Below, in pieces: positions 1 through 36,314 of a DNA stretch of 36,314 nt (position 1 is the first letter of the stretch; each line of letters begins with the position of its first letter). The position numbers were made by a program, and so were the translations under genes. The notes under the pieces were generated by a model. The model was not told the origin of the DNA. It did not search any database and worked only from the letters and a program-made list of their open reading frames with translations. The stretch is from a bacterium (GTDB lineage Bacteria; Bacillota_I; Bacilli_A; RF39; UBA660): contig JAUNFK010000011.1 of NCBI GenBank assembly GCA_030525085.1, positions 2,072-38,385 of the forward strand. The letters are read 5' to 3'.

Positions 1-1084
1 CTTTTTTTACATTGATATTTGGTTTAATTATTTCCCGGGAAATAATTTTTTCATTATTTTGCTGTTTAGGTGTGACATTTACTTTACTCAAAATTGTCAC
101 TTTAATTAAAACTAAAGCATCTTTTTTTAAATAACAGTTAGAAATATCAAAGGCCAATTCTTTAATTGTTTTTATGTCGTTAAATACTGATTCTTTATTT
201 TCTAGTATTTTAATTTCTTCATTATAGAGATAATTTAATATTTTAGATATTAACAAGTTTACTTCTAATCCTTGATTTTCAATATCATTAAATATGTTTG
301 TTATATTTTCTATTTGACCATTTTCTGCATTTTTAAATATTTCTTCAATTGTAGAATCACCTATTATTCCAAAACAATTTTGAATTAATTCTGTAGTTAT
401 TGGCTTTGCCTCTTTTGATAATTGATCTAGATAACCTAATGCGTCACGCATTCCACCATCTGCTAGTTCTGCTATATATTCTGCAGCTTGATTATCTATA
501 TTTATATCCTCGTTTTTAGCAATTGATAATAGCCTGTCACAAATTACTTGTTTAGGAATTTTCTTGAAGGTAAATCTTTGGCATCGTGATAGAACTGTAA
601 TTGGAACTTTTTGAATTTCAGTAGTTGCTAAAATAAATATTACATGTTTTGGCGGTTCTTCCAATGTTTTTAAAAATGCATTCCAAGCACTTTGAGAAAG
701 CATGTGTACTTCATCAATTATATATATTTTATATTTTGAGTTTGATGGAAGTATTTTGACATTGTCTCTTAATTCTCTTATTTCTTCTACTCCATTATTT
801 GAGGCTGCATCTATTTCTATTATGTCTGGATTTTCATTAAAATTTAAACAAGATGGACATTCACCACAGGGAATTCCGTCTTTACAATTTTCACAATTTA
901 TAGCCTTTGCAAATAATTTTGCGGTTGAGGTTTTTCCTGTACCTCTTGGGCCATTAAAGCAGTAAGCATGTGCTAATTTATTATTTATTATGGAATCTTT
1001 TAGTATTTCTTTAATTGAATCTTGGCCGTATAGGTCATTAAAACTTTGTGGTCTATATTTACGATAAAGTACTTTGTATGCCAT
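1..1084 (-). CDS. dnaX: DNA polymerase III subunit gamma/tau, N-terminal part (runs off left edge)
   Basis: Clamp-loader ATPase that loads the DnaN sliding clamp during replication. The minus-strand frame stays open from the ATG at 1084 to the window edge, giving about 361 residues; the C-terminal tau region is outside. The N-terminus reads MAYKVLYRKYRPQ, as in the family. Walker A is GPRGTGKTS at about residue 45, followed by a zinc-binding cysteine cluster (INCENC, then CGECPSC), Walker B/DEVH in IIDEVHMLS, sensor-1 ATTE, and the SRC arginine finger in VLSRCQRF. A strong AGGAGG lies 6 nt before the start. The gene follows tadA by 19 nt, probably in one transcript with the SRP RNA upstream. 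The sequence encodes a Noc-site palindrome at 29-44 that uses an Arg CGG codon, a rare-looking codon in such an AT-rich genome. Confidence 0.97.
   Translation of the reverse strand, partial: MAYKVLYRKYRPQSFNDLYGQDSIKEILKDSIINNKLAHAYCFNGPRGTGKTSTAKLFAKAINCENCKDGIPCGECPSCLNFNENPDIIEIDAASNNGVEEIRELRDNVKILPSNSKYKIYIIDEVHMLSQSAWNAFLKTLEEPPKHVIFILATTEIQKVPITVLSRCQRFTFKKIPKQVICDRLLSIAKNEDINIDNQAAEYIAELADGGMRDALGYLDQLSKEAKPITTELIQNCFGIIGDSTIEEIFKNAENGQIENITNIFNDIENQGLEVNLLISKILNYLYNEEIKILENKESVFNDIKTIKELAFDISNCYLKKDALVLIKVTILSKVNVTPKQQNNEKIISREIIKPNINVKK
29..44. promoter_or_regulatory. Noc-binding site (NBS) inside dnaX
   Basis: TATTTCCCGGGAAATA is a perfect 16-bp palindrome and matches the Bacillus Noc-binding consensus exactly. 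It is embedded in the dnaX reading frame. It is the only such site I see in the window. The noc-like gene at 17171-18400 supplies a candidate binding protein. Confidence 0.85.
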
Positions 1085-1103
1085 ATTAAACCTCCTATTA
1101 ATA

Positions 1104-1535
1104 TTATATCATTTTACGCATGTTTTTCCAGAATTTATTGATTATTTCTTGGTATTTTTCTTCGTTTTTTTCTATATTTAAAAGCTTTTCAAAGTTTGTT
1201 TTGTTGTATTGATTTTTTTCTGGTAATTTAGGCAGCAAATAGTAAACATGACTCATTCTACTTTCCTTTATTACAGCCTTGCACATGTCACATGGTTCTA
1301 TTGTAACATATAGCGTACATTTGTTCAATCTCCAACTATTGAGTTTTTTGTTTGCTTTGCTTATTGCTAGTATTTCAGCGTGATTTATAGTTTTTTGTTT
1401 AATATTTCTAGTGTTATAAGCACGGCTTACAATTTTACCATTTTCATCTACAATTATTGCAGATATTGGAACATCATTTTTTTTTAATGCTTTTTTACTT
1501 AGTTTTAATAATTCATTAATAATTCTTTCTTCCAT
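1104..1535 (-). CDS. tadA: tRNA adenosine(34) deaminase TadA
   Basis: Converts A34 to inosine in the anticodon of tRNA-Arg(ACG). The protein is 143 residues with the cytidine/deoxycytidylate deaminase zinc site: H52-A-E54 (NHAEILA) holds the zinc ligand and proton-shuttle Glu, and P81-C82-x-x-C85 (PCDMC) gives the other two ligands. The frame stays open upstream to 1643, but that extension reads through the SRP RNA gene and is not protein. The ATG at 1535 has AAGGA upstream and gives the usual family length. It lies just after the SRP RNA terminator and 19 nt before dnaX. In Bacillus the order is tadA, SRP RNA, dnaX; here the RNA precedes tadA. Confidence 0.95.
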   Translation of the reverse strand: MEERIINELLKLSKKALKKNDVPISAIIVDENGKIVSRAYNTRNIKQKTINHAEILAISKANKKLNSWRLNKCTLYVTIEPCDMCKAVIKESRMSHVYYLLPKLPEKNQYNKTNFEKLLNIEKNEEKYQEIINKFWKNMRKMI

Positions 1536-1547
1536 AATTTTTTCCTT

Positions 1548-1626
1548 AAAAAAAGTGCACATACTTAGAGGCAAATGTGGCTGCTTTCTTCCGAATCTGA
1601 CCAGGTTATTGCATAAATATTGCACG
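1548..1626 (-). ncRNA. ffs: Small bacterial signal recognition particle RNA (4.5S type)
   Basis: The minus strand holds the SRP domain IV signature: GGTCAGATTCGGAAGAAAGCAGCC, in two parts GGTCAG and CGGAAG-AAGCAGCC. It is flanked by complementary arms ending in GTGCA at the 5' end (1621-1625) and TGCAC at the 3' end (1555-1560), then a T7 run at 1548-1554. The size of about 72-78 nt is the short form without an Alu domain. It binds Ffh to target membrane proteins such as those inserted by YidC. A good promoter lies immediately upstream. Confidence 0.92.
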
Positions 1627-1631
1627 TATAC

Positions 1632-1660
1632 ATCGTAACACAACTTTATTATTGATTCAA
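1632..1660 (-). promoter_or_regulatory. SigA-type promoter of the SRP RNA
   Basis: Read on the minus strand: TTGAAT (-35, 1655-1660), a 17-bp spacer, TACGAT (-10, 1632-1637). The predicted start falls 6-8 nt downstream, right at the 5' arm of the SRP RNA. It probably also drives tadA and dnaX by read-through. Confidence 0.7.
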
Positions 1661-1682
1661 GATTTGTTGTTAATTATATATA

Positions 1683-1698
1683 TGTTTCACGTGAAACA
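1683..1698. promoter_or_regulatory. parS site 1
   Basis: TGTTTCACGTGAAACA, an exact match to the 16-bp ParB/Spo0J parS palindrome. Confidence 0.93.
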
Positions 1699-1829
1699 TT
1701 GTTGATAACTTTGAATTAATTAACAATTGTATAATTACTGATTATGATATTTTCTTTTAATAGTGTGCATATTATTATATTTTATTTTACTTGATTTTAT
1801 AATTAATAAATTTATATGCTTCGATTATA

Positions 1830-1845
1830 TGTTTCACGTGAAACT
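1830..1845. promoter_or_regulatory. parS site 2 (one mismatch)
   Basis: TGTTTCACGTGAAACT, with the last base T instead of A. The inner 14-bp palindrome is intact, so ParB binding is expected. Confidence 0.85.
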
Positions 1846-1938
1846 TATGTTGATAAATCCTAATGTAATTAATCTGATTACTTTATAATTATTTTGTTAT
1901 TAACTTTTATTTGATTTAAATCAAATTCTATAGTTTAA

Positions 1939-1954
1939 TGTTTCACGTGAAACA
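1939..1954. promoter_or_regulatory. parS site 3
   Basis: TGTTTCACGTGAAACA, exact. It is followed 4 nt later by a DnaA-box-like TGTGGAAAA. Confidence 0.93.
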
Positions 1955-1988
1955 TTACTGTGGAAAACTATCAACTCTTTACTTTTTA

Positions 1989-2004
1989 TGTTTCACGTGA
2001 AACA
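1989..2004. promoter_or_regulatory. parS site 4
   Basis: TGTTTCACGTGAAACA, exact. It directly abuts the T-run of the gyrA terminator, so a ParB complex here would sit where gyrA transcripts end. Confidence 0.93.
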
Positions 2005-2031
2005 TAAAAAACGAATAGCTAAACTATTCGT
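2005..2031 (-). terminator. gyrA intrinsic terminator overlapping the stop codon
   Basis: ACGAATAG and CTATTCGT (2011-2018 and 2024-2031) form an 8-bp stem with a 5-nt loop, followed on the minus strand by T6. The gyrA stop (2024-2026) is inside the stem. A-runs and T-runs on both sides would let it act on both strands. Confidence 0.8.
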
Positions 2032-4480
2032 TTTTTTCAGTAATCTCTTCTGATTCTGCTTCTTTTTCTTTTTGAACTAAACTCACAGAAGATACTTTTT
2101 GACCTTGCTTTAAGTTAATTAATCTAGTACCTTGGGTAACTCTACCCAATTGAGATACTTGTTCTAATGGTAATCTTATAATAATTCCTTGATTTGTAAT
2201 AATCATAATATCGGAATCATCAATTACCTTTCTAATACTTGCAATATTTCCATTTTTTTCCGTTATATTTAAAGCTTTTACGCCTTTACTGCCTCGTTTA
2301 GTCTTTCTGTATTCAGAAATTAGTGTTTTTTTACCATATCCATTTTCAGTTACGATAACTATATTATCATCGTCTGTTACATTTTCTATGCTTACACACT
2401 CTGCATCTCCTAGGTTAATACCCTTGACTCCTGAAGCAGTTCTTCCCATAACTCTAATTTCGTTTTCATCAAAGACATTCATTCTTCCTTCTGAAGAAGC
2501 TAATAAGATATTTGATTCACCATTTGTTTTTTTCACACCTATTAGTTCATCATTTTCTTTAAGTTTTATACAAATTTTTCCAGTTGCTCTAATGTTTTCG
2601 AATTCTTCTAGGTTTGTACGCTTTATTAATCCCTGTTTTGTAGCTAAAATTAAATATTTTTCTTGATTTTCCACATTTAATTTAATAATACTACTTATTT
2701 TTTCATCTTTTTCCACAGGTAATACGTTAACTATTGGTAATCCTTTAGATTGTCTACTAAATTCTGGTATTTCATATCCTTTTAATCTATATACCTTTCC
2801 TTTATTAGTAAATATCATTATATAGTCATGAGTAGATAAATTTAATAAGTACTCCACAAAATCTTCGTCGTTTGTTGACATTCCCTTTACACCTACGCCA
2901 CCGCGGTTTTGAATTTTATATGTATCGGATGTACATCTCTTAATATAACCATTTTTTGTTACTGTTACGATGATATTTTCTTCAGGAATTAATGATTCAT
3001 CTTCAATATAATCGATAGCAGTCATATCAATAGATGTTTTTCTTTCATCACCATATTTATTCTTTATTTCAGTTAATTCATCTTTAATAATTTGTAGTAC
3101 TTTTGCTTCGCTTTCTAGAATTGATTTTAATTCAGCAATTAATTTATGTAATTCATTAAGATCTGCTTCGATTTTGTCTCTTTCTAAGCCTGTTAATCTA
3201 CGTAATTTCATTTCTAGAATAGCTTCTGACTGAATTAATGTTAATCCAAAGCGTTTCATTAATGCTTCTTTTGCTACATCATCGCTTTTTGATTCTTTAA
3301 TAGTCTTTATTACTGCATCGATGTTATCTAATGCAATCTTTAAGCCTTCTAAAATATGTACTTGTTTTTCTGCTTTATCTAGGTCAAATTTAGTTCTTCT
3401 TACGATGATTTCTTTTTGATAATTAATATATTTTTCAATTATTTCTTTTAATCCAAGTGTTTTTGGCACACCGTTATCCAACATTAAGAAGCTTATTCCA
3501 TAATTTGTTTGAAATTGTGTATGCTTAAATAGCTTATTTAGAACAACTTGAGCATTAGCATCTTTTTTTAGAGTTATTGTTATTTTAATTCCTTCTTTTA
3601 AGTCTGTATGATAGTCTGCAATACCTTCTATTGTCTTATTATGGACTAATTCAGCAACTTTATTTTTAAGTTCTGATGTATTAACTCCATATGGAACTTC
3701 ATCAACAATAATATAGTGTTTACCATTTTTTTCTTCTATTTGAGCTTTACTTCTGATAGTAATAGTACCTTTTCCTGTTTCATATGCTTGTTTAATACCA
3801 CTATTACCTAGTATTATGCCTCCTGTTGGAAAATCTGGGCCTTTAATGTGATTCATTAGACCTAAAACGTCGATATCTGGGTTATCTATATATGCGATGC
3901 ATCCATCTATTACTTCACCTAAGTTATGTGGAGGAATATTTGTTGCCATACCTACAGCTATACCCATTGTTCCATTTACTAAGATGTTTGGAAATCTTGA
4001 TGGTAAAACAGATGGTTCTTTTTCACTTTCATCGAAGTTTGGTGTGAAATTAACTGTATCTTTTTTGATATCTCTTAATAATTCTAGAGATATTTTTGAT
4101 AATCTTGATTCGGTATAACGCATTGCTGCAGCGCCGTATCCTTCGATATTACCAAAGTTTCCGTGGCCATCTACTAACATGTATCTGTAGCTGAAATCTT
4201 GGGCCATTCTTACCATCGCTTCATAAATACTTGAATCTCCATGTGGATGGTATTTTCCCATTACATCTCCAACGATTCTTGCACTCTTCTTATGCGGTTT
4301 ATCTGGAGTGTAACCTGATTCATACATTGAGTAAAGAATTCTTCTATGAACTGGCTTTAAACCATCTCTTAAGTCTGGAAGCGCACGTGATACTATGACG
4401 CTCATTGAGTATTCTAAGAAGGATGTTTTTACTTCATTTACTATGTTATTTTCTTCTAATCTGTCTCTACTATGATCCAT
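2024..4480 (-). CDS. gyrA: DNA gyrase subunit A
   Basis: Breakage-reunion subunit of gyrase, which introduces negative supercoils with GyrB. The protein is 818 residues. The active-site tyrosine is Y122 in AAMRYTESR. The quinolone-determining segment reads [16 protein letters not shown], with the susceptible-type S83 and E87. The C-terminal beta-pinwheel is present, ending in an acidic tail ([12 protein letters not shown]). The GyrA-box, normally QRRGGRG-like, is QNRGGVG here, with a second related RGSKG segment further on. AGGAGG precedes the ATG. The gene starts 10 nt after gyrB ends, so the two are an operon. The neighbourhood argues for gyrase rather than topoisomerase IV, although the weak GyrA-box leaves a little doubt about supercoiling strength. 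Confidence 0.97.
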
Positions 4481-4490
4481 TTTTTACCTC

Positions 4491-7497
<3,007 letters not shown>

Positions 7498-7564
7498 TTT
7501 TAACCCTCTTTTAGAACAAATTTTTAACAAAATAGGTTTATGCGTACTCCTATATACAGTTAAT

Positions 7565-7584
7565 ATTATACCATAATTTTATGG
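7565..7584 (-). promoter_or_regulatory. recF extended -10 promoter with a flanking palindrome
   Basis: Minus strand TGGTATAAT (7565-7573) is an extended -10. It overlaps the perfect palindrome CCATAATTTTATGG (7571-7584). No good -35 is visible (TTTTAT at the right distance). The leader of about 65 nt contains ATAGG/CCTAT arms. The palindrome could be an operator, but that is inference. Confidence 0.5.
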
Positions 7585-7593
7585 CTTATAAAA

Positions 7594-7621
7594 TAAAAAA
7601 AGGCTTTATTTGCCTCTTTTT
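7594..7621 (-). terminator. comK intrinsic terminator around the stop codon
   Basis: On the minus strand AAAAAGAGGC, loop AAATAAA, GCC and T7. The comK TAA (7606-7608) lies in the loop. The stem pairs GGC/GCC extended by A-T pairs. Confidence 0.75.
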
Positions 7622-8049
7622 TTAAACTTTTTTTCAAGTATTAATGATTTGCTTAATTGATTATTCATTATATTGTATGAGATATCAAATTCTAGGGTTT
7701 CTTTATTGTAGAATTCAACTAAACAGCGATCGTTTTTCTTATAAATATTACTAATATTACCTGCATTAATCCAAGAGCATTCTTTTAATCTTGGTGAACA
7801 TGTTGGAAAAAAAATGATACTTTCTTCTTCTTTGACTATGATAGGTGCTTTATATGAAATTCCTGTTAATGATTCAGTGCCTTTTGCTCTTCCTTCAATT
7901 GTACTTCCATTATAACGACAACTTTCATCCATTAGTTTATTTACTCTTTGATTAACTATATAATATTTATGTTTTTCAAAAACTAAAGTTTTATTTTTTC
8001 CATATGGCATTAGTGCAAGTGTATTTTTATTTATATTGTAATCTTTCAT
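7606..8049 (-). CDS. comK: ComK-family competence transcription factor, short form
   Basis: DNA-binding activator of the DNA-uptake (competence) regulon. Family features read in order: MDESCRYNGSTIEGRAKGT, then GISYKAPIIV, FFPTCSP, CSWINAG and a late DISYN. These parallel Bacillus ComK (DRSCRFFGSSYAGRKAGT, ISHKPPIMV, FPTLSS, CGWISH, ISYN). The protein is 147 residues against about 192 in B. subtilis. It ends right after KKFKKRGK, so the C-terminal region that carries the MecA-recognition motif FMLYPK is absent. The ATG at 8049 is preferred over the in-frame GTG at 8058 because the strong AAGGGGGT would be too close to the GTG. Three Spo0A boxes precede the promoter. It sits between dnaN and recF, where many Bacillota carry a small S4-domain gene. 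Family membership is well supported; the competence role is inferred. Confidence 0.85.
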   Translation of the reverse strand: MKDYNINKNTLALMPYGKNKTLVFEKHKYYIVNQRVNKLMDESCRYNGSTIEGRAKGTESLTGISYKAPIIVKEEESIIFFPTCSPRLKECSWINAGNISNIYKKNDRCLVEFYNKETLEFDISYNIMNNQLSKSLILEKKFKKRGK

Positions 8050-8070
8050 GTACTTCACCCCCTTGCTTTT

Positions 8071-8079
8071 GTTATAGCA
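8071..8079 (-). promoter_or_regulatory. comK extended -10 element
   Basis: Minus strand TGCTATAAC. No SigA -35 is seen 17 bp upstream; instead the Spo0A boxes cover the -35 zone, as in Spo0A-activated promoters. Confidence 0.55.
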
Positions 8080-8088
8080 TAGTTGGTT

Positions 8089-8115
8089 TGTCGAAATTTG
8101 TCGAAAAATGTCGAA
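8089..8115 (-). promoter_or_regulatory. Three tandem Spo0A boxes upstream of comK
   Basis: TGTCGAA occurs on the plus strand at 8089-8095, 8099-8105 and 8109-8115 (TTCGACA in the comK direction). The copies are exact and 10 bp apart, one helical turn. TGTCGAA is the consensus Spo0A box. The promoter-proximal copies overlap the comK -35 region. In B. subtilis Spo0A also controls comK through such sites. Confidence 0.75.
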
Positions 8116-8133
8116 TTATGCACAAAAAAATAA

Positions 8134-8158
8134 AAAAGTGAGATTTTTTCTCACTTTT
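8134..8158 (-). terminator. dnaN intrinsic terminator overlapping the stop codon
   Basis: A 10-bp stem AAAAGTGAGA/TCTCACTTTT with a 5-nt loop, then a T-rich run on the minus strand. The dnaN TAA (8157-8159) lies at the base of the stem, so transcription of comK is separate from dnaN. Confidence 0.85.
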
Positions 8159-9272
8159 AGTATGTCTTGATTGGTAGTATTAACTGGATTAATGACTCAT
8201 CTTTTACTGATTTAAGTACGATTGGTTTAGAATCTGAGTTTAAGAAAATTAGTAATTCTTCTTCTTCAAATGTTTTTAATGCTTCTAGCATGTATTTTGA
8301 ACTAAATGATATTGCGATATCTTCTGATGTATTTTTATCTACTTCAATACTTTCTTCTGATTTACCAATTTCACTTGCATAAGATGAAACTATTAATTCA
8401 TTATTTCTTGTTTCCATTTTAACTATATTTTTTTCTTTACTTTGTGTAAGGAGTGCTGCTCTATCAATTGCACTAAAGTATTTATCTAATGAAGTTGTAA
8501 GAATAATACTAAATTCGTTAGGAATTAAATTTGAAGTATTTGGATAAGTACCATTTAATAAGCTTGATTGAAATAAGTAGTTGTTATATTTAAATAAAAT
8601 TTTGTTACTAAAGCAGTGGATTTCCACATTTTCATCACTTGTTAGTAATTTATCAAATTCATTAATATTTTTACCTGGTATTACAATATTAAATGAATCA
8701 TATTCTTTATCTAAAACAATAGTCTTTTTTGCTAAACGATATGAATCAGTTGCAATACATTCTAGTACGTTTCCTGTTATTTTAAAATTAAGTCCTGTAA
8801 GTAAAGGTCTAGATTCTTGAGTTGATATTGCAAATATTGTTTGAGAAATGATTTTCTTTAATACTTCACTTTGAATTATAATTGGATTTTTAGTTTCTTC
8901 TAAATTAATTTGTGGATAATCTTCAATATTTAAACAATTTAAATTATACATAGTATTTTCTGTACTAATAATAACTTTTAAATCCTCTAAAACTTCTATG
9001 TTGATATCAGTGTTAGGCATTTTTCTTATAATGTCTAATAAGTATTTACTTTGAATTACTGTTTTTCCTGTTTCTGTAATGCTTTTAATATTTTCTTTTG
9101 GAATAAAGTTTTTAATAACTAAGTCACTATCACTTGCTGTTAAGTATAGTCCTTCATCTGTTAGTTCAAATAAAACTCCATTTAATATAGGTATAATGTT
9201 TCTTGGTGAGATAGCTCTCATTACATTACTTAAACTTTCTAAAATAATATTTTTTTCAATCAATAATTTCAT
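8157..9272 (-). CDS. dnaN: DNA polymerase III beta subunit (sliding clamp)
   Basis: Ring-shaped processivity clamp for the replicative polymerase; it also recruits repair and initiation-control factors. The 371-residue protein has the three-domain clamp length. It starts MKLLIEKNIILESLSNVMRAI, contains the conserved ATDSYRLA motif in the second domain, and ends LPIKTY, the hydrophobic C-terminal edge that forms the client-binding pocket in this family. AGAAGGAAT precedes the ATG. It lies 113 nt downstream of dnaA in the usual dnaA-dnaN order, and the spacer holds DnaA-box-like sites. A strong terminator directly at its stop separates it from comK. Confidence 0.97.
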   Translation of the reverse strand: MKLLIEKNIILESLSNVMRAISPRNIIPILNGVLFELTDEGLYLTASDSDLVIKNFIPKENIKSITETGKTVIQSKYLLDIIRKMPNTDINIEVLEDLKVIISTENTMYNLNCLNIEDYPQINLEETKNPIIIQSEVLKKIISQTIFAISTQESRPLLTGLNFKITGNVLECIATDSYRLAKKTIVLDKEYDSFNIVIPGKNINEFDKLLTSDENVEIHCFSNKILFKYNNYLFQSSLLNGTYPNTSNLIPNEFSIILTTSLDKYFSAIDRAALLTQSKEKNIVKMETRNNELIVSSYASEIGKSEESIEVDKNTSEDIAISFSSKYMLEALKTFEEEELLIFLNSDSKPIVLKSVKDESLIQLILPIKTY

Positions 9273-9385
9273 TTTTATTCCTTCTTTCTTTTTTTTATTA
9301 TTATTGCTGTTGAAAGTGTTGATAAGTCATTTTTTCTCCACAATTATGGGAAAAATTTGATGTGTATCATTTGTGCAAAACTTTT
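9273..9385. other. dnaA-dnaN spacer, candidate unwinding part of oriC
   Basis: TGTTGATAA (9317-9325) and TTCTCCACA (9334-9342) are each one mismatch from a DnaA box. Beside the first, the minus strand carries TAA repeats (9295-9305, plus-strand TTATTATTATT). That fits the trinucleotide DnaA-trio arrangement near the B. subtilis unwinding site. The DnaA-trio call is tentative. Confidence 0.5.
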
Positions 9386-10738
9386 TTAATTAACAATTTT
9401 GTTTTTTATATCTTCTAAAACTTGTCTTATGTTGTTTTCATCGTTTTGTACTTCATTATTTATTTTATCATATGAGTGTAAAACTGTCGAATGGTCTCTA
9501 TTACCAAATTCTAAACCAATTTTAATGATTGTTTCTGATGTTGTCATTCTACAAAGATACATAGCGATTTGTCTTGGATAGTTGATGTTCGATGTTCTTT
9601 TTTTACTTTTTAAGTCTTCAATTGTTATATGATAATAATCAGCTACAGCTTTTTGAATTTTTTGAATGTCATTTGTAATATATATTGATTTTCCGATGTA
9701 ATCTTTTAAGGCATCTACTGCAAATTCTAGATTAATTTCTTTAGGGCCCATCATAGCTGCATAAGCATATAGTCTTGTTATAGCGCCTTCTAGGTGTCTT
9801 ACATCGTTTTCACAATTTGTCGCAATGTACTCAATAACTTCATTTGGGACCATTTTAGCTACTTCATGACCTGTCATTTTGTCTTTTAATATTTTGCATC
9901 TAAGTTCAAAATCAGGAGGTTCGATATTTGCTGTTAATCCCCATCTGAATCTTGTTAATAGTCTTTCTTCAAGTAGTTTTAAGTCATCTGGTGAGCGGTC
10001 AGAGCTAATAATTATTTGTTTATTTGAATCATATAGTGTTGTAAATGTGTGAAAGAATTCTTGCTGAGTTTTTGCTGCTCCACCTAGGAATTGGATATCA
10101 TCAATCATTAAAATGTCTATATTTCGGTATTTTTCTTTAAACTGGCTTACAACATCGTAGTTGTTTTCGTCTTTTTTGTTAATACCTATAAAGTCTGAAA
10201 TGAATTCTTCACTGGTTACATAAAGTACATTTTTATTTGTTTTTTGAACTATGTAATTACCAATTGCGTGCATTAAGTGGGTTTTTCCTAGTCCGCTTTT
10301 TCCGTATATAAATAATGGATTATATATTTTTCCTGGTTGTTCAGCCACTGCTAATGCTGCAAGCTGAGCAAATCGGTTACTATCCCCTATTACAAAATTT
10401 TCAAAAGTATATTTTGGATTTAGGTTGGAATTGAAATTATTATTTTCTGGCTCCTCTACTTCATCAAGTTCTAGTACTTCTAGAGGCTTTATTTCTTCTG
10501 CAGATAAGAATTCAATATCATATGCGGTTCCTGTTACAGTACTTACTATTTCTTCGATAAGATCATAATAGGTTTGATTAAGTATTTTTTTATGGAATTC
10601 CATGGGAACTTGAATTTGTAAGGTATTATTTTTAATCCCAATTAGTTTAGTTTCTTTGAACCAAGTGTCGTAAGATAATGGATTTAATTTACTATGTATA
10701 ACTTCAAGAATATCATCCCAATTAACATTGTTATTCAT
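9386..10738 (-). CDS. dnaA: Chromosomal replication initiator DnaA
   Basis: AAA+ initiator that binds DnaA boxes and melts oriC. The protein is 450 residues. The N-terminal helicase/SirA-interaction domain is residues 1-75, followed by a short acidic linker (80-100). Walker A is GKSGLGKT (146-153), Walker B is LMIDDIQFLGG, sensor I is IIISSDR, and the box VII arginine lies in LLTRFRWGL. The domain IV DNA-binding signature RDHSTVLHSYDKI is near residue 420. GGGGTGAGG precedes the ATG. It diverges from rpmH across the origin spacer. The best upstream promoter carries a Spo0A box across its -10. A TGTCGAA also falls inside the 3' coding region (9485-9491) as part of the DHSTV codons and is probably chance. 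Confidence 0.98.
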   Translation of the reverse strand: MNNNVNWDDILEVIHSKLNPLSYDTWFKETKLIGIKNNTLQIQVPMEFHKKILNQTYYDLIEEIVSTVTGTAYDIEFLSAEEIKPLEVLELDEVEEPENNNFNSNLNPKYTFENFVIGDSNRFAQLAALAVAEQPGKIYNPLFIYGKSGLGKTHLMHAIGNYIVQKTNKNVLYVTSEEFISDFIGINKKDENNYDVVSQFKEKYRNIDILMIDDIQFLGGAAKTQQEFFHTFTTLYDSNKQIIISSDRSPDDLKLLEERLLTRFRWGLTANIEPPDFELRCKILKDKMTGHEVAKMVPNEVIEYIATNCENDVRHLEGAITRLYAYAAMMGPKEINLEFAVDALKDYIGKSIYITNDIQKIQKAVADYYHITIEDLKSKKRTSNINYPRQIAMYLCRMTTSETIIKIGLEFGNRDHSTVLHSYDKINNEVQNDENNIRQVLEDIKNKIVN

Positions 10739-11050
10739 TACCTCACCCCGGTCCTTCGTTTTTTGATAACTATATTTTAAACCAAGTCTGTGGAAAAATA
10801 AAGAGTGAAAATGCCAAAATTTAAATTCGACAATTTTTTCAACATTTTGTCAACAAGCAAAGCCTTTAGTTATATAGCTTTCATGATGTTATCAACAATA
10901 TCCACAAAATGCAATTAACACTAAAAAAAGATATAAACATTTTCCACTTTTAGTGATTTTGAATTTTAATTATTTTTAATTTTTTAGTTTATATTTTTTG
11001 TCACAGATATTTTTTATTTTCTTTTCAATAATTATGTGGGTAAGTTTTTA
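10739..11050. other. Probable oriC: dnaA-rpmH spacer with DnaA-box-like sites
   Basis: The spacer carries no gene. DnaA-box-like sites, each one mismatch from TTATCCACA, are TGTGGAAAA (10789-10797, reverse), TTATCAACA (10889-10897) and ATATCCACA (10898-10906). The last two abut with no gap. A weaker TTTTCCACT is at 10940-10948. The stretch 10949-11030 is nearly all A/T. Genes diverge from this point, dnaA to the left and rpmH to the right, as at Bacillota origins. No perfect DnaA box is present, so the boundaries are approximate. Confidence 0.75.
10825..10853 (-). promoter_or_regulatory. Candidate dnaA promoter with a Spo0A box over the -10
   Basis: Minus strand TTGACA (10848-10853), 17-bp spacer, TCGAAT (10825-10830). 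The exact Spo0A box TTCGACA/TGTCGAA (10826-10832) covers the -10, and a one-mismatch copy TTCAACA lies at 10838-10844. The -10 is weak, so the promoter call is tentative; the box is a direct match. Confidence 0.45.
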
Positions 11051-11079
11051 TTGACTTGTTTCCTTTAATATAATATAAT
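11051..11079 (+). promoter_or_regulatory. rpmH operon promoter
   Basis: TTGACT (11051-11056), 17-bp spacer, consensus TATAAT (11074-11079). Strong SigA-type promoter for rpmH-rnpA-yidC-jag. Confidence 0.85.
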
Positions 11080-11115
11080 AGAAACGCTAAATTTGATGTG
11101 GAGGTGCAATTTTTT

Positions 11116-11238
11116 ATGAAGAGAACTTTTCAACCTAATAATCGTAAAATGAAGAAAAAGTTTGGTTTTTTTGCAAGAAAAGCTAGTAATATTTTAAATA
11201 GACGTAGAGCAAAAGGACGCAAAGTTTTATGTAAGTAA
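11116..11238 (+). CDS. rpmH: 50S ribosomal protein bL34, unusually short
   Basis: Small basic protein of the large ribosomal subunit. It is 40 residues, beginning [11 protein letters not shown] and ending [12 protein letters not shown], so both conserved ends are intact. The usual bacterial form is about 44 residues; against B. subtilis the four residues at the KNGR position before the VLARRR segment are missing, leaving [12 protein letters not shown]. The reading frame is continuous and the GGAGGTG ribosome site is 9 nt upstream of the ATG, so it looks like a genuine 12-nt in-frame deletion rather than a broken gene. It is first in the operon with rnpA, yidC and jag, and diverges from dnaA. 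Confidence 0.96.
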
Positions 11239-11257
11239 GCCACGTATAGTGGTTTTT
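11237..11257 (+). terminator. rpmH-rnpA attenuator hairpin
   Basis: AAGCCAC, loop GTATA, GTGGTTT, then a T-rich run. This 7-bp stem with one G-T pair takes in the last bases of the rpmH stop. It probably causes partial termination, keeping rnpA below rpmH. Confidence 0.5.
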
Positions 11258-11275
11258 ATTCTATATGGGTGAGTT

Positions 11276-11602
11276 ATGAGAGAAGAAATTAGAATAAAGA
11301 GTAAATTAGAGTTTGATGAATTTTTTAAAAACTCAAAGAGCGTTAGTAATAATTATTTTGTATTATATAAAAAGGAAAAGAAATTTAATAATGTAAGAGT
11401 TGGCATAGCAATTGGTACTAAATTTGGTAAAGCTTATAAAAGAAATTTGTATAAGAGAAGGTTGCGTAATATAATAAGGAACAATTATGATAAATTTAAT
11501 CAAAACTATGATTATGTGCTTTTAATTAGGAAAAGTTGTGTTACAATAGACTATAGAGAAATGGAAAATTGTTTCTTAAATTTAATTAAAAAGGTGAAAT
11601 AA
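11276..11602 (+). CDS. rnpA: Ribonuclease P protein component
   Basis: Protein cofactor of the RNase P ribozyme, which matures tRNA 5' ends. It is 108 residues, with the family N-terminal segment RIKSKLEFDEFF and central RNR-box variant KAYKRNLYKRRLRNIIR, whose basic face contacts the RNA. GGGTGAG lies just before the ATG. Its TAA shares one base with the yidC ATG (TAATG), implying coupled translation. It is 37 nt after rpmH, beyond the attenuator-like hairpin, in the conserved rpmH-rnpA-yidC-jag order. Confidence 0.95.
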   Translation: MREEIRIKSKLEFDEFFKNSKSVSNNYFVLYKKEKKFNNVRVGIAIGTKFGKAYKRNLYKRRLRNIIRNNYDKFNQNYDYVLLIRKSCVTIDYREMENCFLNLIKKVK

Positions 11603-12528
11603 TGAAAAAGAAGATGATATTGTTATGTGCAATGATTATGTTACTTGGTGGTTGTACAAAATATATTGCAGATGATAACAAAAAACGTGTTGTGTATGAA
11701 GTCACTGGACAGAGCTTACCATCAAATATTTTATGTAAGCCTAGTGATGATGATTTAGCTAGTATTTATGAGAAATATAAAGATAATTTAGAAGTTAATT
11801 TAGATAATTTGCCTAAGTGCGAAGATATTAAGATTTATGATAGCAAAAATTATAATGGTTTGTGGGTTCAATTATTTGTAATGCCACTTGCTTGGGTAAT
11901 TGTAAAATTAGGTATACTTGTTAAGAGTTATGGTGTATCTGTAATGATTGTTGGATTACTTATTAGATTAATTTTGATGCCATTTTCAATTAAAGCTACT
12001 AAACAAAGTCAAAATATGCAAAAGGCTCAAAAGGATTTAAATAGATTAGAAGAAAAGTATAAGAATAGAACTGATAATGATGCGATGATGCAGAAGAGTC
12101 AGGAAATGCTTGCTATTTATAAGAAGTATAATATTAGTCCTGTTGGTAGTTGTTTAATGAGTTTTATACAGCTTCCTATATTCTTTGCGTTTTTAGAAGC
12201 TATTAATAGAATCCCTGCAATATTTGAGGAGTACCTAGGAGCATTCCAATTAGGTACAACACCTTTGGTTGCTTTAAAGAGTGGTAATTATTATTATATT
12301 ATTTTGATTTTACTTATTATACTAACTACTTATTTATCTTTATCATTTAATATGAAGAGTGCAGGTAGTGCTGAGCAACAACAACAGATGAAGTTTATGA
12401 CTGGATTTATGATAGTGTTTATTTCAATTGCTTCATTTAGTTTACCAACAGCAATTGCACTATATTGGATTGTTACTAATGGATTTAGTGTAATTCAAAA
12501 TTATATTGTAAGTAAAAGGAGAAGTTAA
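11602..12528 (+). CDS. yidC: Membrane protein insertase YidC/OxaA (lipoprotein form)
   Basis: Inserts and folds membrane proteins, alone or with SecYEG. The protein is 308 residues. It starts with a lipoprotein signal MKKKMILLCAMIMLLGGC (lipobox LGGC, Cys at 18), as in Gram-positive YidC. An extracellular segment follows to about residue 85. Five hydrophobic spans are then seen, the first two around 88-130. The conserved hydrophilic-groove arginine is in VGLLIRLILMPF. A charged cytoplasmic loop (TKQSQNMQKAQKDLNRLEEKY) lies between spans. It sits between rnpA (1-nt overlap) and jag (1-nt gap). Whether it also serves sporulation like SpoIIIJ cannot be told from sequence. Confidence 0.95.
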   Translation: MKKKMILLCAMIMLLGGCTKYIADDNKKRVVYEVTGQSLPSNILCKPSDDDLASIYEKYKDNLEVNLDNLPKCEDIKIYDSKNYNGLWVQLFVMPLAWVIVKLGILVKSYGVSVMIVGLLIRLILMPFSIKATKQSQNMQKAQKDLNRLEEKYKNRTDNDAMMQKSQEMLAIYKKYNISPVGSCLMSFIQLPIFFAFLEAINRIPAIFEEYLGAFQLGTTPLVALKSGNYYYIILILLIILTTYLSLSFNMKSAGSAEQQQQMKFMTGFMIVFISIASFSLPTAIALYWIVTNGFSVIQNYIVSKRRS

Positions 12529-12529
12529 T

Positions 12530-13141
12530 ATGAAAGAGTATGTTTATGAGGGAAAAGACCAAGAGGTTGTATTAAATAAAGTTTTAGAGGATTTAAATGT
12601 TACTGAAAACGATTTTGTTTATACAAAAGAAGATGTAAAAGGTAAGCTTTTTAAGGCTGGAACTACTAAGTATCATGTTTATTTAAATACAGATATTTTA
12701 GAGTTTGTTAAAGAGTATTTAAATACTTTATTAACTGAGATGGGACTTGAGGTTAAGTTTGAATCTAATATTAGAGATAAACAAATTAATATTAAGATGT
12801 ATTCAAATAATAATCCTATATTAATTGGAAAGAATGGTCAGACGCTTACTGCACTAACTACTGTTTGTAAGGCTGCTGTTTTTGCAAGAATTGGAGTATA
12901 TCCTTATTTAAATTTAGATGCTTCTGATTATAAGGATAAACAAGTTAGTCATCTAGAAAGACTTGCTAAGAATATTGCACGTGAAGTTAGAAATACTGGT
13001 AGAGAAGTTGTTATGGATAATATGAATTCTTATGAAAGACGTATAGTTCATAATGTTCTTACTGATTTTAAGGGAGTAACGACAATTAGTGAAGGGGAAG
13101 AACCTAATAGACATATTATTGTAAAGCCAAAAAAAGATTAG
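12530..13141 (+). CDS. jag: RNA-binding protein KhpB/Jag (SpoIIIJ-associated)
   Basis: Single-stranded RNA-binding protein of 203 residues; in relatives it partners KhpA and affects cell elongation and mRNA stability. The N-terminal Jag-N domain covers about residues 1-50 (EYVYEGKDQEVVLNKVLEDL). The KH domain carries the GxxG loop in LIGKNGQTL near residue 100. The R3H domain is near 160 with REVVMDNMNSYERRIVHNVL. AGGAGA precedes the ATG, which starts 1 nt after yidC ends. A hairpin terminator at its stop closes the rpmH operon. Confidence 0.94.
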   Translation: MKEYVYEGKDQEVVLNKVLEDLNVTENDFVYTKEDVKGKLFKAGTTKYHVYLNTDILEFVKEYLNTLLTEMGLEVKFESNIRDKQINIKMYSNNNPILIGKNGQTLTALTTVCKAAVFARIGVYPYLNLDASDYKDKQVSHLERLAKNIAREVRNTGREVVMDNMNSYERRIVHNVLTDFKGVTTISEGEEPNRHIIVKPKKD

Positions 13142-13156
13142 AAATAGTCTTTTTTT
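13129..13156 (+). terminator. jag intrinsic terminator around the stop codon
   Basis: AAAGATTA, loop GAAA, TAGTCTTT with flanking A and T runs; one G-T pair. The TAG of jag (13139-13141) spans the stem-loop junction. Confidence 0.75.
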
Positions 13157-13172
13157 ATTTTTAAGAGAAGTG

Positions 13173-13181
13173 TGCTATAAT
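13173..13181 (+). promoter_or_regulatory. mnmE extended -10 promoter
   Basis: TGCTATAAT, an extended -10; GTGC and GCAC arms flank it. No clear -35. It starts a new unit mnmE-mnmG-rsmG(-noc). Confidence 0.6.
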
Positions 13182-13206
13182 ACGCACTAGAAGAGGAGTT
13201 TTTGTC

Positions 13207-14562
13207 ATGGATAATTCTACAATTTGTGCAGTGTCTACGGCAGTTGGGACTGGTGCTATATCTATAGTTAGATGTAGTGGAGTAGATGCTATAAAAATAG
13301 TTAATTCAATATTTAAAGGTAAAAATTTGGAGAAAGTAGATTCTCATACTATTTCTTATGGACATATTGTGTCTGGTGAAGAAGTTATAGATGAGGTGTT
13401 GGTATCTGTAATGAGAGCTCCAAAGACTTTTACGTGCGAAGATGTTGTAGAAATTAATGTTCATGGTGGAATAACGACTACTGATAGAGTGCTTGAGCTT
13501 CTTTTAAATAGTGGATGCAGGTTAGCTGAACCTGGTGAATTTACAAAAAGAGCATTTTTAAATGGCAGAATAGATTTAACTCAAGCTGAGGGTGTTGAAG
13601 ATATTATTGAAGCAGAAAGTGAGAAGGCTAGAAAGCTTGCAATAAACCAAATAAGTGGTAAGTTAACTCCTAAAATAGATGGTATTAGAAAAGAATTACT
13701 TGCTTTGCAAGCAGAGATCGAGGTTAATATAGATTTTCCAGAATATGAAGAGGCTGAGGAGTATACAGAGTCTACGATAAGACCAAAGCTTGAAAAAATA
13801 AGTGCAGAATTAGATGATCTAGTACGTAATTCTAGTAATGGTAAGATGATTAAAAATGGAATTAATATTGCTTTAATAGGTAAACCTAATGCCGGAAAGA
13901 GTAGTATTTTAAATGGTTTACTTGAAGAAAATAAGGCGATTGTTACAAATATTCCAGGTACTACTAGAGATGTTATTGAAGGTAAAGTTATTTTAGATGG
14001 TATTGTGTTAAACTTTATTGATACCGCTGGTATTAGAGAAACCGATGATGTGGTTGAAAAAATCGGCGTACAGAAAAGTTTAGAAAGTGCTGAAAATGCA
14101 GATTTAAGAATTTATGTTTTAGATAATGGTGAAAAGTTAGATAATGAAACTTTGGAATTTATAAAATCTTTAAAAGATAAAAAGTTAGTTTTTGTTAATA
14201 AGAATGATTTAGATAGTAGTAATAATTACGGTGGTATTGATAATGATATTTTAGTTTATGGAAATACTGTTGAGTCTGATGGATTAGAATCTTTGAAAAA
14301 TAAAATTATTGAGTTATTTAAGATTAATGAATTAGAAACTAGTGATTATTCATTTTTATCTAATGCAAGGCAGATATCTTTGGTTAAGCAAGCTCTTGCT
14401 AGTATAAATGGAGCAGTAAATAATACATATACTGGGGTGCCAATTGATATGTATACGATTGATATTAAAGATGCTTATGATTTATTAGGTAAGGTAATTG
14501 GTAAAACTTATGATGATGATTTATTAGATGAGTTATTTTCTAGGTTTTGTTTAGGAAAGTAG
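13207..14562 (+). CDS. mnmE: tRNA modification GTPase MnmE
   Basis: With MnmG it makes the carboxymethylaminomethyl modification at U34 of tRNAs, using tetrahydrofolate and GTP. The protein is 451 residues. The N-terminal folate domain starts with TICAVSTAVGTGAISIVR. The G domain has G1 GKPNAGKSS, G3 DTAGI and G4 NKND. The C-terminus ends CLGK, the conserved C-x-GK motif that holds the catalytic Cys. AGAGGAG precedes the ATG. It lies 8 nt before the mnmG start. Confidence 0.97.
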   Translation: MDNSTICAVSTAVGTGAISIVRCSGVDAIKIVNSIFKGKNLEKVDSHTISYGHIVSGEEVIDEVLVSVMRAPKTFTCEDVVEINVHGGITTTDRVLELLLNSGCRLAEPGEFTKRAFLNGRIDLTQAEGVEDIIEAESEKARKLAINQISGKLTPKIDGIRKELLALQAEIEVNIDFPEYEEAEEYTESTIRPKLEKISAELDDLVRNSSNGKMIKNGINIALIGKPNAGKSSILNGLLEENKAIVTNIPGTTRDVIEGKVILDGIVLNFIDTAGIRETDDVVEKIGVQKSLESAENADLRIYVLDNGEKLDNETLEFIKSLKDKKLVFVNKNDLDSSNNYGGIDNDILVYGNTVESDGLESLKNKIIELFKINELETSDYSFLSNARQISLVKQALASINGAVNNTYTGVPIDMYTIDIKDAYDLLGKVIGKTYDDDLLDELFSRFCLGK

Positions 14563-14570
14563 GTGGATTT

Positions 14571-16427
14571 ATGAATTATGATGTTATAGTTGTTGGTGGT
14601 GGTCATGCCGGATGTGAAGCTGCACATGCTACTGCTGTTATGGGGTTAAAGACGCTTTTAATTTCTGCTAATAAGAAGAATATTGCGGATATGCCATGTA
14701 ATCCATCTATTGGTGGAACTGCTAAGGGTATTGTTGTTAGAGAAATAGATGCTTTAGGTGGTTTAATGGGTAAGGTTGCTGATGAGACACATATACAAAT
14801 TAAGATGCTTAATAATGCGAAGGGACCTGCTGTTAGATCTTTAAGAGCACAAGCTGATAAGATTACTTATCCTAGAGTTATGCTTGAAAAGTTAGAAAAT
14901 ACTCCTAATTTAACTATTATGGAAGCTATGGTTGAGGATTTAATTGTTAATGATAGTGCTGTATCTGGTGTTATATTAGAAAATGGGAGTACAGTAAATT
15001 CTAAAGCTGTTATTTTAACTACTGGTACTTATTTAAACAGTAAGATATTAGTTGGAGATACTTTTAAATATGAAGGCCCTCATGGGGAAAGAAGAAGTAA
15101 TAATTTAAGTAAAAAGTTAGCTGATTATGGATTTGAAATACAGAGACTAAAGACTGGTACTCCTCAAAGAATTGAGAGAAGTAGTGTTGATTTTTCTAAA
15201 CTTAGTGAAGAGTGTGGAGATGATTGTTATTGGACTTTTAGTTTTGATAATGAACCATTTTATGATAAAGATAAGCAAGAAAAGTGTTATATAGTTTATA
15301 CTAATCAAAATACTCACAAGATTATAAGAGATAATTTGTCTAGATCTGCTATGTATGGTGGTTATGCAGAAGGTATTGGCCCAAGATATTGTCCTTCAAT
15401 TGAGGATAAGGTTGTTAGATTTGCGGATAGAGAGCGTCATCAATTATTTTTAGAACCAGAAAGTTTGTATTATGATGATTTATATTTACAAGGATTTTCA
15501 ACGAGCATGCCAATTGATGTGCAAGAAGAGATGGTACATAGTTTGGTAGGTTTAGAGCATGCAGTTATTAAAAAGTATGCGTATGCTATTGAGTATGATG
15601 CGATTAATCCACTACAATTAAATCCTTCTTTGGAGACTAAGGTATTAAAGAATTTATTTACTGCTGGTCAGATAAATGGCACTAGTGGTTATGAAGAAGC
15701 TGCTGGTCAAGGTATAATTGCTGGAATAAATGCAGGATTAATGTTAAAAGGTAAGAAGCCATTAATACTTAAAAGAAATGAGTCTTATATTGGAGTTTTA
15801 GTTGATGATTTAGTTACTAAGGGAACTAAGGAACCTTATAGATTATTAACTTCAAGAGCAGAGTTTAGATTAATACTTCGTCATGATAATGCTGATTTAA
15901 GACTTAGAAAGTATGGATATGAAGCTGGATTAATTGATGAAGAAAGATATAATAAACTTCTTATTAAAGAAAATGCAATTAATACACTTCTTGAGGAACT
16001 TAAAAATGTTAGAGTTAGTAAAAATACGCTTCCAGAAGCTTTAAGTTATTTAAGGGATAGTTTGTCAACGGGTTATAGTTTGTATGATTTGTTAAAAAGA
16101 CCAGAGGTTAAAATTGTAGATTATTTAAGAGGTAATTTAATTAAAGATTATGATAAAGATGTACTTGAACAAGCAGAGTTTTTTGTTAAGTATGAGGGTT
16201 ATATTAATAAGGAATATCAGGAAGCTAATAAGTTATTAAAACTTGAAGAAAAAGAGATACCTACTGATATTGATTATAATAAAATTAAGAATTTAGCGAG
16301 TGAGGCTAGACAAAAATTAAAATTAGTTAGACCACTTACTTTAGCTCAGGCATCAAGAATTAGTGGAGTTAATCCGGTAGATATTTCAGTGCTTGCTGTT
16401 TATTTGAAGAAGGAGTATAACAAATGA
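14571..16427 (+). CDS. mnmG: tRNA uridine-5-carboxymethylaminomethyl modification enzyme MnmG (GidA)
   Basis: FAD-dependent partner of MnmE in U34 modification. It is 618 residues from the ATG at 14571. The FAD Rossmann motif GGGHAGCEAA is near residue 9. GidA signature segments include GPRYCPSIEDK and the QINGTSGYEEAAGQG stretch. AGGTGG precedes the ATG; an earlier in-frame TTG at 14547 would add eight residues not typical of the family and overlap mnmE. The TGA overlaps the rsmG ATG by 4 nt. Confidence 0.97.
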   Translation: MNYDVIVVGGGHAGCEAAHATAVMGLKTLLISANKKNIADMPCNPSIGGTAKGIVVREIDALGGLMGKVADETHIQIKMLNNAKGPAVRSLRAQADKITYPRVMLEKLENTPNLTIMEAMVEDLIVNDSAVSGVILENGSTVNSKAVILTTGTYLNSKILVGDTFKYEGPHGERRSNNLSKKLADYGFEIQRLKTGTPQRIERSSVDFSKLSEECGDDCYWTFSFDNEPFYDKDKQEKCYIVYTNQNTHKIIRDNLSRSAMYGGYAEGIGPRYCPSIEDKVVRFADRERHQLFLEPESLYYDDLYLQGFSTSMPIDVQEEMVHSLVGLEHAVIKKYAYAIEYDAINPLQLNPSLETKVLKNLFTAGQINGTSGYEEAAGQGIIAGINAGLMLKGKKPLILKRNESYIGVLVDDLVTKGTKEPYRLLTSRAEFRLILRHDNADLRLRKYGYEAGLIDEERYNKLLIKENAINTLLEELKNVRVSKNTLPEALSYLRDSLSTGYSLYDLLKRPEVKIVDYLRGNLIKDYDKDVLEQAEFFVKYEGYINKEYQEANKLLKLEEKEIPTDIDYNKIKNLASEARQKLKLVRPLTLAQASRISGVNPVDISVLAVYLKKEYNK

Positions 16428-17140
16428 GTGAAAGTGAATTTATAAGTTCTTTAAAGGAGTTAGGTTTAGGCATTACTGAAGAACAAATAAATAAATTTAG
16501 AGTATATGCTAGTGATCTTCTTTCTTATAATGAGCATACTAATTTAACAGCAATCCGTAATTTAGATGAGGTTTATTTAAAACATTTTTATGATAGTTTG
16601 ACTGTTTATAATGTTTATAAATTTACTAATGAGAGTGTGCTTGATATTGGTACAGGTGCTGGGTTTCCGGGGATTGTTTTAAAGATTATGTTTCCTGATA
16701 TTAAGTTAACGCTTTTAGATAGTAATAATAAGAAGACGACATTTTTAAAGTATGTTTTAGGTAAGTTAGGAATAGAAGCTAATGTTATTAATGATAGGGC
16801 AGAAAAGTATTATTTGTTTGGCGAAAGATATGATGTTGTAGTTTCAAGAGCTGTTGCTGATATGAGTATTCTTAGCGAACTTGCAATTCCTTTTTGCAAA
16901 GTTGGTGGAGCTTTTATTGCTATGAAGGGAAAAAGTAGTGAAGAAATCGATAATGCTAATTATGCTATAGAGTTTTTAGGTGGAAAAATAAGTGAAGCAG
17001 AAGAGTTTTCTTTACCTAAAGATGCTGGTGAGAGAACGCTTGTTAAAGTAGAAAAGGTTAGTGATACACCGAATGGGTATCCTAGAGTTTATGATAAAAT
17101 ACGTAAATCTCCTATTGCAAAAACTAGAAAAATAAAGTAA
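16424..17140 (+). CDS. rsmG: 16S rRNA (guanine527-N7)-methyltransferase RsmG (GidB)
   Basis: Methylates G527 of 16S rRNA; loss gives low-level streptomycin resistance in other bacteria. The protein is 238 residues. The SAM-binding motif I is VLDIGTGAGFPG near residue 70, preceded by the family segment NEHTNLTAIR and followed by the acidic TLLDSNNKK and the VVSRAVADM segment. Its ATG overlaps the mnmG stop (ATGA), so translation is coupled. It is followed by noc, the standard Bacillota order. Confidence 0.96.
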   Translation: MSESEFISSLKELGLGITEEQINKFRVYASDLLSYNEHTNLTAIRNLDEVYLKHFYDSLTVYNVYKFTNESVLDIGTGAGFPGIVLKIMFPDIKLTLLDSNNKKTTFLKYVLGKLGIEANVINDRAEKYYLFGERYDVVVSRAVADMSILSELAIPFCKVGGAFIAMKGKSSEEIDNANYAIEFLGGKISEAEEFSLPKDAGERTLVKVEKVSDTPNGYPRVYDKIRKSPIAKTRKIK

Positions 17141-17170
17141 TATTATATTTAGAATAGGATGGGTTGTTTT

Positions 17171-18400
17171 ATGAATAGAGAGCCGTTAATACAAAATGTT
17201 AATATAGATTATATTATTCCGAACAGGTTTCAACCTAGGCTTACTTTTGATGAGAAGACATTAAATGAGCTAGCTGCATCTATTAAAGAGCATGGAATTA
17301 TTCAACCTTTGGTTTTAAGAAGACTTGGAGATAAATTTGAAATTATAGCAGGTGAAAGGCGTTATAAAGCCGCGCAGCTTGCTGGGTTAACTGAGGTTCC
17401 AGCAATAATTTCTAATATTGATGATAATAAGAGTGCTGAGATTGCTTTAGTTGAGAATGTTCAAAGAAGAAATTTAAATTCTTTAGAAGAAGCCAAGAGT
17501 TATAAAAAGATAATTGATAAAGAGGGATTAACACAAGATGAACTAGCAAAAAAAATTGGTGTTTCTCAATCTACAATTGCTAACAAGTTAAGATTATTAA
17601 ATTTAACTAGTGAGGCACAAGATGCTTTAATGAATGATAAAATTAGTGAAAGACATGCTAGAAGTTTATTAAGTGTAACTGATCCAGAAAAACAAAAAGA
17701 ACTTTTAAATAAAGTTATTTCTGAAAGACTAACTGTTAGACAACTTGATGATGAAATAAAGAAGGAAAGTAATCCAGTTAGTGATACTTTAACTAGTAGT
17801 GCTCCTATTTTTGATGCATTAAATGGAGCTAATACTCCTAGTGATAATGCAGGTGTAATAGATGCAACTCCTTCATCAGATGCTACAGATAATATGTTTA
17901 ATAGTTCTAGTAATAATATTTTTAATTTTGAACCTGCTAAAGAGGAAAAGACGGAGACTTTTGATTTAATGGCTGAAGATCCTATTAATAAGCCTTTAGA
18001 AGAGAAACCAGTCGAGTCACAGTCTAGTCCTGCGTTTAATTTATTTAATTTTAGTAATAATACCGAGTATCCTTCTTTAGAGGATGAAGTTACTAATATG
18101 AATATTGAGCCTATGGATAGATTAGAAGAGTTTAATCCATTTAATAGCAGTGCTACTGTTACTAAGAGTGCTCCTTTAGAAAGTCTTGATACTCCACTTG
18201 AAGAGGTTAAGAAGGAAGAAGAAAAACCAGTAGAGCCTCCAAAGAAGAAGATTTTAGAAAATAATTTAGATTCTGTTAAGGAAGCTTATAATGATTTTGT
18301 TAATGAATTAAAAGAAGCTGGATATAAAGTTTCTAGCGAGGATTTTGATTTTGAAGATTTATATCAAATGATAATAAAGATAGAAAAACAAGCTGATTAG
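17171..18400 (+). CDS. noc: Nucleoid occlusion protein Noc (ParB family) with a long disordered linker
   Basis: ParB-family CTPase that in Bacillus binds Noc sites and keeps division septa off the nucleoid. The protein is 409 residues from the ATG at 17171 (AGGATGGG upstream). The N-terminal domain has the CTP motif GERRYKAA (61-68). The helix-turn-helix is near 121-145 (SQSTIANKLRLL). At the four positions known to separate ParB from Noc (Caulobacter 173/179/184/201) it has Q133, K139, N144 and R161, so three of four match Noc. The C-terminal 50 residues (LDSVKEAYNDFV to YQMIIKIEK) resemble the Noc dimerisation domain. Two features are unusual. About 155 Ser/Asn/Glu/Asp/Pro-rich residues (200-355) separate the two. 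The N-terminal amphipathic membrane-binding helix of B. subtilis Noc is absent. No parA or second parB is nearby. Confidence 0.85.
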   Translation: MNREPLIQNVNIDYIIPNRFQPRLTFDEKTLNELAASIKEHGIIQPLVLRRLGDKFEIIAGERRYKAAQLAGLTEVPAIISNIDDNKSAEIALVENVQRRNLNSLEEAKSYKKIIDKEGLTQDELAKKIGVSQSTIANKLRLLNLTSEAQDALMNDKISERHARSLLSVTDPEKQKELLNKVISERLTVRQLDDEIKKESNPVSDTLTSSAPIFDALNGANTPSDNAGVIDATPSSDATDNMFNSSSNNIFNFEPAKEEKTETFDLMAEDPINKPLEEKPVESQSSPAFNLFNFSNNTEYPSLEDEVTNMNIEPMDRLEEFNPFNSSATVTKSAPLESLDTPLEEVKKEEEKPVEPPKKKILENNLDSVKEAYNDFVNELKEAGYKVSSEDFDFEDLYQMIIKIEKQAD

Positions 18401-18413
18401 GCTTGCTTTTTTT
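18389..18413. terminator. Bidirectional terminator between convergent noc and the PBP gene
   Basis: CAAGC, loop TGATTAG, GCTTG, then C and T7 on the plus strand; A-rich sequence on the other side gives a T-run on the minus strand. The noc TAG (18398-18400) is in the loop. Confidence 0.75.
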
Positions 18414-20325
18414 AGTTGGTGATAGGTTCAGTACCACGTTTAAAGTAATAGAGAATATTTTTGTTAGATTCTGTTGTTGTACCACTTATAGGATCAAGAG
18501 GCATAGCAATTATATTATCACTTGGAGTATACCATGATGATTCTTTATCTTTAAGATATTCTTCAACGTTATCACACCAGATGTTTTTGATTTTAGATGA
18601 GTATGTTTTAGGAACTGGACTATTATAGTCAGATCCAGCCCATACAAACATTAAAACATCGGGATTATAACCAATAACTAAATAGTCATTATCAGTTGTA
18701 CCACTTTTAATAGCATATTTTTTTGTTAATCTACTATTTAAAGATATTATTGTTGGTGATTGATAGTCAATGAATGAAGCGTTGTATGTGTTTGTAAGCA
18801 TTTCATTTATTATAAATACATTGTCTTTGTTTAGTACATCTTTGGTTTTATTTTTATGTTTATATATAGTGTTGCCTTCATAGTCTTCTACTTTTTCGAT
18901 GAAGTATAAATCATTGTATGTTCCATAGTTTGCTAGGGTGTTATATGTTTCAACGTAATCTAATAAGTTTAGTTCAACTGCACCAAGTGCTAGAGCAGGG
19001 AACGCATCTATTTCTTTTTTTAGTCCTGCTTCTTTAAGAGTATTTACTAATTCTTCTGTTCCAATAAATAGATGGGTTTTTACGGCGTAGATATTGTCTG
19101 AGTAAGCTAGAGCAGCTGCCATGGTAATATTTTTGTCTGCGTAGATGTTACTATAGTTTTTTGGGGTGTATTTTTTATTTTCTGCAAAAACAAAACTTGT
19201 TTCTTCGCTTTTAAATGTGCTTGCTTCAGTCATGTTGTTGTTTAGAGCAGCATAGTAAAGAAATGGTTTGATTGTTGAGCCGACTTGTCTTTTAGCGTAT
19301 ATTGCACGGTTAAACTGACTTTTAGAGTAGTTTAGACCACCAGCCAATGCAAATACTTTACCAGTAGATGGTTCAGCCATGATAGCAGCTAATTCAATGT
19401 TATCTTGATTTTCATTTTCTTTAAAAGTATTATCTAGTTTTTGCTGAGCATTTATATCTAGATTTGTGTATACTTTTAATCCTTTTGATTTTATTAAATC
19501 TTTAGGAATGCTCGGAATACTATTTAGCTCATTTAAGACAGCATCATAATAATACATAAGAGTTTGCATATTGTTAGTTTTTCTTTGACCGTAAATTTCA
19601 ATTTTCTTTGAAAATAAATTTTTGTAAGTTTCTTCATCAATTTTTTTATTTTTGTACATGGCTTCAGCGACGATTTTTGCTCTTTTAATGGATGCGTCGT
19701 AGTTGCTTACTGGGTTGTAGTTTTCGGGACTTTTAGGAATTCCCGCTAGGATAATTGCTTCTTCTAGGGTAAGCTCACTGCTTTTTTTATTAAAATAATA
19801 GTTACTAGCATTTTCGATACCAAAGTTTCCTTGACCATAATTTATTGTGTTAAGATAGCCTTCTAAGATTTCTTTTTTTGAGTAGTGGACTTCTAGATTA
19901 AGAGTTAGCATAGCTTCTTTAATTTTTCTTTTCCATGTTTGATCAAAATCTAGAAATAAGTTTTTAACATACTGCTGAGAAATGGTTGAGGCTCCAGCGG
20001 TTATAGATTTAGTTTTTGCATTTAGATATAGTGATTTTATGATTCTTAGATAGTCAAAACCGAAGTGGTGGTAAAAGTTTTTATCTTCAACAGAGATAGT
20101 AGCATTTATTAAATCATTAGATATTTCATTTATATTAGCCCATTTTTTGTTGTTGCTAGTTTGCAGAATTAGATTGTTTTCATTATCATATAAAGATAAT
20201 GCATTTGCAGAGTTTAGGGTTATTTTAGGGCTGAAGTATGCATATGTGTAAAGACAGGAGATAATTACTGTAAATGTTATGATAAAAAAGATAGTTAATT
20301 TATATATAAATTTAAGTTTTTTCAT
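18412..20325 (-). CDS. Class A penicillin-binding protein (transglycosylase/transpeptidase)
   Basis: Bifunctional enzyme that polymerises lipid II and cross-links peptidoglycan at the outer membrane face. The protein is 637 residues. One N-terminal membrane anchor covers about 9-31. The GT51 domain has EDKNFYHHFGFD (catalytic E80), GASTISQQ and LNTINYGQG. The transpeptidase domain has SxxK as GSTIKP (Ser near 350), SxN as YSDN and KTG-like KSGT. CGGTGAAAC precedes the ATG. It is read against the direction of replication and of its neighbours, converging on noc with only 11 nt between stop codons. It belongs to the PBP1a/pbpF-like group, but the exact paralogue cannot be fixed here. Confidence 0.93.
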   Translation of the reverse strand: MKKLKFIYKLTIFFIITFTVIISCLYTYAYFSPKITLNSANALSLYDNENNLILQTSNNKKWANINEISNDLINATISVEDKNFYHHFGFDYLRIIKSLYLNAKTKSITAGASTISQQYVKNLFLDFDQTWKRKIKEAMLTLNLEVHYSKKEILEGYLNTINYGQGNFGIENASNYYFNKKSSELTLEEAIILAGIPKSPENYNPVSNYDASIKRAKIVAEAMYKNKKIDEETYKNLFSKKIEIYGQRKTNNMQTLMYYYDAVLNELNSIPSIPKDLIKSKGLKVYTNLDINAQQKLDNTFKENENQDNIELAAIMAEPSTGKVFALAGGLNYSKSQFNRAIYAKRQVGSTIKPFLYYAALNNNMTEASTFKSEETSFVFAENKKYTPKNYSNIYADKNITMAAALAYSDNIYAVKTHLFIGTEELVNTLKEAGLKKEIDAFPALALGAVELNLLDYVETYNTLANYGTYNDLYFIEKVEDYEGNTIYKHKNKTKDVLNKDNVFIINEMLTNTYNASFIDYQSPTIISLNSRLTKKYAIKSGTTDNDYLVIGYNPDVLMFVWAGSDYNSPVPKTYSSKIKNIWCDNVEEYLKDKESSWYTPSDNIIAMPLDPISGTTTESNKNILYYFKRGTEPITN

Positions 20326-20391
20326 GTTTCACCGTTTATTATTATGGTAAAGTTGATTGTTTTTATGCTAGAATGGTTGTAGTGATGTTTT

Positions 20392-20709
20392 ATGATTAAA
20401 ATTGAATTATATAAAGACGGAGATTTAGTTTTAAGTTCTGATGGTAAGATAGATGATAGATTACTTGTTTTTGGTAATATTATTTATGATTTAGATAAGG
20501 ATATTCTTATTAGGGAAGATGCTAGTTTTAGATATTTATTAGATTTTAAAAATAGTACTAGTGAGATTATTATTAAAGAGCAAGATTATCATTTGAATTT
20601 AAAGATTGATGTTCTTAGTGTAAATAATGAGAATAAGAGAAGAGAAATATACTATAATATTGAAAGTGAAACACAGATAAACAACAGGATAGTGTTAACT
20701 TTTGATTAA
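20392..20709 (+). CDS. Small protein of unknown function, possibly YwiB/DUF1934-like
   Basis: A 105-residue protein with no signal peptide or membrane span. It is rich in alternating hydrophobic residues that suggest a beta-strand fold (IIYDLDKDILI, YHLNLKIDVLSV, RIVLTFD). I do not recognise conserved catalytic residues. Its place directly before rpoE recalls the ywiB-argS-rpoE neighbourhood of B. subtilis, and the length and strand pattern would suit a DUF1934 barrel, but similarity is too weak to assert. It is divergent from the PBP gene; TGCTAGAAT at 20368-20376 could be an extended -10. Confidence 0.7.
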   Translation: MIKIELYKDGDLVLSSDGKIDDRLLVFGNIIYDLDKDILIREDASFRYLLDFKNSTSEIIIKEQDYHLNLKIDVLSVNNENKRREIYYNIESETQINNRIVLTFD

Positions 20710-20722
20710 GTATATTTTTTTG

Positions 20723-20750
20723 TTGACAATGCATTATAATATGATAAAAT
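20723..20750 (+). promoter_or_regulatory. rpoE promoter
   Basis: TTGACA (20723-20728), 16-bp spacer, TAAAAT (20745-20750). Consensus -35, fair -10. Confidence 0.7.
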
Positions 20751-20762
20751 TATGTTTGTTTA

Positions 20763-20806
20763 AAAAGCCATTATCATTTATTTTAGTGAAACATATAATG
20801 GTTTTT
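20763..20806 (+). promoter_or_regulatory. rpoE leader hairpin, possible attenuator
   Basis: AAAAGCCATTAT (20763-20774) pairs with ATAATGGTTTTT (20795-20806) over 12 bp with one G-T pair and a 20-nt loop. The T5 tail ends 4 nt before the AGGAGG site of rpoE. The A-run/T-run base resembles an intrinsic terminator placed between promoter and gene. Confidence 0.5.
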
Positions 20807-20822
20807 AGAGGAGGATATAGTT

Positions 20823-21257
20823 ATGGTAAAACTTACAGATGAAGAGAAAGAAACTTTGTCTTATGATGATGTAGCATATTTAATCTTAAACGATGAAAAA
20901 AAGAAAATTAAAATACAAGATTTATTTAAAAAAGTAATTAAAGTTATGGGCTTACCTGAAAGTGAATATGAAGAAGGTATTGGTGACTTTTTTGAACTTA
21001 TTACAACAGATAAAAGATTTATAATTTTAGATAAAGGATATTGTGATTTAAAGATAAATCATAGTACTAAAGTTATTATTGATGATGATGACGATGAAGA
21101 TTATGAAATGATGAATGAAGAAGAAATAGATACTGAAGAGGAGTCTGAAGAAGAAAACTATGATGATGAGTCTATGGATGATTTAGATAGTGATGATGAT
21201 TTAGATGATTTAGTAATTATTGATTCTGAAGAAGAGAATGATGGAGAGTTAATGTAG
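20823..21257 (+). CDS. rpoE: RNA polymerase delta subunit
   Basis: Gram-positive RNA polymerase accessory subunit that speeds recycling and changes promoter sensitivity to initiating NTPs. The protein is 144 residues. The N-terminal HARE-HTH fold covers about 1-80 (SYDDVAYLIL, IQDLFKKVIKVMG, IGDFFELITTDKRFI, then LDKGYCDL). It is followed by a very acidic disordered tail of about 60 residues (DDDDDEDYE, DDLDSDDDLDDL), exactly the family layout. AGAGGAGG precedes the ATG. The leader contains a 12-bp hairpin. It is followed by prfA after 29 nt. Confidence 0.93.
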   Translation: MVKLTDEEKETLSYDDVAYLILNDEKKKIKIQDLFKKVIKVMGLPESEYEEGIGDFFELITTDKRFIILDKGYCDLKINHSTKVIIDDDDDEDYEMMNEEEIDTEEESEEENYDDESMDDLDSDDDLDDLVIIDSEEENDGELM

Positions 21258-21286
21258 CCTACTCTTATATAAAGAAAGAGGTTAAT

Positions 21287-22345
21287 ATGATAGAAAGATT
21301 AGAGTTATTAAAAAAGAGGTATGAGGAGATAAATGAAGAGTTACTTAATCCTGAGGTGTTAAGTGATTTTTCTAAGCAGATGAAGCTTTCAAAGGAAAAA
21401 AGTAGTATTGAGCCTTCTGTAATGAAATATGAAGAGTTAAAAAAAGTTACTGCAGAAATTGAGGATTTGAAGGCTTTGGTTAATGACCCAGAAATGCACG
21501 AGATTGCTTCAATGGAATTAGATGAGAAACATTCTCTTCTTGAAAAGATTAATAGTGAGCTTGAGATTCTTCTTTTACCTAAGGATGAAAATGATGGCAA
21601 GGATATTATTATGGAAATCAGAGGAGCTGCTGGTGGAGATGAAGCTAATATTTTTGCTGGAGATTTATTTAGAATGTATAGTAGATACGCTGAAAAGAAT
21701 AATTGGAAGATTGAAGTATCTAGAGAAGAAGAAGGAACTAGTGGTGGATTTTCACAGATTGAGTTTTTAGTTAAGGGGGATAATGTTTATTCAAAGCTAA
21801 AGTTTGAAAGTGGAGTTCATAGAGTTCAAAGAGTTCCTGAAACTGAGACACAGGGAAGAATTCATACGTCTACTGCGACTGTTTTAGTTATGCCTGAGGT
21901 AGATGATGTTGATGTTGAGATTAAGCCTGAAGATGTAAGAGTTGATGTATATCGTTCTAGTGGTAAGGGCGGACAAGGAGTTAATACAACTGATAGTGCG
22001 GTTAGAGTTACACATATTCCAACTGGTATTGTTGTTACTTGTCAAAATGAAAGAAGTCAGATTAAGAATAAGGCAAGAGCAATGGTTGTTTTAAAAAGTA
22101 GAATCTATGATATGCAACAGCAAGAGAAGAACAAAGCTGCTGATACAGCTCGTAAGAGTATGATTGGTACTGGAGATAGATCTGAGAAGATTAGAACTTA
22201 TAATTATCCACAAAATAGAGTTACTGATCACAGAATTAATTTTAGTATTATGGAACTTGATAGAGTTATGGATGGTAATATTGATCCTATTATAGAGGCA
22301 TTAATTGCTGAAGATACTAGAATTAAGATGGAAAATGCAGAATGA
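21287..22345 (+). CDS. prfA: Peptide chain release factor 1
   Basis: Recognises UAA and UAG stop codons and triggers peptide release. The protein is 352 residues. The peptidyl-hydrolysis GGQ motif is in GKGGQGVNTTDS near residue 227. The tripeptide codon-reading region is RVPETETQGRIHTS, giving P-E-T at the RF1 P-x-T position, which separates it from RF2 (S-P-F). AGAGG precedes the ATG. It overlaps prmC by 4 nt (ATGA), the enzyme that methylates its GGQ glutamine. Confidence 0.97.
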   Translation: MIERLELLKKRYEEINEELLNPEVLSDFSKQMKLSKEKSSIEPSVMKYEELKKVTAEIEDLKALVNDPEMHEIASMELDEKHSLLEKINSELEILLLPKDENDGKDIIMEIRGAAGGDEANIFAGDLFRMYSRYAEKNNWKIEVSREEEGTSGGFSQIEFLVKGDNVYSKLKFESGVHRVQRVPETETQGRIHTSTATVLVMPEVDDVDVEIKPEDVRVDVYRSSGKGGQGVNTTDSAVRVTHIPTGIVVTCQNERSQIKNKARAMVVLKSRIYDMQQQEKNKAADTARKSMIGTGDRSEKIRTYNYPQNRVTDHRINFSIMELDRVMDGNIDPIIEALIAEDTRIKMENAE

Positions 22346-23076
22346 AAAGACCGGATTTTATAAGTTTAACTGATTGGCGTCTTTTAGAGCAGAAGTATCA
22401 GAATATGGATTATCCAATTAAAAGGATTGAAAATGGTTATCCGATTCAGTATTTGATTGGTAATGTAGACTTTTATGGATATAAAATTATGGTCAATAAA
22501 AATGTTTTGATACCTAGATTTGAGACGGAAACACTTGTTGAAAAGACACTTAAGTATATTGATGAGTATAAGTTTAATAAAGTTTCTGTGCTTGAGATAG
22601 GTACTGGTTCAGGATGTATAAGTGTTGCTTTAAAGAAGGAAAATGAGGACTTAGAGATTACAGCTACTGATATAAGTATGGGAGCTTTAAAGGTTGCTAA
22701 AAAGAATGCTAAACTTAACAAGTGTAAGATAACTTTTATAAAGCAGGATGTTAATAAGTGTAAACTTTTCAACAATTATGATGTGTTAATTAGTAATCCA
22801 CCTTATTTAAAAGAAACTGATGTTTTAGATGAGAAGACGAGGTTTGAGCCACATAATGCTTTATTTGGTGGTAAGGATGGACTAAAGTTTTATCCAGTAA
22901 TCTTTGGCGTTGCTAAAAAGTATTTAAACAAAAAATTTTTAATAGCGCTTGAAATAGACGAAGATAATGGTAAAGAAATAAAAGCACTTGCTAAAGAAGC
23001 TTTTCCTAAAGCTAAAGTAAAATTGGAGAAAGATTTAGCTGGAAGAGATAGATATATTTTTGTTATAAATGAATAA
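22342..23076 (+). CDS. prmC: Release factor glutamine methyltransferase PrmC
   Basis: SAM-dependent enzyme that N5-methylates the GGQ glutamine of release factors. The protein is 244 residues. SAM motif I is VLEIGTGSGCISVAL near residue 85. The catalytic substrate-binding NPPY motif (ISNPPYL) is near 152, and YLIGNVDFYG near residue 37 is the PrmC N-terminal signature. Its ATG overlaps the prfA stop. The hairpin downstream separates it from spoIIR. Confidence 0.95.
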   Translation: MKRPDFISLTDWRLLEQKYQNMDYPIKRIENGYPIQYLIGNVDFYGYKIMVNKNVLIPRFETETLVEKTLKYIDEYKFNKVSVLEIGTGSGCISVALKKENEDLEITATDISMGALKVAKKNAKLNKCKITFIKQDVNKCKLFNNYDVLISNPPYLKETDVLDEKTRFEPHNALFGGKDGLKFYPVIFGVAKKYLNKKFLIALEIDEDNGKEIKALAKEAFPKAKVKLEKDLAGRDRYIFVINE

Positions 23077-23084
23077 AAAGTTTG

Positions 23085-23118
23085 AAAGTCACCCACTGTT
23101 TAAGTGAAAGGTGATTTT
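23085..23118 (+). promoter_or_regulatory. Hairpin that covers the spoIIR ribosome-binding site
   Basis: AAAGTCACC (23085-23093) pairs with GGTGATTTT (23110-23118) with one G-T pair. An inner CACT/AGTG stem is closed by loop GTTTA with an AAA bulge. The 3' arm is the spoIIR Shine-Dalgarno GGTGAT, and the T-run that follows makes it terminator-like after prmC. It could both end prmC transcripts and limit spoIIR translation. Confidence 0.55.
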
Positions 23119-23121
23119 TTT

Positions 23122-23634
23122 ATGAAGAAATTGTTAATAATAATGGCTGCTGTTATTTCGGTAGGTGTGTTTAATAAAAGTAAGAATGAATCTGTTGTTA
23201 TACCTAGTTCATCAATTAGATTTAGAGTAGTTAGTAATAGTAATGCTCCTGGAGATATTAAAACTAAGTTAGATTTAAAGAGAAAATTAGAAGATTATTT
23301 ATATGATAAAGTGGCGAGTGCTAGTACAGTAAGTGATGCAGAAAAAATTGTGTCAGAGGAACTTGATAATATAAATAAGTTAATAAAGCAGAATTTAATG
23401 AGTGATAATTTTACTGTTAGTTATGGAATGAATTATTTTCCAAGTAAAACTTATAAAGGTGTAGTGTATGATGGTGGTTATTATAATTCATTAGTTGTTA
23501 CTTTGGGTGATGGAGAAGGTGATAACTGGTGGTGTGTGCTATTTCCTCCGCTTTGTCTTATGGAAGAAAATGAAACGACAAGTGATGTTCAATATAAATT
23601 TTTTGTAAAGAGCATAATTGAAAAATTTAGATAA
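23122..23634 (+). CDS. spoIIR: Stage II sporulation protein R
   Basis: Forespore signal protein that activates the SpoIIGA protease to process pro-SigE in the mother cell. The protein is 170 residues, with an N-terminal signal-like hydrophobic stretch (KKLLIIMAAVISVGVF). Family features are SIRFRVVSNSNAPGDIKTKL near residue 34 and the hallmark NWWCVLFPPLC near 135, preceded by a GDGEGDN segment. The ATG at 23122 is chosen because GGTGAT lies upstream; the in-frame GTG at 23104 would put the signal peptide in the middle. The prfA-prmC-spoIIR order is as in Bacillus. No SigF promoter was recognised. SigE and SpoIIGA are not in the window. Confidence 0.92.
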   Translation: MKKLLIIMAAVISVGVFNKSKNESVVIPSSSIRFRVVSNSNAPGDIKTKLDLKRKLEDYLYDKVASASTVSDAEKIVSEELDNINKLIKQNLMSDNFTVSYGMNYFPSKTYKGVVYDGGYYNSLVVTLGDGEGDNWWCVLFPPLCLMEENETTSDVQYKFFVKSIIEKFR

Positions 23635-23655
23635 TATACTTAACTAGGAGGCATA

Positions 23656-24192
23656 ATGTTAAGTATTTTTTTTATTGGGTTTGCTCTTAGTATGGATGCT
23701 TTTGGATTATCGATTGGTATAGGTATGCAGAAAATAAGTAAAAAAACATTTATTTTACTTCCTTTATGTGTAGCAGTATTTCATTTTGTGATGCCGATGT
23801 TAGGGAATAGTTTTAGTTTTTTTATAAGAGATATTCTTTATTTTGATCCTAGTTTTTTGATGGTTGCAGTATTTTTTTATTTGTCTATTATGATGTTTGT
23901 AACTAGAAATAAGGAAGATAACGTTATTTTAAAGAGTTTTATGAGTATTTTATTTACGTCTTTTAGTGTTAGTATTGATAGTTTAACTGTAGGACTAGGA
24001 TTATCTAGTATTACTAATCACTATATAGCGAGCTCAGTTATTTTTAGTACATGTGCTGGTTGTTTAACTTACATTGGCCTTATGACTGGCAAGTATTCAA
24101 TGAAGTGTTTAAAAAAGGAAGCAAATGTTTTTGGAAGTGTGTTACTTTTTATTCTAGCAATTGTAAATTTATGTAAAATATTCTTTAATTAG
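23656..24192 (+). CDS. MntP/YtaF-family membrane protein, putative manganese efflux
   Basis: Polytopic protein of 178 residues with about six hydrophobic spans. The duplicated MntP motif is visible as ALSMDAFGLSIGIGM at the N-terminus and SVSIDSLTVGLGLSS near residue 110, each with the Asp expected in a metal path. AGGAGG precedes the ATG. In B. subtilis an MntP-family gene (ywlD) lies a few genes after spoIIR, so both MntP (Mn export) and sporulation YtaF assignments are possible; sequence alone does not decide. Confidence 0.85.
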   Translation: MLSIFFIGFALSMDAFGLSIGIGMQKISKKTFILLPLCVAVFHFVMPMLGNSFSFFIRDILYFDPSFLMVAVFFYLSIMMFVTRNKEDNVILKSFMSILFTSFSVSIDSLTVGLGLSSITNHYIASSVIFSTCAGCLTYIGLMTGKYSMKCLKKEANVFGSVLLFILAIVNLCKIFFN

Positions 24193-24221
24193 TTGATTTA
24201 AAAAGTTAGTCATTATATATT
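24193..24221 (+). promoter_or_regulatory. murA promoter
   Basis: TTGATT (24193-24198), 17-bp spacer, TATATT (24216-24221). Confidence 0.55.
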
Positions 24222-24253
24222 AAAGTTGGATAATTGTGTAAAGAGGAAGAGAT

Positions 24254-25510
24254 ATGAAGAAATTAATTATTGAAGGTAAGCATGAATTATCTGGAACTAT
24301 TAAAATAGGTGGCGCTAAGAATAGTGTAGTTGCCCTTATTCCAGCAGCAATGCTTACTGATGGTAAAAGTGTTATTTATAACGTACCAAACATAAGTGAT
24401 GTTCATAGACTTATTGAGATGATGGAAAAGTTAGGGTCATCTGTCAAATTTGAGGGGGATACTCTTTATATTGATAATAGTAATTCTAAGAATGCTGTTA
24501 TTGACGAGGAATATGCTTCTAAATTAAGGGCATCATATTATTTTATGGGAGTGTTGCTGGCTAAATATGGACATGCAGAGATTTCTTATCCTGGTGGATG
24601 CTCAATAGGTTCTAGGCCAATTAATTTTCACTTAAATGGTTTTGAGAAGTTAGGTGCGAGTGTTAAGATTAAAGATAATAAGGAATATATTGTTGATGCT
24701 AAAGAGCTTAAAGGTAATGATATATTTTTAGATTTTGCTAGTGTAGGAGCAACACTTAACATTATGTTTGCAGCTGTTAAAGCAAAGGGTGTTACGCATA
24801 TTTATAATGCGGCTAAGGAGCCAGAGATAGTAAACGTAGCGTCATTTTTAAGTACGATGGGAGCTAGGGTTTATGGTGCAGGAACTAGTCAGATAACCAT
24901 TGAAGGTGTTGATACTTTAGGTGATGGTATTGTTGAGGTAATACCTGATAGAATAGAAGCCGGAACTTATATTATGATTGGTAGTCTTCTTGGTAAAGAT
25001 TTAGTAATTGAAGGAGTTATTAAGGAGCATTTAGAGTCTGTTTTAACTAAACTAATAGAAGCTGGTTGTGATATTAAGATTGATGGCACAACAATTGTTG
25101 TTAATAAGGTAGATAAACTTAAACCAGTAAATGTTAAGACGCTTGTTTATCCGGGATTTCCAACGGATTTAGGACAACCAATGAGTACTTTACTTACACA
25201 GTGTGAAGGTGAATCTTTATTTGAAGAGACAATATATGAAAATAGAATGAGACATATTAAGTATTTAAATGCGATGGGGGCTAATATAAAGTTATTTGAT
25301 AAGAGTGCAATTATTTTTGGTAAGTCTGATTTATTAGGTAGAGATGTTGAAGCAACAGATTTAAGAGCAGGAGCCGCGATGATGGTTGCTGGTATGATTG
25401 CTGAAGGAACTACGAAGATTGTTAATATAGAACATATTTTAAGAGGTTATGAAAATATCGTTGGAAAGTTATCTTCAGTAGGAGCTAAAATCGAAATAAT
25501 TGACGAATAA
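24254..25510 (+). CDS. murA: UDP-N-acetylglucosamine 1-carboxyvinyltransferase
   Basis: First committed enzyme of peptidoglycan synthesis, transferring enolpyruvate from PEP to UDP-GlcNAc. The protein is 418 residues with the EPSP-synthase fold. Active-site K22-N23 lie in KIGGAKNS. The catalytic, fosfomycin-reactive C116 is in YPGGCSIGSRP. The TDLRAGAAMMVAGMIAEG segment is near residue 374. AGAGGAAGAG precedes the ATG. It has its own promoter after mntP and is followed by rpmE. Confidence 0.97.
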   Translation: MKKLIIEGKHELSGTIKIGGAKNSVVALIPAAMLTDGKSVIYNVPNISDVHRLIEMMEKLGSSVKFEGDTLYIDNSNSKNAVIDEEYASKLRASYYFMGVLLAKYGHAEISYPGGCSIGSRPINFHLNGFEKLGASVKIKDNKEYIVDAKELKGNDIFLDFASVGATLNIMFAAVKAKGVTHIYNAAKEPEIVNVASFLSTMGARVYGAGTSQITIEGVDTLGDGIVEVIPDRIEAGTYIMIGSLLGKDLVIEGVIKEHLESVLTKLIEAGCDIKIDGTTIVVNKVDKLKPVNVKTLVYPGFPTDLGQPMSTLLTQCEGESLFEETIYENRMRHIKYLNAMGANIKLFDKSAIIFGKSDLLGRDVEATDLRAGAAMMVAGMIAEGTTKIVNIEHILRGYENIVGKLSSVGAKIEIIDE

Positions 25511-25513
25511 TTA

Positions 25514-25541
25514 TTGAATATTTGTAAAAATATGATATAAT
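25514..25541 (+). promoter_or_regulatory. rpmE promoter
   Basis: TTGAAT (25514-25519), 16-bp spacer, consensus TATAAT (25536-25541). Confidence 0.75.
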
Positions 25542-25547
25542 ACATGA

Positions 25548-25590
25548 GAAACGAATTTCTATGGCTTAGTAAAAGTCATGGCGGAAGGAG
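25548..25590 (+). promoter_or_regulatory. rpmE leader, candidate L31 autoregulatory RNA
   Basis: The short leader contains AGAAAcgaATTTCT and a second stem ATGGCTT/AAGTCAT (25561-25579, loop AGTAA) just before GGAAGGAG. Ribosomal-protein L31 leaders are known in Bacillota; this matches in place and size but I cannot confirm the motif by eye. Confidence 0.35.
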
Positions 25591-25598
25591 ATGCGAAT

Positions 25599-25805
25599 AT
25601 GAAAAAGGGATTACATCCAGAAACTAAAAAGGTAACTTTTAAATGTGTTTGTGGTAATGAATTTGAAGCAGTTTCTACATTAAAGGCAGAGTCATTTACA
25701 GTTGATACTTGTAATGCTTGTCATCCATTCTATACTGGTGCTCAAGGAAAGCATAAGAAGACTGGTGCAGTAGATAAATTTAATAAAAAATACAATTTGG
25801 ACTAA
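25599..25805 (+). CDS. rpmE: 50S ribosomal protein bL31, zinc-binding form
   Basis: Large-subunit protein bridging the subunits. The protein is 68 residues from the ATG at 25599, which follows GGAAGGAG; an earlier in-frame ATG at 25578 would add MAEGDAN and leave that site inside the gene. Cys16, Cys18 (KCVCGN), Cys38 and Cys41 (TCNACHPFYTG) form the zinc site, so this is the C+ form used in zinc-replete cells. It starts MKKGLHP and has the HPFYTG signature. Confidence 0.96.
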   Translation: MKKGLHPETKKVTFKCVCGNEFEAVSTLKAESFTVDTCNACHPFYTGAQGKHKKTGAVDKFNKKYNLD

Positions 25806-25825
25806 GAGTAACATCTTAGTTTTTA
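25801..25825 (+). terminator. rpmE intrinsic terminator overlapping the stop codon
   Basis: ACTAAGA, 6-nt loop, TCTTAGT, then T4. The rpmE TAA (25803-25805) is inside the stem. Confidence 0.8.
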
Positions 25826-25826
25826 T

Positions 25827-25855
25827 TTGCTTAAAAATAAGAGTGATAGTATAAT
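25827..25855 (+). promoter_or_regulatory. rpiB promoter
   Basis: TTGCTT (25827-25832), 17-bp spacer, consensus TATAAT (25850-25855); directly follows the rpmE terminator. Confidence 0.7.
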
Positions 25856-25871
25856 GATGGTGGTGATAATG

Positions 25872-26315
25872 ATGAAAGTAGCAATAGGAACTGACCATAA
25901 TGGTCCAGATTTAAAAGAAGAAATTATAAATAAGTTAAGTAATATGGCTGAATTTATTGATTGTAGTCCAGTTAATGATCCTTTAGATGATTATCCTGAT
26001 TTTGCATTTAAAGTAAGTGAGATGGTTGCAAGTGGTGAGGCTGACTTAGGTATTTTAATATGCGGAACTGGTATTGGAATGAGCATAGCAGCTAATAAGG
26101 TTAAAGGTATTAGATGTGCTCATGTAACAAATATTGATGAAGCTAGACTTAGTAAGATGCATAATAATGCAAATGTTATGGCAATGGGAGCAAAGAATCC
26201 TGATGCATTAGAGATGGTTAAAGTATTTTTAGAAACTAGCTTTAGTAATGAAGATAGACACATAAGAAGAGGAGAAGAGATTATAAAAATAGAAAACGGA
26301 GAATATAATGTATAA
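25872..26315 (+). CDS. rpiB: Ribose 5-phosphate isomerase B
   Basis: Interconverts ribose 5-phosphate and ribulose 5-phosphate in the pentose phosphate pathway. The protein is 147 residues. The N-terminus is MKVAIGTDHNG. The catalytic C64 is in ILICGTGIGMSIAANK and the His97 region is MHNNANVMAMGA. The ATG at 25872 sits 4 nt after GGTGAT, the spacing used by other genes here; a tandem ATG at 25869 and a longer frame from 25827, which overlaps the promoter, are less likely. LacA/LacB subunits are related, but no lac genes are near. It overlaps the next gene by 8 nt. Confidence 0.93.
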   Translation: MKVAIGTDHNGPDLKEEIINKLSNMAEFIDCSPVNDPLDDYPDFAFKVSEMVASGEADLGILICGTGIGMSIAANKVKGIRCAHVTNIDEARLSKMHNNANVMAMGAKNPDALEMVKVFLETSFSNEDRHIRRGEEIIKIENGEYNV

Positions 26316-26502
26316 GACAGTAATTTATGTTTTATCTGTTTTGCTTAGTATATTTATTGTTTCGGGGATTAACTTTAATAATTTTTTTAAGGCTAATCAT
26401 GTTTGGGAAGCAAGATGCTTTATAGTTGTAATAAGTTTTATTATGGGATATTTATTTGGGAGTTTTATTATAGAGTTTTTAAGTATAAGTGCAATTGTAT
26501 AG
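26308..26502 (+). CDS. ywzB: DUF1146-family membrane protein (YwzB-like)
   Basis: A 64-residue integral membrane protein with two hydrophobic spans (about 5-22 and 36-60). The DUF1146 pattern is visible in NFNNFFKANHVWEARC followed by IMGYLFGSFIIEF. Function unknown. In B. subtilis ywzB lies just before murAA and spoIID; here it directly precedes spoIID (8-nt gap) and overlaps the end of rpiB, which supports the family call. Confidence 0.8.
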   Translation: MYKTVIYVLSVLLSIFIVSGINFNNFFKANHVWEARCFIVVISFIMGYLFGSFIIEFLSISAIV

Positions 26503-26510
26503 GAGATTTT

Positions 26511-27389
26511 ATGAAAAAACTTTTACTTGTTATTATGTTTTTGATTCCATGCGGTATATGTAGTTTTTTGTTTAAGAGAAAAGCTACTTTTTTTATTGAT
26601 GAAAATACTTTCAAAAATACAAAAATTGTATATTTGCAAGATAAAAATTTATATTTAGATATTAATGACTATGTATTCGGAGTGGTTGCGGCAGAGATGC
26701 CAGCTTTATTTAATGATGAGGCTTTAAAAGCACAGGCAGTTGCAGCAAGAAGTTATTTATTAAGTTCTAAAAATAGTTGTAATTTATATAGTACAAATTT
26801 GAGTGCTCAGGCTTATTTAGATATTTATGAATTAAAAAAAAGATGGGGTAGCGACTTTAATAAATATTATGAAAAAGTGATAAATGCAGTAAATGATACA
26901 GGTAATGAAGTTATTTATAAGAATGATAGTATTATGAAAACTTTTTATTTTGCAATGAGTAATGGCTATACAGAAAACTCTTTAGAGGTGTTTGGGACTA
27001 ATGATATAGAGAGCGTGCCATCACTTTTAGAGGTTAACTTAAATAATTATGAGGTTAGCAAGAGTTATAAACTTAGTGATATATTTAGTAAGTTAGGTGT
27101 AGGCTCACTTGATGGATTAGATATTAAAAGAAATGAAACTAATCATGTTAGTGAGATGTGTGTTAAAGATAAATGTTTTAAGGGAGTTGAAGTAAGAAAA
27201 CTACTTAATTTAAGATCTACTGATTTTGAGATAAATGTAAATGGGGATGAAGTAAATATTACTACTAAAGGGTATGGACATGGTGTTGGTATGAGTCAAA
27301 ATGGAGCAAATTTGCTTGCTAAAGATGGTTATAGTTATAAAGAAATATTAAAGTATTATTATAAAGATATAATTATTAAAGATTTTTAG
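26511..27389 (+). CDS. spoIID: Stage II sporulation protein D (peptidoglycan lytic transglycosylase)
   Basis: Cuts glycan strands during forespore engulfment, working with SpoIIP and SpoIIM. The protein is 292 residues from the ATG at 26511 (AGGAG upstream); the open frame reaching back to 26403 overlaps ywzB and is not protein. One N-terminal anchor covers about 2-20. Key segments are VVAAEMPALF with the catalytic Glu62, AQAVAARSY, TFYFAMSNGYTE and the signature GYGHGVGMSQNGA near residue 262. All are intact. spoIIM and spoIIP are not seen here. Confidence 0.94.
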   Translation: MKKLLLVIMFLIPCGICSFLFKRKATFFIDENTFKNTKIVYLQDKNLYLDINDYVFGVVAAEMPALFNDEALKAQAVAARSYLLSSKNSCNLYSTNLSAQAYLDIYELKKRWGSDFNKYYEKVINAVNDTGNEVIYKNDSIMKTFYFAMSNGYTENSLEVFGTNDIESVPSLLEVNLNNYEVSKSYKLSDIFSKLGVGSLDGLDIKRNETNHVSEMCVKDKCFKGVEVRKLLNLRSTDFEINVNGDEVNITTKGYGHGVGMSQNGANLLAKDGYSYKEILKYYYKDIIIKDF

Positions 27390-27435
27390 TATAAAATAGA
27401 TTTTTTTACTCACACTTTTATTAGGAAGGTGCGAG

Positions 27436-28071
27436 ATGAAAAAATATAAGTTAAAAAGTTCAGTAGTAGTGTGTATTTATTTGTTAAGTGTAGGAGCAAT
27501 TATTTCAAGTTTGTATTTAACTGCGAAAGTTTTGAAGGCTTCAGTTTATAATAATGATAACTTGTCATATGTTTACCGAAATTTAATAGATGATACAGTT
27601 CCGGTTGTAAGTACTGATGATGGGAAGGTCATTAAGCCATTTGGTGGTGAAGAAGTGTCTGTTGTAAAAGGATTCTATGATAAAGATGCTGAAAGTAAGG
27701 CGCAAGAGCAATCTATAATTTATTATCAAAATACTTATATGCCAAATACTGGAGTGCTTTATGGGTCTAAAGAAGAGTTTGAAGTTTTAGTTGTTGCTGA
27801 TGGTACTGTTGAGGATGTAGTAGCTGATGAAGTATTAGGTAACGTAGTAACTATTAAACATACAAATAACTTAATTACAAGATATGAAAGCTTAAATGAA
27901 GTTAATGTTATGATTGGCGATACTTTGAAAAAAGGCGATGTTATTGGTACTAGTGGTGAAAATAAAATTGATAGTACTTATAGTAATATGCTTTTATTTG
28001 AAGTAGAACATAATGGAACTTATGCTAATCCTGAAAATATATATGGTATGAATATTAAAGAGCTTTCTTAG
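27436..28071 (+). CDS. spoIIQ: SpoIIQ-like protein with degenerate M23 (LytM) domain
   Basis: In Bacillus, SpoIIQ in the forespore membrane binds SpoIIIAH and holds the two sporulation membranes together. The protein is 211 residues, with one membrane span near 11-31. The SpoIIQ-type sequence FYDKDAESKAQEQSIIYYQ and NTYMPNTGVLYGS is followed by a LytM fold (LGNVVTIKH, YESLNEVNVMIGDTLKKGD). The M23 HxH metal motif (usually HLHFEV) is MLLFEVEHNG here, so both His are gone and metallopeptidase activity is not expected. AGGAAGGTG precedes the ATG. It lies after spoIID as in B. subtilis, where spoIIID and mbl would follow. Confidence 0.88.
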   Translation: MKKYKLKSSVVVCIYLLSVGAIISSLYLTAKVLKASVYNNDNLSYVYRNLIDDTVPVVSTDDGKVIKPFGGEEVSVVKGFYDKDAESKAQEQSIIYYQNTYMPNTGVLYGSKEEFEVLVVADGTVEDVVADEVLGNVVTIKHTNNLITRYESLNEVNVMIGDTLKKGDVIGTSGENKIDSTYSNMLLFEVEHNGTYANPENIYGMNIKELS

Positions 28072-28079
28072 GTGATTTT

Positions 28080-28562
28080 ATTTATACTTTTGAGTTTACT
28101 GATGAGTATGTTTTAATTTATTCTCATAAAAGTAAAAGGATAATTAAAGAGGAATTACCAGATAATGTTATAGTAAATAACCATATATATGATTATGTAA
28201 GATTAAAGAAGATTGTATATAATATTACGTCCAAAAATAATTTGGTTAGTAGTTTGTTTAAGGTGAAGTATAATATTTTATATTTTGACAAGTTAAAACC
28301 TTGTGAGGTGTATTTATATAATTCTTTATTTAATTTTATTAGTAATGTTAGTATAAAGTTTATAGATGCATTTTCTTTATTTGATAGTGATACGGTTATT
28401 GTGAGTGGAAAGGTGCCTTATTATAGGGGAAAATGGTTTAATAAAAAGCAAGGGAGCTTTACTTTAGTTGGCGCTCTATATAAGAGTATAATGGAGAAAT
28501 ATGTAAACTGTAAATTTTATGTTTATGAAAATAGTGAAACAATACTTTATGAAAAGATTTAA
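28080..28562 (+). CDS. Unknown protein, probable ATT start
   Basis: The frame is open from 28059 to the TAA at 28562. It contains no ATG, GTG or TTG before the TTG at 28242, which has no ribosome site. At 28071-28076 there is GGTGAT, and ATT at 28080 sits 3 nt after it, exactly where ATG sits in neighbouring genes using GGTGAT. From that ATT the product is 160 residues, with no membrane span. I do not recognise the family. The early part (EYVLIYSHKSKRIIKEEL then NHIYDYVRLKKIVYNI) loosely recalls PilM/FtsA-like actin folds, and Bacillus has the actin mbl two genes after spoIIQ, but this is a weak resemblance. It is 8 nt after spoIIQ and probably in the same transcript. Confidence 0.65.
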   Translation: MYTFEFTDEYVLIYSHKSKRIIKEELPDNVIVNNHIYDYVRLKKIVYNITSKNNLVSSLFKVKYNILYFDKLKPCEVYLYNSLFNFISNVSIKFIDAFSLFDSDTVIVSGKVPYYRGKWFNKKQGSFTLVGALYKSIMEKYVNCKFYVYENSETILYEKI

Positions 28563-28565
28563 GTA

Positions 28566-28593
28566 TTGTTTTTCTTTGGTTTTAAGATATAAT
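28566..28593 (+). promoter_or_regulatory. PFOR promoter
   Basis: TTGTTT (28566-28571), 16-bp spacer, consensus TATAAT (28588-28593). Confidence 0.6.
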
Positions 28594-28616
28594 TATAATA
28601 TAGGAATGGTGATTAT

Positions 28617-31600
28617 ATGAAAGTTGTTGATGGATGCACTGCATGTGCTAAGATGGCTTATAATTTTAGTGAGCTTAGCTTTATTTATCCGATAACACCG
28701 TCTAGTCCAATGGCTAGTCAAATAGATTTAATGGGTAGTGAGAACCAAAAGAATGTGTTTGGGGATACGGTAAATGTTATTGAAATGCAAAGTGAAGCTG
28801 GAGCTGCTGGAGCAATGCATGGAGCACTTAATGCAGGAGTCTTAGCCAGTACTTTTACAGCTAGTCAAGGACTTTTATTAATGATTCCAAATATGTATAA
28901 AATGGCTGGAGAGATGCTTCCAGGGGTTATTCACGTTGCGGCTAGAAGTTTGTCTACGCATGCACTTAGTATTTTTGGAGATCATCAAGATGTTTATGCG
29001 ACAAGAGCAACGGGCTTTTGTATTTTAGCTAGTACCAATGTGCAGGATGCTTATAATTTGGCGATGGTAGCACATTTATCTGCAATTGAGGGAAGTCTTC
29101 CATTTTTACATTTCTTTGATGGCTTTAGAACAAGTCATGAGTATAATCAAATTGAGCTAATTAGTGATAAAGACATTAAGTCAATGATTAATTATGAAAA
29201 GGTTAATGAGTTTAGAAATAGAGCACTTAATTCTGGCAAAGCGATTACTAAGGGTACTGCGCAAAATGAGGATATCTATTTTCAAGTAACTGAAGCAAGA
29301 AATAAAGATTATTTAAAGATGCCAGATATAGTTAATTCTTATATGAAAAAGCTTAATAAGATTGCAGGAACTAATTATAAACCATTTAATTATTATGGTA
29401 GTAAGAATGCTAAGAAAGTTATTGTAGCAATGGGATCTGTTTGTGATACTATTAAAAATACAATAGATATGTGTAAAAATGATGAGTATGGATTAATTGA
29501 GGTTCATTTATATAGACCTTTTAGTGTTGATTATTTAAAGAAAGTATTACCAAAAAGTGTGCGTAAGATTGCTGTTTTAGATAGAACTAAGGAAAGTGGT
29601 AGCGCTGGTGAGCCTTTATATTTAGATGTGTTGTCTGCTCTTAGTGATGAAAAAATAAAGATAGTTCATGGAAGATATGGACTATCTAGTAAGAATACGA
29701 CACCAAGTGATATTTATGATGTTTATAAGATGCTTGATACAAAGTTAGTTAATGATTTTGTTATTGGAATAGATGATGATATTACTAATTTGTCTTTGAA
29801 GCATTATGAGTTTAATTATAAAGAAAATTATAAAGAATTTAAAATATTTGGATTTGGTTCTGATGGACTTGTTAGTGCGTCAAAGGACATGCTTAAAATA
29901 CTTGGTGAAAGTAGTTTTGTTCAAGGTTATTTTGAGTATGATTCTAAGAAGAGTGGCGGAGTAACTATTTCTCATTTAAGAACGAGTAAAAAGTTAATTA
30001 AAGCACCTTATTATGTTACTAATCCTAGTTTAGTAGTAGTTTCTAAAGATGAGTATTTTAAGAAGTTTGATTGTTTAGATGGATTAGTTACAGGTGGCAC
30101 TTTACTTGTTAATACCTATAGGAATGAAGAAGAGTTTAATAAGTTTGTACCTAATGAAGTGAAGAAATATTTAATTGATAATAATATAAAAGTGTATTTA
30201 ATTGATGCAGGGATGCTAGCTAGTAAATATGGTATTTCTGGGAAGATTAGTTTAATTATGGAAAGTGCTATCTTAAATTTGTTTGGCTTTGCTGATTATG
30301 AGAAAGTGCTAATTAAGAATGTTAAGAAACGTTTCTTTACTAAGGGTGAAGATATTGTTAAAGCAAATATTTCATGTATTAAAGAAAGTAAGTATTATTT
30401 AAAAGAGTGTAAGATAGATAGTGCTAGTACTTATGATATGAAGTATGGTAATACAGTGTTTGATTATATTAATTCTAGAAGAGGTAATCAGTTAAGTACT
30501 CGTGATGTTTATGAAATGCGCGATGGAACTACGAGAGGTGGGACTAGTGCTCTAGAAAAGAGAAGTATGGCTAGTATGGTTCCTAAGTGGGATAAGAATA
30601 GGTGTATTGAATGTGGTATGTGTAATATTGTTTGTCCTCATGCGGTTATTAGACCTTTCGTAATTGATAAGAATGATAAGTATGCAAGTGCAGCAAAGGA
30701 TAGCTTGGATAAGAAGAATAAGTTTATTGTGGCAGTAAGTGAAAGAGATTGCACGGCTTGTGGTTTATGTGCTAATATATGTCCTGTTAAATGTTTATCT
30801 TGGGGAGAAATTGATGATAAGAATCAAAGAATAGCAGATGATTTATTTAAGAATTATGAAAATGATGTAACTAGTGCAAATAATATAAAAGAAGTTTCTT
30901 TGAAAAAACCATTATTTGAGTTTTCTGGAGCTTGTGCTGGATGTGGTGAGACACCTTATATTAAGTTATTAACGCAGATCGTTGGTAAGAGATTAGTTAT
31001 TGCAAATGCTACTGGATGCTCTAGTATCTATGGTGCGTCTTGTCCGAGTATGCCTTATAATGTTTCTTGGGGTAGTAGTTTATTTGAGGATAATGCTGAG
31101 TATGGTTATGGAATGTTAAGAACTTATGATAAGTTACATGCTAGAGCACTTAAGGAGCTTGAGGCTAATAAGGTGGCTGCTAGTCTTTATAAGTTTGTTA
31201 AAGATAATGAGAATGATTATGAGAAGATTAATGCTGTATTAGATGAAGCTAAGAAGTATGTTTCTCCAGACTTAGTTAATTATTTAACACCAAAGAGTGT
31301 ATGGACGATTGGTGGAGATGGCTGGGCTTATGATATAGGTTTTGGTGGCTTGGATCACGTGCTTTCAAGTAATAAAAAGGTTAGAATTATGGTGCTTGAT
31401 ACTGAAGTTTATTCTAATACTGGTGGACAATCTAGTAAGAGTACGCATATTGGGGCAGTAGCTGAGTTTGCTGATATGGGTAAGGATACTTATAAAAAAG
31501 ATTTATTTAAGATTTGTATGGGATACCCTAATGTGTATGTTGGTCAAATTAGTTTAGGAGCTAATATGATGCAGGCGATAAAGACTATTAAAGAGGCTGA

Positions 31601-31922
31601 AGAGCATGATGGACCATCAATTATTCTTGCTTATAGTCCTTGTATTGAGCAGGGAATTAAAGGCGGTATGGGTAACTCTATTAATGAAGAAAAGCTTGCT
31701 GTAATGTGTGGTTATGTGACACTTATGAGATACTTTGATGGTGGGCTTCATATTGATAGTGCTGAACCTGATTTTGAGAAATATGATGATTTCTTACGTA
31801 ATGAGGTAAGATATAATGCATTAATTTTGAAAGATAAAGAAAAAGCGAATGTGTTATTAGAAAAAAATAAAAACGCTGCAAAAGAGCGTTATGAATATTA
31901 TAAAAATTTATTAAATAAATAA
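28617..31922 (+). CDS. nifJ: Pyruvate:ferredoxin (flavodoxin) oxidoreductase, single-chain
   Basis: Oxidises pyruvate to acetyl-CoA and CO2, reducing ferredoxin; central to anaerobic energy metabolism and oxygen-sensitive. The protein is 1101 residues, slightly short for the fused form, with all domains in order. The pyruvate-binding N-terminus has YPITPSSPM. Then come the gamma region and two [4Fe-4S] ferredoxin motifs, CIECGMCNIVCP (about 662) and CTACGLCANICP (about 711). The TPP domain has GACAGCGETPY (about 770), ATGCSSIYG, GGDGWAYDIG (about 898) and the Cys of SPCIEQG near 1006. GGTGAT precedes the ATG. It has its own promoter and is followed by a convergent small RNA gene. Confidence 0.96.
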   Translation: MKVVDGCTACAKMAYNFSELSFIYPITPSSPMASQIDLMGSENQKNVFGDTVNVIEMQSEAGAAGAMHGALNAGVLASTFTASQGLLLMIPNMYKMAGEMLPGVIHVAARSLSTHALSIFGDHQDVYATRATGFCILASTNVQDAYNLAMVAHLSAIEGSLPFLHFFDGFRTSHEYNQIELISDKDIKSMINYEKVNEFRNRALNSGKAITKGTAQNEDIYFQVTEARNKDYLKMPDIVNSYMKKLNKIAGTNYKPFNYYGSKNAKKVIVAMGSVCDTIKNTIDMCKNDEYGLIEVHLYRPFSVDYLKKVLPKSVRKIAVLDRTKESGSAGEPLYLDVLSALSDEKIKIVHGRYGLSSKNTTPSDIYDVYKMLDTKLVNDFVIGIDDDITNLSLKHYEFNYKENYKEFKIFGFGSDGLVSASKDMLKILGESSFVQGYFEYDSKKSGGVTISHLRTSKKLIKAPYYVTNPSLVVVSKDEYFKKFDCLDGLVTGGTLLVNTYRNEEEFNKFVPNEVKKYLIDNNIKVYLIDAGMLASKYGISGKISLIMESAILNLFGFADYEKVLIKNVKKRFFTKGEDIVKANISCIKESKYYLKECKIDSASTYDMKYGNTVFDYINSRRGNQLSTRDVYEMRDGTTRGGTSALEKRSMASMVPKWDKNRCIECGMCNIVCPHAVIRPFVIDKNDKYASAAKDSLDKKNKFIVAVSERDCTACGLCANICPVKCLSWGEIDDKNQRIADDLFKNYENDVTSANNIKEVSLKKPLFEFSGACAGCGETPYIKLLTQIVGKRLVIANATGCSSIYGASCPSMPYNVSWGSSLFEDNAEYGYGMLRTYDKLHARALKELEANKVAASLYKFVKDNENDYEKINAVLDEAKKYVSPDLVNYLTPKSVWTIGGDGWAYDIGFGGLDHVLSSNKKVRIMVLDTEVYSNTGGQSSKSTHIGAVAEFADMGKDTYKKDLFKICMGYPNVYVGQISLGANMMQAIKTIKEAEEHDGPSIILAYSPCIEQGIKGGMGNSINEEKLAVMCGYVTLMRYFDGGLHIDSAEPDFEKYDDFLRNEVRYNALILKDKEKANVLLEKNKNAAKERYEYYKNLLNK

Positions 31923-32017
31923 AAAAATGGAGGCTGCTTAATAAGCAGCCTCAAAGAATAAAAAGGGGTTGGCTAGTGTGATACTAGCACCAATTCGCCT
32001 ATAAGTGAATTGGTGAT
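31921..32017 (-). ncRNA. Unannotated small RNA 1, C-rich linker type
   Basis: On the minus strand a complete transcription unit is visible with no reading frame. From a start near 32017 the RNA folds hairpin 1 (GAATTGGTG 32007-32015 with CACCAATTC 31988-31996, 9 bp, 10-nt loop). It is followed directly by hairpin 2 (ACTAG/CTAGT, 31973-31987). Next comes an unpaired linker containing CCAACCCCTTTTT (C4 at 31965-31968). It ends in a perfect 10-bp GC-rich terminator stem (31930-31952, 3-nt loop) followed by T7. Length is about 97 nt. The U-run polarity fixes the strand. I do not recognise an Rfam family. The exposed C-run beside a terminator resembles RsaE/RoxS-type sRNAs that pair with Shine-Dalgarno sequences; that function is inference. 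Confidence 0.75.
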
Positions 32018-32021
32018 TTAT

Positions 32022-32050
32022 ATACTAACCGAATGAGACACTTTTGTCAA
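32022..32050 (-). promoter_or_regulatory. Promoter of small RNA 1
   Basis: Minus strand consensus TTGACA (32045-32050), 17-bp spacer, TAGTAT (32022-32027). Confidence 0.8.
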
Positions 32051-32089
32051 GCATTTTTAATAAAAAAATAATAAAAGATGGTGATTACA

Positions 32090-34066
32090 ATGCTAGAAGA
32101 TATAAAAGGAATTGGACCTAAAAGTATACTTGCTTTAAAAGCACTTAATTTATATACAAAGGATGATGTTATTAATTATTTTCCTTATAGATATAATGTT
32201 TATACACCAGTTAAATTAAGTGAGTGCAGTGAGGGTGATACGTGCACAATTACAGGATATGTTGAGTCTGTACCTAAAGTATTTTTTATAAGAAAGAATC
32301 TTAATAAATTATCTTTTGCATTTAATACGGGAAGTGAGTTAGTAAATGTTACTATCTTTAATAGAGCTTATTTAAAACCAAATATTAGAATTAAAAGTTA
32401 TATATCAGTAATTGGTAAATATAATAGAAAATCTAATACATTTATGGCGAGTGATATAAAGCTTACACCAATAACTAAAACGGTGATTGAGCCTGTTTAT
32501 CATTTGAATCAAGGGATAAAGAGAAGCAATTTCAAAAAATTAGTTGATGAGATTTTGGATAATACAGTAGAAATTAAAAGTAATGTACCTGATTATTTAA
32601 TAGAAAAGTATAATTTTGTTAATAAAAAAGAAGCAGTTACTAATGTGCATAAACCAAAAGATATTAACAGTTTGAAAAAAGCAGATTTGCATTTAATATA
32701 TGAAGAATTATTTACTTTTATGTTAAAGGTAAGTTATTTAAAAGAAAAGAATGCAAATGACGGTAAGTTTAACGTTAAGAGCTTTGATGAAGATAAGGTT
32801 AATGATTTTATTAGTAGTTTGCCATTTAGTTTAACAGATGGACAAATGCAGGCCGTAGAGGATATTAAGGGGGACTTTTTATCTAAGAAGAAAATGAATA
32901 GATTAATCTTAGGTGATGTTGGTAGTGGTAAGACGATAGTTTCTTTTATAGCACTTTATATGAATATGCTTGCTGGGCATCAAGGCGTGCTTATGGCACC
33001 GACTGAAATATTAACAGTCCAGCATTATAATAATATGACGAGTCTTTTTGGAGATAAGTTAAATATTCAGTTACTTACAAGTTCAACTAAAAAGAGTGAA
33101 AGAAATAAGATTTTACAAAAATTAAAAGATGGTGAAACTCATGTTTTAATTGGTACTCATTCTTTACTTAATGATGAACTTGTTTATAATAATCTTGGGC
33201 TTGTTATTACAGATGAGCAACATAGATTTGGTGTTAATCAAAGACAGATTTTACAAGAAAAAGGAAAAGATGTTGACGTGTTATATATGAGTGCAACACC
33301 AATTCCTAGAACGCTTGCTTTAACTATTTATGGCGATATGGATATTACGGAAATTAGGACTAAACCAGGTGGCAGAAAAGAAATTATTACTAAAATTTTT
33401 AAAAATAGTGAACTTAAAAATGTTTTAGAGAAGATGTTAGATGAAATTAAAGACGGGCATCAAATATACGTCGTAGCTCCACTTATTGATGATGAAGAAG
33501 ATGAAAAGATGAATGTTACTTCATTAAAAGATAAGTTTGATGTAGCATTTAATGGAATGGTTCCTACTGGCGTATTGCACGGAAAAATGAAACCTAATCA
33601 AAAAGATGAAGTAATGAATAGTTTTAAAAATGGTGATACAAAAATATTAATATCAACAACTGTAATTGAAGTCGGCGTTGATGTTAAAAATGCGACGATG
33701 ATGGTTATTTTTAATGCTGAAAGATTTGGCCTTGCTACACTTCATCAGTTAAGAGGCAGAGTTGGTAGAAATGACATGCAAAGTTATTGCTATTTGATAA
33801 GTGATTATGATGCTGAAAGGTTAAAAGTTTTAGAGCAGAGTAATGATGGATTTTATATCAGTGAGCAAGATTTTAAGCTAAGAGGTGGCGGAGACATTTT
33901 TGGAATTAGGCAAAGTGGTGAACAAAGCTTTAAAATTGCAAATTTAAATAGGGATTATAAAATTTTAATGCAGTGTAAAAGTGATGCAGAGGAATTTTTA
34001 AAGAGCAAGAATTTAGATGATTATAAAGTACAGAAGGAAATACTTGAGAACTTAACTATTGCTTAG
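32090..34066 (+). CDS. recG: ATP-dependent DNA helicase RecG
   Basis: Branch-migration helicase that remodels stalled replication forks and Holliday junctions. The protein is 658 residues from the ATG at 32090, 4 nt after GGTGAT; an in-frame ATG at 32078 lies before that site and is less likely. The N-terminus LEDIKGIGPKSILAL and the wedge (OB) domain with VTIFNRAYL near residue 89 are present. Walker A is GDVGSGKT near 281, the DEQH box is ITDEQHRFGVNQRQ, motif III is SATPIPRTLAL, and motif VI is QLRGRVGRN. The C-terminal TRG region FKLRGGGDIFGIRQSG couples ATPase to branch migration. No convincing separate promoter was seen between the small RNA promoter and the gene. Confidence 0.97.
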   Translation: MLEDIKGIGPKSILALKALNLYTKDDVINYFPYRYNVYTPVKLSECSEGDTCTITGYVESVPKVFFIRKNLNKLSFAFNTGSELVNVTIFNRAYLKPNIRIKSYISVIGKYNRKSNTFMASDIKLTPITKTVIEPVYHLNQGIKRSNFKKLVDEILDNTVEIKSNVPDYLIEKYNFVNKKEAVTNVHKPKDINSLKKADLHLIYEELFTFMLKVSYLKEKNANDGKFNVKSFDEDKVNDFISSLPFSLTDGQMQAVEDIKGDFLSKKKMNRLILGDVGSGKTIVSFIALYMNMLAGHQGVLMAPTEILTVQHYNNMTSLFGDKLNIQLLTSSTKKSERNKILQKLKDGETHVLIGTHSLLNDELVYNNLGLVITDEQHRFGVNQRQILQEKGKDVDVLYMSATPIPRTLALTIYGDMDITEIRTKPGGRKEIITKIFKNSELKNVLEKMLDEIKDGHQIYVVAPLIDDEEDEKMNVTSLKDKFDVAFNGMVPTGVLHGKMKPNQKDEVMNSFKNGDTKILISTTVIEVGVDVKNATMMVIFNAERFGLATLHQLRGRVGRNDMQSYCYLISDYDAERLKVLEQSNDGFYISEQDFKLRGGGDIFGIRQSGEQSFKIANLNRDYKILMQCKSDAEEFLKSKNLDDYKVQKEILENLTIA

Positions 34067-34087
34067 AATTTTAGAATTGTATATAAT
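34059..34087 (+). promoter_or_regulatory. Promoter of the DUF975 gene, overlapping the recG stop
   Basis: TTGCTT (34059-34064), 17-bp spacer, consensus TATAAT (34082-34087). The -35 overlaps the last codons of recG. Confidence 0.65.
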
Positions 34088-34102
34088 TATATTGGTGATG
34101 AT

Positions 34103-34705
34103 ATGAATAGAAAAGAATTAAAAGAAAAAGCTAAAGCTATGATTAAAGGTCATGTGTGGGATTTAGTATTACCATTTGTTATTGTGTCTTTAATAAATTC
34201 TCTTATTGGAGCACTTTTTGGAGTAAATAGTGATAATATTTATGTTAGTACAAGTGCACAAATGTTATCAACTATTATTACGTTACCACTTAGTTTTGGA
34301 GCTACTGCTTATATAATGAAATTTGTTAGAGGCGAAGAATGTGATATTAAAGGAATGTTTCAATATTACAAAATGTTTGGACCAATATTTGGTGTATGGT
34401 TTTTAACTTCACTATTTTCAACTTTATGGGCATTACTTCTTATTATTCCTGGTATTATTGCTGCGATAAGTTACTCAATGGTAAATTTATTAATGATTGA
34501 TGGAAACACAAATCCGATGAATTGCATTAGAAAAAGTAAGGAAATGATGAACGGATACAAGATGGATTATTTTATGTTAGTTCTTAGTTTCTTTGGATGG
34601 TTATTACTTGGAATTTTTACTTTAGGAATTTTATATATTTGGCTTGTTCCTTACATGAATGTAACATTTATTTTATATTATGAAGAACTTAAAAAAGTTA
34701 AATAA
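34103..34705 (+). CDS. DUF975-family membrane protein
   Basis: Integral membrane protein of 200 residues with about five hydrophobic spans. The DUF975 pattern is visible. An N-terminal amphipathic MNRKELKEKAKAMIKGHVW is followed by a glycine-containing first span. A central segment has IIPGIIAAISYSMVNLLMID, then NPMNCIRKSKEMMNGYK between spans. The C-terminal span ends YMNVTFILYYEEL. Function is unknown in all organisms I know. GGTGAT lies 3 nt before the ATG. It appears to be monocistronic, with its own promoter. Confidence 0.85.
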   Translation: MNRKELKEKAKAMIKGHVWDLVLPFVIVSLINSLIGALFGVNSDNIYVSTSAQMLSTIITLPLSFGATAYIMKFVRGEECDIKGMFQYYKMFGPIFGVWFLTSLFSTLWALLLIIPGIIAAISYSMVNLLMIDGNTNPMNCIRKSKEMMNGYKMDYFMLVLSFFGWLLLGIFTLGILYIWLVPYMNVTFILYYEELKKVK

Positions 34706-34738
34706 TTTGGCCTTTTTGTAAATTATTAAAAATTGTGA

Positions 34739-34767
34739 TTGACAAAGATTAAAAATTCGTTTATGAT
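34739..34767 (+). promoter_or_regulatory. Promoter of small RNA 2
   Basis: Consensus TTGACA (34739-34744), 17-bp spacer, TATGAT (34762-34767). Confidence 0.8.
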
Positions 34768-34773
34768 TATTTT

Positions 34774-34869
34774 AGCATGGTAGAGATATCATGCTGATAA
34801 CCTTAACGAATTCAATGTTAAGGTGTATCAACCAAAACCCCCTGAAGGAGCCGAAAGGCTCCACTTTTT
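34774..34869 (+). ncRNA. Unannotated small RNA 2, C-rich linker type
   Basis: A free-standing plus-strand unit. From a start near 34774 the RNA forms hairpin 1 (AGCATG 34774-34779 with CATGCT 34790-34795, 10-nt loop). Hairpin 2 is ACCTTAAC 34800-34807 with GTTAAGGT 34817-34824, extended by GATA/TATC. Then comes an unpaired ACCAAAACCCCCTGAA (C5 at 34838-34842). The terminator is GGAGCC-GAAA-GGCTCC (34847-34862) with a T5 run. No reading frame of note. Length about 96 nt. The plan matches small RNA 1 (two hairpins, C-run, terminator), although the stems differ in sequence. I do not recognise an Rfam family. The element with the integrase begins just beyond its 3' end. Confidence 0.78.
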
Positions 34870-34960
34870 GTTTGTTTTATAAGGGTTTTCTATAAATATT
34901 GTAGAACGCTACCCATCATCTGCCTATCACAACCTATGGTTTATATAAGTTTAATATAGT
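34870..34960. other. Spacer between small RNA 2 and the integrase, possible attachment-site region
   Basis: No gene. An attachment core would be expected between the integrase stop and the chromosomal gene, so it may lie here or in the small RNA terminator. I cannot identify a core because the other end of the element is outside the window. Confidence 0.3.
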
Positions 34961-36103
34961 TTATTCGGAAGACTTTTCATTAAAGTCTTTTTCTAATGTG
35001 TCAAAGAATTTTGGTACATTTGCAAGATCTTTTTTAAACATATGAGTATAAGTTTCTAGTGTTTCAGTAGTTTCGGAATGACCTAAAAAATTAGATACAG
35101 CAGTTATTGGAGCAGAGCCAGATATTAAGGCTGATGCACACGAATGTCTAAAGTCGTGTAATCTAATTCTTCTTACTCCAGCCTTTTCAGCATACTTATC
35201 TCTATAGAAATACATTCTACCTGTAGCCATTGGAACATCATCACCAAGTACAAACCAAGTTTGTTTGAATTTTGCTATTCTTTCATTTGATTTTTTAAGT
35301 TCTGCTAAATCATTTAGTAGAGTAGTTGCGATTGGAATTGTTCTATTTGATGCTTCTGTCTTAGTGCTAGAAATATACCATTCTGTACTAGCATTAGAAT
35401 TAGAGGGATTTAATACTTGTTGAGAAACAGTTAAAAGTTTATTTTTAAAGTCTATATGTTTCCACTGTAATCCTCTTGCTTCAGACCTTCTTAATCCACA
35501 ATAATATAATAATTCAAAGAAACATTTATATCTTAAATCATCAACTACTGAAATAAATTTAAAGAATTCTTCAGGTTCGTAAAAATCCATTTCTTTCTTC
35601 AATGCTCCTGGAGTTTTAAAAGGCTCTAATTTGTTATAAAACTTTCTTAAATTAAAATCCCATTGTTTTTCGGCAAAGTTAATAACTTGCTTTATAAATT
35701 TTTGAATATCAGTTTTATATCTATCACAGAGATTTGTTTTATTAATTTGTGCTCTCCATTTTTGATATAAATCCCAATCTAAGTTTACTAATTCTACATT
35801 ATCTAGTAATCCCATATATTTGATTCTATCTCTATATGTCTTAAGAGTAGAATCTTTTATTTTATCTTTTTGATATTCGTAATATATAGTGTAGGCTTCT
35901 TTAAATGTCATATGTGGATTTACTTCAACATCTTTATATTTATTTAAATATTCTTTTTCGGCTTGTATTGCTTCATTTTCAGTCATATAAGCTTTTGATT
36001 GATATTGATGTCTTTTACCATCTAAACCTTTACTATATTGTATAAATACCCATGATCTTCCATCTTTTGTTATTTTATTTTCTTTAAGTTTTCTTACGGA
36101 CAT
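34961..36103 (-). CDS. Tyrosine recombinase/integrase of an integrative element
   Basis: Site-specific recombinase for insertion and excision of a prophage or conjugative element. The protein is 380 residues. The N-terminal arm-binding domain with an AP2-like beta pattern covers about 10-45 (SWVFIQYSKGLDGK). A core-binding SAM-like domain covers about 65-160. The catalytic domain has R205 (GLRRSEARGL), K248 (SSTKTEASNR), H316-x-x-R319 (LHDFRHS), H342 (LGHSE) and nucleophile Y352 (ETYTHMF), so the full R-K-H-R-H-Y set is present. AAAGGAGG precedes the ATG. It is read against its chromosomal neighbours. A 9-bp inverted repeat lies in its leader. Confidence 0.95.
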   Translation of the reverse strand: MSVRKLKENKITKDGRSWVFIQYSKGLDGKRHQYQSKAYMTENEAIQAEKEYLNKYKDVEVNPHMTFKEAYTIYYEYQKDKIKDSTLKTYRDRIKYMGLLDNVELVNLDWDLYQKWRAQINKTNLCDRYKTDIQKFIKQVINFAEKQWDFNLRKFYNKLEPFKTPGALKKEMDFYEPEEFFKFISVVDDLRYKCFFELLYYCGLRRSEARGLQWKHIDFKNKLLTVSQQVLNPSNSNASTEWYISSTKTEASNRTIPIATTLLNDLAELKKSNERIAKFKQTWFVLGDDVPMATGRMYFYRDKYAEKAGVRRIRLHDFRHSCASALISGSAPITAVSNFLGHSETTETLETYTHMFKKDLANVPKFFDTLEKDFNEKSSE

Positions 36104-36125
36104 TTCATTCCTCCTTTTCTTATCC

Positions 36126-36155
36126 GTAAAATATCGACATACATCTATATTTTAC
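36126..36155. repeat. Inverted repeat in the integrase leader/promoter zone
   Basis: GTAAAATAT (36126-36134) and ATATTTTAC (36147-36155) are perfect inverted copies 12 bp apart. They could be an operator for an element regulator or an mRNA hairpin before the integrase. A possible extended -10 (TGGTAAAAT on minus) overlaps it. Confidence 0.5.
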
Positions 36156-36186
36156 CATCAATTTTTAGTTTTTTATTAAGTAAATA

Positions 36187-36215
36187 ATAGGGATAGTTAT
36201 TTGTGCTATCCCTAT
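36187..36215 (-). terminator. Hairpin after the right-edge gene
   Basis: ATAGGGATAG and CTATCCCTAT form a 10-bp stem with a 9-nt loop. The following minus-strand sequence is only moderately T-rich. It probably ends transcription of the partial gene before the integrase. Confidence 0.6.
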
Positions 36216-36220
36216 ATTTG

Positions 36221-36314
36221 TTATAATTCAAAATCATCAGATTTATTTTTCTCATATTTCTTATTAATCTTTTTACTAAGATTCTTAAATTCGTATGAAT
36301 CATATTCTTGATTT
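36221..36314 (-). CDS. C-terminal end of an unknown element gene (runs off right edge)
   Basis: The minus-strand frame is open from the window edge to a TAA at 36221-36223, encoding about 30 residues, charged and Lys-rich (EYDSYEFKNLSKKINKKYEK then NKSDDFEL). It is followed by a hairpin. Too little is present to name a family. It probably belongs to the same mobile element as the integrase. Confidence 0.55.
   Translation of the reverse strand, partial: NQEYDSYEFKNLSKKINKKYEKNKSDDFEL

Follow-up and report, generated by a model that had tools for sequence, protein, structure and literature searches.

The sRNA2 locus

The window, i.e., the whole 36,314-nt stretch of DNA analyzed here, carries toward its right end a recG gene flanked by two small RNA genes, sRNA1 and sRNA2, followed by a tyrosine integrase gene that is convergent with sRNA2. 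Far to the left, between dnaN and recF, lies a homologue of the competence gene comK. The coordinates of these features are given in Table 1. Rfam also matches a bacterial small SRP RNA at 1549–1628 (−) and an L31-Firmicutes leader at 25559–25590 (+).

Table 1. Features of the window that bear on sRNA2, its proposed partner and its candidate target
Feature	Position	Strand	Basis or remark
comK homologue, candidate target	7606–8049	−	PF06338, E = 2e-38
AGGGGG Shine-Dalgarno sequence of comK	8058–8063	−	8 nt ahead of ATG
sRNA1 terminator	31930–31952	−	
sRNA1	about 32016–31922	−	divergent from recG; between recG and the gene ending at 31922
sRNA1 promoter	near 32050–32022	−	
recG, between sRNA1 and sRNA2	32078–34066	+	RecG by our own reading of the sequence; synteny in relatives
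DUF975 membrane protein, in the recG-sRNA2 interval	34103–34705	+	PF06161
sRNA2 promoter, TTGACA-17-TATGAT	34739–34767	+	same spacing 5′ of most full copies in relatives
sRNA2 transcript, predicted ends	34774–34870	+	fold z; model R1 matches in family genomes
sRNA2 hairpin 1, 9-bp stem, GAGA loop	34774–34795	+	predicted fold
sRNA2 hairpin 2, covarying stem	34796–34829	+	predicted fold, alignment
Unpaired linker AACCAAAACCCCCTGAA, proposed seed of sRNA2	34830–34846	+	fold, alignment, consensus fold
CCCCCTGAA, core of the seed and putative integrase att crossover core	34838–34846	+	full and half copies, terminator swapping
sRNA2 terminator; judged by comparison, the side of attL that the element supplied	34847–34870	+	terminator search, relatives
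Tyrosine integrase	34961–36103	−	PF00589; C-terminal end faces the att site

An earlier note on this DNA, made without database searches, had proposed sRNA2 from its promoter, its hairpins, an exposed C-rich stretch and a GNRA-loop terminator. The proposed promoter is the top of 22 promoter-like sites in the scanned segment from 32.0 to 36.3 kb and the only one there to score 11/12; the total number of such sites in the segment is not above that of shuffled sequences. The terminator is indeed an intrinsic one, GGAGCC-GAAA-GGCTCC at 34847–34862 with a T tail. The 97-nt transcript folds to −35.0 kcal/mol, compared with −15.9 ± 2.7 for shuffles (z = −7.05), and its predicted fold has three hairpins and leaves the C-rich stretch, AACCAAAACCCCCUGAA, unpaired ahead of the terminator. 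One detail needs correction: the loop of hairpin 1, given as 10 nt, is a 4-nt GAGA in the predicted fold.

At sRNA2, Rfam searches at gathering and permissive thresholds return no relevant family (the permissive search of 34600–35000 gives a chance match, E = 6.4), and a tRNA/tmRNA search finds neither at this site. By comparative sequence evidence, sRNA2 is a real, unannotated RNA gene, and we infer that it is expressed.

Conservation of sRNA2

When 193 genomes of the window's family were searched at the DNA level, many relatives came up. A covariance model, R1, built from an alignment of 27 sequences and used at a cut-off of E ≤ 0.001, matches 142 of the 193; the 51 genomes in which sRNA2 goes undetected reflect draft assemblies, strict filters or real loss. 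Among 122 genomes from elsewhere in the class R1 matches only one, and the 3-kb contig that bears the match is possibly misbinned. At least 114 stretches of GTDB genomes contain an exact match to the 19-mer CAACCAAAACCCCCTGAAG. The carriers among the matches listed are mostly named as uncultured Bacilli, Erysipelotrichaceae, Tenericutes and Mycoplasma, with one Candidatus Caccenecus; we take the carriers for members of the RF39-like Bacilli. A few 19-mer matches (L114, L125 and similar ones) were set aside as chance or as something other than sRNA2.

In relatives, the promoter of full-length copies is at a similar distance, and these copies usually sit 90–150 nt 3′ of recG or, as in the window, after recG-DUF975. 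Within the 27-sequence alignment the C5 run is invariant and the rest of the linker is mostly invariant or nearly so, the C run is unpaired in the consensus fold, and all nine pairs of hairpin 2 are kept despite changes on both sides. The earlier note had staked its proposal on a conserved and unpaired C run, which is what the alignment gives. Its likening of the plan to that of RsaE/RoxS also holds at the level of prediction, i.e., sRNA2 is an independent sRNA whose exposed, C-rich seed could mask Shine-Dalgarno sequences.

sRNA1 and its relation to sRNA2

We take the other small RNA of the earlier note to be the minus-strand RNA that diverges from recG, sRNA1. Its fold has a z of −7.84 against shuffles. 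Its core, CTAGTATCACACTAGNCAACCCC, is found, usually once, in 166 of the 193 family genomes, where the reversed control has zero matches; in a comparison across the class, 42 of 46 family genomes have the core versus 0 of 300 others. The stem of the sRNA1 terminator is variable, yet UCAGGGGG is present in 77 of 100 distinct copies, mostly as YUCAGGGGG, and in none of the shuffles. This UCAGGGGG is complementary to CCCCCUGA of sRNA2, with a predicted duplex of about −18 to −22 kcal/mol, and in L207 and L208, where sRNA2 reads CCCCCUGAGA, sRNA1 has the matching change UCUCAGGGGG.

The two RNAs had been put forward as one C-rich family of shared plan and unrelated stems, each with a C run just before its terminator. 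Their lack of sequence homology stands, as does the placement of the C5 run in sRNA2; in sRNA1, about 14 nt separate the C4 run from the terminator that follows. The single family is not supported. Since each RNA is conserved on its own, one on either side of recG, and since in most genomes the sRNA1 terminator complements the sRNA2 seed, they look like partners, a regulator and its sponge, rather than paralogs.

The sRNA1 terminator of the window genome reads GGCTGCTTATTAAGCAGCC and lacks UCAGGGGG with its GGGGG, an indication that the anti-seed feature is lost in this lineage. The GGGGG is likewise missing from sRNA1 in a few further lineages, e.g., L069, L128, L132, L143 and L191. In L201 (G097), at 12372, sRNA1 lies within about 260 bp of sRNA2 with no recG in between.

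A probable attachment site within the sRNA2 seed

In relatives, full sRNA2 copies have promoterless half copies downstream of them in the same orientation; the half copies start at CCCCCTGAA and have terminators of their own. The same terminator is found on unrelated 5′ halves, and the identities of the 5′ and 3′ parts are uncorrelated (r = 0.03; 1500 pairs), which together place the crossover within CCCCCTGAA. The 5′ and 3′ halves of sRNA2 assort independently because each insert supplies its own terminator. This arrangement supports CCCCCTGAA as the attachment core on which the integrase would act. Insertion would then leave, at attL, the 5′ part of sRNA2 joined to the element's terminator and, at attR, the element's arm joined to an older terminator. 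That sRNA2 lies beside the integrase, as the earlier note had remarked, follows from its C run and terminator being the attachment site of that integrase; this role of CCCCCTGAA, as well as the candidate target comK within the window, had been missed. Similar half copies 200–300 nt 5′ of recG were considered as att remnants and rejected, being the sRNA1 terminator, with its anti-seed, read on the opposite strand.

Might the conserved sequence be mainly the end of a mobile element, with integrases keeping the block from CCCCCTGAA to the terminator and the upstream RNA unimportant? Promoterless half copies are common, and the 3′ part of sRNA2 is the section most alike between family genomes in the DNA search, both of which fit such a reading. 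We nevertheless hold it to be highly improbable, as conservation extends to the promoter, to hairpin 2 with its covariation, to the linker AACCAAAA that precedes the core and to the position downstream of recG, and these are exactly what the half copies lack.

Thirty-two segments are bounded by att copies, 11 with an integrase (8.3–16.8 kb) and 21 without one (0.15–6.2 kb). The large element of L214 encodes a Phage_integrase, a Mob_Pre relaxase, an AAA_25 RepA-like ATPase and an HTH repressor, with a Gabija pair as cargo, and its gene order is common to several other large elements. Complete relatives such as this one have the integrase, the relaxase and the att sites at both ends that define an integrative and mobilizable element (IME). 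The window integrase shares 80% identity with its counterpart in a 15.9-kb element of L210. In the window's own element, the integrase and the near att site are present and the contig stops at 36314; the far att site lies beyond the contig end and is absent from the assembly, so that the element is a candidate IME by virtue of its integrase.

In gene content, the integrase-less cassettes are mostly defense genes. They include type II restriction-modification pairs, a DUF1016/YhcG nuclease, Fic, HipA-HIRAN, IrrE-Fic, AbiEii with a TOTE primase-helicase, and an AAA ATPase with a reverse transcriptase, and their genes are mostly co-oriented with sRNA2. Several small segments have the attR left arm in common with large ones (e0/e20, e3/e15, e6/e21 and e14/e13), which makes mobilization in trans likely. 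The sRNA2 site is a family-wide insertion hotspot for defense genes, with integrase-less cassettes down to about 1 kb.

Two inserted segments stand in tandem at the sRNA2 att site in L185 (13025–15766), L213 (3356–16990) and L219 (227–2728); these arrays include integrase-less cassettes of 1.1–1.4 kb. A 147-bp segment of L227 (557–704), between two att sites, has arms but no gene and resembles an empty cassette. Just 3′ of the terminator, 29 of 135 full copies (e.g., in L008, L014, L019 and L013) have pairs of tandem TAGGYRNC direct repeats, which may be arm-binding sites of the integrase; the window has none after its sRNA2 terminator. A single viral contig carries the site (L177, IMG/VR 3300031555_005889), with a full sRNA2 and a convergent integrase. 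Phages therefore seem not to be the main users, and this contig may come from a chromosome or element that was filed there in error, and not from a phage.

comK as the candidate target

Of 58 family genomes, 55 have a comK orthologue, an indication that natural competence may exist among these small-genome Bacilli. The genome of the window has about nine genes with AGGGGG shortly 5′ of the ATG, and comK is among them. Across the family, GGGGG lies within about 50 nt 5′ of comK in 32 of 55 cases, as against 23 of 1274 other genes of the fetched loci (Fisher 1e-34), and is lacking in the other 23 comK genes. Upstream of the comparison genes it is found in 0 of 110 for recG, 1 of 35 for DUF975 and 0 of 39 for the integrase.

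The sRNA2 linker is predicted to pair with the comK upstream regions better than 298 of 300 shuffled linkers do. Complementarity between sRNA2 and the Shine-Dalgarno region of comK thus has statistical support at the sequence level. The sRNA1 linker shows no specificity for comK beyond that of shuffles, 96 of 300 being as good, as opposed to 2 of 300 for sRNA2. This difference bears on a scheme in which sRNA1 would be the main regulator, its AACCCC pairing with G-rich Shine-Dalgarno sequences, and in which the GGGGG of its terminator would inactivate sRNA2 or be unrelated. Such a scheme draws on the stricter conservation of sRNA1 and on the ability of AACCCC to pair with AGGGG; given the shuffle result, and given that selection for five Gs is not expected from a C4 run, we regard it as improbable and keep sRNA2 as the candidate regulator of comK.

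The G5 upstream of comK is commoner where sRNA1 has its GGGGG (23 of 31 vs. 8 of 21, p = 0.02) and where sRNA2 is detected (27 of 40 vs. 5 of 15, p = 0.03); both tests ignore phylogeny and missing contigs, and the two associations are suggestive only.

A wider role for sRNA2 has also to be considered, namely that of a general C-rich riboregulator of metabolism, like RoxS or FsrA, with many lineage-specific targets of which comK would be one, or incidental, and with the use as an att site a separate matter. Many targets are usual for C-rich sRNAs (PMC8216469), and the other genes of the window genome with AGGGGG near the start include those for an NMT1-like binding protein, a cotE-like protein and others. 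Yet G5 is kept in relatives for comK and not for the other candidates tested: the cotE-like gene, with G5 in 2 of 29 relatives, and a 302-aa gene that has G5 in the window genome, with 2 of 15, were both rejected as conserved co-targets. Moreover, AGGGGG shows no overall enrichment in the window genome (16 + 15 sites vs. 22 + 23 for the reversed pattern), so that a broad regulon is not indicated and a many-target sRNA2 is disfavored. We judge a general riboregulator unlikely and retain comK as the principal candidate target.

Proposed mechanism

We propose the following scheme, in which sRNA2 restrains comK, sRNA1 titrates sRNA2, and CCCCCTGAA is an att core at which terminators are swapped; we give the whole a probability of roughly 0.6. 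The unpaired CCCCCUGAA of sRNA2 would pair with Shine-Dalgarno sequences of the G5 type, above all that of comK, and the competence regulator ComK would thereby be held down. In most genomes sRNA1 would titrate sRNA2 through the UCAGGGGG of its terminator, a function presumably lost in the window's lineage. Independently of this regulation, a family of tyrosine integrases would use CCCCCTGAA as crossover core, and IMEs, together with integrase-less, defense-rich cassettes having the same att arms, would insert exactly there. Each insert would bring a new terminator, such that sRNA2 retains its promoter, hairpins and seed while its 3′ end is exchanged; the seed is intact in the full copies seen.

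If the scheme is correct, these hardly cultured Bacilli have a deeply conserved set of sRNA, partner RNA and target, with comK as a concrete target open to testing, and the complementary RNA across recG adds a layer of counter-control. Terminator swapping explains how one terminator comes to stand on unrelated RNA 5′ halves, a pattern that would mislead the ordinary building of RNA families.

Comparison with known systems

A literature search on the broader question of integration at sRNA genes turned up nothing useful; the comparisons that follow are with individual systems. The large elements resemble MobV-type IMEs, as L214 has the integrase, Mob_Pre relaxase, RepA-like ATPase, HTH repressor and cargo. 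They differ in that the att site is the junction of an sRNA seed and its terminator, and in that integrase-less cassettes share the arms. The arrays recall integrons, being made of integrase-less, mostly co-oriented cassettes that each end in a hairpin-bearing recombination site. Here, however, the hairpin is an intrinsic terminator. A dedicated IntI beside an attI is not what is found: the integrases lie within the large elements and match Phage_integrase, and at most cassette loci no integrase is seen nearby.

Members of the RoxS/RsaE family have metabolic targets and are controlled by Rex or SrrAB. RoxS is not known to us to serve as an att site. The likeness to RoxS/RsaE with RosA/RsaI lies in the C-rich unpaired seed directed, by prediction, at Shine-Dalgarno sequences, and in a second, stand-alone RNA with a G-rich complement. 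The differences are that RoxS regulates central metabolism, that sRNA2 matches no Rfam model, that the G run of sRNA1 lies within a terminator hairpin, and that the pair flanks recG. RosA, the sponge for RoxS in B. subtilis, is a working precedent for such a pair of sRNAs (PMC8216469).

The closest parallel is pneumococcal. The csRNAs of the pneumococcus target comC, which provides a precedent for sRNA control of competence (PMC4507080). CiaR-controlled promoters are a mark of that family. Prophage phiOXC141 inserts in csRNA3 at attBOXC and replaces its 3′ stem-loop, generating csRNA3L; the insertion strengthens the repression of competence, explained as self-defense of the element (PMC9764711). 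As proposed for sRNA2, the gene of a competence-restraining sRNA is the attachment site, the 3′ stem-loop is element-borne, and the working hybrid RNA keeps the native promoter and 5′ part. The bacteria are different and no homology is detected; the proposed target is comK rather than comC; the inserts are mobilizable elements and defense cassettes rather than a prophage; and at sRNA2 the seed itself is the crossover core. For csRNA3L, insertion is shown to change activity; for sRNA2, such a change is conjectural. We tentatively suggest, as a possibility that falls short of even odds, that elements replacing the 3′ end of sRNA2 may tune the control of comK and so limit the transformation that would delete them, in convergence with csRNA3L. 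If true, sRNA2 would be an independent parallel to the pneumococcal editing of a competence-controlling sRNA by a mobile element, the use of such sRNA genes as attachment sites would point to a general strategy, and a general rule of conflict between mobile elements and transformation could be put to the test.
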